The notes below the pieces were generated by a model. It did no database searches and had not been told where the DNA came from. It worked only from the letters and a program-made list of their open reading frames with translations. From Armatimonadota bacterium (GTDB lineage: Bacteria > Armatimonadota > JAAZEB01), in contig JAAZEM010000069.1 of the NCBI GenBank assembly GCA_012512265.1, positions 1-64,000 of the forward strand: a stretch of DNA of 64,000 bases, written 5' to 3'. Positions 1-64,000 of the stretch are shown here, piece after piece (the stretch's first letter is position 1; every line of letters starts with the position of its first letter). The position numbers and the translations under genes are program-made.

Positions 1-760
1 CGGCGCGCTCGGTGATGAGGGGCGCCGTCATGTTCGGCAGGCAGTCGATGACGTAGACGCACGGGTCCAGCTCGGCAAGCAGCGCGGCCACTTCCGGCTC
101 CATCTGGCCATTGCCGGAGAAGCCGAGGTTCAAGACGGGTCGGTCGAGGCGCCGGCCCAGGATCGCCGGGTGGCACATGCCAGGTCGGGATGCGCATCCG
201 CCGTGGACGATAGAGGTGCCATAGAAGACAATCGGGCGTTCGGTGCGCGGAGGCACCGGCTGGAAGCGGGCCTTTGGATCGACGCCCACCTCCACGGAAG
301 TTACCCCGTTATAGAGGGGGAGATAGACGCGGTAAGCCCGGTAGCCGGGCTTCAGGCCGGAGGCGAGCTTCGCCTGCACCTTGGGTCCGCTCTCGGGGCG
401 GCCCACCCCGACCCAATGCCAGCGGCCATCATCGCCACGGGTATACAGATCGAGGCCGCTCACGCCGGTCGCCGGCATATGCGGCATCGCGAGGTTGCTC
501 GAGCGCAACACCCAGCGCGCGGAGATCTCGGTGGCATCCGTTTCGAAGTGGAAACAGATCCCCGCCGAGTGTCGGCTGAGGTTCCACACCGGATCGCGCA
601 CCACGCCTTTCGCCTTCGCCGGAAGCCGGTCGTAATAGGCCTCCGTCTCCTCCCAGCCTTTGCCCTCCACGCCCCAATCCTGGACGTTGTACCAGGCGAT
701 GCCGTCATCAGCGTCGCGTCCCGCCATCTCCGGGTCCAGTTTGCTCAGATCGCTTGCCAT
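1..760 (-). CDS. SGNH/GDSL-type hydrolase (C-terminus truncated by window edge)
   Basis: Manual reverse-strand translation from ATG at 760: MASDLSKLDPEMAGRDADDGIAWYNVQDWG...PIVFYGTSIVHGGCASRPGMCHPAILGRRL..LNLGFSGNGQMEPEVAALLAELDPCVYVIDCLPNM. GTSIVHG and GFSGNG blocks fit SGNH hydrolases. Not in the ORF track because it runs off the window. Confidence 0.85.
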   Translation of the reverse strand, partial: MASDLSKLDPEMAGRDADDGIAWYNVQDWGVEGKGWEETEAYYDRLPAKAKGVVRDPVWNLSRHSAGICFHFETDATEISARWVLRSSNLAMPHMPATGVSGLDLYTRGDDGRWHWVGVGRPESGPKVQAKLASGLKPGYRAYRVYLPLYNGVTSVEVGVDPKARFQPVPPRTERPIVFYGTSIVHGGCASRPGMCHPAILGRRLDRPVLNLGFSGNGQMEPEVAALLAELDPCVYVIDCLPNMTAPLITERA

Positions 761-1035
761 GGGGTCTCCTCGTTCCTGCCCTGCAACGGCCCCGCCCTCC
801 AGATCGCCTTGGGCACGCCTGCGCGGGCGCCGGCCGTTCTGTCTCACGCAACAATAAGATGGCTTTCCGCCTCGCGGGGTATCGACGAGCGTTCAGCCCG
901 CGGCGTACTTCCCTGGTGAAGCAGGCTGTTCCTGCCTGCCTTCCGTTGTCCGGTGGTTGTCCGTGGGCTCGACAAGGATCCCCGGCGGGCGGCGTGGTAA
1001 TGAGAGGGGGATGCCGTGTGGGAGAGGAGCTTTGC

Positions 1036-3003
1036 ATGGAGCTATCAGGTCCGCCGTACCTGGGTGCGGCCTACTATCCGGAAGATTGGCCCCTGGATCA
1101 GATTGACGACGATATCGCCCTGATGCTTGAGGCGGGGATGAACGTCATGCGTGTGGGCGAGTTCGCCTGGAGCCGCATGGAGCCGCGCGAGGGAGAGTAT
1201 GATTTTGAGTGGCTCCACCTCGTGATCGAGAAGCTGGGCCAGGCGGGGATTCCGACGATTCTGGGCACTCCCACGTGCACGCCCCCGGCCTGGCTGGCGG
1301 AGCGATACCCCGAAATTCTGGTGATGTCGGATCAGGGGCGGCGCGCTGGACACGGCGGCCGGCGACACGCCTGCCCAAACAGCCCCGTTTACCGGGAGCA
1401 CTGCGCGCGTATCGTCACGCGCATGGCCGAGGAGTTCGGGCACGACCCGCGCGTCATCGGCTGGCAGATCGACAACGAGCTGTTTCCCGCCGGCCCCCGG
1501 GGCTGTTGTTGCCCGGTGTGCCATGCCAAGTTTCAGGAGGCGATGCGCGAGCGTTTCGGCACCATCGAGGCGCTCAACGAGGCTTGGGGCACCCACCTGT
1601 GGAGCCAGGCCTACCAGGATTTCCGGCAGCTCCCGATCCCACGCACCGACGTCCGGCATCATCCGTCGCTCCTCACCGCGTGGATGTGCTTCCAGTCGGA
1701 TTCCTATATTGAGTTTGCCCACGCGCAGGCAGAGATTCTCCACCGCCTGGCCACACAGCCGGTTGGCACCGATATGATGCCCACGGGCGCGCTGAACTAC
1801 CATCAGATGCACCGCAAGCTGGATGTGGTCCAGTTCAACCACTACAACAGCCCGGAGAACCTGGGGCAGGCGGCGTTCTGGATGGATCTTTGCCGGCCTA
1901 TCAAGGAAGCGCCCTTCTGGAATACGGAGACCTCCACCTGCTGGAACGGCGGCGTCACGGCGAATGGCTATAAGCCGTCCGGCTTCTGCCGGGCCAACTC
2001 CTGGCTCCCGATTGCCCTCGGCGCAGAGGCCAACCTGTACTGGCTGTGGCGCGCGCACTGGAGCGGCCAGGAGCTGATGCACGGCTCCGTCATCTCCAGC
2101 TGTGGCCGGCCGCTGCACATCTTCGGCGAGGTGCGCGAGGTCGCCCGCGGCTTCCGCGCGGCGGCCGACTTCCTCAACGGCACCCGCGTCGCTCGCCCGA
2201 AGGTGGCCCTCCACTTCTCCGGGTTTGCCTGGTGGCTCTTCGAGCACCAGCCGATGGTGAACGGGTTCCGCTACCTCGACCAGTTGCTGGATGGCTTCTA
2301 TCGACCGCTGCTCCAGGCCCAGATCGGCGTCGATGTGATCGATCCCGCGGCTTCTCTGGAGCCGTACACCGTGGTCTGCTCTCCCTTCTTGCCGGCGCTG
2401 GATGAGGCCGGTCTGCGCGAGCGCCTGTTGCCGTGGCTCGAAGCGGGCGGCACCTGGATCGCCGGTCCGCTGACCGACATCCGAACGCTGGATGCGACGA
2501 AGTATCGTCATGCGCCGTATGGCTCCCTGGAAGAGTGGGCCGGGGTCACCTGCCGGTATCAGATCCCGGGAGAGCCACAAAGCTTTGCCCTTCGCTGGCG
2601 CGACCGCTCCATCTCGGGTGGCTCGGTGTGGTATGATGGCCTGGAGCCGCACCATGCCGAAGCGGTGGCTACCTACGCCGATGGGCCGCTCAAGGGGCTG
2701 GCGGGGGTCACGTGCACGCCGGTAGGCAAGGGGCAGCTGCTGCTCCTGGGCACGCTGCCGCGCGGTGAGGAGGTTCGGGAGATGGTCTTGGGCGCGGGCG
2801 GGTATCGCGCGGCCGAAGCCACGCCGAACCTGCTGGTGGTGCCCCGAGAGGGTCCGGGGGGGCGCGGGCTCATCGTTCTCGACCTCGGAAACCAAGCGGG
2901 GATGCTGACGCTGCCGCAACCGGCCACCGACCTCTTGACGGGAAGACGCCATGAGGGGCGCATCGAAGTGGCTCCCTATGGGGTGATGGTCCTGCGCTAC
3001 TGA
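1036..3003 (+). CDS. Beta-galactosidase, GH42 family
   Basis: MELSGPPYLGAAYYPEDWPLDQIDDDIALMLEAGMNVMRVGEFAWSRMEPREGEYDFEWL; GWQIDNEL acid/base region; metal-binding-like Cys cluster CCCPVCHAKF. ORF-track start 754 is too long; ATG 1036 preferred. Confidence 0.93.
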   Translation: MELSGPPYLGAAYYPEDWPLDQIDDDIALMLEAGMNVMRVGEFAWSRMEPREGEYDFEWLHLVIEKLGQAGIPTILGTPTCTPPAWLAERYPEILVMSDQGRRAGHGGRRHACPNSPVYREHCARIVTRMAEEFGHDPRVIGWQIDNELFPAGPRGCCCPVCHAKFQEAMRERFGTIEALNEAWGTHLWSQAYQDFRQLPIPRTDVRHHPSLLTAWMCFQSDSYIEFAHAQAEILHRLATQPVGTDMMPTGALNYHQMHRKLDVVQFNHYNSPENLGQAAFWMDLCRPIKEAPFWNTETSTCWNGGVTANGYKPSGFCRANSWLPIALGAEANLYWLWRAHWSGQELMHGSVISSCGRPLHIFGEVREVARGFRAAADFLNGTRVARPKVALHFSGFAWWLFEHQPMVNGFRYLDQLLDGFYRPLLQAQIGVDVIDPAASLEPYTVVCSPFLPALDEAGLRERLLPWLEAGGTWIAGPLTDIRTLDATKYRHAPYGSLEEWAGVTCRYQIPGEPQSFALRWRDRSISGGSVWYDGLEPHHAEAVATYADGPLKGLAGVTCTPVGKGQLLLLGTLPRGEEVREMVLGAGGYRAAEATPNLLVVPREGPGGRGLIVLDLGNQAGMLTLPQPATDLLTGRRHEGRIEVAPYGVMVLRY

Positions 3004-3124
3004 GGGCCTCGCCGACGGACCGGTCAGTGGCGGGCGAGCGAACACCGCGCCGCACTGGCCGGCCCATAAGGGCGTCTTCTACGCGCACTGATCCTTCCTG
3101 GCGCGTTCCCTTTCGCTTTTCCCC

Positions 3125-3153
3125 TTGACAGGCCAGGCGCGGGCAATTATCAT
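3125..3153 (+). promoter_or_regulatory. Sigma70-like promoter: TTGACA - 17 bp - TATCAT, upstream of DUF1559 gene
   Basis: TTGACA at 3125-3130 and TATCAT at 3148-3153 with 17 bp spacing. Confidence 0.6.
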
Positions 3154-3255
3154 GAGAGTAATGGAAGGCGAGCACCGTGCGTATCTGCCCCCAGACCGCT
3201 GGTGAGGTGCGTGCCGGCAGGTGACGAGCTTTCCCGACACACGTGGAGGTAGAAG

Positions 3256-3900
3256 ATGATGGAGAAGCAGAGTGGTCGGGGTTTTACGCTCATCGAACTG
3301 CTCGTTGTCATAGCGATTATCGCTATACTCGCGGCGATCTTATTCCCCGTTTTCGCTCGGGCGCGAGAGAACGCGCGGAAGACAAACTGCGCGTCCAACG
3401 TCAAGCAGATTCTCCTGGGCATCCATCAGTATGCTCAGGATTACGATGAGGTACTCCCCTACGCCTCGCAGTGGGGCTCGCCGTTGCAGCCCTGGCACTA
3501 CTATCTGCAGCCCTACCTGAAGAACTCGGGCATCCTGAAATGCCCGTCGTACACGGCTGCGACCCAGGGGTACGGCTGGAACTACCAGAACTTCGGCTAC
3601 TATTCTTCGGGAACGGGGGCGTTCTCGAACAATCCGGGGCGTGCCCTGGCGGCGGTTCCGGTGCCTGCGGAGACGATCCTCATCGCGGATAATCCGGATG
3701 CGGGCATGTATGGCGCGGGCGGTATTTTTGCCTACGGGCCGACGCAGATGAACCCATCTGGCGCAGCAGCGAATCCCGGTAACGCTCCGGCTCGGCACAG
3801 CGACGGCGGCAACTACGGGTTCGTGGATGGCCACGTGAAGTGGCTGGCCGCGCAGGCGGCTGCCTCGCAGGATCGGTTGTGGACCGTGGCGGAGGACTGA
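3256..3900 (+). CDS. DUF1559 / prepilin-type N-terminal cleavage domain protein
   Basis: [38 protein letters not shown]-terminus and [19 protein letters not shown] (H-X9-DG-type) C-terminal motif. Confidence 0.93.
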
Positions 3901-3929
3901 GCCCTCGGGAAGCAGCCACAACAACGAAC

Positions 3930-3971
3930 GGGCGGGGAGCACCTTATTCGGTGCTCCCCGCCCAGTTTTTT
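3930..3971 (+). terminator. Rho-independent terminator
   Basis: Perfect 14-bp stem GGGCGGGGAGCACC-TTATTC-GGTGCTCCCCGCCC followed by AGTTTTTT. Confidence 0.9.
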
Positions 3972-4038
3972 GCCACTGGAAGTCATGGCGGCGCGGCTCC
4001 CAAGGGCATAGGTGGAGCCAATCCGCGCGCGCCGCTTC

Positions 4039-5199
4039 TCAGTACCATCCCTCCGCTTCGACGACTTCGCGCAGAGCAAGCAGATTCTCCGGTGGCACGC
4101 GCGGCGCCACCGAGCAGGCGCTGCTCAGAATGTAGCCGCCGCCCGCCTTCGCCGCGCGCAGGCGGTCGCGCGCGCTCTGGCGGCACTCCTCCACCGAGCC
4201 ACGCAGGAGCACGTTGACGGAGTCGAGGTTGCCCTTCAGGAAGAGGCGGTCACCGACGCGCTGCTTGGCATCCGCCAGATCGGTATCTCCCAGCGGGGGC
4301 GGGTCCATCGTATCGATACCGTCGATGCCGGTGGCCTGCATCAGCTCCAGGCGGTCGCCGATAGCGCCGCAGGTGTGCGTGTAGGCCTTGACGCCCGCGG
4401 CGTGGATCGCCTCCACCACCTGGCGCTCGTAAGGGAGGACGAACTCCTCGTACATCGCCTTCGAGATGAAGCCGCCGCCCGCGAACGCCGAGGAGATCAG
4501 CACGGCATCCACCCCGCGCGAGGCCTGTAGAGTGGCCAGAGCGCTGGCGCCCGCGGCAAACCGGGCCAGAAGCGCGTGGCGCTTCTCCGGGTCGGTCAAC
4601 AGCGCCATGAGGCCCTCCTCATAGCCCAGCCGCTCCATCAACTGCGTGAAGGGCGAGAAGACCTCACTGTGGACACTGAGACGATTCCCCACGCGGGCGA
4701 TGACGCCGTCGATAATCGCCGTAAGGTAGGGCGGAAAGAAGTCGTCGCCGGATCCGGAGAGGGGCTCCAGGTCGTAATGGAAGGGATACTTCAGGCCGCC
4801 GAGGGTGTGCGGGTCCTCATAGAAGACCTGATCGGGATCGATCTCTTCGAGGGCGAGCCGGGGTGTCTCGACCTCGTGGGGGAGATCGTCTGGAGGGCAG
4901 AGGCAGCGCCCGCCCCGCTTCCAGTGGATCACCTCTCCCTCGGGCGTTTTCTCGATGCGTTCCACCAGATCGTCGGCGTGAGGCGGGCGCCCCGGGAGGT
5001 TGATCAGGATGCCATCGAAGCCGTAGCGCTCGGCGAGGGAGATGAAGCAATCGATGATCGTCTCGTTATGCAGCCAGTAGTCGGCCGCGGAGACGCCGCA
5101 GTGTACGAGATAATGCCCGATGGAGAGCTGGCACATCAGCGGGACGCGGTCCGGCTGTCGCCGCTCCATCGCGGCAAGGAGGCGTTCTCGGGAAGTCAT
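4039..5199 (-). CDS. Uroporphyrinogen decarboxylase (URO-D) superfamily protein, possibly corrinoid methyltransferase-like
   Basis: MTSRERLLAAMERRQPDRVPLMCQLSIGHYL..., HTCGAIGDRLELMQATGIDGIDTMDPPPLGD, LFLKGNLDSVNVLLRGS. ATG 5199 preferred over TTG 5220. Confidence 0.88.
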   Translation of the reverse strand: MTSRERLLAAMERRQPDRVPLMCQLSIGHYLVHCGVSAADYWLHNETIIDCFISLAERYGFDGILINLPGRPPHADDLVERIEKTPEGEVIHWKRGGRCLCPPDDLPHEVETPRLALEEIDPDQVFYEDPHTLGGLKYPFHYDLEPLSGSGDDFFPPYLTAIIDGVIARVGNRLSVHSEVFSPFTQLMERLGYEEGLMALLTDPEKRHALLARFAAGASALATLQASRGVDAVLISSAFAGGGFISKAMYEEFVLPYERQVVEAIHAAGVKAYTHTCGAIGDRLELMQATGIDGIDTMDPPPLGDTDLADAKQRVGDRLFLKGNLDSVNVLLRGSVEECRQSARDRLRAAKAGGGYILSSACSVAPRVPPENLLALREVVEAEGWY

Positions 5200-5216
5200 A
5201 TCCGCTGGGTTCCTAT

Positions 5217-5879
5217 TCAATCCTCCTGGATGGTGAAGAGGCGCTTCTGGGCGCGCGCCTCACGCTGCGGGAGGAACTTCACGTGCCCGTCCACGAACGC
5301 GTAGTTGCCCCCGTCGGTGTGAAGGTTTGGGGTGTAGCTCACCGCGCCCGTCGCATAGACCAGGTATATGTGGTTGTCGGTGTAATAGGAGATATCGCCG
5401 AGCATGATCGTCTCGGCTGGCACCGGAACCTGCGCGAGCGCCACCCACGGCTTGCCATCGCCGTCGTAGTAGCCCACGCCATTAAGGTAACTCGCGTCGT
5501 TCGTGCCGATGTTCCAGCCATAGCCGGTCTGCTGAAGCGGGATGCCGGTCACGGGATTCACGGCGGTGCCCGTATAGCCGTTCGTGGTTTTGGATGGGCA
5601 CCGGAAGACGTTCCCGTTCTTCACGTACGGGTGGATCACGGAGGTCCAGAGCCCGTAGTTCGTGGGGGTAGCGAAGTTGCGCGCTTTGGGCAGCGTTTCG
5701 TCGTAGTCCTGGGCATAGGCCAGGGCGGCGAGAGCGAGCTGCTTGCAGTTGGAGAGGCAGTTGCTCTTGCGTGCGTTCTCTCGGGCTCGCGCAAAGACTG
5801 GAAATAGGATTGCCGCGAGAATGGCAATAATCGCAATGACGACGAGCAACTCAATCAAAGTGAAGCCCTTGCGAGTCAT
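5217..5879 (-). CDS. DUF1559 / prepilin-type N-terminal cleavage domain protein
   Basis: [41 protein letters not shown]...[22 protein letters not shown] 5879 with upstream AAAGGA preferred over 5939. Confidence 0.93.
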
Positions 5880-5959
5880 GAAGAGTTCCTTTCTCCCACA
5901 TGCGGGAGCCATCAGGCCTGCGGCAAGTGCCCTCGTCACACTGCCTGGCGTGTGGCCTC

Positions 5960-5989
5960 AGTATAGCAAACCCCTTGGCAGGGTGTCAA
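5960..5989 (-). promoter_or_regulatory. Sigma70-like promoter: TTGACA - 18 bp - TATACT
   Basis: Reverse strand TTGACACCCTGCCAAGGGGTTTGCTATACT upstream of the DUF1559 gene at 5879. Confidence 0.75.
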
Positions 5990-6213
5990 TGCGATTCACG
6001 AGCTTGCGTGCGCGGCCTTTCGCTATCCGAAGATGGACACGAATAACCCGGACTTATCTTCAAGGAGGGGTTATCTGGCCCACGCCTTCCCATCGGTCCC
6101 CTTCATTCCGGGTATCGACGGCATCGCGGCTGTACCCTGCCGCGGCGTGGGCCGCGCCGTTCGGTTGGCGCGCTCCGCGAGCGGGTATGGAGAAGCATGG
6201 AGATGGGGGGATC

Positions 6214-7089
6214 ATGCGAATCTTGGCAGCGGTAGATGGCTCCCGAGCAGCGATGCAGGCCGCGCGCTATGCGGCGGAGCTGGCGCGGGCGACCGGCGGC
6301 TCGGTGGTCCTCGCGCGCGCGGTGTCGGAAGCGGTGGCACGTTCCAGAGCCTACCCGGCTCGCCCGCCCGAGGATCCGGTGCTGCACGAGGCGCGTGACG
6401 AGCTTCGCTCCGCGGGCGTTCCAATCGAAACCCGACTGATCGTCGCCCGGCCCGGCGAGGCGATCACGAACGAACTGAAAGCGGAGGCCTACGACCTGGT
6501 CACGCTCGGCAGCCGTGGCAAGGGCGAGAGTGGGAGCACCAGTCTTTTCCTGGGCAGCACCGCCCTGGAGGTGATCCGTAAAGCGCAGGTGCCGGTCCTC
6601 ATCGTTCGCGCCACGGAGAAGGGTGATCCTGCCGGCGGCGAGAAGGAGCCACGCATCTCCACGCTTCTCGTGCCGACCGATGGCTCGCTGGCCTCCATGA
6701 GCGCCGCCGACCTCGGTGCCTCGCTAGCTGGCGTCTTGGGCGCGCAGGCAACGCTCCTGCACGTGCATCCCCCCAGGCCGCCCCGGAAGGCCGGCGTGGC
6801 CGAGGCGGAGATCTTGCAGACGACCGCTGAGCCTTTCACACGCCGGGGTGTTGGTGTCCAGACCCAGGCCGTTGCCGGAGATCCGGCCTCCGCCATCTTG
6901 CGGGAGGCCCGCGAGGGCGCCTTCGATCTCATTGTGATGGGCACCTACGGTGCCGGGGAGGCGTGGCAGTACCGCATGCGCATGGGGAGTGTCGCCGAAA
7001 CGGTGCTCACCGGCGCCCCCTGCCCGGTGATCCTGGTGAAGCATGAGGTCACGATGGAGCTGGATGGGGGCGTCAGGCGCCACGAGTGA
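6214..7089 (+). CDS. Universal stress protein, tandem UspA domains
   Basis: MRILAAVDGSRAAMQAARYAAELARATGGSVVLARAV...LVTLGSRGKGE..LFLGSTALEVIRKAQVPVLIVR, second domain ISTLLVPTDGSLASMSAADLG...LIVMGTYGAGE. Confidence 0.92.
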   Translation: MRILAAVDGSRAAMQAARYAAELARATGGSVVLARAVSEAVARSRAYPARPPEDPVLHEARDELRSAGVPIETRLIVARPGEAITNELKAEAYDLVTLGSRGKGESGSTSLFLGSTALEVIRKAQVPVLIVRATEKGDPAGGEKEPRISTLLVPTDGSLASMSAADLGASLAGVLGAQATLLHVHPPRPPRKAGVAEAEILQTTAEPFTRRGVGVQTQAVAGDPASAILREAREGAFDLIVMGTYGAGEAWQYRMRMGSVAETVLTGAPCPVILVKHEVTMELDGGVRRHE

Positions 7090-7156
7090 TCTCGGGCGGC
7101 GACGGCGCGGTTGCCCTGGTAGCATCCCCCCAACCTTCTAGATTTGCGCCGCTACG

Positions 7157-7185
7157 TTGCCTCATTCCCAGGCGCCTGCTATAAT
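7157..7185 (+). promoter_or_regulatory. Sigma70-like promoter: TTGCCT - 17 bp - TATAAT, upstream of gltX
   Basis: TTGCCT 7157-7162, TATAAT 7180-7185; GGAGG follows at 7193-7197. Confidence 0.75.
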
Positions 7186-7202
7186 GGGGCCTGGAGGAAG
7201 TG

Positions 7203-8648
7203 ATGGCTGATCAGAAAGAAGTCCGCGTGCGCGTGGCGCCCAGCCCGACGGGCGATCCCCACGTTGGCACCGCCTATATCGCTCTGTTTAACTACGTCTT
7301 TGCCCGCCATTCGGGCGGGAAATTCATCTTGCGGATTGAGGATACCGACCGCACGCGCTCGACTCGCGAGAGCGAGGAGGCGATCCTGCGCGCGCTGCGC
7401 TGGATCGGCCTGGAGTGGGACGAGGGGCCGGACGTCGGTGGGCCCTACGGCCCCTACCGGCAGTCGGAGCGCGTCGAGATCTACAAGGAATATGCCTGGG
7501 AGCTCGTGCGCAAGGGCCGTGCCTACCCCTGCTTCTGCACCGCGGAGCGCCTGGCCGAGCTGCGCGCCGCGCAGAAGCAGGCGAAGCAGGACCTGGGCTA
7601 CGACTCGCTTTGCCGCTCCATCCCCCCCGCCGAGGCCGAGGCGCGCGTGAAGGCCGGCGAGTGCCACGTCATCCGGCTCGCCGTGCCCGACGAGGGCGAG
7701 ACGATTGTGCCAGACCGGCTCCGCGGCGAGCTGCGCTTCCAGAACGCACTGATTGACGACCAGATCCTCCTCAAAAGCGACGGCTTTCCCACCTACCACT
7801 TGGCGAACGTGGCCGACGATCACCTCATGAAGATCACCCACGTCATCCGCGCCGAGGAGTGGATCTCCTCTACGCCGAAGCACGTGCTCCTCTACGACGC
7901 CTTCGGGTGGGAGATGCCCGAGTGGATCCACATGCCCCTCCTGCGCAACCCGGATGGGAGTAAGATCTCTAAGCGGAAGCAGCCCGTCTCCATCGACTAC
8001 TATCGCGATATCGGCATCCTGCCCGAGGTGCTCCTCAACTTCCTGGCGCTGATGGGCTGGTCGATGGGCGGCGACCGCGAGCGCTTCACCCTGGACGAGA
8101 TGATCGCGGAGTTCTCGTTCGACAAGGTGACGCTGGGAGGACCGGTTTTCGATCTGGAGAAGCTCTCGTGGCTGAACGGAGCGGCTATCCGCGAGCTCTC
8201 CCCGCGCGAGCTCCTGGAACGCCTGAAAGCCTGGCGGCTGAACGATGACTTCCTGCTGGAGGTGATCCCCCTCGTCCACGAGCGGGTCCGCCGGCTGGAT
8301 GAGTTCATCCCGGCAACGACGTTCTACTTCGCGGGGGATCTCGACTACGCCAACGTGCCGGAGCTCGTTCCGAAGAACCGCGACGCCCGAGAGACGGCGA
8401 AGCTGCTGGAGGCGGCGCTCGAGATCGTCGACGCGAATCCCAACCTGGACAAGGAGATTCTGGAGACACGCTTCCGCGATCTGGCCGCTGCGCACGATTG
8501 GAAGCCGCGCGAGTTGTTCATGACGCTGCGAGTGGCCGTGACCGGGCGCACGGTGTCGCCGCCCCTTCTCGAGAGCATGCAGGTGATTGGCCGCGAGATC
8601 ACCCGCCGCCGGCTGCGCCAGGCGGCCGCCTTCCTCAAGGGCGCGTAG
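7203..8648 (+). CDS. gltX: Glutamyl-tRNA synthetase
   Basis: [65 protein letters not shown] (KMSKS-like). Confidence 0.97.
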
Positions 8649-8844
8649 GAGATGCGCGCGAACCACCGATGAGCGGCGAGTGGACCGGCCCTGTCGGTCA
8701 GGAAGGGGTATGCCACCCACGCCACCGGCGAAGGGCCGGCCCGCCTCCACACGCCTTCGGTGGCTTGCATCCTTGCGGTCTGCTGAAACTTTCGGCGTTC
8801 TGCCGAGTCCAAGAAGCGGCAACGACCGTGAGGGGTGAACGCCC

Positions 8845-9855
8845 ATGAACTGCCGTTACGCGAGGAAAAGGCTTTCGGAATATATCGACGGGGAGCTATC
8901 GGCGGTTGAGCACGCGCGAATAAGAGCGCACCTGGGGGAGTGCACCGAGTGTCGTGCTGAGGAGGCGGCGCTGCGGCGCACTGCGTCACTGGCCCAGATG
9001 TGGGGCGTCTACCAGCCGGGCCCCGAACTCCGGTGGCGTCTGGATTCGGAGTACCTTGCGGCGCGTGCCCGAAGCCTCGAGCGATTGCCGTGGAGCGCGC
9101 GCCTCCAGACGTTTGCCCCGCCAGCGGCGGTTGCCATGGCGCTGCTGCTCGCGGTAGGCTTGGGCCATCCCTTCCATTCCAGACGCTCGGCAAGCGAGAG
9201 TAGTGCTCCGGCTCGCCGCGTGGCCCTCGCGCCGCCCCGTCCCGCACCGGTCGTCGAGGCGCCAGCCATTGAGGCGCCCAAGCCGGCGCTACCCGCCGAG
9301 GCGCAAGCTCTCCCGGATGAGAAGCGAGTGCGAGAGACGCGGGCCGTGCCGGCCAAAGAGCCTGTACAGGCACGCCCGGAGCGGCCGGCGCCAGCGCGAC
9401 GCGCCAGCCGGCCGGCACAGATCCGGAGCAGGAGTGCCTCCCAGCCGTCGCGCATTGTGGCGCGCGTACAGCGCCGGCCCTCCACGGCTAGCACGGCGCA
9501 GGCCCCGGCACAGGCAGCCGGTAAGGCTCCTGCGAAGCCGGAGGCCGGACGGGTGGTCACCGCTCGCCTGGAGCGGGTGAAGCTGCCCGAACCCCTGATG
9601 AGGGCGGAGGACCTGTATGCCAGCGGGCGTTACCTGGAGGCCGCAGGGGTTTTGAACGCCGCCATCGAGCGTTCTTCCTCTCAGGTGCCGGAACGGGTCC
9701 GCTCGGTTTACGTGGAGCGGAACGCCCTGGCTGATGCCACAATCGCGGAGTGCTCGATGGCGCTGCTGCACGACCCGGGAAATGCCAACGCGCGCAAGTT
9801 CCTGGACGAGGCATACGAATCAAAAGTGGAGCTCCTTCGCTCGCTCGCCGGCTGA
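8845..9855 (+). CDS. Putative zf-HC2 anti-sigma factor with one TM helix and C-terminal TPR-like region
   Basis: MNCRYARKRLSEYIDGELSAVEHARIRAHLGECTECRAEEAALRR (HX3CX2C) and TM PPAAVAMALLLAVGLG. Confidence 0.82.
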   Translation: MNCRYARKRLSEYIDGELSAVEHARIRAHLGECTECRAEEAALRRTASLAQMWGVYQPGPELRWRLDSEYLAARARSLERLPWSARLQTFAPPAAVAMALLLAVGLGHPFHSRRSASESSAPARRVALAPPRPAPVVEAPAIEAPKPALPAEAQALPDEKRVRETRAVPAKEPVQARPERPAPARRASRPAQIRSRSASQPSRIVARVQRRPSTASTAQAPAQAAGKAPAKPEAGRVVTARLERVKLPEPLMRAEDLYASGRYLEAAGVLNAAIERSSSQVPERVRSVYVERNALADATIAECSMALLHDPGNANARKFLDEAYESKVELLRSLAG

Positions 9856-9922
9856 TAAGCAGCGCGGGAGAACGGCGCGGGGCGATCAAGACCTGGCGGC
9901 GTGATGCCGCGGTGTGGCGTGC

Positions 9923-11416
9923 ATGAGGGCTTTTTCTACCTGGAAGATCGTGTGGTGGTGCGTAGGCGTTGGCCTGTGGGCGCTATTTCCCTCGCAGGGG
10001 ATGGCCCAGCCGGTGCTCGAGCATCAAGAGGTGACGGAGCACCACGCGCCCTGGGATCCCGGCAAGCGGGTGGTGATCCGCCATTCCTATGGGGCGGTAC
10101 GTCTGCGCGCCGTGGAAGAGGGCACCACTGTCAGCGTGCGCGCGCATCACCAGCTGGCTGGCATGACCCGCCAGGCGATACAGGCCTACCTGCACGCGTT
10201 CCGGATCAACGTGCAGGCGTTTGATGACCGCGTCGAGGTGGTCACGATCCGCCCGCCCGGGGAGCATAAGCTCCTCAACCAGACGACGGTGGATCTCGAT
10301 GTCGTCGTGCCGGCGGAAGTCCTGGTGGATCTCTCCACGCGCTTCGGCGATCTGGATGTGCAGGGCGTGGGCGAGCTGAAGGCGACCGCTCCCTTCGGGG
10401 CGATCTCGGTGCGCAACGTCGCCGGGAACGTCACGCTGGAGGGGAAGCACGGCAAGGTTCAGATCCACGACGTGCGCGGCGACGTGCGCGTGACGCACTC
10501 CCTCGGCGACGTGGAGGTGACGCGCGTCGAGGGGAGCCTGGTGGCGCGCAACCAATTCGCCCAGATTCGGGCGCATGGGATTCGCGGGCGAGCGGTGGTG
10601 GAGAACCGCAGCGGTCCGATTACCCTGGTGAACCTGAGTGGCGGCGCCGAGGTGACCTGCCAGCACGCCCAGGTGGCGGTGAGCCGCGTGACTGGCGACC
10701 TGCAGGTGACCAACCGCGATGAGAGCGTCGCGGTGGCCGATGTGCAAGGCACGGTGGTCGTGGTCAACGCGAATGGTCCGGTGAAGGCGCGCGACATCAA
10801 CGGCGATCTGAAAGTGGACAGCCGGTTTGGCACCGTGGAGGTGTCGCAGGTGCGCGGGAAGCTGACGGTGGAGCACAGCAACGGCGAGTTGAGCGTGCGA
10901 AACGTCAAAGGGCCCGCTGTGCTCACGAATAGCCACGGGCTGGTCCAGGTGGATGGCGTGGAAGGCGACTGCCGGATCCGCAATGAGTTCGGGGCGGTGA
11001 CGGTGCGCATGGTGCTAGGCCGGCTGGATGTGCTGAACGCCTGGGGACTGGTGCAGGCGGATCTCCCGCCGGGTGGAGTGCGGCCGGCGGGGAGTGCGAA
11101 GCCTGCGGCTCTGGCCGCGCCCAAGAACGGGGAGACCGAGGCCACGCCGGAGGATGCCCCGGCGTGGTACCTGGAGACCAACCACAACAACGTCATCCTC
11201 GGAGTGCCGTCGGGCACGGGGTGTACGCTGAGCGTGGAAGCGAACTCGGGGTTGATCGACGCGCAGTTCCCGCTCATGAAGCAGCGCGTGGGGAGCAAGG
11301 AAGCGGCGCATGGGGATGTGCAAGGCGGCGGGATGAAGGTGGATGTCAAGGTGGATTTGGGGATGGCGCAGATCCAGAAGCGACCGGCCGGATCGACCGG
11401 CAGGCAAAGGAAATAG
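9923..11416 (+). CDS. Secreted DUF4097-like beta-strand repeat (adhesin-like) protein
   Basis: Signal peptide MRAFSTWKIVWWCVGVGLWALFPSQGMAQ followed by many short beta repeats (GDLDVQGVG..., GAISVRNVAGNVTLEGKHGKVQIHDVRGDVRV...). Confidence 0.8.
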   Translation: MRAFSTWKIVWWCVGVGLWALFPSQGMAQPVLEHQEVTEHHAPWDPGKRVVIRHSYGAVRLRAVEEGTTVSVRAHHQLAGMTRQAIQAYLHAFRINVQAFDDRVEVVTIRPPGEHKLLNQTTVDLDVVVPAEVLVDLSTRFGDLDVQGVGELKATAPFGAISVRNVAGNVTLEGKHGKVQIHDVRGDVRVTHSLGDVEVTRVEGSLVARNQFAQIRAHGIRGRAVVENRSGPITLVNLSGGAEVTCQHAQVAVSRVTGDLQVTNRDESVAVADVQGTVVVVNANGPVKARDINGDLKVDSRFGTVEVSQVRGKLTVEHSNGELSVRNVKGPAVLTNSHGLVQVDGVEGDCRIRNEFGAVTVRMVLGRLDVLNAWGLVQADLPPGGVRPAGSAKPAALAAPKNGETEATPEDAPAWYLETNHNNVILGVPSGTGCTLSVEANSGLIDAQFPLMKQRVGSKEAAHGDVQGGGMKVDVKVDLGMAQIQKRPAGSTGRQRK

Positions 11417-11498
11417 GGCTCCCACCGGCGAAGGATCCCTCAAACGGGTCCTGAACGGACCGATGAACGGCGCGGACAGGCTCTAGTGGAGGCGCCTC

Positions 11499-12134
11499 AT
11501 GGAGTTGAACCTGGCCTTGGACAAAGCAACGCTCGCGGCAGGGGCCGCGGCGAGGTCGGCCGGGCAAGCGACGCCCGCGATTGTTGATGAGGATCGCGGG
11601 CTCAGCTTCGGGGAGATCACCGAGAAATACTACCGCCGCATTTATAACTTGATTTGCTACCAGGTGGGTGATCTGGACGAAGCGGCCGATCTGACCCAGG
11701 AGACGTTCGTCAAGGCGTTTCGTGCCTACCACGCTTTCAAGGGCGAGTCGCGGGTCTCGACCTGGCTCTGGCGCATCGCGCTCAACATGTGCAAGAGCAG
11801 CTACCGAAAGCGTGCCCGCCGTGAGCGGCTCATCCCCCTCTCCATCGATGCCGACGTGGTCACGGACGAAGGCGAGATGAGCCGTGAGGTGCCCGATTGG
11901 TCCGTTTGTCCAGAGAACGTGGTAGAGACGCGCGAGCTGCGCGCGGAGGTGCGCCGGGCGATCCAATCGCTGGCCGAGCCGTATCGCGTGGCGATCATCC
12001 TGTGCGATATTGAGGGGTGCTCGTATCAGGAGATTGCCGACATCACCCAGATCAGTGTCCAGGCAGTGAAGTCGCGGATCCATCGCGGGCGGCGCATGCT
12101 CCGCAAGAAGCTCGAGCGCTACGTGCAGGGATAG
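11499..12134 (+). CDS. RNA polymerase sigma factor, ECF subfamily
   Basis: YYRRIYNLICYQVGDLDEAADLTQETFVKAFRAYHAFKGESRVSTWLWRIALNMCKSSYRKR...DIEGCSYQEIADITQISVQAVKSRIHRGRRMLRKKL. Confidence 0.95.
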   Translation: MELNLALDKATLAAGAAARSAGQATPAIVDEDRGLSFGEITEKYYRRIYNLICYQVGDLDEAADLTQETFVKAFRAYHAFKGESRVSTWLWRIALNMCKSSYRKRARRERLIPLSIDADVVTDEGEMSREVPDWSVCPENVVETRELRAEVRRAIQSLAEPYRVAIILCDIEGCSYQEIADITQISVQAVKSRIHRGRRMLRKKLERYVQG

Positions 12135-12255
12135 GCGGCCAGACGCGATGGAAAGAGTCGGCTTCACCGGCGCGCGCCTTTCCCATGAGAGTGCGCGCCC
12201 TGCTAGGAGAAGAGGAAACAGCCGGCCCTTGCCGGCTGTGCGCATCTGTGGGCTC

Positions 12256-12403
12256 TGGCCCGAAGTATTCACCAGAATACTTAGAAGACTCTTGCCTGGT
12301 AGCACGTCGTTGTCGCCACAAGCGCCGGGGGCAGGGCCCACGAACCCGCGCCACGCCTGGCGGAGAGACTTCTTTTCACTATTCTGGTGAACAATGCGGG
12401 CTA
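12256..12403 (+). mobile_element. MITE-like element, copy 1 (internally deleted, about 144 bp)
   Basis: GCCCGAAGTATTCACCAGAATACTT at left end and ACTATTCTGGTGAACAATGCGGGC at right end, inverted relative to each other; same interior as copies at 15711-15880 and 61690-61858 but missing an internal segment of about 24 bp. Confidence 0.85.
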
Positions 12404-12466
12404 GCCGTGCCTGGTGCCGGGCGAGGCGGCGGGGCTTTCAGGAGACGCTGGAAAGGATGCCGGAGA

Positions 12467-12970
12467 GTGGTCCGGATCACCTTGGAGAAACTCTACCCTG
12501 ATATGAAGGAGGCGACCGTCGGCCGCTGGCTGAAGAGCGAGGGCGAGCCGGTGGCCGAGGGCGAGCCGCTTGTTGAGCTGATCACCGATAAGATTACCTT
12601 CGAACTGGAGTCGACCGGCTCCGGGATCCTCCGGCAGATCTACTTCCGCGAGAAGAGCGTGGTCCCTGTGGGATGCACGCTCGCCGCGCTGGGCGATTCG
12701 ACGGAGGCGCTTCCGGATATCGAGGCGGAGAACCGCGAGCGGATCGCCGCCTGGGAGGCAGAGATGGCCGCGTCGCGGGAAGCTGCCGCGCCCGCGGGCC
12801 CGCGCCTGGTGGCTGGCGGCCCGCGCCTGAAGCGCGCGGAAGGGGTGCGCGCCACCCCCTCGGCCCGGCGGCTGGCGCGCGAGCACGGCATTGATCTGGC
12901 GGACGTTCCTCCCCCCGCGGAAGGTCCGATCACCGAAAAAGACGTTCAGGCCTACCTGGAGAAGAAGTGA
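12467..12970 (+). CDS. Lipoyl (biotinyl/lipoyl-attachment) domain plus E3-binding domain protein, no acyltransferase domain
   Basis: MVRITLEKLYPDMKEATVGRWLKSEGEPVAEGEPLVELITDKITFELES (DK lipoylation motif) and RATPSARRLAREHGIDLADVPPPAEGPITEKDVQAYLEKK (E3BD). GTG 12467 is the preferred start; ORF track start 12017 runs through copy 1 of the MITE. Confidence 0.82.
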   Translation: MVRITLEKLYPDMKEATVGRWLKSEGEPVAEGEPLVELITDKITFELESTGSGILRQIYFREKSVVPVGCTLAALGDSTEALPDIEAENRERIAAWEAEMAASREAAAPAGPRLVAGGPRLKRAEGVRATPSARRLAREHGIDLADVPPPAEGPITEKDVQAYLEKK

Positions 12971-14247
12971 GCGTGGAACGCGGTAGCACTTCGGAAACAA
13001 GACGCGCGGCTGAGAGGGTGGCTCCGGCCCGAGGCGGCGAGCGCCGGCGCGTTGTCGTCACGGGGTTGGGTGCCGTGAGCTCCTTGGGGCCGACGGTCGA
13101 GGCACTGTGGGAGGGCCTTTGCGCCGGGCGCTCCGGGATCTCGCCGATCGAGCGTTTCGATGCGTCCGGCCTGCGCAACGCCACGGGCGGCGAGGTGAAG
13201 GAGTTGGCGGCGCTGCGGCTGCCGCCGGGAGTGGACCCAGCCGACCTAGCCACGCGCTTCGCGCTCGCCGCGGCGCGCGAGGCTGTGGAAGACGCTGGGC
13301 TTACCGATCGTGCCGGAGCAGAGCGCCGGGGGATCGCGTTCGCGACCAACTTCGGCGGCGCGTCGCTCTGGGAACGCTTCTCCACTTCCCTTATGACGGC
13401 GCCCGAAGAGGCAGACCCCGCCGATCTGGCGGGCTACGCCTTCCTGAGCGCGGCTGCGCTCGCCGCAGAGTGTTTCGGGTTTGCTGGCCCGCGCGCCACG
13501 CTCTCGCTCTCCTGCTCCTCGGGTGGCGCGGCGATCGCGTGGGGGCTCGATACGATCCGGCTCGGCCGGGCGGACGTAGTCCTCGCGGGCGGGTATGATA
13601 TGCTCAGCCTCTCCGCGCTTGCCGGGCTCAGCGTCTTGCGGACGATCACCGCGGAGAAGCTGCGCCCCTTCGACAAGAAGCGGAGCGGCACGATCTTCGG
13701 CGAGGGCGCCGGGATGCTCGTCCTGGAGGAGCGCGAACACGCCCTTGCCCGGGGCGCCCGGATCTACGGTGAAGTGTGCGGCGCCGCCACGAACAACAAC
13801 GCCTACCACGTCACCGCGCCCGACAAGCGCGGGGAGGGCCTCACCCAGGTCGTGCGTGCCGCGCTCGCGGACGCGGCGGTCGCTCCCGAGGCCATCGATT
13901 ACGTCAACGCCCATGCCACGGGCACGAAGTATCATGACGTGGTAGAGACGCTGGCGATCAAGGAGAACTTGGGCGAGCGCGCCTATCAGGTGCCCGTCAG
14001 CTCGATCAAGGCAGCCACGGCGCACGCGATGGCCGCCGCAGGCAGCCTGGAAGCGATTGCCTGTCTGCTGGCAATCCGCGATGGCGTTGTGCCCCCAACG
14101 CTCAACTACGAGGAGCCGGACCCCGAGTGCGACCTGGATTGCGTGCCCAACGAGGCGCGCGAGGCGCGCGTGACGTGCGCGCTTTCCATCTCGGCGGGGA
14201 TTGGCGGGAACAACGCGGCCCTGATACTGCGGAGGGATGAGCCGTGA
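12967..14247 (+). CDS. Beta-ketoacyl synthase (FabF/KS-alpha-like, catalytic triad intact)
   Basis: RRRVVVTGLGAVSSLGPTVEALW; GPRATLSLSCSSGGAAI (Cys), VNAHATGTKYHD (His), KAATAHAMAAAGS (Lys/His). Confidence 0.92.
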   Translation: MSVERGSTSETRRAAERVAPARGGERRRVVVTGLGAVSSLGPTVEALWEGLCAGRSGISPIERFDASGLRNATGGEVKELAALRLPPGVDPADLATRFALAAAREAVEDAGLTDRAGAERRGIAFATNFGGASLWERFSTSLMTAPEEADPADLAGYAFLSAAALAAECFGFAGPRATLSLSCSSGGAAIAWGLDTIRLGRADVVLAGGYDMLSLSALAGLSVLRTITAEKLRPFDKKRSGTIFGEGAGMLVLEEREHALARGARIYGEVCGAATNNNAYHVTAPDKRGEGLTQVVRAALADAAVAPEAIDYVNAHATGTKYHDVVETLAIKENLGERAYQVPVSSIKAATAHAMAAAGSLEAIACLLAIRDGVVPPTLNYEEPDPECDLDCVPNEAREARVTCALSISAGIGGNNAALILRRDEP

Positions 14248-15422
14248 ACGTGGTCGTGACGGGGATAGGCGCGGTATCGGCGATTGGGAGCGGCGAGGCG
14301 TTTTTTGAGGCGCTCCGGCAGGGCGCGTCCGGCATCACCGAGGTGACGATTCTCGACCCGGGCGAGAGTGCGTCCACCCTTGCGGCGGAGATCGCAGAGT
14401 TCGCGGTAGAGGAGTACCTGGAGAGCGCCAAGACCTACCTCGACCGGACCTCGGCGTTTACCCTGGCCGCGGGCGCGCTGGCGCTGCGCGACTCCGGGTA
14501 CTCGGTGGCGGCCGGCGAGGGGCTCCGCGCCGGTGTTACGATGGGCACGGCCTACGGCTGCCTCGGCACGATGGGCGCTTTCTGGGAGGGCGTCCTGGAG
14601 AAAGGCCCGCGGCTCTCCAGCTCGCTGCTCTTCACGCACTCCTACATCAACACGCCTGTCAGCCTGGCGTCGATCGAGTTCAACCTGGCCGGCCCGCATG
14701 GGTGCTTCTGCGAGGGCGCCGCTTCCGCCGGGCACGCCCTGGCGGATGCCGCGACACAGCTCGCGCTCGGGCGCGCGGACGTGATGCTTACAGGCGGCGG
14801 CGAGTCGCTCTCGACCTATCTCTATCGCGGCTACGCAGGGATGGGCTGGCTCTCTCCAGGCGAGAGTGGCGAAGAGGGCGCGCGGCCCTTCGCGGCCTCG
14901 CGCAACGGCTGCATCCTGGGCGAAGGCGCCGGGTTCCTGCTTCTGGAGCGCGAGGAGGCGGCGCGGCAGAGGGGAGCTCGCCCGCGGGCACGGTTGCTGG
15001 GAGTCGGTCTCGGCGGCGGACTCACCGGGGGCGGCGCTGCCGCGGCGATGAGCGCGGCCCTCGCGGAGGCAGGCGTGGCGCCCGCAGAAGTGGATGCGCT
15101 TTTCGCCTCGGCGGCGGGGATGCGAGAGGCCGATGCCGCGGAAGCAGCCGGCCTCGAAGAGGTGTTCGGCGGCCGGTGCGTGCCTGTCGTCGCCTTGAAG
15201 GCGGCTCTCGGCGAGACGCTGGGCGCCTCGGGGGCGCTCGCGGCGCTCGCGGCGGTCCATGCCCTGGAGACCGGCCTCCTGCCCGGCGCGCCCAACGTTG
15301 GCGAGTCCGAGTTCTCGCTTGACCTGGTGCGCGAGCCACGAACCGCCACCTGCCACTACATCCTGGTGAACGCCTTCGACCCCCGTGGGGGCTGCGTCTC
15401 CCTCCTCTTTGGCCGCGCCTAG
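14244..15422 (+). CDS. Beta-ketoacyl synthase homologue with degenerate active site (KS-beta / chain-length-factor-like)
   Basis: MNVVVTGIGAVSAIGSGEAFFEALRQG fold signature; active-site Cys position is Ala (GPHGCFCEGAASAGHAL), His motif reads LFASAAGM, second His motif KAALGETLGASGA. Confidence 0.85.
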   Translation: MNVVVTGIGAVSAIGSGEAFFEALRQGASGITEVTILDPGESASTLAAEIAEFAVEEYLESAKTYLDRTSAFTLAAGALALRDSGYSVAAGEGLRAGVTMGTAYGCLGTMGAFWEGVLEKGPRLSSSLLFTHSYINTPVSLASIEFNLAGPHGCFCEGAASAGHALADAATQLALGRADVMLTGGGESLSTYLYRGYAGMGWLSPGESGEEGARPFAASRNGCILGEGAGFLLLEREEAARQRGARPRARLLGVGLGGGLTGGGAAAAMSAALAEAGVAPAEVDALFASAAGMREADAAEAAGLEEVFGGRCVPVVALKAALGETLGASGALAALAAVHALETGLLPGAPNVGESEFSLDLVREPRTATCHYILVNAFDPRGGCVSLLFGRA

Positions 15423-15496
15423 CCGAACCGCGTCGCGAGAATCGCCCGGCCGTCTCCGCCGCGCCTCCGGCTGGCGGTAGAGAGAGCCCTGGGTAT

Positions 15497-15517
15497 GCGC
15501 CCGGGTTCCCCGGGCGC
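15497..15517 (+). terminator. Hairpin downstream of KS genes, possible terminator (no U-tract)
   Basis: Perfect stem GCGCCCGGG-TTC-CCCGGGCGC. Confidence 0.35.
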
Positions 15518-15710
15518 GTCCAGCGTGGGGTCGCTCCCCTTCCTTGGGACCGGCGCGGGGCCGGGGACTAGGGCGCCCGGGGCGAGGCGCGCGATCCGGC
15601 GAACCGCATCCGATCGCGCTTCCGACGACCGGCCTTCGCCCTGGCGATCCTGTCCATTCTTACTCAGCCGGCGTGCCGTCCGAGCAGTGGCCAGGCTGCT
15701 TCGGCTCGCC

Positions 15711-15880
15711 TAGCCCGCATTATTCATCAGAATAATGAAAAGAAGTCTCTCTACCAGGCGTGGCGCGGGTTCGTGGGCACTGCCCTCGAAAACACTCTGC
15801 CACCGGGCACTTGTGGCAGCAACGGCGCGCCACCAGGTAAAAGTCTTTTCTTGAAGTATTCTGGTGAATACTTCGGGCTA
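15711..15880 (-). mobile_element. MITE-like element, copy 2 (most complete; opposite orientation to copies 1 and 3)
   Basis: TAGCCCGCATTATTCATCAGAATAATGAAAAGAAGTC...TTGAAGTATTCTGGTGAATACTTCGGGCTA: TA-flanked, imperfect long terminal inverted repeats, each with an internal hairpin. Confidence 0.9.
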
Positions 15881-18007
15881 GAGGGCCACGGCGGTGTCTC
15901 GGTCGCAGGGACGTTACAGGGTTACTTCCTCACACCGCAGGGCCAGTTTGGCCCGCGCACCTTCACCCTCGTCGAGCGCCCGGGGAAGGCCCGGGAGTCC
16001 GTGCATCCGGTGCCTTCCGCGTACTACCTCTCTATCGTTGCCAAGTCGACAACCGCTCCCATCGCCAGAGCCGAGGTACTCACGCTCCGGAATCGCCACC
16101 CGCTTCTCTCCGTGCGGATGGATGCCCCCGCCGCGGAGGTGCGCTTGCCCCGGGGGGAAGCCGCGTGGCTGGGAGTGCGCCCAGAAGAGGGCCTGGCTTT
16201 CCGGGTGGTCCTGCATCTCGTCGACGGCCAGAGAGTGGATGCTCGCATCCAGCCCGACGGCATCCGCTTGCTGCGCGTGCCTCCCTTGCGCGTGAACTGG
16301 CTGGACTTCGTGCGCATCGAGGAGGCGCGGCGCATGCTGCGCGCGGTCGGCGACGACGTCTTGCCCGGTTTCCGGGCCGATGACGTGCCGTTCGCGCTCC
16401 TGGGCGAAGAAGGGCAATGCGTGCTGGTCGACCATCCCCGCCCTCCGCGCGGGTTCCGGCGCTATCGGGGCCCCTGCCCTGTGGCAGGGCGCGTCTATGT
16501 CGGCCAGATGCGACGAGAGAATCCCACCCCTCACTCATCGGAGATCGAGGGGATCTACACTGCCCTGCTCCCCTACGACCCTTCGTGGTTTGCCTTGCCG
16601 GTGGCGCCCGGCGTAAAGCGGAATGAGCGTGAAGCCACCAGGTGCTTTGAGGCCATCCTCCACGAGGCCTGCCACGTGGTCTGGATGCGGCAGGTGAAGG
16701 ATGACTCATCACCCGAGAAGCTGGAAATCTCCCCCCGTGCGGCTGCTATCGAGGAAGCCGAGCTCGATGTCACCTGTGAGGCAATCGAGCATTTGGATGG
16801 CGACCGCGAAAAGCTGCTGGCGCTCGTGCGCGATTACGTGGCGCTCCGCGAATGCCGCCGCGGCATCGAGCTACCCTTGCCAACCACCGAACTCCGCGAA
16901 GCCATCGAGGGGCTGGCTTACTTCGCGGCCTGGCGCGCTGCCGAGGTGGCACGCGGGAGGTACGATCCCATCCTGTTGCGCCAGGCGGATCCCTTCCTGA
17001 AGGAGCTGGAAGTCGAAGATCCCATCATCCGCCTGGAGCCGGAGGTGCGCGGCATCGGCCTGCCCGAGCTGCATCTCTCCAACTACCTCTTCTATCAGGG
17101 TGCCTGCCAGGCACGACTGCTCCATGCCCTCGATCCCCAGGCGCTGGCGGCGGCGTGGCGGAATGGCGCTCTCCTGTGGCGAGCGCTCAGCCGCGTCTCG
17201 GGCTATGAGATGCTGCCTGCCGGCGAGCGGGAACGGCTGAAACAGGAAGCGATGGCGCGCTGGGACTGCGCCGATCAGGAGGCGACGCTGCGTGAGATCC
17301 AGCGGCAGGGCGAAGCAGAGCAATGGCGGGCCGCGCTGTCGGCCCGGCAAGGCGAGGGTGTGGTCCTGCGTGTCCGGGTACAGTTTCTGTCAGGCAGCTC
17401 TGGTGGTTCAAGGACCATCTCATCGTGGCGCTTCACACCGGTCTACGCCTTTTCTTCGGATGGCTTCGCGATAGCGTGCAACCAGCCTTGCCTCGTGCGC
17501 TCGCTCCTAGCTGGGGAGGAAGCCTGGATGGAGCTTCAAACGGTGTTGCCCAGAGAGGGCTTCCTGACTCTCCGCAGAGACGACCGGTTCACCCGGCTTC
17601 AGGCGGGAGAGGTGGTGATTCAAGCAGATCAGGTGCGCGTCATGGGGCCGCCCTCTTCGCCTGTGATCCAGATAGACTGCCTTCGCGAGAGCAATAGGAC
17701 GCGCGTGATCCATGAGAGGGAGAGCGCGAAGGGGTCAACAAGGTCTGCCGTGATGCCGTTCCCCCCGGAGTCATGCGCCGCCTCCGGGAAAGCGCCGCTC
17801 GCGTGGCCGGAGGTGACCGCCACTATCAGCGGGCTCTTCCTGAACGTGGCCACTGGGCAGCAGCAGATCCGGGCGTTGGACCTCCTGGTCGAAAGGCGGA
17901 TGATGAGAGGGCCGGCAGCTACCGGGTCGCGAGGGCGCGCGAGACGGCGGCTTCCAGCGCCTGGATCTCGGGATCCGGCTCGCGCGCCGCGGTTCCCTCG
18001 GGGGTAA
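15773..18007 (+). CDS. HEXXH-containing uncharacterised protein (putative zincin-like metallopeptidase) whose ORF runs in frame through MITE copy 2
   Basis: AILHEACHVVWMRQVKDD; ORF N-terminus MGTALENTLPPGTCGSNGAPPGKSLFLKYSGEYFGLE is encoded by the element; the frame is open back to 15572 without a conventional start codon. May be a pseudogene. Confidence 0.55.
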   Translation: MGTALENTLPPGTCGSNGAPPGKSLFLKYSGEYFGLEGHGGVSVAGTLQGYFLTPQGQFGPRTFTLVERPGKARESVHPVPSAYYLSIVAKSTTAPIARAEVLTLRNRHPLLSVRMDAPAAEVRLPRGEAAWLGVRPEEGLAFRVVLHLVDGQRVDARIQPDGIRLLRVPPLRVNWLDFVRIEEARRMLRAVGDDVLPGFRADDVPFALLGEEGQCVLVDHPRPPRGFRRYRGPCPVAGRVYVGQMRRENPTPHSSEIEGIYTALLPYDPSWFALPVAPGVKRNEREATRCFEAILHEACHVVWMRQVKDDSSPEKLEISPRAAAIEEAELDVTCEAIEHLDGDREKLLALVRDYVALRECRRGIELPLPTTELREAIEGLAYFAAWRAAEVARGRYDPILLRQADPFLKELEVEDPIIRLEPEVRGIGLPELHLSNYLFYQGACQARLLHALDPQALAAAWRNGALLWRALSRVSGYEMLPAGERERLKQEAMARWDCADQEATLREIQRQGEAEQWRAALSARQGEGVVLRVRVQFLSGSSGGSRTISSWRFTPVYAFSSDGFAIACNQPCLVRSLLAGEEAWMELQTVLPREGFLTLRRDDRFTRLQAGEVVIQADQVRVMGPPSSPVIQIDCLRESNRTRVIHERESAKGSTRSAVMPFPPESCAASGKAPLAWPEVTATISGLFLNVATGQQQIRALDLLVERRMMRGPAATGSRGRARRRLPAPGSRDPARAPRFPRG

Positions 18008-20117
18008 GGCCCGCGATCCCCTGCAACGACTCCCGGTATCGGACCAGAATCTCGCGCGCCTTCTCATACTCCGCGCGCGCGGCCACGGCATCGCCGGAGT
18101 GGCGCAGGTGCTCGGCCATCCAGTAGTGGCCGAAGGCGTAGTTCACATCGACGTGCTCGCCGAGGGGGCGAATCCGGCCATATGGGCTCTGCTCGATCTC
18201 CAGGAGGCGCCGCGCGGCGCGCAGCGTCTCTTCCGGGCGCGTCCGCTCGAAGAGCGATCCGAGCTGCCGCCAGGCGGGCGGGCTGTTTGGGTCCCACTCC
18301 AGGGCGCGCCGGAAGGCGGCCACCGCGCGCTCCGTCTCCCCCGCGCGCATCGCCAGAAGGCCCAGGTGGTAGGCGTTGAGCGCCATCGTCGGCGCAAGCT
18401 GCACCGCGCGATCCAGGTGGTGTAGCCCCGCGGCGATCTGCTCCCGGTCGCCTGAAACGATCCCGAGGACTCCCAGCAGCCGGCCCAGCTCGCGGTGCGT
18501 CTCGGGCGAGTAGGGGGCGACCCGGAGCGCGCCGGTGAACGCTTCCACCGCGGCGAGCGGCGCGCTGCTCTTCAGGAGCATCGCCTGCTGGTGGCGCCAG
18601 CTTGCGAGAGTCAGCGCGCCCGCGGGCAGGAGCAGCACCACAAGGAGCCCCAGAGCCACCCGCTCGACCTGGGTTCGCACGCGCGCCGGGCGCGCCGCGC
18701 CCGCGGCGGCCATGCCGGCGCCCATCACCGCCCACAGGACCCATCCGGTCGCCGCAATCGACCAGCCGAAATCGACTGCCGCGTAAGCCGTCGACGCGGC
18801 CACGCCACCGAGCGCCGCAGCGAGGAGCGCGGCACGAAGCGCCTCTCTGGCGCCCTCCTCTTCCGCGATGCCCTCCGGCTTGCGGGCTCGTATCCCCCGG
18901 AGTGCCATGATAAACCATAGAACGAGCAGGAGCAACAGCCCGGCAATACCCAGGATGCCCGTCTCCGCGGCGGTCTGGGCGAAGTGGTTGTGTGCCGTCT
19001 GGGCCCAGCTCGTCTCCGAGTAGCGCGTCATGATCGCCGGGAAGGTGCCGGCGCCGCTGCCAGCGAGCGGGTGCGCGAGAAAGCACCGCCATGCCGCGGC
19101 CCACGTCGTGAGCCGGAACTGCATCGAGAACGCCTCGGAGCCCGTGAACGCGGCGATGGCCCGATAGCGGAGCGTCGGCACCGCGAGAACCGTGAGCGCG
19201 CCAGCCAGAACGAACCCGGCGGCAATCAGCCCGGCCTGAACGGGCGTCACCGAGCGCCGGATGGCGAGGAAGGCGAGCAGGAAGACGAGGAAGCCCAGGC
19301 CAACGGCGAGGAAGCCGAGGCGCGAGCCGGTGAATGCACTGGCCGCCAGCGCCATGCCGAGCGCCACCACCGGGATCGGCCAGGTGGCGCGCAGCGAGTC
19401 CTGTCGCGACCGCAGCGCCAGCGCCGCGCCGGCCATCAGCGGCATCGTCAGCGCCAGGTGGGCAATCAACGTGCTCGGGTGCGAGAACCCGCCGAAGACG
19501 CGCCAGGCGGCCTGGCCATCGCGCAGCGCCGCGAGATACTCCTGGACGCCGCGCCCGCCTGCCCATGCTGCGCCCGCGATCAACGCGGCCCACAGCGCGA
19601 TGAGCGGAGCATCGAGGCGCGTCACCTGCCAGCCCTCAGCGGGGGCTGCCGCCGGCTTTTCCCGGCGTTGCTGGCGCCCGCGCCGCTTCTGCTCGCGCCC
19701 CACCTGCGCTGTGCTCGCGCCCTCCGGGGCGGATTCCGCGGCGTGGAGCGCCTCGTGGACCATCTCCAGGGCGAGGGCGAAGGCAATCGCACACGTGAGG
19801 ACGCGCAACGCTTCCAGGACGCTGGCGTGGCGGTTGACGGAAGGAAACACGGAGAAGAACGTCGCCGCGAGAAGGAGGAGGATCGGCCCATCGACGGGCG
19901 TGGCGAGGCGCTCCGGCTCGCCGGCCAGGCGCCGCGCCAGCAGGCGCAACGCGCCCGCGGCGAGCAGCGTGCACGCTAGCAGCCCCGCCGCAGGAGTCCA
20001 GGCGCCCCAGTGCGGGTCGAGCGTTCCGGCCACCACCGGCGCGCCTGCGAGCGCGGCAAGGAAGAGGAGCCGGGATGCCCGCGTGAGGAGCGCGGGCAGG
20101 GCGGACGGCCTGCTCAT
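17919..20117 (-). CDS. O-antigen ligase/polymerase (Wzy-like) membrane protein with C-terminal TPR region
   Basis: MSRPSALPALLTRASRLLFLAALAGAPVVAG..., many TM helices, GSGAGTFPAIMTRYSETSWAQTAHNHFAQTAAETGILG, then TPR-like repeats. ATG 20117 preferred (4-bp overlap with upstream GT). Confidence 0.9.
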   Translation of the reverse strand: MSRPSALPALLTRASRLLFLAALAGAPVVAGTLDPHWGAWTPAAGLLACTLLAAGALRLLARRLAGEPERLATPVDGPILLLLAATFFSVFPSVNRHASVLEALRVLTCAIAFALALEMVHEALHAAESAPEGASTAQVGREQKRRGRQQRREKPAAAPAEGWQVTRLDAPLIALWAALIAGAAWAGGRGVQEYLAALRDGQAAWRVFGGFSHPSTLIAHLALTMPLMAGAALALRSRQDSLRATWPIPVVALGMALAASAFTGSRLGFLAVGLGFLVFLLAFLAIRRSVTPVQAGLIAAGFVLAGALTVLAVPTLRYRAIAAFTGSEAFSMQFRLTTWAAAWRCFLAHPLAGSGAGTFPAIMTRYSETSWAQTAHNHFAQTAAETGILGIAGLLLLLVLWFIMALRGIRARKPEGIAEEEGAREALRAALLAAALGGVAASTAYAAVDFGWSIAATGWVLWAVMGAGMAAAGAARPARVRTQVERVALGLLVVLLLPAGALTLASWRHQQAMLLKSSAPLAAVEAFTGALRVAPYSPETHRELGRLLGVLGIVSGDREQIAAGLHHLDRAVQLAPTMALNAYHLGLLAMRAGETERAVAAFRRALEWDPNSPPAWRQLGSLFERTRPEETLRAARRLLEIEQSPYGRIRPLGEHVDVNYAFGHYWMAEHLRHSGDAVAARAEYEKAREILVRYRESLQGIAGLTPEGTAAREPDPEIQALEAAVSRALATR

Positions 20118-21034
20118 CGCCCGAGCCTCCCACGGGCGCGGTCGAGCAGGTTCTTGGCGAGCAGCAGGCCCGCGCGCGCGACGATGCCGGCCGGCGCCAG
20201 CAGGCGCATCGGCCAGGACGACCGCGGGGCATAGTGCTTCCGCCAAAAGCGGTACATGCTCCGGTGGAACTGCACGAGCATGCGGATTTGTGCCTGGTCG
20301 CTGCTGTGCGCGCGCGCGTGCGTGATGCACGCCCCGGGGAAGAAGGTGACGCGCCAGCCGGCCTCACCGGCCCGATAGCAGTAATCGACATCCTCGCTAT
20401 ACATGAAGAACTGCTCGTCGAGGAGGCCGATCTGGTCGATCACCTCGCGGCGGATCATCATCGCCGCGCCCGAGAGCCAGTCGACATCGCGCTCCGAGCG
20501 GTGGTCCCAATCGCTCAGCAGGTAGTCGCGCGTGTAGCGGTTGTTTGGGAAGAGCCGGCCCAGAAAGGTGTTGCGGAAGGCGCCCGCCAGGGGCGTCGGG
20601 AAGCGGCGTGCCGAGTACTGCACGCTGCCGTCGGGATTGAGGACGAGCGGGCCGCAGATCCCCACGTCGGGGTGGGCATCCATGAACTGCGTGAGCTCGC
20701 GCAGGGCGCCCGGATGCACCTGCGTATCCGGGTTCAGGAGGAAGACGTAGCGGCTGTGCGAGGCTTTGAGCACCTGATTGTTGGCAGCGGCAAAGCCCCG
20801 GTTCTCGCGATTGCGCACCACCACCGCCTGCGGGAACTGCTCCGCAACCATGTCGGCGCTGCCATCCGCGGAGGCGTTATCGACCACCACGGGGAGAAAC
20901 GTGGGCGGTGGGGTGTTCCCCTCGTAGATTGAGCGCAGGCAGAGCGCCAGGTCATCGCGCGTATTCCAGTTGATGATCGCGATGACCACATCCACGCGTG
21001 TATCGGGCGGTTCTGGCGTTCGGTGTGCGCTCAA
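20114..21034 (-). CDS. Glycosyltransferase family 2
   Basis: VDVVIAIINWNTRDDLALCLRSIYEG...VVVDNASADGSADMVAEQFP...YVFLLNPDTQVHPGAL. Confidence 0.95.
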   Translation of the reverse strand: MSAHRTPEPPDTRVDVVIAIINWNTRDDLALCLRSIYEGNTPPPTFLPVVVDNASADGSADMVAEQFPQAVVVRNRENRGFAAANNQVLKASHSRYVFLLNPDTQVHPGALRELTQFMDAHPDVGICGPLVLNPDGSVQYSARRFPTPLAGAFRNTFLGRLFPNNRYTRDYLLSDWDHRSERDVDWLSGAAMMIRREVIDQIGLLDEQFFMYSEDVDYCYRAGEAGWRVTFFPGACITHARAHSSDQAQIRMLVQFHRSMYRFWRKHYAPRSSWPMRLLAPAGIVARAGLLLAKNLLDRARGRLGR

Positions 21035-21966
21035 GGACTGGCCCTCTCCTTCTTTCTTTCCACCGCTTCGCGGGCAGGCGGCGCCGCGGGCGACTTGCCG
21101 AGCGCCGCGCGCGCGTCAAAGACGAGGATGCGCGCTGCCGTGCCGGCGTGAATCGCCGCGAGCGCGAGCAGATATCCCAGGACGCCCGCGCGGCCCCGAT
21201 AGTGCTTGCGATAGAAGTGCGTCAGGCCCCGCTCTGTCTCGCGGAACATCGCCCGACGCACCTGCGACGTGCTCGCCCCGCCATGATGCACGATCTCTGC
21301 GCGCGGCGTGAAGTAGATCGACCAGCCGGCGGCCCAGGCCCGGTAGCACCAATCGGCATCGTTGCCGAAGATCGGGAACTCCTCGTCCATCGGCCCCACG
21401 GCTTCCAGGGCTTCGCGCCGGATCAGAAGGCAGGAGGCCATCGGTTGATCGACCCTGCGCTCGTCATCGTGGTTCCAATAGCGCATCCGGTAGGCGCCCA
21501 GGCAGCGGCAACGCGGGAAGAGCCGGGCCAAACCGGAGAGCTCCGCGAGAAGCGCCCACGGGGCAGGGAAGCCGCGCACCGAGCGCTGCACCGTGCCATC
21601 CGGATCGACCAGGCGGGGGGCGACCGCAGCCGCGTCGGGATGAGCCGCCAGCGTCTCCATCAGCACGCGAAGCGCTCCAGGGGGCACCTCGGTATCCGGG
21701 TTCAACAGGAGGATGCTCTCGCCTCGGGCGGCTGCGAAACCCTGGTTGGTCGCCGCCGCGTAACCGAGGTTGCTCTCGTTCGCGATCAGGGTGACCCGGG
21801 GGAACTCCTGACGGGTCATCTCCGCGCTGCCGTCCGCCGAGGCGTTGTCGATCACGAGGATCTCGTGCTCAATCCCTGCCAGATCGCCCGCCGCTTCCAG
21901 CGAGCGGAGGCAGGCGCGCAGCAGCGAGCGCGTATTCCAGTTCACAATCACGATGGAGAGGTTCAC
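21031..21966 (-). CDS. Glycosyltransferase family 2
   Basis: MNLSIVIVNWNTRSLLRACLRSLEAA...ILVIDNASADGSAEMTRQEFP...ILLLNPDTEVPPGALR. Confidence 0.95.
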   Translation of the reverse strand: MNLSIVIVNWNTRSLLRACLRSLEAAGDLAGIEHEILVIDNASADGSAEMTRQEFPRVTLIANESNLGYAAATNQGFAAARGESILLLNPDTEVPPGALRVLMETLAAHPDAAAVAPRLVDPDGTVQRSVRGFPAPWALLAELSGLARLFPRCRCLGAYRMRYWNHDDERRVDQPMASCLLIRREALEAVGPMDEEFPIFGNDADWCYRAWAAGWSIYFTPRAEIVHHGGASTSQVRRAMFRETERGLTHFYRKHYRGRAGVLGYLLALAAIHAGTAARILVFDARAALGKSPAAPPAREAVERKKERASP

Positions 21967-22655
21967 AGTCCCCCTAGAACGAAGGAGAGCAGACTGCGCA
22001 GATCCTTGACGACCAGATCCGGGTTCTCGGAGGCAAAGTAGTCATCCGGACGGCCCGGGGTCAGCACGCCGATGGTGCGCATGCCAGCGGCACGGCCCGC
22101 TTGGATATCCATCAGGTGGTCGCCCACCATCACGGCGACCTCCGGGGTGGCGCCCAGGCATTCCAGGGCGGCCAGCAGGTGGGCCGGATCCGGTTTGTAG
22201 CGGACCACGTCGTCGCGCGTCAGGATGACCGGGCAGGCGAGACCCGTCCGCGCGAGGACGGCTTCGGTGGCGCGCCGGCAGTTTCGGGTGACGATGGCCA
22301 CGCCCACGCCCTTCGCGCTCAGCGTCTCCAGTACCTCCGCGGCGAACGGCGCCGCCCCCGCCCCTTCGAGACCGAGCATCTCCGCCTCGACCATCGCGTC
22401 TTCGGCGCGCGCGATAAGCTCCTGCGAGGCGGCTTCCCCATCGCGCGCGCGCACGAACTCGGCCGCCCGCGTTGCCATGGTGAGGATATCCAGGCCCTTC
22501 ACCACTTCGGCGGGAACGCCGGCCGCGGCGATCACCTCTTGAACCGCGGCACGCATGGCGACGAAATCGATATGGGTGAGCACCAGGGTGCCATCCAGAT
22601 CGAACAGAACCGCGCTGACGCGGCCGCTGGGGCGAGCTGTTGCTTCCGTGTTCAC
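21963..22655 (-). CDS. HAD-superfamily hydrolase (phosphoglycolate phosphatase-like)
   Basis: SAVLFDLDGTLVLTHIDF...VAIVTRNCRRATEAVL...YKPDPAHLLAALECLGATPEVAVMVGDHLMDIQAGRAAGM. Confidence 0.93.
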   Translation of the reverse strand: MNTEATARPSGRVSAVLFDLDGTLVLTHIDFVAMRAAVQEVIAAAGVPAEVVKGLDILTMATRAAEFVRARDGEAASQELIARAEDAMVEAEMLGLEGAGAAPFAAEVLETLSAKGVGVAIVTRNCRRATEAVLARTGLACPVILTRDDVVRYKPDPAHLLAALECLGATPEVAVMVGDHLMDIQAGRAAGMRTIGVLTPGRPDDYFASENPDLVVKDLRSLLSFVLGGL

Positions 22656-22661
22656 AGCCCT

Positions 22662-22690
22662 ATTATAAGGAACGGGGGAGGGAACGTCAA
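22662..22690 (-). promoter_or_regulatory. Sigma70-like promoter TTGACG - 17 bp - TATAAT immediately before the HAD/GT/ligase operon
   Basis: Reverse strand TTGACGTTCCCTCCCCCGTTCCTTATAAT; -10 edge is 7 nt from the GTG start codon at 22655. Confidence 0.75.
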
Positions 22691-22699
22691 CTTAGCCGC

Positions 22700-23332
22700 T
22701 CAGATTCCGAGCATGGCGGCGGCTTCACGCCAGGTGCGCTCCAGGGTGCTTTGGGGATACCAGCCTGCGCTAGAATGACGCGACTCGATAAAGAGCAAGA
22801 AGGAAAGGCGCTTCACCGGGTCGATGGCGGTCCGTGCCACGATGCGGTCCCAATCCACCTGGTCGTGCCAGCGATCCAGGATCATCTCCGCGTCCCACCA
22901 ATCCGCTCGGTTCTCATGCTGCGCCAGGATCTTCTGGCCGATCAGCTCCTCGGGAGCGGCGACGAGAAACGTCTCCGTGCCGATGGCAATCGGCCGGGCG
23001 TGATCCAGCCACTCCTGAGTGATTGGGACGATCCCACGGTGCGTGGTGCTGCCGAAGATCAGATCGACCATGATGCCATCGCACTGCGCCTGATAGAGCC
23101 AGCGTGGATCGGATCGACGGATGAAGAAGCGTGCGGTTTCCAGCGCCGTGATCGCACGTTCGGCATCCGCGGGCAGGATCAAGAAATCGATATCCTTTGT
23201 CGGCCGGCGGTGCGCATAGCAGGCCACGCCGTATCCGCCTGCGACCATATAGGGAATCCCGGCGTGCTCGATGGCGTTTCGTGCACAGACGTAAACCTCC
23301 ATCTCCTTCGCTGCTACCTCGAACGCCGGCAT
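22700..23332 (-). CDS. Nucleotidyltransferase-fold protein (AbiEii/MNT-like)
   Basis: MPAFEVAAKEMEVYVCARNAIEHAGIPYMVAGGYGVACYAHRRPTKDIDFLILPADAE...LVAAPEELIGQKILAQHENRADWWDAEMI: GG...DIDF nucleotidyltransferase pattern. Confidence 0.75.
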   Translation of the reverse strand: MPAFEVAAKEMEVYVCARNAIEHAGIPYMVAGGYGVACYAHRRPTKDIDFLILPADAERAITALETARFFIRRSDPRWLYQAQCDGIMVDLIFGSTTHRGIVPITQEWLDHARPIAIGTETFLVAAPEELIGQKILAQHENRADWWDAEMILDRWHDQVDWDRIVARTAIDPVKRLSFLLFIESRHSSAGWYPQSTLERTWREAAAMLGI

Positions 23333-23470
23333 GGCGCAGCTCCTCTCGGCGAGGGCCGTTGCAGTGCCCCTCAGGCCCTGGTAGAGGGAGTCTGCCCCAT
23401 GCCGAACGAGGCCAAACGTGATCACAAGGCAATTGGCGCATGCTGTCGAATGGAGTGGATGAGGGAGAAG

Positions 23471-23923
23471 ATGGCGGTTATTGAGCAGGTGATTTGTGTT
23501 GAGGCGCCAGTCGAAAAGGTCTTCGACTACATTGGCCGGCCGGAGAACAACAAGGAGTGGATCCCGGATGTTGTGGAGAGCGAAAAGCTGACGGAGGGTC
23601 CGAACCGGCCTGGCTCTCGCTTCCGTTTCGTGACGCGCGCGCCGTTTGGCCTGCGCGTTTCGGCGGAGGCGGAGATCACGGCGATGGATCCCCCCCGGAT
23701 GCTGGAGTTCCAAAGCACCTCCGGCGTGGAGCACCGGGGACGCTGGGAGCTGGAGAGCGAGGGTCAGATAACTCGCGTGCGTTTCCGACTCGAGTATCGG
23801 CTCAGCGGCCTGGGTTCCGTGGTCATGCGGGCCGCGGGGCTGAATCAGTTCCTCTCACAGCATGTGCAGGGGAGCATCGATGGCCTGCGGCGCGCCCTGG
23901 AGAATGGCAAAGTCCGGCCGTAA
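23471..23923 (+). CDS. SRPBCC / polyketide cyclase-like family protein
   Basis: MAVIEQVICVEAPVEKVFDYIGRPENNKEWIPDVVESEKLTEGPNRPGSRFRF..., typical START-like pattern. Confidence 0.85.
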   Translation: MAVIEQVICVEAPVEKVFDYIGRPENNKEWIPDVVESEKLTEGPNRPGSRFRFVTRAPFGLRVSAEAEITAMDPPRMLEFQSTSGVEHRGRWELESEGQITRVRFRLEYRLSGLGSVVMRAAGLNQFLSQHVQGSIDGLRRALENGKVRP

Positions 23924-23929
23924 CCCGGG

Positions 23930-25069
23930 TCAGTAGGGAGAGGGCGCTTCGCAGATGCAGTTGCGCCCGCTCGCCTTCGCGTCGTACAGCGCGCGGTCTG
24001 CGCGTTCCACCCACCGGGTGGTGGTGTCGCCCGATTGCACCTCGGCGATCCCGATGGACGCGGTGATGGCGATGGTGTGCGCTTCATAGGCGACGCGCAG
24101 GCCGCGGATCGAATCGAGAATGCGCTCTGCCGAGACGACGCCCCGTTTGAGCGACGTGTTCCAGAGGATGACGGCGAACTCTTCGCCGCCAAAGCGAGCG
24201 ACGAAGTCGTTCTTGACGCGGCACGTCCGAGTCAGGCAATCGGCGACGCTCCGCAGCACCTCATCCCCGGCCACGTGGCCATAAGTGTCGTTCACCTGCT
24301 TGAAGTGATCCAGGTCGATCATCAGCAGGCAGGCGGATTGGCCGAAGACGCGATGCATGGTGAGCGCCTGCGCCAAGCGGTCGTCGAACGCCCGGCGGTT
24401 GTAGAGGCCCGTGAGAGGATCGAGGGCGCTTTCCTGGCGAGCCACTTCCAGCTGCTCGCCCAGCTCTCTCAGGCGAGAGTGAAGGCCCTGCATCTGTTCA
24501 CGCTGCTGTAGCCTGCGCTCGAGAGCGATCCGCCCGATGGCGGAGACCGCGGAGATCACGGCGCGCCGGATGCTCTCTGCTGAATCGCTTTCGGCCGCTC
24601 TCTTCAGTTGCTCCAACTCCGCCTGCACGAGTTGGTCGGCCTCCTCATCCTGAGCGACGGTGGCATCGAGCACCTGGATGAGAGTCCATAGCGACTGCCG
24701 CAGATCCACGGAGGAGCGGTTGATGTAGCGGCACTCCTCGCGGCGATGGGCGACGAAGAACTGACATACTCCGCGCCAATCGCGCTGGTGGATGGGCAGC
24801 CCCTGCTTTGCGGCCTCCTCCCCTGGCTTTGGCCCCCCCGAGAGGAGGTGCCGAGCCCACTGCTCGCAGCGGATATGCAGCTGGCGGGCCGTCATCTCAT
24901 CGGTGTCGAAGCCATTGCGCCCATACTCCAAGAGGAGAACGCCAAGCGTATCCAGTGCGGCGTTGAGGCCCTCGGAGAGGGCTTCAGAAGGCGCGTCCGA
25001 TGACACCGCTGGCGATGCCTCTTCTGCTGGCGCCGAGCTCTCTCTCTTGCGGTTCCACCACCCCATCAT
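23930..25069 (-). CDS. Diguanylate cyclase (GGDEF domain)
   Basis: DPLTGLYNRRAFDDRLAQAL...LMIDLDHFKQVNDTYGHVAGDEVLR...ARFGGEEFAVIL. Confidence 0.94.
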   Translation of the reverse strand: MMGWWNRKRESSAPAEEASPAVSSDAPSEALSEGLNAALDTLGVLLLEYGRNGFDTDEMTARQLHIRCEQWARHLLSGGPKPGEEAAKQGLPIHQRDWRGVCQFFVAHRREECRYINRSSVDLRQSLWTLIQVLDATVAQDEEADQLVQAELEQLKRAAESDSAESIRRAVISAVSAIGRIALERRLQQREQMQGLHSRLRELGEQLEVARQESALDPLTGLYNRRAFDDRLAQALTMHRVFGQSACLLMIDLDHFKQVNDTYGHVAGDEVLRSVADCLTRTCRVKNDFVARFGGEEFAVILWNTSLKRGVVSAERILDSIRGLRVAYEAHTIAITASIGIAEVQSGDTTTRWVERADRALYDAKASGRNCICEAPSPY

Positions 25070-25149
25070 GTCGGGCCTTTCCAAAGATAACTATACCAGA
25101 TTCCGGCCCGTAGGGCAACCGGATGCCTGCCTGCCACGGGCTTCACTGG

Positions 25150-26745
25150 TTACTCCTGCGTCGTGACCGGCATCCGGTGGAGCACGACCTCGGGGTTCTT
25201 CTCGGTCATATAGCGCACGGACCAGTCATCCGGGGCCAGGAGCACGGGCCGCGCCTCGCAATCTTCGACGCGCATGCAGCCCGGCACGAGGCGCATCCCC
25301 TGGATCGCCGCGGCGTCGCCTTCCAGCCAGAGCGCGTGCTGGTGCGGCAGCGGGTGCAGCGTGACGTTCACGGAGTACTCGTTCTCCAGGCGGTTGACCA
25401 GCACCTCAAACTGCAGCGGGCCCACCGCGGCGAGGATCGGCTGGCGCATCACGTCGCCGACCGGATAGAAGATCTGCACCAGGCCCTCCTCGTGGAGCTG
25501 ATCCAGGCCCTTCTGAAACGCTTTGCGCTGGCCAACCTCTGGCAGCGACAGGGTGGCAAAGTGCTCCGGCGGGAAGCGAGGGATCTCGCGGAACTCCACG
25601 CGCTCGCCAGTGCATAGTGTGTCGCCAATGGAGAAGATGCCGGGGTTGATCAGGCCCACGACGTCGCCGGGGTAGGCCTCATCGAGCGACTCGCGCTCTT
25701 GGGCGAACAGCTTCAGCGTGCGCGTGAGCCGGATCTTCTTGCCGGTGCGCACGTGCGTCACCACCATATCGCGCTCGAAACGCCCCGAGCAGATGCGCAC
25801 AAAGGCGAGACGGTCGCGATGGCGGCGGTCCATGTTCGCCTGGAGCTTGAAGACAAACCCGGAGAAGTGCGGGTGATCCGGCGGCACCACGCGGTCGTTC
25901 GAGACCCGGGGGGCCGGTCCGACGGCCATCTCCAGGAACGCATCGAGGAAGAGCTGCACGCCGAAATTGGTGAGCGCGCTCGCGAAGAAGACGGGGGTCA
26001 GCTCGCCGCGCTGCACGCGCTCGCGGTCGAAGCGGTCGCCCGCGGCCTCAATCAGCTCCACCTCGTCGCGCAACTGTTGAAGCGGCTGGGGGCCTAGCAG
26101 GCTCTCCAGCGTCGGATCCTGGAGATCGGCCACCTGCACTGGGGCAGGATGGCTGCCGTGGTGAGTGCGCTCGAAAAGGTGCACCTTGCGCTCGCGCAGA
26201 TCGTAGACGCCCACAAAGACGCCGTTCGCGCGGATCGGCCAGTTGAGTGGCACGGTGGCGATACCGAGCACGTCTTCGATCTCGCCCAGCAAATCGAGCG
26301 GCTCCTTGCCCGGGCGGTCCATCTTGTTGATCACGGTGAAGACCGGCACGCGCCGGCGCTGGCACACCTCGAACAGCTTGCGCGTCTGCGACTCGACGCC
26401 GTTGGCGCTGTCGATCACCATCACCGCGTTATCCACGGCGGTGAGCACGCGATAGGTATCCTCGCTGAAATCCTGGTGGCCGGGCGTATCGAGCAGGTTG
26501 ATGTGATAATCGCCGTAATCGAACTGAAGCACCGTCGAGGAGATGGAGATGCCGCGCTCCTGCTCCATCTCCATCCAGTCGGACGCGGTATGCCGCTGAC
26601 CCTTTCGCGCTTTGACGGACCCAGCCAGGCGCACCGCGCCGGCGTAGAGCAACACCTTCTCCGTCAGCGTGGTCTTCCCCGCGTCCGGGTGCGATATGAT
26701 GGCGAAGGTCCTCCGCCGCTGGATCTCCTTCAACAGTTGATTCAT
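25150..26745 (-). CDS. prfC: Peptide chain release factor 3
   Basis: MNQLLKEIQRRRTFAIISHPDAGKTTLTEKVLLYAGAVRLAGSVKARKGQRHTASDWMEMEQERGISISSTVLQFDY...LLDTPGHQDFSEDTYR; ATG 26745 preferred. Confidence 0.96.
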   Translation of the reverse strand: MNQLLKEIQRRRTFAIISHPDAGKTTLTEKVLLYAGAVRLAGSVKARKGQRHTASDWMEMEQERGISISSTVLQFDYGDYHINLLDTPGHQDFSEDTYRVLTAVDNAVMVIDSANGVESQTRKLFEVCQRRRVPVFTVINKMDRPGKEPLDLLGEIEDVLGIATVPLNWPIRANGVFVGVYDLRERKVHLFERTHHGSHPAPVQVADLQDPTLESLLGPQPLQQLRDEVELIEAAGDRFDRERVQRGELTPVFFASALTNFGVQLFLDAFLEMAVGPAPRVSNDRVVPPDHPHFSGFVFKLQANMDRRHRDRLAFVRICSGRFERDMVVTHVRTGKKIRLTRTLKLFAQERESLDEAYPGDVVGLINPGIFSIGDTLCTGERVEFREIPRFPPEHFATLSLPEVGQRKAFQKGLDQLHEEGLVQIFYPVGDVMRQPILAAVGPLQFEVLVNRLENEYSVNVTLHPLPHQHALWLEGDAAAIQGMRLVPGCMRVEDCEARPVLLAPDDWSVRYMTEKNPEVVLHRMPVTTQE

Positions 26746-27119
26746 TATGCTCTGTCCGTTTTGCACCAACCCGCCTGGCCCAGCGGCTGGCTGCTGGCCG
26801 TTGCGCATTCTACCCCACGATTCCGCCGCCAATCGCACGCCTGGCCCGGCTGCCGCCCGGCTACGTGGAATCGCACGACCGCAGAGGGCACACTCGGGAG
26901 GGTGCGAATGGAACGGCGCGCCCGGGCACAACCGAAACGCCGGGGCGGCCCTCAATGCCGAAGCCCGCGAGCGGGCGCGATAGGAGCTGAGAGGCCGGGG
27001 TACCCTGCCACGCTGGCGCGCCGCGATGCACGGTGGCCGTGGGGGGCGCTCCAGGTCGCCGCGTGAAGCGGCGGTTTCGTCCAACATCACTGCATGGAGA
27101 AGATTCTAGCAGAATCGCC

Positions 27120-27560
27120 TGGTGATGTAAAGGCCGCGAGCGCCCGATCTGGTACTTCTCGGGGCATGGCATGCACCCGGGCGACCCGACGGTGCTCGGC
27201 GCCGAGGCGGGATTTGTGTTGTGCGGGCCGGCGCCGGGCAGCGTGAAGGTGATCACGAGGTCACAGCCCGCGAACGCGGATCTAAGCGGGGCACGGGCAT
27301 CCATCCACAACGCCTGCCTCACGGCTCTGGCCCGAGCCTGATTGACGTGATACACGCCAAGGGACCGTGCGCCATCGGGTTTGAGAAACCGGTGTCGAAC
27401 AGTCCGGCAACCGAGTGGGCGAAGCGGATGTGGGACAGAGCCACGCGGGAAGGCGTGGAGCTTGGCTAAGCGGCCAATATGGCGAAGGAGGAGTTGACGA
27501 TGGATCCGAAAGGCAATCCCAAGCGGTACGGTGGCATCGAAAGCCTCGTGGTGAAGGGTA
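27120..27560 (+). pseudogene. Possible decayed Gfo/Idh/MocA-type oxidoreductase remnant
   Basis: Frame-broken coding-like fragments, e.g. SLIDVIHAKGPCAIGFEKPVSNSPATEWAKRMWDRATREGVELG, resembling the AGKHV..EKP segment of Gfo/Idh proteins; no intact ORF. Confidence 0.4.
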
Positions 27561-27630
27561 GCTGCAGGCTGTGGGAGTGACGAACGTGCCTGCTCATGTG
27601 CAGATCCAGCCCGCGGAAGGAGAGCCACGA

Positions 27631-28800
27631 ATGGAAGCTCTTTGTCTTGCGCTCGCGCTGTGCTGGGGTGCGGCGGCCGGTATGCCGCCGGAGGGGATCA
27701 TGGAGCAGGAGGCGGCTCGCGTGGCGCGCGCTTTCCTTGGGGATCCAACGATAGCGCTGCCGAAGCCGCGTATGGTGGGGCCCGGGGATGACCTGTCGTT
27801 CTCCTATGAGCTGCCGGATGGCCGTACGGTGGCGGTGAACCGGAGCACTGGGCGGGTCGAGTGGTACTATGACCGTAGCGCGGAGCTCGACCAGCGACCG
27901 GCCGTCCTGGTCTCGGAGGCGGATACGGAGCGAGAGATCCGGCGCTTCGCGCAAGAGCACTATCCCGATGTGCTAGAGCGGCACCTGGTGGTTAGAGCCA
28001 ACTCCAGCGGTAAGAATGTGTGGGTCATATATATCGAGCGCATTCCCGAGAACGGGGCGCTGAACCGTATGGGCAGCCTGCTCATCGAGGCAAACCGCAC
28101 AACGGGTCGGGTAGCCAGTGTCTTGTACAAGTACCGGCCCTTACCCCCGGAAGCGAGGCGCAAGCCGAACGTCTCACGCGAGGCTGCTATTGACACGGCC
28201 ATAGGAGCGACACAGTTCCTGCGTGTGTATGGCCGCCCCGAGGTAGAACTGGCGTGGACCAGGCCCATATTTGCAGACGGTCCGGCACTGGTGTGGGCGG
28301 TGTCGTTCAAGGGCTACCTCGGTCGCAACCGCGCGAACAGCGTCACGGTGTGGGTGGATGCGCTCAAGGGGGGCGTCGTTGGCGAGCCTGCCTATGGCGT
28401 GGCTTACTTCGTGGCGGAGGAGAACCAGTGTGTACTCCATCAGGACTGGGGGATGCTCCCAGCGATTCCCATTGTGGTGCTGACGCTGCGCCCGCGCGTT
28501 GACGAGGGCAAGCTATGGATGCCTGTGCGCTTTGCCGAGTTGTTCGACCTGAAGGTGGCGTTGGAGGGCGATACGGTATCGCTTTCTGGGAAAGACGGCG
28601 AGTGCGTTATCTTGGCCCGCCTGCCGGTGCGCCGCTGGGAGGAAGAGGAGTATCTGCCGGCGGAGGAGATGCTGAAGGCGGTTGAAAAGCAGGTGTGGGA
28701 GGTCAAGGCGGACGTGGCGCATGCATCGTTGCTAGTTGGCGTGCACAGCGCGAAGCCGCTGGAGCGCGCGCTGGCCCTGAAGCTGGGAAGGCGGCCGTAG
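27631..28800 (+). CDS. Secreted protein of unknown function, PepSY-like repeats and C-terminal copper-amine-oxidase-N-like domain (tentative)
   Basis: Signal peptide MEALCLALALCWGAAAG; VNRSTGRVEWYYD / IEANRTTGRVASVLYKY repeats; LWMPVRFAELFDLKVALEGDTVSLSG resembles copper amine oxidase N-terminal repeats. Confidence 0.6.
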   Translation: MEALCLALALCWGAAAGMPPEGIMEQEAARVARAFLGDPTIALPKPRMVGPGDDLSFSYELPDGRTVAVNRSTGRVEWYYDRSAELDQRPAVLVSEADTEREIRRFAQEHYPDVLERHLVVRANSSGKNVWVIYIERIPENGALNRMGSLLIEANRTTGRVASVLYKYRPLPPEARRKPNVSREAAIDTAIGATQFLRVYGRPEVELAWTRPIFADGPALVWAVSFKGYLGRNRANSVTVWVDALKGGVVGEPAYGVAYFVAEENQCVLHQDWGMLPAIPIVVLTLRPRVDEGKLWMPVRFAELFDLKVALEGDTVSLSGKDGECVILARLPVRRWEEEEYLPAEEMLKAVEKQVWEVKADVAHASLLVGVHSAKPLERALALKLGRRP

Positions 28801-29036
28801 GAGCGCGTCTTCGTGCCCGGCAGCGCCAGCGCCGACAAGATCCGGGGGCAGGCAACCGCATGAGATCCCCCTGCGATACCGGAAGGATCCGCTGGGCCGG
28901 ACGCCTGGCGAGCAGGCGCGAAGGAATGGGGAAGCCGGCGGGCGAACCCCGGAGGGAGAACGCAAGCGTGCCGGACGCAACGCGGTTCAACGCGCGGGTC
29001 TGGGCGCATGATAGCGGTCCTGGAGGGTGATCTGAG

Positions 29037-30122
29037 ATGAAGAAGGTGCGTATCGGCGTGCTGGGCGTGGGCCGGGGCGCGGGGTTGGCGAGGTCGGCGC
29101 GGCTGGCTCCAAGCGTGGAGCTCGCGGCGCTGTGCGACATGAGTGAAGAGCGCCTGGCAAAGGCCTCCGCCACGATGGGCGTGCAGACGACCTACACCTC
29201 CTACGAGGCAATGCTCGATTCGGACGTGGATGCGGTGCTGGTGGCGTCACCGATGCCGCTGCACGTGAAGCACGCGGTGCAGGCGCTGCGCGCGGGCAAG
29301 CACGTGCTCTCGGAGGTGACGGCGGCGACGAGCATCGAAGAGTGCTGGGAGCTGTTCGAGGCGGTCCGCGATTCCGGGCTGAAATACATGCTGGCGGAGA
29401 ACTACTGCTACATGCGGCCTTGGAGCATCGTGCTCAACATGGTCCGCGCCGGCCTCTTCGGCGAGCTTTACTATGGCGAGTCGGACCAGCTTCAGGATTT
29501 CGCGTCGCGCCTGCCGCATCCCGACACGGTGGCCAACTGGCGCACGTCGGAGCTGGCGATGCGCAAGGGGCACCAGTACATCACCCATGACCTGGGCCCG
29601 CTCTACCAGGCGTTTGGTGAGCGGGTGCGCCAGGTTGTCTGCCTTGGCTCGGGGCAGCACCACGTCTCGTGGGCGAAGGCGGATGACACGTGCGTGGTCC
29701 TGTGCGAGACGGAGAGCGGCAAGCTGATCCGGATTCGCCTCGATTTCTTCTCCCGGCGGCCGAACAACTACGAGTATTACGGGCTGCAAGGGACGAAAGC
29801 GTGTTATGAGGCGCCACGCACCCCTGAGGAACCTCACCGGATCCACGTGGAGGGGCAGACGCCGCCGGGAACCTGGCAGAACCTCTGGGAGTACGACCAG
29901 TATCTATCGGAGGGGTGGAAGAAGATGCCGGCGGACGCAATCAACGACCATTACGACGGGGGCGCGCCTCTGATGCTGGAGGATTTCGCGCGCTGCATCC
30001 TGGATGACACGCGCCCACCTATCGACGTGGTCGATGCCCTGAACATGACTGCGCCCGGCCTGATGTCGGAGATCTCCCGCGAGCGCGGCGGCGTTCCGGT
30101 GGAGGTGCCGGAGTTCAAGTAG
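29037..30122 (+). CDS. Gfo/Idh/MocA family oxidoreductase
   Basis: MKKVRIGVLGVGRGAGLARSARLAPSVELAALCDMSEERLAKAS...AVQALRAGKHVLSEVTAATSIEECWEL. Confidence 0.92.
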   Translation: MKKVRIGVLGVGRGAGLARSARLAPSVELAALCDMSEERLAKASATMGVQTTYTSYEAMLDSDVDAVLVASPMPLHVKHAVQALRAGKHVLSEVTAATSIEECWELFEAVRDSGLKYMLAENYCYMRPWSIVLNMVRAGLFGELYYGESDQLQDFASRLPHPDTVANWRTSELAMRKGHQYITHDLGPLYQAFGERVRQVVCLGSGQHHVSWAKADDTCVVLCETESGKLIRIRLDFFSRRPNNYEYYGLQGTKACYEAPRTPEEPHRIHVEGQTPPGTWQNLWEYDQYLSEGWKKMPADAINDHYDGGAPLMLEDFARCILDDTRPPIDVVDALNMTAPGLMSEISRERGGVPVEVPEFK

Positions 30123-31957
30123 TGCACCTGCAGTACACACCCTACGTCTTTCCCTATGTCTTCACAGGGCTGCTACTGGTACCCATGGTCCATGTGGCGT
30201 GGCGGCGCCGGCAGAGGCCCGGCGCCGTCGCGCTTGTGGTGACGATGGTCGCCGTCATCGGATGGTGTGCCGGAAATACCCTGGAGATTGCGAGTGTCGA
30301 GCTCGGCGCGAAGCTCCTCTGGGCGAACATCGAGTACATCGGGATTGTCACTATTCCGACCGCCTGGTGGGCTTTCGCGGTCTACTACTCGGGTCAAGAG
30401 AACTGGTTCACCCCGCGGCGTTGGGTGGGCCTCTTGGTGGTGCCCGCCGTGACCCTCATCCTGGTGTGGACGAACGACTGGCACGGGCTGATGCGCCAGG
30501 GTGTCTTCCTGGATACCTCCGGGCCGTTTTCCACCGTCGGGAAAAGGTACGGGCCCTGGTTTTGGCTGTGGGTTGCCTACACGTACACGCTGCTGTTTTT
30601 GAGCACGCTTCTTCTCGGGCGAGCCCTTGCGGGGGAGTTTCATCTCTACCGTGGCCAATCGGTGGCGATGGGCTGCGCCATCTTCTTTCCCTGGTTTGCC
30701 AACTTCCTCTATGTGATGGAGTTGAGCCCCCTCCCCAAGATGGACCCGACGCCGATCGCGTTTGGATGCTCGGGGCTGGTGTGGACGTGGGCGCTCTCTC
30801 GCTACCGACTGATGGACATTGTCCCCATCGCCCGCGACGCGGTCCTGGAGAACATGTGCGATGGGGTCGTGGTCCTGGATACCTCGAACTACGTCGTGGA
30901 CCTGAACCCGGCGGCGCGCTCCCTCCTGGATGCCGAGGATGGTGCGATCGGGCGGAAGGCCGAGGAGGTGCTGGGTGCCTGCCATGAGCTGCTCGGGTGC
31001 CTGGAGAGCGCGGAGGAGAAACGCCTGGAGGTGCGAGTGGGTGAGGCGCCGAAAGAGAGGCGGTGCGACACGCTGGTCTCCCCGCTCCTGGACCGTCGCG
31101 GGCACCTGCGCGGGCGGCTGGTCGTACTCCGCGACATCACCGAGATCCGCCGGGCTCAGGGGGAGCGCCGGCGCCTGGATGCGCGGGTGCAGCAAGCGCA
31201 GCGCCTGGAGAGCCTGGGGGTTCTGGCGGCGGGAGTGGCGCACACCTTCAACAACCTGCTCGTGGGCATCCTCGGCAACTCCAACCTGGCGCTGATGTAC
31301 CTCCCGGAGGATTCACCGGCGCGCGAGCACCTTCAGCAGCTGGAGAAGGCCGCCCAACAGGCGGCGGAGATCACCCGCCAGATGCTGGCCTACTCCGGCA
31401 AAGGCCACTTTGTCATCAGCCACGTCCATCTCACGCGCCTGGCTCGCGAGATGGCGCCCCTGCTCGAAGCGGTCCTCGGCCCGGAGGTGAATATCCGCTA
31501 TGAGCTCGATCCGGAGGCGCCCGAGATCCGGGCTGATGAGGGCCAGATGCGCCAGATCCTTTTCAACCTGGTCACGAACGCCTCAGAGGCACTGCAGGAG
31601 ACCGGGGGCACCATCCTCGTGAGCACTGGCGCCATGCAGGTGGATAGGAGCCTGCTCTCAGAGACCTTCCCCGGCGACCGGCTTCCAGAAGGGCGCTATG
31701 CCTTCCTCCGGGTGAGCGATAACGGGTGCGGCATGGATGCGGCGATGCAGACGCGGATCTTCGAGCCGTTCTTTACCACGAAGTTCGCGAGCCGAGGCCT
31801 GGGCCTGGCTGCCGTCCTGGGCATCGTGCGTGGTCACGGAGGCACCATCCGCGTTGAGAGCCAGCCCGGCAAGGGGAGCAGCTTCCTCATCCTGCTCCCC
31901 TCAGCCTCCTCACAGGAGATACCCCCTCGTGACGAGCGCGACGAACCGCCCGGGTAG
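30122..31957 (+). CDS. Sensor histidine kinase: N-terminal 7TM region, PAS, HisKA, HATPase
   Basis: N-terminal TM segments; PAS LDTSNYVVDLNPAARSLL; ESLGVLAAGVAHTFNNLLVGILGNSNLAL; HATPase NLVTNASEAL...DNGCGMDAAMQTRIFEPFFTTKFASRGLGLAAVLGIVRGHGG. Confidence 0.92.
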   Translation: MHLQYTPYVFPYVFTGLLLVPMVHVAWRRRQRPGAVALVVTMVAVIGWCAGNTLEIASVELGAKLLWANIEYIGIVTIPTAWWAFAVYYSGQENWFTPRRWVGLLVVPAVTLILVWTNDWHGLMRQGVFLDTSGPFSTVGKRYGPWFWLWVAYTYTLLFLSTLLLGRALAGEFHLYRGQSVAMGCAIFFPWFANFLYVMELSPLPKMDPTPIAFGCSGLVWTWALSRYRLMDIVPIARDAVLENMCDGVVVLDTSNYVVDLNPAARSLLDAEDGAIGRKAEEVLGACHELLGCLESAEEKRLEVRVGEAPKERRCDTLVSPLLDRRGHLRGRLVVLRDITEIRRAQGERRRLDARVQQAQRLESLGVLAAGVAHTFNNLLVGILGNSNLALMYLPEDSPAREHLQQLEKAAQQAAEITRQMLAYSGKGHFVISHVHLTRLAREMAPLLEAVLGPEVNIRYELDPEAPEIRADEGQMRQILFNLVTNASEALQETGGTILVSTGAMQVDRSLLSETFPGDRLPEGRYAFLRVSDNGCGMDAAMQTRIFEPFFTTKFASRGLGLAAVLGIVRGHGGTIRVESQPGKGSSFLILLPSASSQEIPPRDERDEPPG

Positions 31958-32046
31958 CCTCCGGGCTCCTGGAGCGCGGTGGCCGGCAGGAGTTGGCCCG
32001 CGAGGGACGAACTCACCCTGGGAGTAATGGGAAGGAGTCCCTCAAC

Positions 32047-34014
32047 ATGGTGCTCTCATCTCTCGCGCGGAGGGCGCGCGCGATTTCGCAGGCGTCGCTC
32101 GCGTCTCTCCCCTCGCCGGAAGCATGGTCGGCATCCCTGGCCGCGCGCCGCCAGCAGTGGCTGGAGATGCTGGGGCTTTTTCCCCTGCCAGAGCGAACGC
32201 CACTCAACGCGGAAGTGACCGGCGTTCTGGAGCGGGGGGACTATGTGGTGGAGAAGCTCCACTTTCAGTGTCTGCCTGGCGCCTACGTGGTGGGCAATCT
32301 CTATCGGCCGGCGCATGTTCAGGGGCGGCTGCCCGCCGTACTCTACCTGTGCGGGCACACGAAGGGGAAGGTGAACCCCACCTACCAGGCCAACCCCCGG
32401 TGGTTTGGTCAGCATGGCTATGTCGCCCTCGTGCTCGACCCAATCCAGCTCGGCGAGTCGCAGGGGATGCACCACGGCACCTATCATTGCGGGCGCTGGG
32501 ACTGGTATAGCCGGGGCTACGCACCCGCGGGCACCGAGGTGTGGAATGCTATGCGCGCCCTGGACTACCTCGCCAGCCGTCCGGATGTGGATCCAGAGCG
32601 CATGGGCGTGACCGGCCTGAGTGGCGGCGGTGCGATGTCGTGGTTCCTGGGCGCCGCCGACGAGCGCGTCCGCGTGGTGGTTCCGGTGTGCCAGACGGGA
32701 AGTATCGAGCATCTGGTGAGCGACCGCGCCGTGGATGGCCACTGCGATTGCGCGTTCTGGATCAACACCTACGGCTGGTGCACGCCCGACCTGGGCGCGC
32801 TGATCGCGCCGCGCGCCCTCCTAGTTGCCTCGGGGACCGAGGATGTGCTCTGGCGGCCGTACGCCTTCCGCGATGTGCTCCACCGCATTCGCCACCTCTA
32901 CCAGGCGCTCGGGGTTCCGGAGAAGGTTGAGCTCGTGGAGGATCTCTCGCCGCATGGCTACACCCCGAAACTGCGCAAGGCGATCTTCGAGTGGTTCAAC
33001 CGCTACCTGAAGGGCGACACAGCGCCCGTCGAGGATGACGTCACCGACTTTGTGGAGCCGGAGGAGAACCTCCTCGTTTTCGGGGGGCGCATCCCGGCGG
33101 ACGACCGCATGCGGGTGATAGACACCCTCCTGGGGGGCGCGAGAGCGCGGAAGGCAGAGCCGCGAAGCCAGACGGTTGCGGGGGGAGATTCCGGTTCGTC
33201 ACGCGCGCCGGCCGCCGCCTCCCCATCCACCGACCCGGGCGTCTCGCCGCTGGTCCGATTGCGCGAGGTCTCCTTCCGGCAGATCCCGGATCGAGTGGAG
33301 CCGGTGGTGCGCGACGTGCGCGCCGATGGCTCGCTGGGCACTCATGCCTTGCGGACCTACGTCTTCGACACGGCGGATGGCCTGACGCTGCAGGCACGCG
33401 CCGCGGTTCCAACGGACGGCAGGGAAGGGAGCGCGATGGTGGTCTTCGCCCTCGACGCGGCTGCTCGCTCTCCTTTCATGGCCGGGCATTCCTGTCGGCC
33501 TCCTCTGCCCGCCGATATGGCCTGGGGCGCGGTCGAGGTGCGCGGCACGGGCGGAACCTCGCTGGGGGAGGGCCTCCTGTGGACGGTGCGCCGCTCCTAT
33601 CCCCTCATCGGGTGTACCCTCCCAGAGCGCCAGACGTATGATCTCCTCTGCGGCTTGGCGGCGCTGCGCCGGGAAGCCCAGGCTCACTCCATCGCGCTCT
33701 ACGGCAAGGGATGGACCGCGGTCCTGGCCCTCTACGCGGCGCTCCTCGACCCGGAAGTGAGCGAAGTGATCCTCGAAGCCCCGCCCGAGACGCACGAGGA
33801 TCCGAAGGCGCCCGAGTTCCTCAACATCCTGAGCGTCGGTGACCTTCCGGAGAATCTGGCGCTGATGCACCCGCGCCCGGTGACCTTCGTGGGCGCAATG
33901 CCCCCGGCCTACGAGCGCGTGCGCCAGGTCTACATCGATCGTGAGACCCCAACGCGCTTTCGCGTTCTCGAAAGCATGGCCGAGTGGCGGCCGGCGGAAG
34001 AGGGACCGCGCTGA
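32047..34014 (+). CDS. Alpha/beta hydrolase (acetyl-xylan-esterase-like) with long second domain
   Basis: Nucleophile elbow MGVTGLSGGGAMSWFLGAADERV; LIAPRALLVASGTEDVLWRP; HGYTP. Confidence 0.85.
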   Translation: MVLSSLARRARAISQASLASLPSPEAWSASLAARRQQWLEMLGLFPLPERTPLNAEVTGVLERGDYVVEKLHFQCLPGAYVVGNLYRPAHVQGRLPAVLYLCGHTKGKVNPTYQANPRWFGQHGYVALVLDPIQLGESQGMHHGTYHCGRWDWYSRGYAPAGTEVWNAMRALDYLASRPDVDPERMGVTGLSGGGAMSWFLGAADERVRVVVPVCQTGSIEHLVSDRAVDGHCDCAFWINTYGWCTPDLGALIAPRALLVASGTEDVLWRPYAFRDVLHRIRHLYQALGVPEKVELVEDLSPHGYTPKLRKAIFEWFNRYLKGDTAPVEDDVTDFVEPEENLLVFGGRIPADDRMRVIDTLLGGARARKAEPRSQTVAGGDSGSSRAPAAASPSTDPGVSPLVRLREVSFRQIPDRVEPVVRDVRADGSLGTHALRTYVFDTADGLTLQARAAVPTDGREGSAMVVFALDAAARSPFMAGHSCRPPLPADMAWGAVEVRGTGGTSLGEGLLWTVRRSYPLIGCTLPERQTYDLLCGLAALRREAQAHSIALYGKGWTAVLALYAALLDPEVSEVILEAPPETHEDPKAPEFLNILSVGDLPENLALMHPRPVTFVGAMPPAYERVRQVYIDRETPTRFRVLESMAEWRPAEEGPR

Positions 34015-34015
34015 G

Positions 34016-34753
34016 ATGAAGATCACGATCATCGGCCAGTCGACTTGCATTCCCGATCAAGAGCGCGAGACCGCCTGCTCGCTGATCGACGGCAAGCACC
34101 TGGTGGATACCGGGTGGTGCAGCGCCCAGGCGATGCGCCCGTATGGCTTCGACCCGCTGGCGCTGGAGAGCATCCTGCTGACGCACCTGCACCAGGACCA
34201 CTATCTCGGCCTGCCTGCGCTCCTCTTCCATCACGGCCTGCGCGGGCGCGGGGAGCGCCCGCCCCTGCAGATTGCCGGCCCGAGAGAGTACCTGGAGTCG
34301 GTGGTCGGCGCGGCACTGGAGTTTCTCCAGGTCGAGCGCTTCCCGGAGATCACGCCGAACCTCACGCTGTTGCCACTCTCGTCGGGGGAACGCTTCACGC
34401 TGGATGACCTGACGGTGGAGACGTTCGGCGCGCGGCATGTCTCCGGGCACAACCGGCACGAGCCGACGCTCGCCTATCGCTTCACGAACGCGGCGGGGAA
34501 GAGCGTCGTCTTTTCAGGCGATACGCACCCACATCCGCCGCTCGCGGAGTTCGCGCGGGGGGCCGCGGTGCTGATCCATGACGGGGCGCACACGCCCGCG
34601 CGCGAGGCGGCCGCCATCGCGCGTGATGCCGGAGTCGGCCGGCTCCTGCTCACCCACTATCGCGAGGAGGATGGCCCGACGCTCCTCCAGGAGGCGCGCG
34701 AGGTGTTCAGTGATACCGATCTGGCCGAGGAAGGAATGACGCTGCTGATCTGA
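34016..34753 (+). CDS. MBL-fold metallohydrolase (RNase Z-like)
   Basis: ILLTHLHQDHYLGLPALLFHHGLRGR (HXHXDH-type variant), VFSGDT, LLLTHY. Confidence 0.9.
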   Translation: MKITIIGQSTCIPDQERETACSLIDGKHLVDTGWCSAQAMRPYGFDPLALESILLTHLHQDHYLGLPALLFHHGLRGRGERPPLQIAGPREYLESVVGAALEFLQVERFPEITPNLTLLPLSSGERFTLDDLTVETFGARHVSGHNRHEPTLAYRFTNAAGKSVVFSGDTHPHPPLAEFARGAAVLIHDGAHTPAREAAAIARDAGVGRLLLTHYREEDGPTLLQEAREVFSDTDLAEEGMTLLI

Positions 34754-34877
34754 GGCACGGTGTGCTCATAGAGAACCGGGAGAGGGGCAGGTCGCGGAGG
34801 AGCGCGGGCCCATCCTCCTCGCCGCGCTGGTCTACGCGTCGCTGCTTCCATCGGAACACTGCGGGAGGGAGTGGAAG

Positions 34878-35927
34878 ATGAGCGATGACACGATCCGCAT
34901 CGGCATCGTGGGCGCGGGAGCGAACACGCGCGCCCGGCATATTCCCCTGCTGCAGCGCATCTCGGGAGTGCGCCTGATGGCCGTGTGCAACCGCCGGCCG
35001 GAATCGACCCGGCGGGTTGCCCAGGAGTTCGGGATTCCTCTCACCTTCGAGCGTTGGGAAGAGCTCGTCAGCTCGCCGGAGGTGGATGCGGTCGTCATCG
35101 GCACCTGGCCCTATCTTCACTGCGCGGTGACCGTGGCGGCGCTGGAGGCGGGGAAGCACGTCCTATGCGAGGCGCGCATGGCGATGAACGCCGCGGAGGC
35201 GCACCGCATGCTGGAGGCGTCGCGCGCCCATCCGGACCTCGTGGCGCAGGTGGTGCCCGCGCCGATGAGCCTGCGCGTGGATCCGACGGTGCGCCGGCTT
35301 TTGGACGAGGGCTACCTGGGCGAGTTGCTCGTCGCGAACGTCCGGGGCGTGACTGGCGCGTTTGTCGATCCGGAAGCCCCGCTGCACTGGCGTCAGGATA
35401 TCCGCCTCAGCGGGCTGAACGCGCTCACGATGGGGATTTGGCACGAGATCCTGATGCGCTGGGTGGGGAATGCTTCGCGCGTCCTAGCCCGGCGCCGCGT
35501 CTTCGTGCCGGAGCGCACCGATCCGGAGACCGGCCTGCGCCGGGTGGTCTGCGTGCCCGACCACATCGACATCATCGCCGACCTGGAGTGCGGTGCTCAG
35601 GCTACCTACCAGTTTAGCTCCGTTCTCGGCCTGGGCGGCGGCTCCGGCATCGCGCTCTATGGCACCGAGGGCACCCTGGTGTTCGACGGCGACAACGACC
35701 GCCTCCTGGGCGGCCGCCGCGGCGACCAGGAGCTCGCCGAGATTCCTATCGCCCCCGAAGAGGAGGGGCGGTGGCGTGTGGAAGAAGAGTTCATCGGCGC
35801 GATTCGCGGCGAAGTGCCGGTGCGCCTGACCACTTTCGAGGATGGCGTGGCCTACATGGAGTTTACCGAGGCGGTTGCGCGCAGCGCGGAGCAGGGCCGG
35901 GCCATCCGCCTGCCGCTGGAGGAGTGA
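34878..35927 (+). CDS. Gfo/Idh/MocA family oxidoreductase
   Basis: IRIGIVGAGANTRARHIPLLQRISGVRLMAVCNRRPESTRRVAQEFG...ALEAGKHVLCEARMAMNAAEAHRML. Confidence 0.92.
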   Translation: MSDDTIRIGIVGAGANTRARHIPLLQRISGVRLMAVCNRRPESTRRVAQEFGIPLTFERWEELVSSPEVDAVVIGTWPYLHCAVTVAALEAGKHVLCEARMAMNAAEAHRMLEASRAHPDLVAQVVPAPMSLRVDPTVRRLLDEGYLGELLVANVRGVTGAFVDPEAPLHWRQDIRLSGLNALTMGIWHEILMRWVGNASRVLARRRVFVPERTDPETGLRRVVCVPDHIDIIADLECGAQATYQFSSVLGLGGGSGIALYGTEGTLVFDGDNDRLLGGRRGDQELAEIPIAPEEEGRWRVEEEFIGAIRGEVPVRLTTFEDGVAYMEFTEAVARSAEQGRAIRLPLEE

Positions 35928-35930
35928 ACG

Positions 35931-37208
35931 GTGGATCTGCTTAAGGTTGCTGGCCGCGCAGAGGCGCTGGCCGATGAGACGATCGCGCTCGCGCAGGCGC
36001 TCGTGCGCGCCAACACGGTGAATCCCTACTCGGGCGACCCCACGTGGGGGAACGAGGCGAACGGTCAGGCGATTCTGGAGCCCGTGCTGCGCGACCTAGG
36101 CGCGCGGATCGAGCGCTTCGATTGCCCGCCCGATGTCTACCAGCGCGCCGGGGTGCTCGGGCCAAAGAACCGAGAGTTCGCCGGCCGGCCCAACCTCCAG
36201 GCGGAGATGGTTTTCAGCGAGAGCGGGCCGCGCGTGGTCCTCCAGGCACACATGGACACCGTGGGCATCTCGGATATGACGATCGAGCCCTTCTCAGGGG
36301 ATGTGCGCGATGGCCGGCTTTATGGCCGGGGCAGCAGCGATTGCAAGGGCGGGATCGCCGCGACGGTGGCCGTCCTGCGCGTGCTGCACGAGCTGCGGGG
36401 CCAGCTGCGCGGCTCTGTTGTATTCCAGAGCGTGGTGGATGAGGAGTGCAATGGCGGGGGTGCCGGCGCGATCGCATGCTGCCTGCGCGGCCTGAAGGCC
36501 GACCTGGGGATCGTCACGGATGGCACCGGACCTTTTGTCACTCGCGGCTACTCCGGCGTGCTCACCGTCGAGATCACCGTCCCCGGGGTCAGCGGGCATG
36601 CCGCGCGCCCGGACGGCGTGAGCGCGATAGAGAAGGCGCTGGTGGTGAAGGAAGCGCTGGACGCCTTCAAGCGCGACCGCGAGAGCACCCGCAGGCACGC
36701 CGCGGTGAACCTGGGGATCCTGCGTGCTGGCATCCACCCCGCGGTGATCCCGGGCGAGGCGTTCCTGGCGCTCAACATGAGCTATCCGATCGCCGACGCT
36801 CGCGCGGCGGAGGAAGCGGGGGCCGGCTTTGGCGGCGCGCCGATTCGCGCCGATTTCGAGCGTCGCATCCGCGAGCGCGAGAGCCAGGATCCCTTCCTCG
36901 CCACGCATCCCTCGCGGATCGAGTGGGTGAAGGATCTGATTCCATTCGAGACGCCGGCGGATCACCCGCTGGTGACCGGCCTGGCCGAGACGCACCGCGC
37001 GGTGCTGGGGGAGGAGCCATCCATGGAGGTGAACCCCGCCTGGAGCGACGGCTGCTACCTGCCGGCGCTTTGCGGGATTCCGACGGTGGCCTATGGCGCC
37101 GGCGTGCCCGGCAAGGCGCACTCCGCGGATGAGTATGGCGAGGTGGAGCGGATCATCAACTGCTCGCGCGTTCTTTCGGCCTACCTGTACCGGGTGCTGG
37201 CGGCGTAA
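35931..37208 (+). CDS. M20 family metallopeptidase (ArgE/DapE/CPG2-like)
   Basis: LQAHMDTVGISDMTIEPFSGDVRDGRLYGRGSSDCKGGIAATVAVLRVLHEL...VVDEECNGGGAGAIACCL. Confidence 0.94.
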   Translation: MDLLKVAGRAEALADETIALAQALVRANTVNPYSGDPTWGNEANGQAILEPVLRDLGARIERFDCPPDVYQRAGVLGPKNREFAGRPNLQAEMVFSESGPRVVLQAHMDTVGISDMTIEPFSGDVRDGRLYGRGSSDCKGGIAATVAVLRVLHELRGQLRGSVVFQSVVDEECNGGGAGAIACCLRGLKADLGIVTDGTGPFVTRGYSGVLTVEITVPGVSGHAARPDGVSAIEKALVVKEALDAFKRDRESTRRHAAVNLGILRAGIHPAVIPGEAFLALNMSYPIADARAAEEAGAGFGGAPIRADFERRIRERESQDPFLATHPSRIEWVKDLIPFETPADHPLVTGLAETHRAVLGEEPSMEVNPAWSDGCYLPALCGIPTVAYGAGVPGKAHSADEYGEVERIINCSRVLSAYLYRVLAA

Positions 37209-37289
37209 CCGCGCGGCACCAGCCGGTGCCGGGGCTCGCGGCTTGCGCGGGCCCCGGACCAATCACGCCTTCCGCATGCGGGCGGCGGG

Positions 37290-38303
37290 CTATGCCTCGA
37301 TCCGCACCGTCTCCCCGTCGCGTTGCGCCGAAAGCTCCGCGGCCAGGCACACCTCCTGCGTCTTGCAGGCATCCTCGATGTTCGGGGTGGGCTGGCGGCC
37401 ATCCAGGACGCACTCGACGAAGTGGTCGATCTCGGCGGTGAAGGGGTGGTAACGGACATCGCCGCTGCTGGGCACGATCGTGGGGATGGTAGCAAAATCG
37501 GTCTGGCCGGGAAGAAGCCGTTTCGAATAGAGGCGGTTATCGCGAATCGTGCCCTCTGTGCCCAGAAGGTGAACGCCGATGGTGAAGGGACACTGCGCCT
37601 CCAGGGAGCATCCGACCTTGCCGATGGCGCCCGAGGAGAACTTCAGCGTGGCAACGAGGGTGGTGGGATAGTCAAAGTCGGGCCGGCGGCGGATGCTGCG
37701 CGCGCTCACTTCCACCACCTCGCCGGCGCAGTAGCGGATGAGGTCCACCACATGGCACCCGCCGGTGATGAAGGCGCCCCCGGCGAACTCGCGCCGGCGG
37801 ATCCATTCGTAGCTGGGGAAGGTGGGCTTGATGCCGTGCCAGAAATCGCACTCAGCGTAGACGATCTCACCGATGGCGCCCTGGTCGAGGAGCGTGCGGA
37901 TCGTCTGCACCATGGGGTTCCAGCGGAAGACGAAGCTGACGATGCTGAGCACGCCGGCCTCGCGCACGCTCTCCCGGAGGCCGCGCACCTCATCTAGTTG
38001 GATGCCCGCGGGTTTCTCCAGGACGATGTGCTTCCGTGCACGCGCGGCCTGGGTGGCCAGGCGGGCGTGCAGATAGTTTGGCATGCAGATGGAGACGGCA
38101 TCCACGCGGTCATCGCTCAGCAACGCCTCGTAGTTGGGGTAGAGGGCGCACTCCAGGCCCAATTCCTCGACGAGGCGCTTGGCGCTCTCTTCACGCCGGC
38201 TGCAGACGCCGATGATCCGCGTGTGCGGGTTCTTCAGGTAGGCCTTCGCATGCTCGCGCGAGACCGCACCCGCGCCCATGATGGCAACACCGATCTCCTT
38301 CAT
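37290..38303 (-). CDS. Gfo/Idh/MocA family oxidoreductase
   Basis: KEIGVAIMGAGAVSREHAKAYLKNPHTRIIGVCSRREESAKRL...RARKHIVLEKPAGIQLDEVRGL. Confidence 0.93.
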   Translation of the reverse strand: MKEIGVAIMGAGAVSREHAKAYLKNPHTRIIGVCSRREESAKRLVEELGLECALYPNYEALLSDDRVDAVSICMPNYLHARLATQAARARKHIVLEKPAGIQLDEVRGLRESVREAGVLSIVSFVFRWNPMVQTIRTLLDQGAIGEIVYAECDFWHGIKPTFPSYEWIRRREFAGGAFITGGCHVVDLIRYCAGEVVEVSARSIRRRPDFDYPTTLVATLKFSSGAIGKVGCSLEAQCPFTIGVHLLGTEGTIRDNRLYSKRLLPGQTDFATIPTIVPSSGDVRYHPFTAEIDHFVECVLDGRQPTPNIEDACKTQEVCLAAELSAQRDGETVRIEA

Positions 38304-38423
38304 CTATCCATTCCCCTCCAGCGCCGGCCGGGGTGATCCGTCCGGCCAGGCAGGATCCAGTTCGCGAAGCGAGTGCCGGCTCCCTGCCGCCGGTAGCCTG
38401 CTGAGTGGATTGGCCGGCCGTGA

Positions 38424-39233
38424 TTACCGCTGGGCGCTCTTTTCTGCAGGGCGCGCGCGCAGGAAGTAGGGATCGCGAGCGAGCTCCGCAAGGGCGGTGT
38501 CGAGGATCGCCTTCGCGCGGGCGAGGCGGCATTCGGCGGCGCCCACGCGCCCAAGGGTGAGAAGCCCCTTCTCGCGCAGGACGGGCTCAATGGCATCGAA
38601 GCGGGCCGGGATGGGCGCCGAATGGCAGTAGATCTCCATCACGTAGTCGCGGCCCCTATCTCGGCCCCGGAGGCGGTAGCGCGTCTCGAAGTCGATGAAC
38701 GGCACGCGCGCGAGCTCCTCGGCGGTGTGGAGCAGCGTGCAGTTGCGGAAATCGACGCCGAGGAGAAGCACGTAGCCGTCGCACTGCGTCAGCCGGTAGA
38801 GCGGGGAGTGCTCGTCACACGACCCTTTGGCGTTGATGTGGTCGTCCAGGAGAAAGCCGGCGCGCGGACCGATTGCCGCGACGGGGTGTGTCGGCTCCAG
38901 GCTGCGCCGGGCATCCGGGTGCAAGCGCGCGGCCTCGGTGATCGCGCCCACCAGCGAGGGGGTGGCCTGGACGTCAAACAGAGGGCCGCTGCGGCAGTAG
39001 TCGAGCATCGAGCCGCGGAAGGGGAAGGTAGGCACCGCGAGCGTGCCTTCCGGACCAAGCACGTCCAGGAATGCCTGCACGACCGCGGGCGCGCCGCCGT
39101 CCACGTAGCCGATCCGGCTCATGGCGCTATGCACCAACACCACATCGCCCGCGCGCAAGCCCAGCGCGCGCAGGTCGCGAACGAGATCGGCCGTGGTCAC
39201 GCGGGGAAGAGGATGATCGCCTTGTTTCTCCAT
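38424..39233 (-). CDS. Aminoglycoside N3-acetyltransferase (AAC(3)/YokD) family protein
   Basis: LRALGLRAGDVVLVHSAMSRIGYVDGGAPAVVQAFLDVLGPEGTLAVPTFPF...EPTHPVAAIGPRAGFLLDDH. Confidence 0.9.
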   Translation of the reverse strand: MEKQGDHPLPRVTTADLVRDLRALGLRAGDVVLVHSAMSRIGYVDGGAPAVVQAFLDVLGPEGTLAVPTFPFRGSMLDYCRSGPLFDVQATPSLVGAITEAARLHPDARRSLEPTHPVAAIGPRAGFLLDDHINAKGSCDEHSPLYRLTQCDGYVLLLGVDFRNCTLLHTAEELARVPFIDFETRYRLRGRDRGRDYVMEIYCHSAPIPARFDAIEPVLREKGLLTLGRVGAAECRLARAKAILDTALAELARDPYFLRARPAEKSAQR

Positions 39234-39407
39234 GATGCCCCTCTTCGCCGCGCCGCCCGTGCTTCCCTTCGCGCCCCTCGGGGGGGGGCATTATCTGCGG
39301 ATGAACACAGATGGACACCGATAGCGGAAAGACGAGCCGGCTTGGCTATAGGAAAGGCCGCGTCCGTGTCCGCCCCCTCCATCCGCCGGCGATTTGGTAG
39401 CGGGGGC

Positions 39408-39468
39408 CTGGGAGGGGGAGCCACGAACGGGCTTTGCCTACAAGCAGCGCGGAGCCTGGGCTCCGCGC
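39408..39468 (+). repeat. Dispersed hairpin element, copy A
   Basis: CTGGGAGGGGGAGCCACGAACGGGCTTTGCCTACAAGCAGCGCGGAGCCTGGGCTCCGCGC; near-identical core at 51133-51194 and (inverted) 51044-51098. Confidence 0.8.
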
Positions 39469-39629
39469 GAGAGGTGTGGTGGACACCCCCGAAGGGATCT
39501 CACACTCCCGGGAGCCCCCACCCGGCCCATCCATCCCCTTCACGCGCGGTATCACCGCCGGGCTGCACCAGGGTTGTCCTGCTGGAATCTGGGTAGTAAA
39601 GAAAGAGTGCGTGCCCCATCGCAGGGATG

Positions 39630-39658
39630 TTGACAACACCATTATCAAGTGCTATACT
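39630..39658 (+). promoter_or_regulatory. Sigma70 promoter TTGACA - 17 bp - TATACT of the dnaK operon
   Basis: TTGACAACACCATTATCAAGTGCTATACT, about 130 nt upstream of dnaK. Confidence 0.8.
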
Positions 39659-39786
39659 AAGCCTAGACTAAAGATCAGATCGGGCGAATCCCGGGGCAAG
39701 GGACGAGCTGTATCAGGGCCGGGGAGCCGGTAGGTTGATGAGGGGAAAGTGGGCGGAGAACGCCCGCGCGAAGAGGTGAGAAGACT

Positions 39787-41691
39787 ATGGCAAGAATCGT
39801 GGGAATCGATCTGGGGACCACCAACTCCGTGATCTCGGTCATGGAAGGTGGCGAGCCCACCGTCATTCCGAATGCCGAGGGCGGGCGAATCACGCCTTCC
39901 GTGGTTGCGTTCACGAAAACGGGAGAGCGCATCGTCGGTCAGCCGGCTAAGCGGCAGGCGGTGATCAACTCCGAAAACACCATTTTCTCCGTCAAGCGCT
40001 TCATGGGCCGCCGCTACGCAGAGGTGGCGGAAGAGCGCAAGATGGTGCCCTACAAGGTGGTGGAGGGCAAGAACGGAATGGCCATGATCGAGATCCAGGG
40101 GAAGCAGTATACCCCCGAGGAGATCTCGGCCATGACCCTCCAGAAGCTGAAGGCAGATGCGGAGGCGTTCCTGGGTGAGAAGATCACCGACGCCGTTATC
40201 ACCGTGCCGGCCTACTTCAACGACGCCCAGCGCACGGCCACCAAGACCGCCGGTGAGATCGCCGGGTTCAACGTCCGGCGCATCATCAACGAGCCGACGG
40301 CGGCATCGCTCGCCTATGGCCTGGAGAAGAAGAAGAACGAGACGATCCTCGTCTTCGACCTGGGTGGCGGTACCTTCGATGTCTCCGTGCTCGATGTGGG
40401 TGACGGCGTCTTCGAGGTCAAGTCCACGGCTGGCGATACGCACCTGGGCGGCGACGACTGGGACGAGCGCCTGGTCCACTATCTGGCAGACGAGTTCCAG
40501 AAGATGGAAGGTGTGGACCTGCGCAAGGATCGCCAGGCGCTGCAGCGGTTGCGCGAGGCAGCCGAGAAGGCGAAGGTGGAGCTCTCCAGCGTCACCCAGA
40601 CGAACATCAACCTCCCCTACATCACCGCGACGCAGGAGGGTGCCAAGCACCTGGATCTCACGATCACGCGCGCCAAGTTCGAGGACCTGACACGCGACCT
40701 GGTGCACCGCCTGGAAGGCCCCTTCCAGCAGGCGCTGCAAGACGCGGGCCTGAGCGCAAGCCAGATCGATGAGGTGGTGCTCGTCGGAGGCTCCACGCGC
40801 ATGCCGATGGTGCAGGAGATGGTCCGCCGCATCACGGGGAGAGAGCCGCACAAGGGCGTGAACCCCGATGAGGTCGTGGCCGTGGGCGCCGCGATCCAGG
40901 GCGGGGTCCTCGCGGGCGAGGTGAAGGATGTGCTCCTCCTCGACGTGACGCCGCTCTCCCTGGGCATCGAGACGCTCGGCGGGGTCTTCACCCGCCTGGT
41001 GGAACGGAACACGACCATCCCGGCGCACAAGACGGAGGTCTTCTCGACGGCTGCCGATGGCCAGACGCAGGTCACCATCATGGTCTACCAGGGCGAGCGC
41101 GAGATGGCGCGCGAGAACCGGCTGTTGGGCCAGTTCGACCTCACCGGCATCCCGCCCGCGCCCCGCGGCGTCCCGCAGATCGAGGTGAGCTTCGATGTCG
41201 ACGCCAACGGCATCTTGAACGTGAGCGCGAAGGATCGCGGCACGGGCCGGCAGCAATCGATCACGATCACGGGCTCCACCAGCCTGGATAAGAGCGATGT
41301 CGAGCGCATGGTGCGTGAAGCCGCCGAGCACGCGGAAGAGGACAAGAAGCGCCGCGAGCAGGCCGAAGCGCGCAACCGCGTCGATAGCATGTCCTACGAG
41401 GCGGAGCGCGTGTTGCGCGAGATGGGCGATAAGATCCCGCCCCAGGAGAAGGGCGAGGTGCAGCGCGCGCTCGACGAGGCCCGAGAGGCCCTGAAGGGGG
41501 ATGATATGAACCGGATCTCCGCCGCGGGCCAGATGCTGGAGCAGGCGCTCTACAAGGCAACGCAGGCGGCCTACCAGGCGCAGGGTGGCGCACAAGGAGC
41601 CGCCACCGGCGCGGGCGGCCCCCAGGCGGAGGCGACTTCGCAGGGCCCCGGTGAGGAGGTGATCGACGCCGAGTTCAAGGAGACCAACTGA
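39787..41691 (+). CDS. dnaK: Chaperone protein DnaK
   Basis: [42 protein letters not shown]...[38 protein letters not shown]. Confidence 0.98.
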
Positions 41692-41843
41692 CACCACACG
41701 GCGGAATGGGGACACGGATCAGGGGGGCTGATACCTGGCCGTCCGTGATCCGCTCCCCAAGCCGCGGATGGAGCGAAATAGAGCAGGGGATACCCCTGCA
41801 TCCACGCGCCGGTTCCGTTTTGAGAGGAGGGAGGTAGAGAAAG

Positions 41844-42290
41844 ATGCTTCGACCTACTTGGGAGCCCTTTACCAACGTGATCGCGCTCCGGGATCAGATC
41901 AACCGGTTGTTCGATGAGAGCGTCTCTCGCGCACCGGGGCGCGAGGGAATGGCGCGGCGTGGCTGGGCGCCCGCGGTGGATATCTTCGAGGACAACGACA
42001 CCATTACCCTCAAGATGGATCTGCCTGGCGTTCAGCAATCGGATATCCAGGTGGATCTCGAGGGCGAGACGCTGACCATCCGGGGCGAGCGCACGCTGAG
42101 CGACCAGGATTCTCCCAACTGCCTGCGCGCCGAGCGAGTCTCTGGACCGTTTCTGCGCACCTTTACCCTGGCAACGCAGGTACAGGCAGACCGCGTGACG
42201 GCGCAGTATCGCGATGGCGTGCTGGTGGTGACGATCCCGAAGGCAGAGGAGACCAAGCCGCGTCGCATCCAGATCAGTGCCACCGCTTAG
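41844..42290 (+). CDS. Small heat shock protein (Hsp20/alpha-crystallin)
   Basis: WAPAVDIFEDNDTITLKMDLPGVQQSDIQVDLEGETLTIRGERTL...GPFLRTFTLATQVQADRVTAQYRDGVLVVTIPKAEETKPRRIQI. Confidence 0.95.
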   Translation: MLRPTWEPFTNVIALRDQINRLFDESVSRAPGREGMARRGWAPAVDIFEDNDTITLKMDLPGVQQSDIQVDLEGETLTIRGERTLSDQDSPNCLRAERVSGPFLRTFTLATQVQADRVTAQYRDGVLVVTIPKAEETKPRRIQISATA

Positions 42291-42409
42291 GATTCCAGCC
42301 ATAGAGGCTGAGCACCATTCAGGCATGCGGCCGATTGTTGGAGCATCATCCGTGCCGGGGCGCGCGGCAGCGCCGCGCCCCCGGGCACAGGTAAGGAAGA
42401 TAGAGGGAT

Positions 42410-42994
42410 ATGGCTGACGAGAGAGAGCCTGTTCAGGAAGCGGCGGCGGCAGAGGCGGCCGCGGAGCCGGAGAGTGGGCGGCGGGGTAACGAGCGTATCG
42501 CCGAGCTCGAAGCGCGCGTCGCGGAGCTGGAAGCGGCCCTGGAGCAGCGAACACAGGAAGCCGAGGCACGCGAGAAGGAAGCGAAGGAGTTCCTGGAAGG
42601 ATGGCAGCGCGAGCGCGCGAGCTTTGAGAACTTCCGGAAACGCATGGCACGCGAATTGGACGAGGCCGGCACTGTGGCCAAGGTGGACCTGATCCGGGCG
42701 ATTCTCCCGGCGGTGGATAACCTGGAGCGGGCGCTGGACGATGAGAGCACGAGCGCCGATGTGGTGCGACAGGGTGTCCGCTTGATCCATGAGCAGCTCC
42801 TCACGGCACTGCAGAAGCAGGGATTGAAAGAGGTGCCGACCACCGGCGAGACGTTTGATCCAAACGTCCACGAGGCGATTGACGCGGTAGAGAATACAGA
42901 GTATGCGCCGGACACCGTTGTGGAGCCTCTCTTGAAGGGGTACACCTTCGGTGAACGGCTGGTGAGGCCAGCTCGCGTGCGAGTGGCTCGCTAA
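42410..42994 (+). CDS. grpE: Nucleotide exchange factor GrpE
   Basis: FENFRKRMARELDEAGTVAKVDLIRAILPAVDNLERALDDEST...QLLTALQKQGLKEVPTTGETFDPNVHEAIDAVENTEYAPDTVVEPLLKGYTFGERLVRPARVRVA. Confidence 0.96.
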   Translation: MADEREPVQEAAAAEAAAEPESGRRGNERIAELEARVAELEAALEQRTQEAEAREKEAKEFLEGWQRERASFENFRKRMARELDEAGTVAKVDLIRAILPAVDNLERALDDESTSADVVRQGVRLIHEQLLTALQKQGLKEVPTTGETFDPNVHEAIDAVENTEYAPDTVVEPLLKGYTFGERLVRPARVRVAR

Positions 42995-43272
42995 GCGGAG
43001 GATGACGATGGGATGGGCGGTGAGCGGAACGCCCAACGGAATGAATGCATGCCTGCGGCGTGCTTTCCGCCCCGTCGCAGATTCCGTGTAGAGTACCCGC
43101 ATCGAGCGAAACTCCGTTCTGCCCTGGCTCGGGGCCAGTGTGAGCCTGGCCGTATGCGCGGAGCGCGGGCACTGAGTGGGTTGGGATGGAGACGAGGACG
43201 CCGTGAGGGATGAGGAGGGCGAGGCGAACGCCGGTTGCCCGCCCCCTCTCCCTTGTCAGATCCGGGGAGAAG

Positions 43273-44241
43273 ATGTCGACATTCAAGGACTACTACGAGG
43301 TGTTGGGCGTGAAGCGGGACGCGACTGAGAAAGAGATCAAGCAGGCGTTCCGCAAGCTCGCGCGCAAATACCACCCGGACGTGAACCCCGGCGACCCCGC
43401 TGCTGCCGAGAAGTTCAAGGAGCTGAGCGAGGCCTACGAGGTGCTGAGCGACCCGGAGAAACGGAAAGCCTATGACCACTTCGGGGCGCAGTGGAAGCAG
43501 GCCCAGCAGGCGGGTGCCCGCGGCTTCGACTTCCAGAACCCCTATGGGGGCACGGTTCACTTCGATCTGGGAGGCGACCAGGATATCAACGAGATCCTGC
43601 GCAACATCTTCGGCCTGGGCGGCGGCTTTGGCGAGGGTGGAGCGGCGCGCGGCGGTCGCGGCGGCTTCGGCTTCGGTGATCTCTTCGGGAGTGCGTTTCG
43701 CGATCGGGGGGGCATGGGAGGAGCTCCTGTCCGCGGCGCCGATGTCGCCGCCGAGATGGAGATCACTCTCGAAGAGGCGTATCATGGGGGCGCGAAGCAG
43801 GTCCAGATCAACGGCCGGCGCGTGGAGGTCAAGATCCCCGCTGGCGTGGATACTGGAGCCCGGCTTCGCCTGGGTGGCATGGGCGAGCGCAGCCAGCACG
43901 GCGGCCCCCCCGGCGACCTCTATCTGACGGTGCGCGTCCGCCCGCACCCGGTTTTCCAACGCGACGGCGACAATCTGCGCTGCGACGTACAGATCAGTTT
44001 CGCGACGGCTGCCCTGGGGGGCGAGGCAACGGTGCGCACCCTGCGCGGTGGCACCGTCCAGATGAAGATTCCGGCTGGCACCCAGGGGGGACAGGTGTTT
44101 CGCCTGGGCGGTTTGGGAATGCCCAAGCGAGGTGGTTCGGGCTATGGCGACCTGCTGGCACGGGTCAACATTATCGTGCCCCGTGACCTGAGTGACCATG
44201 AGCGCGAGCTCGTTGAGGAGCTCGCCCGGCAGAGAGGGTGA
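43273..44241 (+). CDS. DnaJ / CbpA-type J-domain protein lacking the CXXCXGXG zinc-finger region
   Basis: [41 protein letters not shown]...HPD; G/F region; C-terminal domains present; no CXXCXGXG repeats. Confidence 0.95.
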
Positions 44242-44582
44242 AAAGGATGGGGGAGGACCGCCGGGACGAGCCGTTATTCCTGATCAGCGTAGTCGCACGG
44301 ATCTGCGATATGCATCCGCAGAGCATCCGGCTCTACGAACGATTGGGGCTCATTCGTCCACGCTACATCAGCAAGCGCCGCTTCTTCTCCGAGGCGGATA
44401 TCGAGCGCCTTCGCCAGATCCGGCGCCTGACCCAGGAGATGGGCGTGAACCTGGCGGGGGTGGAGATCATCTTCAGCTTGTTGGACAAGATCGACCAGCT
44501 CCAGCAAGAGCTCGAGGATATCAAGGCGGAGCACCGTCGCGCCACGGGCGCTTTCCTGCTTCCCGCCAGTCCGGATGAGTGA
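44238..44582 (+). CDS. hspR: MerR-family heat shock repressor HspR
   Basis: [74 protein letters not shown], directly after the dnaJ-like gene. Confidence 0.93.
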
Positions 44583-44644
44583 TTCCTTCGCTTCGCGCGA
44601 ACGCTTTGGGGCATGGGGCGGCGCGGGCGCGGAGCCGCCGGGAA

Positions 44645-44686
44645 GGCCGCTCGATGGCAGAGGCCCTGCCACCGGGCGGCCTTTTT
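44645..44686 (+). terminator. Rho-independent terminator of the heat-shock block
   Basis: GGCCGCTCGATGGCAG-AGGCC-CTGCCACCGGGCGGCC followed by TTTTT; one mismatch and one G-U pair. Confidence 0.85.
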
Positions 44687-44700
44687 CCGTGGTATCGCGC

Positions 44701-47700
44701 TTACTCCAGCAGGTAATCCGTCACCCCTGCCTCGGGCGTGAAGCTCAGCCTCTCGCCCGCCTGAACCTTGGCGGTGGCAGGCTGATACGCTTCGTTGCGC
44801 GCCTGGATGCGCACCTGCGCGGGAGCCTTGCTAAGGAGCGCACGCGTGTCGACCGCGATGGCGCCGCACCCGCGGTCCGCCGGGATGCTCTTCAGGCGCA
44901 TGTCCTTGTGGAACTCCGGCAGGCCCTCGGCCGGGAAGTGGTCCCAGGGCCCCAGGTTGCCGCACGGAACCAGGCGCCACCCCTTCGCTTCGCGCTTCAG
45001 CCACACCGCGCCCTGCGCCTCGACTGCCTCGACGCGCGCCGGGCGGTCGCCGGCGTTGAGATAGATGTACTCGGGGCAGCGGGTGTAATCGACGCGCCGG
45101 CCATCGATGAGGGCGCTAAACGCGAGGATCTCGCCCGGCTTGGTGATCAGCCAGCCGTAGGGTGGGAGACGATAGCCTTCCACCTCCCACTCCTGCTCGG
45201 GGTTGTAGTTGACGTGCACCGTGAGACCCCGGCTATACCGGACGCGCACCCGGCCGAGCTTGCGCGAGTCCTCGCGCAACGCCTGGCTGGTGGAGACGAA
45301 GTTGCGGCCGTTGTGATAGTGGATCTCGGTGACACGGTCGGTGAGATACTCCTTCTGCACGCCCTGCATCAGCGCGTAGAGCTGGATCATGCGCGAGAGC
45401 GGCGGGAGATAGCTGTAGCCGATAATCAGCATGTGCCCGTAGGCAAGGCTGGCAGAGACGTACTGGTGGAACTCCACCGGCGCGGGCCATTCGCCCTTGT
45501 CGCCGTAGAGCCGGTTGGCCTGCTGGGCATCCCGGAAGAAGACCGAGGGCGCGTAGCCCATCATCGTGCCGTGATTCAGCGGGTGGATCTTCAGCAGGTC
45601 GAAGTCGACCAGCGGCGGGATCTTCGAGGCATCCTCGCCCATGAAGAGCGAGGCATAGTCCATATCGGCGATCCCGGCGTACATCCACCGGACGGCGCCC
45701 TCGCTCATCACCGTGCCATACCACTTGCGCGTCTCCAACATGCTGTCGCCGTTGAAGTAGATCTGGTCGCGCGCGATGCCGGCGCCGGGCACGCCCGCCT
45801 CGAAGTCACTCGCGTCGGGGCGCTGGCACGAGTGAGTGTCCATGTAGGCCGAATCGGGCGCGTAGTACTTGTGCGCCTTCTCGCCTACCAGACGGGCGAG
45901 CACGGGGAGGTAGTTCGCCTTCGCCCGGTAGTTGCCAAACCACCCTTCGGCGAGGTCGCCGTTCGGGCGCAGTGCGACGCAGTTCTCGTCGAAGAACTCG
46001 TTCAGGGGGAACCAGTCGCGCAGGTCGCTATACGCGCCGAAGAGGTAGCCTAGCTCCTTGATCTCCTTGCGGTAGGCCTGGATCTGCTCCATGGTGAGCG
46101 AGGGGTGCGGCTTCCAGCGCGCGCTAAAGCCCTCGGCGAAGTCCTGCACGTAGAAGCGCGCGAAGTCGCACGTGATCACGTGGTCGATGCCATGCCGCTT
46201 CATCGTCCGCCACAGGTTTGGCTGGATGTAGCTTGCCATGGCGAACATGTAGGGCGCGAGGCGCTCCAGATGTGGCGTCGCGGGGTGCGGGATGTTGGGG
46301 AGCACCTCGGCGAATTCGGGCGAAACCGTGACCAGAACGCGCTCGCGCAGGTCGTTGCGCCGGCCATTGGTGAGCGGGAAGTACTCGGTGCCGGTCATCA
46401 GCATCACGCCGTCTCCGCCCTGCGAAACCTGGCCGTTGATCCGGCTGCAGAGCGAGTGGTACCAGTCCGAGTAAACCGAGACAAAGACGTCGCGGCCGCA
46501 GGCAACGAGCGGGCCGGGGCCCATGCCGTAGGTAAGGTAGGGCACGGCGATGGGCCGGGCATCCGGCAACCCCACCACGCGCCCGAAGCCAAGCCCGGTG
46601 GCCGCGCCACCCGCGCAGGCGACGTCCACGACGAGGGTGGAGCCCCGAAGGGTGTAGGTGGCCTCCCACGTGGTACCTTGCTCCCAGCGCGCGGTGAGCC
46701 GGCGGTTTGCCAGCTTCGCGGAGACAAGTTTCGGCGCGCCTGCCCGTGCGCTGCCCGGGGCCTCATGCTTCAGCTCGCCGCCAGCCATCGGCTGGAACCA
46801 CGGACCGTCGTTCCAGCGCGCGCTGATGCCGTCGAACAGGCCCTTGGTTGGATCTACGCGGTACTGGAGCACGCCGGCCTGGGTGCGGCAGGTGAAGAGC
46901 GCGCCCGGGGCGGCCGCTTCCACCTGCGTCTTCACGCCTCGGGGCGGTGTGGGGAGCATCCCATCATCCGAGATCGGGAAAGCAGGCTTGGCGGGCCGCG
47001 TGTTGGCCGTGAACGGCTTGCGGTTGCGCGTGTAGAAGGCGAGTGACTCCAGGGTGAGCCGGCGGGGCTTCTCGGCCCGGCCCACATTGATCTCCAGTCC
47101 GGTGAAATGCATCGGGAAGCGCGCGCCGGCAAGCGCCCGGCTCTCAAGCACTCCGTGGAGAAGCTGCCAGTAGGTGCTGGTCACTGTGCCCATATCGATG
47201 GCGAAATCGCGGCCGGCAGCATCCACCAGGTGGGCCACCACGTTGGGATGGCGCTCTTTCATGCGCTCCGTCTCGGAGTAGAGCCACAGGTTCGCGGCAT
47301 CGAACCGGCCCTCGATCAGGATCGGCTCGGCCGGACGCAGGAGGATCGCTGCCGCCTTCTCGTTAGGGCCCCAGGTGACCTGCGCGCCCCGGTCGCGCCA
47401 CAGGCGGTACTTCTCGGAGAGCTGGACGGAGGCATCCACCTCACCGATAACGGACGCGCTCCAGCCCTTCAGGTCGCCGAATGCCACCTGCGCCCGCGGG
47501 TTCTCCTGCCGGCCCGTCCAGACCACCTCGTAGGGGCGCTCTCCCGGGCGCGAATCGGCGGGGAGAGCCGGGTTCACCGGAATGGGGCGTATCTCCTCGG
47601 CGGCCTCCATCGCGCGGCGCAGCCGGGCCACCTCGCTCGTGCTCAGGACGCCCAGCTTCGCGTCGCTGATTACCAGCGGCGCGCGGTCTCGATTGACCGC

Positions 47701-48228
47701 CGCGGGCAGCTCCGGCATCGTGTGCCGGAACGCGATGGTGATGCTCTCGCCCGGAGTGACCATTCCGGTGAGATCGAACAGGAAGTCGGCATCTCGCCCG
47801 GTGCCCCCGAAGGTGACCTCCCCATTCTGGGCAAAGACGGTCATCCACCGGTTCAGCCGGGAGTCGTACCAGGCGAAGTGGTAGTCGGTTTTGGGCGGGT
47901 CGAAGTAGGGCAGCTTGTTGAGGAGGCGCCTGCGAAGCACCGATTCCGAGAGGGGCACTCCATCAATGAGCACTTGCATTACGTAGTTGCACCCGCCGCC
48001 GCCCAGGATGCACGCCTTGAGCTGGAGGAGCGGGCGCTCCTCTGCCGAGCAAGCGGGTACAGTGACGCGTGCCGACCACTCCTGCCCGGCTTCCACCTCC
48101 AGGCGATCTTCGTGAATGGGCACCGCGCGCTGAAGCGGCGGCACGTCCGGCTGTGGCGCCGCAGTGGCCGGGCGGCACGCCAGGAGCGCCCAGGCCGCAA
48201 GAACCAGGATGCTTTGAATTGCTCGCAT
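44701..48228 (-). CDS. Large secreted protein of unknown family, glycoside-hydrolase-like TIM-barrel region suspected
   Basis: 1175 aa, signal peptide MRAIQSILVLAAWALLACRPATAAP; central segment HGIDHVITCDFARFYVQDFAEGFSARW...KEIKELGYLFGAYSDLRDWFPLN...YYAPDSAYMDTHSCQRPDASDF...MSEGAVRWMYAGIADMDYASL reads as a GH-type barrel. Confidence 0.7.
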   Translation of the reverse strand: MRAIQSILVLAAWALLACRPATAAPQPDVPPLQRAVPIHEDRLEVEAGQEWSARVTVPACSAEERPLLQLKACILGGGGCNYVMQVLIDGVPLSESVLRRRLLNKLPYFDPPKTDYHFAWYDSRLNRWMTVFAQNGEVTFGGTGRDADFLFDLTGMVTPGESITIAFRHTMPELPAAVNRDRAPLVISDAKLGVLSTSEVARLRRAMEAAEEIRPIPVNPALPADSRPGERPYEVVWTGRQENPRAQVAFGDLKGWSASVIGEVDASVQLSEKYRLWRDRGAQVTWGPNEKAAAILLRPAEPILIEGRFDAANLWLYSETERMKERHPNVVAHLVDAAGRDFAIDMGTVTSTYWQLLHGVLESRALAGARFPMHFTGLEINVGRAEKPRRLTLESLAFYTRNRKPFTANTRPAKPAFPISDDGMLPTPPRGVKTQVEAAAPGALFTCRTQAGVLQYRVDPTKGLFDGISARWNDGPWFQPMAGGELKHEAPGSARAGAPKLVSAKLANRRLTARWEQGTTWEATYTLRGSTLVVDVACAGGAATGLGFGRVVGLPDARPIAVPYLTYGMGPGPLVACGRDVFVSVYSDWYHSLCSRINGQVSQGGDGVMLMTGTEYFPLTNGRRNDLRERVLVTVSPEFAEVLPNIPHPATPHLERLAPYMFAMASYIQPNLWRTMKRHGIDHVITCDFARFYVQDFAEGFSARWKPHPSLTMEQIQAYRKEIKELGYLFGAYSDLRDWFPLNEFFDENCVALRPNGDLAEGWFGNYRAKANYLPVLARLVGEKAHKYYAPDSAYMDTHSCQRPDASDFEAGVPGAGIARDQIYFNGDSMLETRKWYGTVMSEGAVRWMYAGIADMDYASLFMGEDASKIPPLVDFDLLKIHPLNHGTMMGYAPSVFFRDAQQANRLYGDKGEWPAPVEFHQYVSASLAYGHMLIIGYSYLPPLSRMIQLYALMQGVQKEYLTDRVTEIHYHNGRNFVSTSQALREDSRKLGRVRVRYSRGLTVHVNYNPEQEWEVEGYRLPPYGWLITKPGEILAFSALIDGRRVDYTRCPEYIYLNAGDRPARVEAVEAQGAVWLKREAKGWRLVPCGNLGPWDHFPAEGLPEFHKDMRLKSIPADRGCGAIAVDTRALLSKAPAQVRIQARNEAYQPATAKVQAGERLSFTPEAGVTDYLLE

Positions 48229-48537
48229 GAATCTCTCCTGCTCAGTCTAGTTCTGCCAGGTGGTGGAGCGGAGCCTCTCTCTCGCCAGTGCCTCTGCGCC
48301 GGCCCACGGAATCTACCTCGAACCCCAAGCCCGCCTGTACCACTCGGTTTTCTCCGACCGGCCCGGGGGATCCTGCGTGTCCAGGCCAGAGACCAGGGGG
48401 AGGAGCGGGGCGACGTGCCCGTTTCGGGCCGGCGCAGGGAATACCGGGCCCGATCCCGAACAGGGTCCTGGCAGCCCGCGACGGGGCGGAGCGGCCGGAG
48501 CTAATGGCTACCACGTGCAGCGCATAGGAGCATCAAC

Positions 48538-51018
48538 ATGAGAGTGAGCATGTGCAGATCTCGTCCTCCTGCGGTCTCCGAGCGTCCATCCGGCGGTATC
48601 ACCCGCTCACGCTTTGGTCGCTCTCTCTTGCTTCTCTTGGCCTGGAGCCTGGCGCCGGCTGCGGCGGCGCCGGTGCTGGACGAAACGCCCGCCGTCGAGG
48701 GGGAGTGGGGCTATCGCCCGGGCCCTGGCACAGTGTCGCAGGTCACCCCGCCCGGCTTCACGTGGCGGCCGACGCAAGGGATCGTCAGCTACGAGCTGGA
48801 GTGCGGTAAGGGCAAGGGCTTCCAGGAGATCGCCTACCGCGCCGAGGGGATCACGATGAACGTGCACTGCCCGCCGCGCGTTCTCCCGCCGGGCGTCTAT
48901 ACCTGGCGCTATCGCGGCAAAGACGCGGAGGGCCAGCTCACCCCCTGGAGCCAGGCGCGCACCTTCGAGATCGCCAAATCGGCGGTGGAGATGCCGTTGC
49001 CAACGCGCGAGGAGCTGCTGGCGCGCGTGCCGAAGACACACCCGCGCCTCCTCATGCGCCCCGAGGATGTCGCCCGGCTGCGCGAGCGCGCGCGCGGCGA
49101 CCTCAAGCCGCAGTTCGACCGCCTGGTTCAGCGGTGCGAGCAGCTGCTCCAGTCGCCCCCGCCGACGGCGGAGCCGCCGAAGTACCCCCCGGGCACGGTG
49201 CGCAACAGCGAGGAGTGGCGCAAGATCTGGTGGGGAAACCGCACCTACACCATCGCGGCGCTCGATAGTGCGGCGACGCTTGCCTTCACCCGGCTCATCG
49301 GTGGCAAGGAGGAGTACGGCCAGCTCGCGCGGCGGATCCTGATGGAGTGCGCGAAGTGGGACCCCAAGGGGAGCACCGGCTACATCTATAACGACGAGGC
49401 CGGCATGCCCTATAACTGGGGCTTCAGCCGCACCTACACCTTCGTTTACGACCTCCTCACCGAGGATGAGCGCGCCATCTGCCGCCGCGTGATGAAGATC
49501 CGCGGCGATGAGATGTACCGGCATCTCTACCCGCGCCACCTGTGGAGGCCCTACAACAGCCATAGCAACCGCGCATGGCACAAGCTGGGCGAGATCGGGA
49601 TCGCTTTCCTGGGCGAGGTGGAAGGCGCCGAGGACTGGGTGTGGTTCGCGGCCAACGTCTTCGCCAACGTCTATCCCGTCTGGTCGGATGATGACGGCGG
49701 TTGGCACGAGGGGATGGCGTATTGGGCGAGCTACCTGGAGCGGTTCAGCTTCTGGGCGGATACGATGAAGCCGGTCCTGGGGCTGGATGCCTACAAGAAG
49801 CCGTTCTTCTCGCAGGTGGGCTACTACCCGATGTACCTCATGCCGCCCGGAACCGCCGACGGTGGGTTTGGTGACCTCACCCCCGAGCGCAAGGCGTCTT
49901 CCAACGCCCGGCTGGTGGCCACGTTCGCCGCGCAGGCGGGGAACGGCCATTGGCAGTGGTACGTGGAGCAGGTGGGGGGAAGCCCCACGACCGGAGGCTA
50001 CATCGGCTTCGTGCGCGGCACGCTCCCCCCGGTGAAACCGGTGCCGCCCGATGACCTCCCAACCTCGCGCCTCTTCAAGGGCACGGGCCTGGCGGTTCTG
50101 AACACCTCCCTGAAGCACGCGAAGGAGAACGTACGCGTCCTCTTCAAATCGAGCCCATTCGGCACGCAGTCGCACGGCTACGAGGCGAACAACGCCTTCT
50201 CACTGATCGCCTACGGCGAGCGCCTCCTGGTGCAGACCGGCCGGCGCGATTCCTATGGCACGCCGCACCACAGAGACTGGATGTGGTCGACGCGCTCGGT
50301 CAACGCGATCACCGTTGATGGCCACGGCCAGGTGCCCCACTCGGCGGCCTCGCGCGGTGAGATCACCGCGTTTAAGACGACGCCGGCGGTCGATATCGTC
50401 GTCGGCGAGGCGGGCGACACCTATCGCGTGGTGCCCACCGCCCAAGAGAGGGAGCAGGGGGCCCAGGAGCGCAAGCTGCTTGACCGGTTCACGCGCACGC
50501 TCGTCTTCCTGAAGCCCGATGTTCTGGTGGTCTACGACCGCCTGGTGGCAAAGCAGCCTTCCACCTTTGAGTACTGGCTGCACGCCGTCAACCAGTTTGA
50601 GACGCTCGCTCCGAACTCGCTCCGAACGCAGACGGGCGACGTCGCCTGCGACATCGACATCCTGACGCCGGCCGGGCTGAAGTTCCACCAGACGAACGAG
50701 TATGACCCGAACCCGCGCCCGAGGATCACGATTCGCGAGTGGCACCTGACGGCGACGACCCCCGAGAAGCGCCAGCAGGTGGAGTTCGTTACCCTCTGCG
50801 CGCCGCGCAAGGCATCCGAGGCCCCGCTGCCCAAGCCCACCTTGGAGAGTGTCGACGGCGGCTATGTGCTCCGCGTCCGGCTCCGCGATGGCGAGGCGAC
50901 GGTGCTGCTCCCCGCGCGCGAGGGCGCCGTACTGAGAGCCGATGGCCTGGAGAGCCGGGGCGCGATCGTCGTCCAGCGCGCCACTCCCCGGGGGCGCACG
51001 CGGGTGGAGGTGCCGTAG
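48538..51018 (+). CDS. Heparinase II/III-like polysaccharide lyase (DUF4962/Hepar_II_III type)
   Basis: Signal peptide; HPRLLMRPEDVARLRERARGD..., YNWGFSRTYTFVYDLL, NSHSNRAWHKLGEIGIAFLGEVEGAEDWVWFAANVF, DDGGWHEGMAYWASYLERF, SHGYEANNAFSLIAYGERLLVQTGR. Confidence 0.88.
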   Translation: MRVSMCRSRPPAVSERPSGGITRSRFGRSLLLLLAWSLAPAAAAPVLDETPAVEGEWGYRPGPGTVSQVTPPGFTWRPTQGIVSYELECGKGKGFQEIAYRAEGITMNVHCPPRVLPPGVYTWRYRGKDAEGQLTPWSQARTFEIAKSAVEMPLPTREELLARVPKTHPRLLMRPEDVARLRERARGDLKPQFDRLVQRCEQLLQSPPPTAEPPKYPPGTVRNSEEWRKIWWGNRTYTIAALDSAATLAFTRLIGGKEEYGQLARRILMECAKWDPKGSTGYIYNDEAGMPYNWGFSRTYTFVYDLLTEDERAICRRVMKIRGDEMYRHLYPRHLWRPYNSHSNRAWHKLGEIGIAFLGEVEGAEDWVWFAANVFANVYPVWSDDDGGWHEGMAYWASYLERFSFWADTMKPVLGLDAYKKPFFSQVGYYPMYLMPPGTADGGFGDLTPERKASSNARLVATFAAQAGNGHWQWYVEQVGGSPTTGGYIGFVRGTLPPVKPVPPDDLPTSRLFKGTGLAVLNTSLKHAKENVRVLFKSSPFGTQSHGYEANNAFSLIAYGERLLVQTGRRDSYGTPHHRDWMWSTRSVNAITVDGHGQVPHSAASRGEITAFKTTPAVDIVVGEAGDTYRVVPTAQEREQGAQERKLLDRFTRTLVFLKPDVLVVYDRLVAKQPSTFEYWLHAVNQFETLAPNSLRTQTGDVACDIDILTPAGLKFHQTNEYDPNPRPRITIREWHLTATTPEKRQQVEFVTLCAPRKASEAPLPKPTLESVDGGYVLRVRLRDGEATVLLPAREGAVLRADGLESRGAIVVQRATPRGRTRVEVP

Positions 51019-51043
51019 CTCCAGGGGTGACGGGCAACCCGGC

Positions 51044-51098
51044 GCGAGGAGGCCCACCTCCTCGCTGCTTGTGAGCGAAGCCCTGTCGGGCTGGGTTG
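51044..51098 (-). repeat. Dispersed hairpin element, copy B (inverted relative to C)
   Basis: Reverse complement reads AGCCCGACAGGGCTTCGCTCACAAGCAGCGAGGAGGTGGGCCTCCTCGC; hairpin stem GCGAGGAGG/CCTCCTCGC. Confidence 0.72.
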
Positions 51099-51132
51099 GA
51101 TTGCACGTCCGGGCGCCTGAGAGCGGCAAGGG

Positions 51133-51194
51133 CTGGGAGGGGGAGCCCCGAAGGAGCTTTGCCGGAAAGCAGCGCGGAGCTTCGAGCTCCGCGC
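51133..51194 (+). repeat. Dispersed hairpin element, copy C
   Basis: CTGGGAGGGGGAGCCCCGAAGGAGCTTTGCCGGAAAGCAGCGCGGAGCTTCGAGCTCCGCGC; stem CGCGGAGCT/AGCTCCGCG. Confidence 0.8.
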
Positions 51195-51252
51195 CCGGGG
51201 TGGACCAGGCGCCTGGGCGAGCCCCGAGGTACTCGCGAGCGAAAGGAGCGCG

Positions 51253-52401
51253 ATGGCAGAACCACGGCTACGCCTGGCGCGGCACGCCGCGCCGGAGGAG
51301 TGGGCGAAGTACGAGACGGCCCACCGGCAGTTCCAGGGGATTCCCGGGATCGAGCGGATGCCGGATGGCCGGCTGTGGGCCACGTGGTACTCAGGCGGCA
51401 CGGGCGAAGGCCCGGAGAATTTCGTTCTGCTCGTGACGAGCCAGGACGACGGCCTCACCTGGAGCGAGCCACTCGCCGTCGTGGATCCCCCGGGCCACAC
51501 GCGCGCCTTCGACCCGTGCCTCTGGCGCGACCCGCTCGGCCGGCTCTGGTGGTTCTGGGCGGAGAGCGATAGCCCGAAGATGGGCGAGATCATGGATGGC
51601 CGCGGGGGCGTGTGGGCCGCCCGGCTGGAGGGGGAGTCGCCCGAGGAGCTCAAGTTCACCCGCCCGGTCCGGATCGCCAATGGCGTCATGATGAACAAGC
51701 CCACGGTGCTTTCCAACGGCGAGTGGCTCCTCCCGACGGCGGTGTGGGCGTGCTGGCACGTGAAGGCGGAGGATCTGGCCGGGGAGCGCTTCTCGAACGC
51801 TACCGTCTCGACCGATGCCGGGGAGAGCTTCACCCTCCGCGGGGGCGCCGACGTGCCGGATCGCTGCTTTGACGAGCATCTTTTCGTGGAGCTCAACGAT
51901 GGCCGGGTGTGGTGTCTGGTGCGCACCTTCTATGGCATCGGCCAGAGCTTTTCGAGCGACCAGGGGCGGACCTGGACCCCGGGCGAGGACTCCGGGCTGG
52001 GCGGGCCGAACTCGCGCTTCTTCATCCGCCGGCTGGCTTCCGGGCGGCTGCTCCTGGTGAACCACATCGATGTCACCGCAATGGAATCCGGGCAGGCCTG
52101 GCGCGCCGGAAGGTCGTGGCGCCGGCGCTCACACCTGGCCGCGCTCCTCACCGAGGATGAGGGCGCGACCTGGATCGGCCCGCTGCTCCTGGACGAGCGC
52201 GACGGCGTCTCCTATCCCGATGGCGTGCAGGCCGAAGACGGGCGCATCTTTATCATTTACGATCACGATCGCGCCGGGGCGGGGGAGATCCTCCTGGCGT
52301 GCTTCCGCGAAGAGGATATTCTGGCGGGAGCATGTGTGTCGCCCGATGCTTTCTTGCGGCGGTTGGTGAACCGGACCGGAGGCGTGCAAAGCCCTCGGTG
52401 A
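51253..52401 (+). CDS. Exo-sialidase/neuraminidase-like beta-propeller (BNR repeats)
   Basis: Asp-box-like motifs SQDDGLTW, STDAGESF, SSDQGRTW, TEDEGATW; N-terminal FQGIPGIERMPDGRLWATWYSGG. Confidence 0.9.
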   Translation: MAEPRLRLARHAAPEEWAKYETAHRQFQGIPGIERMPDGRLWATWYSGGTGEGPENFVLLVTSQDDGLTWSEPLAVVDPPGHTRAFDPCLWRDPLGRLWWFWAESDSPKMGEIMDGRGGVWAARLEGESPEELKFTRPVRIANGVMMNKPTVLSNGEWLLPTAVWACWHVKAEDLAGERFSNATVSTDAGESFTLRGGADVPDRCFDEHLFVELNDGRVWCLVRTFYGIGQSFSSDQGRTWTPGEDSGLGGPNSRFFIRRLASGRLLLVNHIDVTAMESGQAWRAGRSWRRRSHLAALLTEDEGATWIGPLLLDERDGVSYPDGVQAEDGRIFIIYDHDRAGAGEILLACFREEDILAGACVSPDAFLRRLVNRTGGVQSPR

Positions 52402-52418
52402 GAGTGGGGAGAAGAAGC

Positions 52419-54035
52419 GTGCGAAAGTTCTGGATGGCGTGCCTGGCAGTGCTGCTGGCCTGCGCGGGGGCGTGCCTGGCCGGCGAGGCGAGGCAACCGC
52501 GGACGCTCTACGTCAACAACGTCACGGGGAGCGACCGCTTTGATGGGTTGAGGCCCGATCCCGCTGGCGACGGCGTGAGCGGGCCGTTCGCGAGCATCGC
52601 GAAGGCGTTTGCCTCGGTGGAGACGTCGGACCGGATTGAGATTGCCAACACGGGGAAGCCCTACGCGGGCGGCAACACCCTCGTCAAGGCGGGCGGCACG
52701 GCGACGCAACCGCTCGTCATCAACGGCAACGGCGCGGTGATCTCCGGGCTGGGCCGCGTGCCGAAAGAGAAGTGGTCGGTCGTGCGCCAGGGGATCGTGG
52801 CGACCGAGTTCTGGCCGATGTCGAACCTGTTGAAGGGCTACCGCCCGATTCAGCACTGGATCGGGAGCCCGCAGATCTGGTGGCTGGATGGCCGGCCGGC
52901 GCCAAACTGCACGAGCGAGGATGAGCTTCTGCGTACCGAGGGCGGCTTCTACTGGAACAAGCCCCGGCGCCAGGTGTGGGTACACCTGCCTGCCGGCAAG
53001 ACGCTCGATGACGTGGAGATCCTCATCCCGGTGCATGGCACCTGCATCTGCATCAACACCGATTTCGTGGTGGTCCGTGACCTGCGCGCCATCTTTTCGT
53101 GGAACGACGGCTTCGACACGCACGGCACGGGCAAGCATATCGTCTTCCAGCGGTGCATTGCCACGGACAACTGCGGCCAGGGTTTTTCGGTCCACGACAC
53201 GAACGTGGCGCTCTACGAAGAGTGCCTGGCGGAACGGAACGCGAGCTCCGGCTCGTGCGACGTGAATGAGTGCCACTCCTACTACCGCCGGTGCGTCTTC
53301 GTGAACAACACTTTTGAGGCCGGGGTGTACGGCCACGACCAGTCGCAGCACACCTACGAGGATTGTCTTATCCTGGGCAACACGCCGTTCGAGCAGGTGT
53401 GGCAGCGCGGCTTCTCACGGATGAACTTCATCAACTGCGTCATCCGCGGGAACTCGGAGCGCTCTACCGGGCTCATCTCCGCGGCGCACGGCGCCCTCCA
53501 CTTCCGCGAGTGCACCCTGGCCGACGCCGCCTATGTCTGCCGCCTAACGGACGCAGAGACCGCCTCACTTTCGATCACCCACTCCATCCTGGCGCGGTGC
53601 AAGGAGCCGTTCCTGACGCTGCCGAACTCCAAGCCGCGGGTGATCCTCCGCGACAACATCTACCACGATGGCCCGGGCGTGCAGGTGGGCGACCGTGTCT
53701 TCGGGCCGGAGGCGTGGGAGGACTACCAGAAGAGCACGGGGCTGGACGCGGGCTCGGTGTGGCGCGACCCGGGCCTGGGTGGGGTGTTTGCCCTCCAGCT
53801 GTTGCCGGGCTCGCCGGTGCTTGCCCTCCGCGGGCAGCGGCCGCCCCAGCGCATCGGTGCCGTGCTCCCGCCCTCCGTGTGGGAGCTGTATGCCCGAACC
53901 CGGAATGAGGTGGCCACCCCCGCGGGGATCGTGAAGCGGCCGGCGGCGCGCTCGGCCGTGCCGGCACCCCTTCGGATGGGATCGGCGAGAGGATGGGAGC
54001 CCCACGTCGTTGGGCTGCTTGGAAGGAGCACCTGA
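52419..54035 (+). CDS. Secreted right-handed parallel beta-helix protein
   Basis: Signal peptide MRKFWMACLAVLLACAGACLAG; TLYVNNVTGSDRFDGLRPDPAGDGVSGPFASIAKAFASV; repeated CIATDNCGQGFSVHDTNVALYEECLAERN coils. Confidence 0.87.
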   Translation: MRKFWMACLAVLLACAGACLAGEARQPRTLYVNNVTGSDRFDGLRPDPAGDGVSGPFASIAKAFASVETSDRIEIANTGKPYAGGNTLVKAGGTATQPLVINGNGAVISGLGRVPKEKWSVVRQGIVATEFWPMSNLLKGYRPIQHWIGSPQIWWLDGRPAPNCTSEDELLRTEGGFYWNKPRRQVWVHLPAGKTLDDVEILIPVHGTCICINTDFVVVRDLRAIFSWNDGFDTHGTGKHIVFQRCIATDNCGQGFSVHDTNVALYEECLAERNASSGSCDVNECHSYYRRCVFVNNTFEAGVYGHDQSQHTYEDCLILGNTPFEQVWQRGFSRMNFINCVIRGNSERSTGLISAAHGALHFRECTLADAAYVCRLTDAETASLSITHSILARCKEPFLTLPNSKPRVILRDNIYHDGPGVQVGDRVFGPEAWEDYQKSTGLDAGSVWRDPGLGGVFALQLLPGSPVLALRGQRPPQRIGAVLPPSVWELYARTRNEVATPAGIVKRPAARSAVPAPLRMGSARGWEPHVVGLLGRST

Positions 54036-54913
54036 TGAAGATTGGTGTCAGTTCTTACAGCTACATCCGCCTGACGCGGGCGGGAGAGATGACGCTGAAA
54101 GAGACGATTGCCAAGGCGAAGGAGCAGGGTTTTGATGTGATCGAGATCCTCGGGCTTAGCTCGCAGGCGCCCGATTGCTCCGACCCGGAGAAGCTCGCGG
54201 AGGAACTGCGTGAAGAGGCCGCGCGCTGCGATATCGAGATCGCCGCCTACACCGTGGCCGCCGATCTCCTCCGCGGGTGCGACGGCAACTTCGAGAAGGA
54301 GGTCGCGCGAATCCAGCGCGAGATTGATCTCGCCGCCATCATGGGCGCGCCGTGCGTCCGCCACGACGCGAGTGCCGGCTTCCCCCCGGAGCACGTGGGC
54401 CCGAAGAGCTTTGACGCGGCACTCCCCCGCCTGGCCGAGGGCTGCCGCATCCTCACCGAATACGCCGCGGCTAAGGGGATCAAGACGACGGTTGAAAACC
54501 ACGGGCGCTTCTGCCAGGACAGCCGGCGCGTGGAGAAGCTGGTTACCGCGGTCAACCACCCGAACTTCGGCGTGCTGATCGACATCGGCAACTTCATCTG
54601 CGTCGATGAGGACCCGCGTGTCGCCGTGGGCCGGTTGATCCCCTACGCGTTCCACTGCCACGCCAAGGATTTCCACCTGAAACCGGGCACGCTCCCCTAC
54701 CCGGGCAAGCCGTGGGGCGTGACGCGAGGTGGTAACTACTACCGCGGCGCGATCATCGGTCACGGCGACGTGCCGCTGCTCCCCTGCCTCCGCGTGATGA
54801 AGCGAGCTGGCTATTCTGGCGTCCTCTCCATCGAGTTCGAGGGGATGGAGGATGTTCTGACCGCACTCGAGCTTGGCCAGGCGAACCTCCGGCAGCTGGT
54901 CGAGATGGCGTGA
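54035..54913 (+). CDS. Sugar phosphate isomerase/epimerase (xylose-isomerase-like TIM barrel)
   Basis: MKIGVSSYSYIRLTRAGEMTLKETIAKAKEQGFDVIEI...TVENHGRFCQDSRRVEKLVTAVNHPNFGVLIDIGNF...AYSGVLSIEFEGMED. ATG overlaps upstream TGA. Confidence 0.93.
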   Translation: MKIGVSSYSYIRLTRAGEMTLKETIAKAKEQGFDVIEILGLSSQAPDCSDPEKLAEELREEAARCDIEIAAYTVAADLLRGCDGNFEKEVARIQREIDLAAIMGAPCVRHDASAGFPPEHVGPKSFDAALPRLAEGCRILTEYAAAKGIKTTVENHGRFCQDSRRVEKLVTAVNHPNFGVLIDIGNFICVDEDPRVAVGRLIPYAFHCHAKDFHLKPGTLPYPGKPWGVTRGGNYYRGAIIGHGDVPLLPCLRVMKRAGYSGVLSIEFEGMEDVLTALELGQANLRQLVEMA

Positions 54914-55015
54914 CGATTTGCCGGGCGCTGGCTGCTTTCCGGGAAGAGCGGCGCCCGGCTTCCCGCCTGGCATGTGCCCGGCGGGACCGAGAGATCCCGG
55001 TAGAGAGAGCCAGAG

Positions 55016-56650
55016 ATGGCCAGCGTGAAGCAGCGAATCCTCCAGGTGATGGCGGAGGGCGTCACCGACAGGTTACCTCAGTTCGATCCGGCCACCGGCC
55101 GGTTTCTCCAGGAGCCGGATGGCCCGCCGGCGCCCGGCGCCCGGCCCGACGAGATCGGCTGGTGCGTCATCAACCAGGATATCATCTATCCCCTCGCGGT
55201 GCTCTACACCACCCCCGGCACCTCGTTCTATGGCGACCGGCGGATCCTGGAGATGGTTCAGCGCGGCGGAGACGCGATTCGCGACTTCCAATACCCCGAC
55301 GGGCAGGTCGAGTTCCTGAAAATAGATGGCAGCCGCTGGGGCCCAACGTACATGGCCTGGACCAATTACGCCTGGCTAGAGACCTACGCGCTCCTGCGCG
55401 ACGAGCTGGGCGAGGAGCGGCGGAAGCGTTGGGAAGAAGGGCTCACTCTCGCCCACGACGGCCAGGCGCGCGAGATCAGTAACCTCCATGTCCACAACAT
55501 CCCCTGTTGGAAGGGGATGAGCTGCTACCGCGCCGGGGAGCTCTTCGGGCGCCCGGACTGGCAGGACGCGGGCACGGCGATGATCCAGGCTGTCGTTGCC
55601 GCGCAGCAGCCGGGCGGGTATTGGGCGGAGCACGGCGGCCCCAGCACGCTCTACAACTACGTCTACGTGCACGGCCTGGGGCTCTACTACCGGTTCACGG
55701 GCGACGAGCGCGTCCTGCCTGCCCTGGAGGCCGCCACCGATTTCCACCAGGCGTTCCTCTACCCGGGTGGCGCGCTCGTGGAGACGGTGGACGGGCGCGT
55801 CAGCTACCATGATCGCATCATGCTCATGGGCTGGGTGGGCTTCTCCGCCTGCCCGCAAGGCCGGCGCCTAGTGCGCTATCTGGCGGAGCATCTGGACGCG
55901 AAGCGCGACCTGCACAGCTATCAGGGGGGAGCGATTGCCAGCAGTGCGCAGCACCTGATCGAAGGGGAGGAAGCGCCCATCTGGCTCGACCGGCCATCGT
56001 TCCACGAGGCGTATCGCGATTGGGCGCTTGTTTGCCGCGAGGGCCCGTGGTTTGCCTGTCTCAGCGCCTTCACCTGCCCGCCCGTGGCCAGCCGCTGGGG
56101 GCAGGATCGCCAGGCGTTCCTGTCGCTGCATCACGATGAAAGGGGCCTGCTCCTCGGCGGTGGCAACTCCAAAGACCAGGCCGAATGGTCGAGCTTCGTA
56201 GCGAGTGGGCGGCTGATGCCCGATCGGGGCGAGCTTTTGCCCGAGGGCGACGGGATCGCGCTCACCTACGGCGCGGTTCGCTGTCTCTTGCGAATCCGGA
56301 TGGATGGCACGCGAGTGATCCTGACGGGAGAGGCCGAGGGCGGGCCTGCGCTGCAGCAGTTCATCGTGCAGGCGCGACCGGGCGACACCGTGACCTCGGC
56401 CACGGGGCGCGTGGCGACCCTGGAGGCTGGCACGGCGCTCCAGTGGGGCCCGGCGGAGCTGGGCGCGTGGATCGAGGTGAGCGGCACGCGGATCGCGGTG
56501 CCCCAGGGTGCTACCTTCCGCTGGCCGACCGCCGCGTTCAACCCCTACGCGGCCGATGGCGCCGCGCCCTTCGGAGCGGAACGCGGCGTTCTCTCCGCGC
56601 GTATTGATGGCCGGCCCATCCAGTGGGAGATCACGGCGCAGAGCCGGTGA
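55016..56650 (+). CDS. Uncharacterised protein with alpha/alpha-toroid-like pattern (polysaccharide-lyase/GH-like)
   Basis: NYAWLETYALLRDELGEERRKRWEEGL...HVHNIPCWKGMSCYRAGELFGRPDWQDAGTAMIQAVVAAQQPGGYWAEHGGPSTLYNYVYVHGLGLYYRFTGDERVLPALEAATDF: helical-repeat pattern typical of alpha/alpha-barrel carbohydrate enzymes. Confidence 0.65.
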   Translation: MASVKQRILQVMAEGVTDRLPQFDPATGRFLQEPDGPPAPGARPDEIGWCVINQDIIYPLAVLYTTPGTSFYGDRRILEMVQRGGDAIRDFQYPDGQVEFLKIDGSRWGPTYMAWTNYAWLETYALLRDELGEERRKRWEEGLTLAHDGQAREISNLHVHNIPCWKGMSCYRAGELFGRPDWQDAGTAMIQAVVAAQQPGGYWAEHGGPSTLYNYVYVHGLGLYYRFTGDERVLPALEAATDFHQAFLYPGGALVETVDGRVSYHDRIMLMGWVGFSACPQGRRLVRYLAEHLDAKRDLHSYQGGAIASSAQHLIEGEEAPIWLDRPSFHEAYRDWALVCREGPWFACLSAFTCPPVASRWGQDRQAFLSLHHDERGLLLGGGNSKDQAEWSSFVASGRLMPDRGELLPEGDGIALTYGAVRCLLRIRMDGTRVILTGEAEGGPALQQFIVQARPGDTVTSATGRVATLEAGTALQWGPAELGAWIEVSGTRIAVPQGATFRWPTAAFNPYAADGAAPFGAERGVLSARIDGRPIQWEITAQSR

Positions 56651-56663
56651 GGAGGAGGTCAAG

Positions 56664-57491
56664 GTGAAGAAACGGTTGGCATTGGTCGGCGCGCACCCGG
56701 ATGACTGTGATATCCTCGGCAGCGGCCTGGCCATGAGATACCGCGAGCTGGATTGGGACGTGATGTTCGTCTCCATGGCGAACGGCGATTGCGGCCACCA
56801 CGAGATGCCTCGCCAGGAGCTGGCAGCGCGGCGCAAGCGTGAGACCGAGGCCGTCGCCGACATGCTCGGCATCGAATACGTGGTGCTGGATACCTCCGAT
56901 TGCGAGGTCTTCCCGACGCTGGAGCAGCGCTGGACCTTGCTCCGGGTGTTGCGCCGCTTCGAGCCGGACCTGGTGGTGACGCACCACGCCACCGATTACC
57001 ACCCGGACCATCGCTACACGAGCCAGCTGGTGGGCGACGTCTCCTACTTGCTGAAAGTGCCCCACTGCTGCCCGGATGTGCCCGCGCTACGCAAGGATAC
57101 CGTCCACGCCTTCTTCCACGCCTGGCGCGACACGGCGCGGCCGGACAGTTTCTGCGTGGCGATCGATATCGATGACCTCTGGCAGCGCAAGGTGGAGGTG
57201 ATCGCGAAGCACGAGTCGCAGATGTTCGAGTGGCTGCCGTGGGTGGATGGCCAGGATATGAGCCTGATCCCGCCGCCCGAGGACGCGGAGGGGCGGCTGC
57301 GATACGTTGATGAGCGGCGTGGCCCGCGCGCAGAGCGGATTGCCGATCTCTACCGCGAGCGGCTGTGCGAGTTGTATGGCCCTTCTCGCGGCAAGGAGAT
57401 CCGCAAGGCAGAAGCCTATGTTGCCGCGCCGTTCCCGACCTCACTCAGCGAGGAGAACTACCGGGAGCTCTTCCCGTTCTTCGGGGGTTGA
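56664..57491 (+). CDS. PIG-L / LmbE-like deacetylase
   Basis: MKKRLALVGAHPDDCDILGSGLAMRYRELDWDVMFVSMANGDCGHHEMPRQELAARRKRETEAVADMLGIE...DLVVTHHATDYHPDHRYTSQLV. Confidence 0.95.
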   Translation: MKKRLALVGAHPDDCDILGSGLAMRYRELDWDVMFVSMANGDCGHHEMPRQELAARRKRETEAVADMLGIEYVVLDTSDCEVFPTLEQRWTLLRVLRRFEPDLVVTHHATDYHPDHRYTSQLVGDVSYLLKVPHCCPDVPALRKDTVHAFFHAWRDTARPDSFCVAIDIDDLWQRKVEVIAKHESQMFEWLPWVDGQDMSLIPPPEDAEGRLRYVDERRGPRAERIADLYRERLCELYGPSRGKEIRKAEAYVAAPFPTSLSEENYRELFPFFGG

Positions 57492-57492
57492 G

Positions 57493-58500
57493 ATGAAAGA
57501 GAAAACGCTACGAGTCGGCCTGATCGGCTGCGGGATGATCACCCAGCGCAGCCATGCCCCGAGCTTTGCTCAAGTTCGGGACCTTCAGATTACGGCGCTG
57601 TGCGACCCGATCCCGGAGAGGATGGCCACGGTGCGTGACGCGCACGCTCCGGATGCCGCCCTCTTCGCGAACTATGAGGAGCTGCTCGCGTCCGGGCTGG
57701 TCGACGCGGTCACCGTGGCCACGCCGGTCCACCTGCACGGGCCGGTGACAATCGCGGCGCTCAAGGCGGGATGCCACGTGCTGTGCGAGAAGCCGATGGC
57801 GATGTCGCGCGGCGAGGCCGCCGAGATGGTGGACGCCGCGCGCGCGGCGGGGAAGATCCTCCAGATCAACCTCTCGCGCCGCTACGATCCGTTCTACCAG
57901 ATGATCGCGCAGCTGATTGCTGACGGCCGGATCGGCGAGCCGCGGCACATTCGCGCGAGCCGTGTGCATACCACCGCGCCCGATCAGGGGTGGTCGCCGG
58001 GCGCCCGGTGGTTCGTCACCAAGGCGCAGGGCGGCGGTATCGTGGGCGATATCGGCGTGCATGTGGGCGACATGATGCAGTGGTACATGGGGCCGGTCGA
58101 GAGCGTGAGCGCGCACACCGCAACGATTCGCCCCGATATCGACGTGGTCGACAACGCCACGGCGCTCTTCCGCTTCCGTGGCGGCACCACCGGCGTGCTG
58201 GAGCTGAGCTGGACCAGCCCGGTCAACCGGATGTGCTTCGAGATCCAGGGCACCGAGGGGGTGCTTCTGGCCACGACTCAGAAAGAACCCGTGCGGATCT
58301 TGCGGCGTGACGGCACCACCGAGGAGTACGGGCCGGATCAGTTCCCACAGGGGGTGCGTAACAGCTTTGAGTGTTTCGCGGATGCCATCCGCGGCACCGC
58401 CCCCACGCCCGGTCCCGGAGAGATCGGCCTCTCCATCCAGGCGGTGCTCGACGCGATCCTCGAGTCCGGCGCCGAGGGCGGCGCCCCGGTGCGCGTGTAG
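57493..58500 (+). CDS. Gfo/Idh/MocA family oxidoreductase
   Basis: LRVGLIGCGMITQRSHAPSFAQVRDLQITALCDPIPER...ALKAGCHVLCEKPMAMSRGEAAEMVDAARAAGKILQINLSRRYDP. Confidence 0.95.
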   Translation: MKEKTLRVGLIGCGMITQRSHAPSFAQVRDLQITALCDPIPERMATVRDAHAPDAALFANYEELLASGLVDAVTVATPVHLHGPVTIAALKAGCHVLCEKPMAMSRGEAAEMVDAARAAGKILQINLSRRYDPFYQMIAQLIADGRIGEPRHIRASRVHTTAPDQGWSPGARWFVTKAQGGGIVGDIGVHVGDMMQWYMGPVESVSAHTATIRPDIDVVDNATALFRFRGGTTGVLELSWTSPVNRMCFEIQGTEGVLLATTQKEPVRILRRDGTTEEYGPDQFPQGVRNSFECFADAIRGTAPTPGPGEIGLSIQAVLDAILESGAEGGAPVRV

Positions 58501-58510
58501 AGACTCTGGA

Positions 58511-58546
58511 AGCCGGTCCGGCGCTTTCGGCCGGGCCGGCTTTCTT
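58511..58546 (+). terminator. Rho-independent terminator
   Basis: AGCCGGTCCGGC-GCTTTCG-GCCGGGCCGGCT followed by TTCTTT. Confidence 0.75.
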
Positions 58547-58573
58547 TACTCCGGGCGGGGTTGCCCCCACGCG

Positions 58574-59773
58574 TCAGGCGTTGCCGGCCTCTTGCGAGGC
58601 CAGGATCTCGTCCAGGATCCGCCAGCAACGGAAGAGCCCGCGCGGCACGTGGAAGCAGCCTTTCCACTTGCCACCCTTCAGGTTGAGGAGCACCTCGCCG
58701 CGCCGGTTGAGATAGCCCCACCACTCGCCATACTCCGGGTCGGGGAAGTGTGACCAGGCGTAGGCGTGCACGCGGTCATACCACTCGGCCAGGCTCTGGC
58801 GCCGGGTGAGGTGCCAGCCGAGGAGCAAGCCGACGAGCGTCTCCATGTGTACCCACCACAGCTTCTGGTCCCACTCGAGCTGCTGGGGCGGCTTGCCAAG
58901 CGCGTCCATGAAGTAAAAGATCCCCTCGTACTCCGGATCCCAGCCGAACTGGAGCTGCGCCTCCAGGGCATCGGCGGCGCGCTCGACGAGGGTGTGCTCG
59001 CCCAGCTGGTGGGCGGCATCCATCACGAACCACATCGCCTCGATGCCGTGGCCCGGGTTGATCAGCCGGCCGTCGAAGGTGTCCGGGTGGCTGCCGTCGG
59101 GGGCGATATGCTCGTAGACGAGGAGGGTGTCGGGGTCGACGAAGTCGTCCATCACGCGCGCCAGATTCTCGCGGATCACGTCGGCCACCGGATAGTCGGG
59201 GAGCGCTCCGCCGAGCTCCAGCGCCAGGTTGATCGTGATCATCGGGAGGACCATGGAGCGCATGGGACGGCTACCGGGCACCAGCTTGTTGTACTGGCCT
59301 TTTGGGTTCTCCCAGCGCGCGAGGATCCGCTCGAAGGTGCGCGTGGCGAGTTGCGTCGCCCACTCCTCGCCGCTGGCGCGCCCGAACTCGGCGAACGCCA
59401 TGGCGGCAAAGCAGTCGGAGAAGATGTTGTAGGGCTGGACGAGTGGCGTGCCGCGACGGTCGAGCGCGAAGTAGAAGTCGCCGTTGGCGTCATGACCGTG
59501 GTCGGCGAGGAAGCGCGCGCCGAGCGCCGCGATCTCCAGGAACTCGGGCCGTGGCTCCAGGGCGTTGTAGAACTTCGAGAACATCCACACCTGGCGCGCC
59601 TGCAGCCAGACAAACTTGTCGGTATCGAAAACGCGGCCGTCGCGCTCCAGGCAGGTGAAGTAGCCGCCGCACTCGCGGTCGGGCGAATGGCGCAGCCAGA
59701 AGGGGATCACGTCTTCCAGCAGCGCCTTGGCATATTGATCGCGCAGCGCGCGTGGGTTCTCCAGCAGCATCAT
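58574..59773 (-). CDS. N-acylglucosamine 2-epimerase (AGE) family epimerase/isomerase
   Basis: LEDVIPFWLRHSPDRECGGYFTCLERDGRVFDTDKFVWLQARQVWMFSKFYN...NPGHGIEAMWFVMDAAH...KLWWVHMETLVGLLLGW...GGYLNRRGEVL-type motifs. Confidence 0.93.
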   Translation of the reverse strand: MMLLENPRALRDQYAKALLEDVIPFWLRHSPDRECGGYFTCLERDGRVFDTDKFVWLQARQVWMFSKFYNALEPRPEFLEIAALGARFLADHGHDANGDFYFALDRRGTPLVQPYNIFSDCFAAMAFAEFGRASGEEWATQLATRTFERILARWENPKGQYNKLVPGSRPMRSMVLPMITINLALELGGALPDYPVADVIRENLARVMDDFVDPDTLLVYEHIAPDGSHPDTFDGRLINPGHGIEAMWFVMDAAHQLGEHTLVERAADALEAQLQFGWDPEYEGIFYFMDALGKPPQQLEWDQKLWWVHMETLVGLLLGWHLTRRQSLAEWYDRVHAYAWSHFPDPEYGEWWGYLNRRGEVLLNLKGGKWKGCFHVPRGLFRCWRILDEILASQEAGNA

Positions 59774-59814
59774 TCTTTCCTCTCCGGTCCGGGGCTGGCG
59801 TGCTCCTCTCGGGC

Positions 59815-60612
59815 TTATCCGCCGCTTCCTTCGCCTGCTATGCCGGTCAGCCGGCGAAAGTTGCCGTGGAACAGCGCAGCGTACTCCTCTTCGGACAGGC
59901 GCTCGAACAGGGCGCCCTGCACGTAGACCGCGGGGTTGTTGATCGGGTAGTCCGTTCCGAAGAGGAGCTTCTCCTTGCCGGCCACGTCGATCGCCTTGCG
60001 GAGGATACCGTAGCGGTCGATGCCGGAGCCGCTGATATCGAGGTGCAGGTTGGAGAGGCGGGCGACCAGCGCGATCCGCGTCAGGAACTCCTCGCGCCCG
60101 CCACCCGGATGAGCAAGCACGAACTGCGCTTCCGGCACGGCGCGACAGGCGCGCTCGATCACGTCCAGGCTGGCGCAGTGGAAGTTGATGACGGCGCCAA
60201 ACCGGGCCGCCTCGCGGAAGATCTTCACAGCGTTCCGGGAGGCGTACTCCTCGCCGAAGCCCATCAGGTAGCCCACCAGCTCGCCAATCCAACGCACGCC
60301 CTCGCCCCCGCAGCAGCGCTCGATCTCGGCGCACGATTCCTCCGGGAAGCGGGGGTGAACCTGAATCCCCGGGATGTAGAACTCCGGGAAACGGTCGCGC
60401 AGCGCCAGCGCCTGGTCGTTCAGCCGGCGGATCGGCGCGAAAGAGTCCGGCTGCATCACCTGGATCGGCGCGCCGCACGCGCGGTGAATCCCGGCCCGGC
60501 GCAGCGTCGCGATCTGCTCCGAGGGATCGCCCACGCCGATGAACCACGACGCGGCGCTCGCAGCATCAACTCCGGGATGGATATGACAATCGATAATCTC
60601 GCGCTCTGGCAT
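59815..60612 (-). CDS. Amidohydrolase family protein (amidohydrolase_2-like)
   Basis: MPEREIIDCHIHPGVDAAS...VINFHCASLDVIERACRAVPEAQFVLAHPGGGREEFLTRIALVARLSNLHLDISGSG...KLLFGTDYPINNP. Confidence 0.92.
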   Translation of the reverse strand: MPEREIIDCHIHPGVDAASAASWFIGVGDPSEQIATLRRAGIHRACGAPIQVMQPDSFAPIRRLNDQALALRDRFPEFYIPGIQVHPRFPEESCAEIERCCGGEGVRWIGELVGYLMGFGEEYASRNAVKIFREAARFGAVINFHCASLDVIERACRAVPEAQFVLAHPGGGREEFLTRIALVARLSNLHLDISGSGIDRYGILRKAIDVAGKEKLLFGTDYPINNPAVYVQGALFERLSEEEYAALFHGNFRRLTGIAGEGSGG

Positions 60613-60738
60613 CAGACCCTCCCCTGCATCACCCCTTGCCTTTGATCGGTTCTCGCTCCAGGCCGCGGTTTCCCCTTGGGTGCGTGTTCGAGCAGGAACC
60701 GCGAAGCGCGAGGCGAACACCGCGGAGAGGTACACGCG

Positions 60739-61692
60739 ATGCGAATCACAGGAACTTTTCTCGACGAGATCAGCCACGATATTCCCCACCAAAACTGGGG
60801 CCCCGAGGAGTGGGACCTCGACTTCCAGGCGATGCGAGCCATCGGGATCGACACCGTGATCCTGATCCGCTGCGGCTACCGCCGGTGGATGACCTACCCC
60901 TCACAGGTGCTCCAGGAGCGCGAGGGCTGCTACCCGCCGCCACTCGATCTGGTGGATCTCTTCCTCACTCTGGCCGAGAAGTACGGCATGGAGTTCTGGT
61001 TTGGCACCTACGATTCCGGGCGCTACTGGCATCAGGGCCAGTTCCAGGAGGAGGTCGATATCAACCTGCGCGTGCTTGACGAGGTGTGGGCACGCTACGG
61101 CCACCGCCCGGCGTTCAAGGGGTGGTATCTCAGCCAGGAGGTGAGCCGGCGCACCGGCGGGATCATCGACATCTACGCCCGGATGGGCCGGCACTGCAAG
61201 GAGATCTCGGGAAACCTGCCCACGCTCATCTCGCCGTGGATCCAGGGCGTGAAGGCCGTGAGCGCCTTCACCGGGCAGACGCGGCAAGCGCAGGGGATCA
61301 CCCTGGAAGAGCACGAGCGCGAGTGGAACGAGATCATGGCTGGAATCGCCGGCGCCGTGGATATCGTGGCGTTCCAGGACGGGCACGTGGAGTTCGACGA
61401 GCTCGCCAGCTTCCTCTCGCTGAACAAAGCATTGGCCGAGCGCCACGGCCTCCGCTGCTGGACGAACAGCGAGTCGTTCGACCGCGACATGCCAATCAAG
61501 TTCCCACCGATTAAGTGGGAGAAGCTGCTGCTGAAGCTGAACGCGGCGGAACAGGCCGGGATGGAGAAGGCGATCACCTTTGAGTTCTCGCACTTTATGA
61601 GCCCCAACTCCATCTATCGCGCGGCGCACCATCTCTACCGGCGCTACTGCGAGCAGTTCGGCCTGGAGCCGTGGCAGCCGCCAGCGCAGTAA
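60739..61692 (+). CDS. DUF4434-like protein (TIM-barrel, putative glycoside-hydrolase-like)
   Basis: MRITGTFLDEISHDIPHQNWGPEEWDLDFQAMRAIGIDTVILIRCGYRRWMTYPS...FKGWYLSQEVSRRTGGIIDIYARMGRHCKEISGNLPTLISPWIQG. Confidence 0.85.
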   Translation: MRITGTFLDEISHDIPHQNWGPEEWDLDFQAMRAIGIDTVILIRCGYRRWMTYPSQVLQEREGCYPPPLDLVDLFLTLAEKYGMEFWFGTYDSGRYWHQGQFQEEVDINLRVLDEVWARYGHRPAFKGWYLSQEVSRRTGGIIDIYARMGRHCKEISGNLPTLISPWIQGVKAVSAFTGQTRQAQGITLEEHEREWNEIMAGIAGAVDIVAFQDGHVEFDELASFLSLNKALAERHGLRCWTNSESFDRDMPIKFPPIKWEKLLLKLNAAEQAGMEKAITFEFSHFMSPNSIYRAAHHLYRRYCEQFGLEPWQPPAQ

Positions 61693-61858
61693 CCCGAAGT
61701 ATTCACCAGAATACTTCGAGAAGTCTCTTGTCTGGTGGCACGCCGTTGCCGCCACAAGCGCCCGGAAGCAGAGTGTTTTCGAGGGCAGTGCCCACAAATC
61801 CGCGCCACGCCTGGCAGAGAGACTTCTTTTCATTATTTCTGATGAATAATGCGGGGTA
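61690..61858 (+). mobile_element. MITE-like element, copy 3, inserted at a stop codon/operon junction
   Basis: TAACCCGAAGTATTCACCAGAATACTTCGAGAAGTCTCTTG...GAGAGACTTCTTTTCATTATTTCTGATGAATAATGCGGGGTA; same ends and interior as copies 1 and 2. Confidence 0.9.
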
Positions 61859-61870
61859 AGGAGCGTGAAG

Positions 61871-63154
61871 ATGGGTCTCAAGATCGGGATCTGCGGGGCC
61901 GGGAAGTTCGGAAGATGTTTCGTGCCGGTGTTCCAGCGCCACCCGGATGTGGAAGAGGTCTATCTCGCCGACGTGATCCCGGACCGGCTGGCGCAGGTGG
62001 CGGCGCAGTACGGGGTGCAGAAGACGTTCGATTCGCTCGACGCGCTTTGCAAGAGTGATTGCGACGCGATCGCCCTCTTCACCCAGCGGTGGATGCACGG
62101 GCCACAGGCGGTCCAGGCGTTGAAGGCCGGGAAGCACGTCTATTCCGCCGTGCCCGCCGCGATCACCCTGGAGGAGCTGGCCGAGCTGGTCGATACCGTG
62201 AAATCGACCGGGCTCATCTACATGCTGGGCGAGACGAGCTACTACCGGGCGCAGACCACCTTCTGCCGGAACAAGTTTCTCGCGGGCGAGTTCGGGAAGT
62301 TCGTCTACGGCGAGGGCCAGTATCACCACGACATGGCCCACTTCTACGCCTCTTACATGCACAGCGGCGGCGCCGAGTGGAAGCGCACGGCCAGCTTCCC
62401 GCCGATGCTCTATCCGACGCACTCCACGGCGTTCATCCTCGGGGTCACTTTCACGCGCATGACCGAGGTGTGCTGCTTCGGCTACGTCGATAACCACCCG
62501 GATGGGATCTTCGATGCCGAGCTGAGCCTGTGGGGCAACGTCTTCAGCAACCAGACGGCGCTCTTCCGGACTTCGGACGGAGGGATGGCGCGTGTGAACG
62601 AGTTCCGGCGCATCGGCGCGGGCGACGGACGGATGACGATCATGGGCACGCGCGCCGCTTACGAGGAGCAGCCTCGCCAGGGGATCTTCACCTGGCTCGA
62701 CTTCCCGCCCGGCATGGAGGAGAACGGCGACATTCCCTACCGTGAGATGACGGAGCTGGTGAAGCTGCACCACGAGGATGTGAGCCATATTCGCGTCTTC
62801 GACGGCGTGGAGGTCACCGAGGAGAACCTGGGCAACCTGCCGCGCGAGTACCTGGGCAAGAAGTTCCTAGGTCTCTCGAAGGCGCAGCCGTGGTGGCAGC
62901 TCCCGGTGGAGTTTGCCGGGGTGCCGAACGGGCACGACGGCACGCATGTCTTCCTGGTGAACGACTTCGTTCGCTCGGTGAAGAGCCACCGGCTGCCGCC
63001 CAACCACGTCTGGCTCGCGGCGCGCTACAACGCGCCCGGGATTGTGGCGCACGAGTCGTGCCGGCGCGGCGGCGAGCTGATGAAGATCCCGGATTTCGGC
63101 ATGCCCCCGGCCGATTGGCCAACCCTGGAGGAGACGCACCCGCTGCAACCGTGA
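61871..63154 (+). CDS. Gfo/Idh/MocA family oxidoreductase
   Basis: MGLKIGICGAGKFGRCFVPVFQRHPDVEEVYLADVIPDRLAQVAAQYG...ALKAGKHVYSAVPAAITLEELAELVDTV; AAGGAG 7 nt before ATG. Confidence 0.93.
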   Translation: MGLKIGICGAGKFGRCFVPVFQRHPDVEEVYLADVIPDRLAQVAAQYGVQKTFDSLDALCKSDCDAIALFTQRWMHGPQAVQALKAGKHVYSAVPAAITLEELAELVDTVKSTGLIYMLGETSYYRAQTTFCRNKFLAGEFGKFVYGEGQYHHDMAHFYASYMHSGGAEWKRTASFPPMLYPTHSTAFILGVTFTRMTEVCCFGYVDNHPDGIFDAELSLWGNVFSNQTALFRTSDGGMARVNEFRRIGAGDGRMTIMGTRAAYEEQPRQGIFTWLDFPPGMEENGDIPYREMTELVKLHHEDVSHIRVFDGVEVTEENLGNLPREYLGKKFLGLSKAQPWWQLPVEFAGVPNGHDGTHVFLVNDFVRSVKSHRLPPNHVWLAARYNAPGIVAHESCRRGGELMKIPDFGMPPADWPTLEETHPLQP

Positions 63155-63314
63155 GAGCGGGCGCGGCGTTCCGAGAGCCGGCGCGGGAATGATTCCGGCC
63201 CGAGCCCATCGAACATTAGAGGCAACGGGAGACCGATGGGTGGACCCCGTTTTGCAGCGTGGCATGGGCGCGGGGCGAAGCCCTTTGCCCGGGTGTCAGC
63301 AAGGGAGATCCAGA

Positions 63315-64000
63315 GTGAAGATTGGTGTCAGTTCCTACAGCTATAGCCGGTTGGTCCGCACCGGCGCGATGAAGCAGATCGAAGTGATCGCCGCCGCCAA
63401 GGAGGCGGGCTTCGATGTGATCGAGTTCAGCACCATCGCCGTGCCTGAAGGCAAGACGCTTCCCGGATTCGCCGAGGAGCTGCGCAAGGAAGCGGATCGC
63501 GTGGGCCTGCCGATTGCCAACTACACCATCGCCGCCGACTTCCTGAACGGCTCGGATGGCAACCTGGAGGCGGAGATCGCTCGCGTCAAGGCCGAAGTAG
63601 ATGTGGCGGAGATCCTCGGCGTGCCCGGGATGCGGCACGACGCCACGCGCGGCTTTGCCGCCGATTACACGGGGCCAAAGAGCTTTGACGCGGCTGTGTC
63701 GCGTCTGGCCGAAGGGTGCCGCGCGGTGACGGAGTATGCCGCCTCCAAGGGCATCAAGACGATGGTGGAGAACCACGGCTTCTTCTGCCAGGATAGCGAC
63801 CGCGTCGAGAAGCTGGTCACCGCCGTGGCACACCCCAACTTCGGCGTGCTGATCGACATCGGCAACTTCGCCTGCGCGGATGAGGACTCGCAGATCGCCG
63901 TCGGGCGGCTGGCGCCCTACGCGTTCCATGCGCATGCCAAGGACTTCCACATCCGGCCGGGCTATCTCCCCGCGCCCGGCGAGGGGTGGTTCATGAGCCG
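63315..64000 (+). CDS. Sugar phosphate isomerase/epimerase, paralogue of 54035-54913 (truncated by window edge)
   Basis: GTG start; MKIGVSSYSYSRLVRTGAMKQIEVIAAAKEAGFDVIEFSTIAVPEGKTLPGFAEELRKEADRVG...TMVENHGFFCQDSDRVEKLVTAVAHPNFGVLIDIGNFACADEDSQIAVGRLAPYAFHAHAKDFHIRPG. Absent from ORF track because it runs off the end. Confidence 0.92.
   Translation, partial: MKIGVSSYSYSRLVRTGAMKQIEVIAAAKEAGFDVIEFSTIAVPEGKTLPGFAEELRKEADRVGLPIANYTIAADFLNGSDGNLEAEIARVKAEVDVAEILGVPGMRHDATRGFAADYTGPKSFDAAVSRLAEGCRAVTEYAASKGIKTMVENHGFFCQDSDRVEKLVTAVAHPNFGVLIDIGNFACADEDSQIAVGRLAPYAFHAHAKDFHIRPGYLPAPGEGWFMS

Follow-up and report, generated by a model that had tools for sequence, protein, structure and literature searches.

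A dispersed 164-bp MITE family with 4-bp NTAN target duplications and an excess of insertions at stop codons in an Armatimonadota genome

The stretch of 64,000 nucleotides analysed here (the window) contains three copies of a short repeat. The repeat forms a new family within a familiar class of elements, the MITEs, and has an unexpected property: an excess of insertions at the stop codons of genes. The element is very probably a non-autonomous MITE of 164 bp, with long imperfect inverted repeats whose outer ~25 bases are palindromic, free of genes and presumably spread in trans by a DDE transposase that cuts NTAN targets with a 4-bp stagger. Its description adds a MITE family with 4-bp duplications from an uncultured lineage and corrects an assignment, based on TA, that would direct the search to the wrong transposase. 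Furthermore, the excess at stop codons shows how a transposon with a TA-centred target and a duplication of 4 bp can insert into the terminal codon of a gene while leaving the protein unchanged, a mode of entry that is open to testing and may be widespread in genomes rich in GC.

Copies in the window and in the source genome

The first indication of the family came from the initial annotation of the window, which described three copies of a dispersed, MITE-like repeat. This reading was borne out, as the repeats are short, have inverted-repeat ends and a target duplication, and encode no transposase. All three copies are in place and align from end to end (Table 1), but their limits had to be corrected to CCCG...CGGG, without the target duplication; likewise, the end motif, given as GCCCG, holds from CCCG onward, whereas its leading G belongs to the target duplication, as the last of the four bases. 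The end motif has five matches in the window, against 0.02 expected, and no Rfam family was matched across it. Copies 1 and 2 are intergenic, and the gene that follows copy 3, at about position 61865, encodes an oxidoreductase.

Table 1. Positions in the window of the three MITE copies, their target duplications and the ends of copy 2
Feature	Position	Strand	Remarks
Copy 1, left target duplication	12255..12258		CTGG, one base off CTAG
MITE copy 1	12259..12400	+	142 bp, ~22 bp lost internally; CCCGAAGTATTC...AATGCGGG
Copy 1, right target duplication	12401..12404		CTAG
Copy 2, left target duplication	15710..15713		CTAG
MITE copy 2	15714..15877	-	164 bp; orientation opposite to copies 1 and 3
Copy 2, end B	15714..15737	-	+ strand reads CCCGCATTATTC-ATCA-GAATAATG; self-palindromic
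Copy 2, end A	15853..15877	-	- strand reads CCCGAAGTATTC-ACCA-GAATACTTC; self-palindromic
Copy 2, right target duplication	15878..15881		CTAG
Copy 3, left target duplication	61689..61692		GTAA; its last three bases, TAA, form the stop of the DUF4434 gene 60676-61692
MITE copy 3	61693..61855	+	163 bp
Copy 3, right target duplication	61856..61859		GTAA; rebuilds AAGGAG (ribosome-binding-like) before the next gene

The 164-bp consensus runs from CCCGAAGTATTCACCAGAATACTTC (end A) to CATTATTCTGATGAATAATGCGGG (end B). As had been noticed from copy 2, each end bears a hairpin and the two form imperfect inverted repeats: both are palindromic around a 4-base loop (ACCA at A, ATCA at B), and the consensus ends align over about 75 positions. 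The element is too short for a gene, and indels between copies break its reading frames. In keeping with this, the peptide KYSGEYFG, which the initial annotation had taken as encoded by the element, is not a genuine product but a chance frame broken by such indels, although the accompanying warning that it would pollute automated annotation was justified. Indeed, copy 2 lengthens the first downstream ORF (15773-18007), whose start falls inside the MITE and whose first 35 or so residues (MGTALENTL...KYSGEYFG) derive from the element; the true start of this ORF probably lies further in.

The source genome is apparently a draft MAG (5.03 Mb in 219 contigs, 97% complete, 6% contamination), and the prediction that many copies would be found in it held: copy 2 gave 46 BLAST matches genome-wide, and a covariance model of the family recovered 34 distinct full or near-full places, spread over many contigs. 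Family fragments lie at the ends of contigs C112 and C149, and one degraded fragment was found in C29. With a 164-bp consensus and about 34 copies, the family is short (<600 bp) and dispersed, as MITEs are. Identity to the consensus averages 92.6% (range 86.7-96.9%), being 95.7-98.8% in the terminal palindromes and about 89-91% in the interior. Since the copies are only ~87% identical to one another, and even the closest pair reaches just 97.6%, the spread of the family was not very recent.

In C209 (41542-41821) one copy lies inside another, and the removal of the inner copy together with one 4-bp site, at junctions read by eye, restores exactly the length of the outer one. A second pair, in C140 (73005-73337), is arranged in tandem, head to tail, with one CTAA in common. 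Finally, four solo palindromes of 28 bp, each made up of a single palindrome bounded by CCCG and CGGG, were found at C205:87760, C64:10298, C40:5277 and C1:68190-68217. All four lie between CTAG-like sites, those in C64 and C40 having CTAG itself on both sides. Two of them are A/B chimeras, the other two A/A or B/B; all would be derivable from the full element via internal deletion. They may be the shortest deletion products of the MITE, or may alternatively represent a 28-bp element moving independently.

Target duplication and insertion at stop codons

A duplication of TA had been proposed for the family, and TA is indeed nearly invariant at the flanks; the length of 2 bp, however, was not upheld, as TA is the core of a 4-bp NTAN. 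An exact 4-bp duplication is present at 19 of 31 paired copies, compared with 6.05 when flanks are shuffled; in 20,000 shuffles the count never rose to 19 (p<5e-5). The bases on either side of TA match between the left and right flanks at 23/31 and 28/31 sites, where 13.1 and 18.8 would be expected by chance, and this co-variation implies that the duplication is of 4 bp. The duplicated sequences comprise CTAG (the commonest), CTAA, TTAG, ATAG, ATAA, GTAA, GTAG and CTAT, a diversity showing that the flanks are not fixed element sequence. On the other side of the balance, no sister-strain locus with an empty site came to light. All 19 exact duplications fit NTAN; 13 of them also fit YTAR and six do not.

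The relation of these sites to genes was examined by removing in silico each copy together with one target site, and then comparing the site with the stops of the flanking ORFs. For 15 of 30 copies the site proved to be exactly the stop codon, TAG or TAA, of a coding-like ORF next to the element, against 4.0 expected if NTAN sites of these kinds were drawn at random. Because selection removes insertions within genes, a second null was drawn from non-intragenic NTAN sites in ~1.67 Mb of the source genome, against which the excess persisted: 14 of 22 copies coincided with a stop (5.6 expected, p=1.3e-4), and among non-intragenic copies with exact duplications the figure was 12 of 16 (3.9 expected, p=1.4e-5). 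Gene calls in this test relied on simple ORFs and GC3, with a Pfam check on the hits only. In this check, Pfam domains ran near the stop in DUF6785/6784, AMP-binding_C, TrkA_C, FtsX, DUF4434, ClpB_D2-small and DUF3810 proteins, and further genes of the set carry Aconitase_C, SKI and GFO_IDH_MocA; a Pfam match was absent from some of the ORFs, such as those at loci L008 and L029 and the minus-strand ORF at L015. Judged from these predictions, the genes are mostly real.

Duplication of the target at a stop leaves the stop codon intact. As both TAG and TAA conform to NTAN, and the stop is regenerated by the duplication, the upstream protein would remain unharmed, and insertions at these positions, being harmless, could accumulate there; the element would then become the first part of the 3' untranslated region of that gene. 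The survival of harmless insertions is thus suggested as the simplest account of the stop excess. A different possibility, which we regard as unlikely, is that insertion is actively targeted, with the transposase or a host factor recognising the 3' ends of genes, or ribosomes or RNA polymerase in the act of terminating. The excess that persists over non-intragenic NTAN sites speaks for it; nevertheless, intergenic insertions may be counter-selected too, for instance by parting promoters from genes, and such selection would yield the same excess without targeting. Quite unlikely, in our judgement, is a programmed safe haven in which the transposition machinery actively picks stop codons, with CTAG, a palindrome, overlapping a TAG on each strand, so that a self-healing insertion always restores the stop. 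A narrow and incomplete search of the literature on insertion sequences or MITEs that target stop codons returned nothing relevant.

The element might also be retained for a function of its own, for example by placing in the 3' UTR a hairpin that would stabilise or terminate the mRNA. As single-stranded RNA, a copy from the window folds 6.4 SD better than shuffled sequences (z = -6.4), about half of the copies lie directly after a stop codon, and the terminal stems are nearly invariant. Against this, the covariation term of the alignment is -0.02, with changes on both sides in only 2 of 43 pairs, neither an intrinsic terminator nor a sigma-70 promoter pattern was seen in the two copies tested, and the gene is faced by either end of the element (10 by end A, 5 by end B). 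Selection on an RNA structure was rejected for lack of covariation support in the alignment, and for the same reason the fold is taken to follow incidentally from the inverted repeats. Retention for function is, on balance, improbable, and survival of harmless insertions is the reading kept here.

The mobilising enzyme

In the mechanism that we favour, a DDE transposase acting in trans would make cuts in the target that are staggered by 4 bp around a central TA (NTAN, with CTAG preferred). From the NTAN/YTAR pattern, we infer an enzyme of IS5 type, by analogy with known families; such an IS5-like mobiliser would either be missing from the assembly or have disappeared from the lineage. The initial annotation had instead pointed to IS630/Tc1-mariner, in which the duplication is the 2-bp TA, and had proposed a comparison of the ends with those of IS630-family transposases in the same genome. 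The near-invariance of TA on both flanks fits that assignment, and TA ends are common among bacterial MITEs according to PMC2229807. However, the bases outside and inside TA match across the flanks well beyond chance, which makes the duplication one of 4 bp, and the source genome has no match to PF13358 (DDE_3, IS630), although the same search finds DDE_3 in control genomes, so that no IS630 transposase was found for the comparison. The assignment had to be abandoned, and an IS630-type origin is very improbable.

Other transposase families were considered as partners. The source genome gave no match to PF13546 (DDE_5, IS701), which speaks against an IS701 origin, or to PF13586 (DDE_Tnp_1_2). 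PF01609 (DDE_Tnp_1) gave a single hit, in an ISAs1-like element (DDE_Tnp_1_assoc plus DDE_Tnp_1), which was discarded as the partner given that the contig ends CAGGGCGAGAGCATTT are unlike those of the MITE. The contig in question (C10) is in itself a complete insertion sequence of 1,630 bp, with ends CAGGGCGAGAGCATTTAA, and probably was collapsed from several copies. The families searched, with IS1182-type elements covered only indirectly, through PF01609, and some IS5 subgroups only by models other than their own, yielded no transposase whose ends match, and neither did ~1.7 Mb of contig sequence; inspection of the short contigs (<3.5 kb) disclosed no insertion sequence with CCCG ends, and a Pfam scan of the proteins of nine short contigs and of the ISAs1-like contig gave no transposase beyond the ISAs1-like one. 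Because the genome is a fragmented MAG, a partner insertion sequence that was collapsed or left unbinned could be missing from the assembly.

Hardly credible is a REPIN-like origin, with two inverted REP palindromes and a spacer moved as a single strand by a RAYT/Y1 transposase: a pair of inverted, self-palindromic ends enclosing a conserved spacer, as in REPINs, the solo palindromes and one Y1_Tnp gene in the source genome (PF01797 search) recall such a system, but IS200/REP chemistry produces no target duplication, and the 4-bp duplication, together with the separate, unrelated palindromes (GCGCGGAGCTGGAAGCTCCGCGC) that flank the Y1 gene, rules this origin out. The candidate mobiliser that we retain is the IS5-like enzyme.

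The Y1 (RAYT-like) gene lies at C105:10279-10620 (positions 1501-1842 of locus L044) and has copies of the GCGCGGAGCTGGAAGCTCCGCGC palindrome on both sides, the gene and the palindromes being a candidate for a separate REP/RAYT system. One palindrome related to GCGCGGAGCTGGAAGCTCCGCGC is present in the window, at 51172-51194.

Comparable systems and occurrence elsewhere

The closest known systems resemble the family only in part. IS5 targets the 4-bp YTAR (PMC10359306), and MITEs assigned to IS5 elements are listed in PMC3852290. The insertion sequences of the IS5 family and their MITEs share with the present family a TA-centred 4-bp duplication, 13 of the 19 exact ones here being YTAR; in contrast, six of the 19 are not, the ends are self-palindromic and no IS5-type transposase with these ends was found. 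An IS1182-derived MITE of Methanosarcina acetivorans has 160 bp, 26-bp inverted repeats, a 4-bp direct repeat and ISMac2 as its partner (PMC3852290). It is like our element in size and in duplication length; the two come from different domains of life, and a partner insertion sequence is known only for the archaeal one. Correia/NEMIS, RUP and ERIC, presented as TA-type MITEs in PMC2229807 and PMC10969869, are similarly short, dispersed, foldable as RNA and mostly gene-free, with terminal inverted repeats, but they are TA-ended where our family has a 4-bp duplication, and insertion at stop codons is not described in the portions of the two reviews that were consulted.

As for its distribution, a search of 292 genomes of the phylum (E <= 0.001) gave matches in the source genome and in only two others, both incomplete drafts. 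One of these (G001), from another genus of the same family, contains a diverged full-length match (E=1.3e-6) and, in a smaller search, a second, marginal one (E=0.002); the diverged matches in this genome are located at C433:5524-5680 and C418:3621-3771. The other (G261), from a different family of the phylum, carries a single strong copy (E=5.7e-44, at C828:1173-1357), which may reflect horizontal transfer or mis-binning. Searches of plasmids, phages and viral contigs gave no match to the family. Among 85,488 named genomes the exact end motif gave at least 103 hits (loci L045-L147), which were discarded as relatives, nearly all of them being the (D)ILVNNAG coding motif of short-chain dehydrogenases, encoded by the codons TATTCTGGTGAATAATGCGGGC. 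Any DNA-motif search that uses the MITE end with its loop is thus prone to false hits through the ILVNNAG codons.
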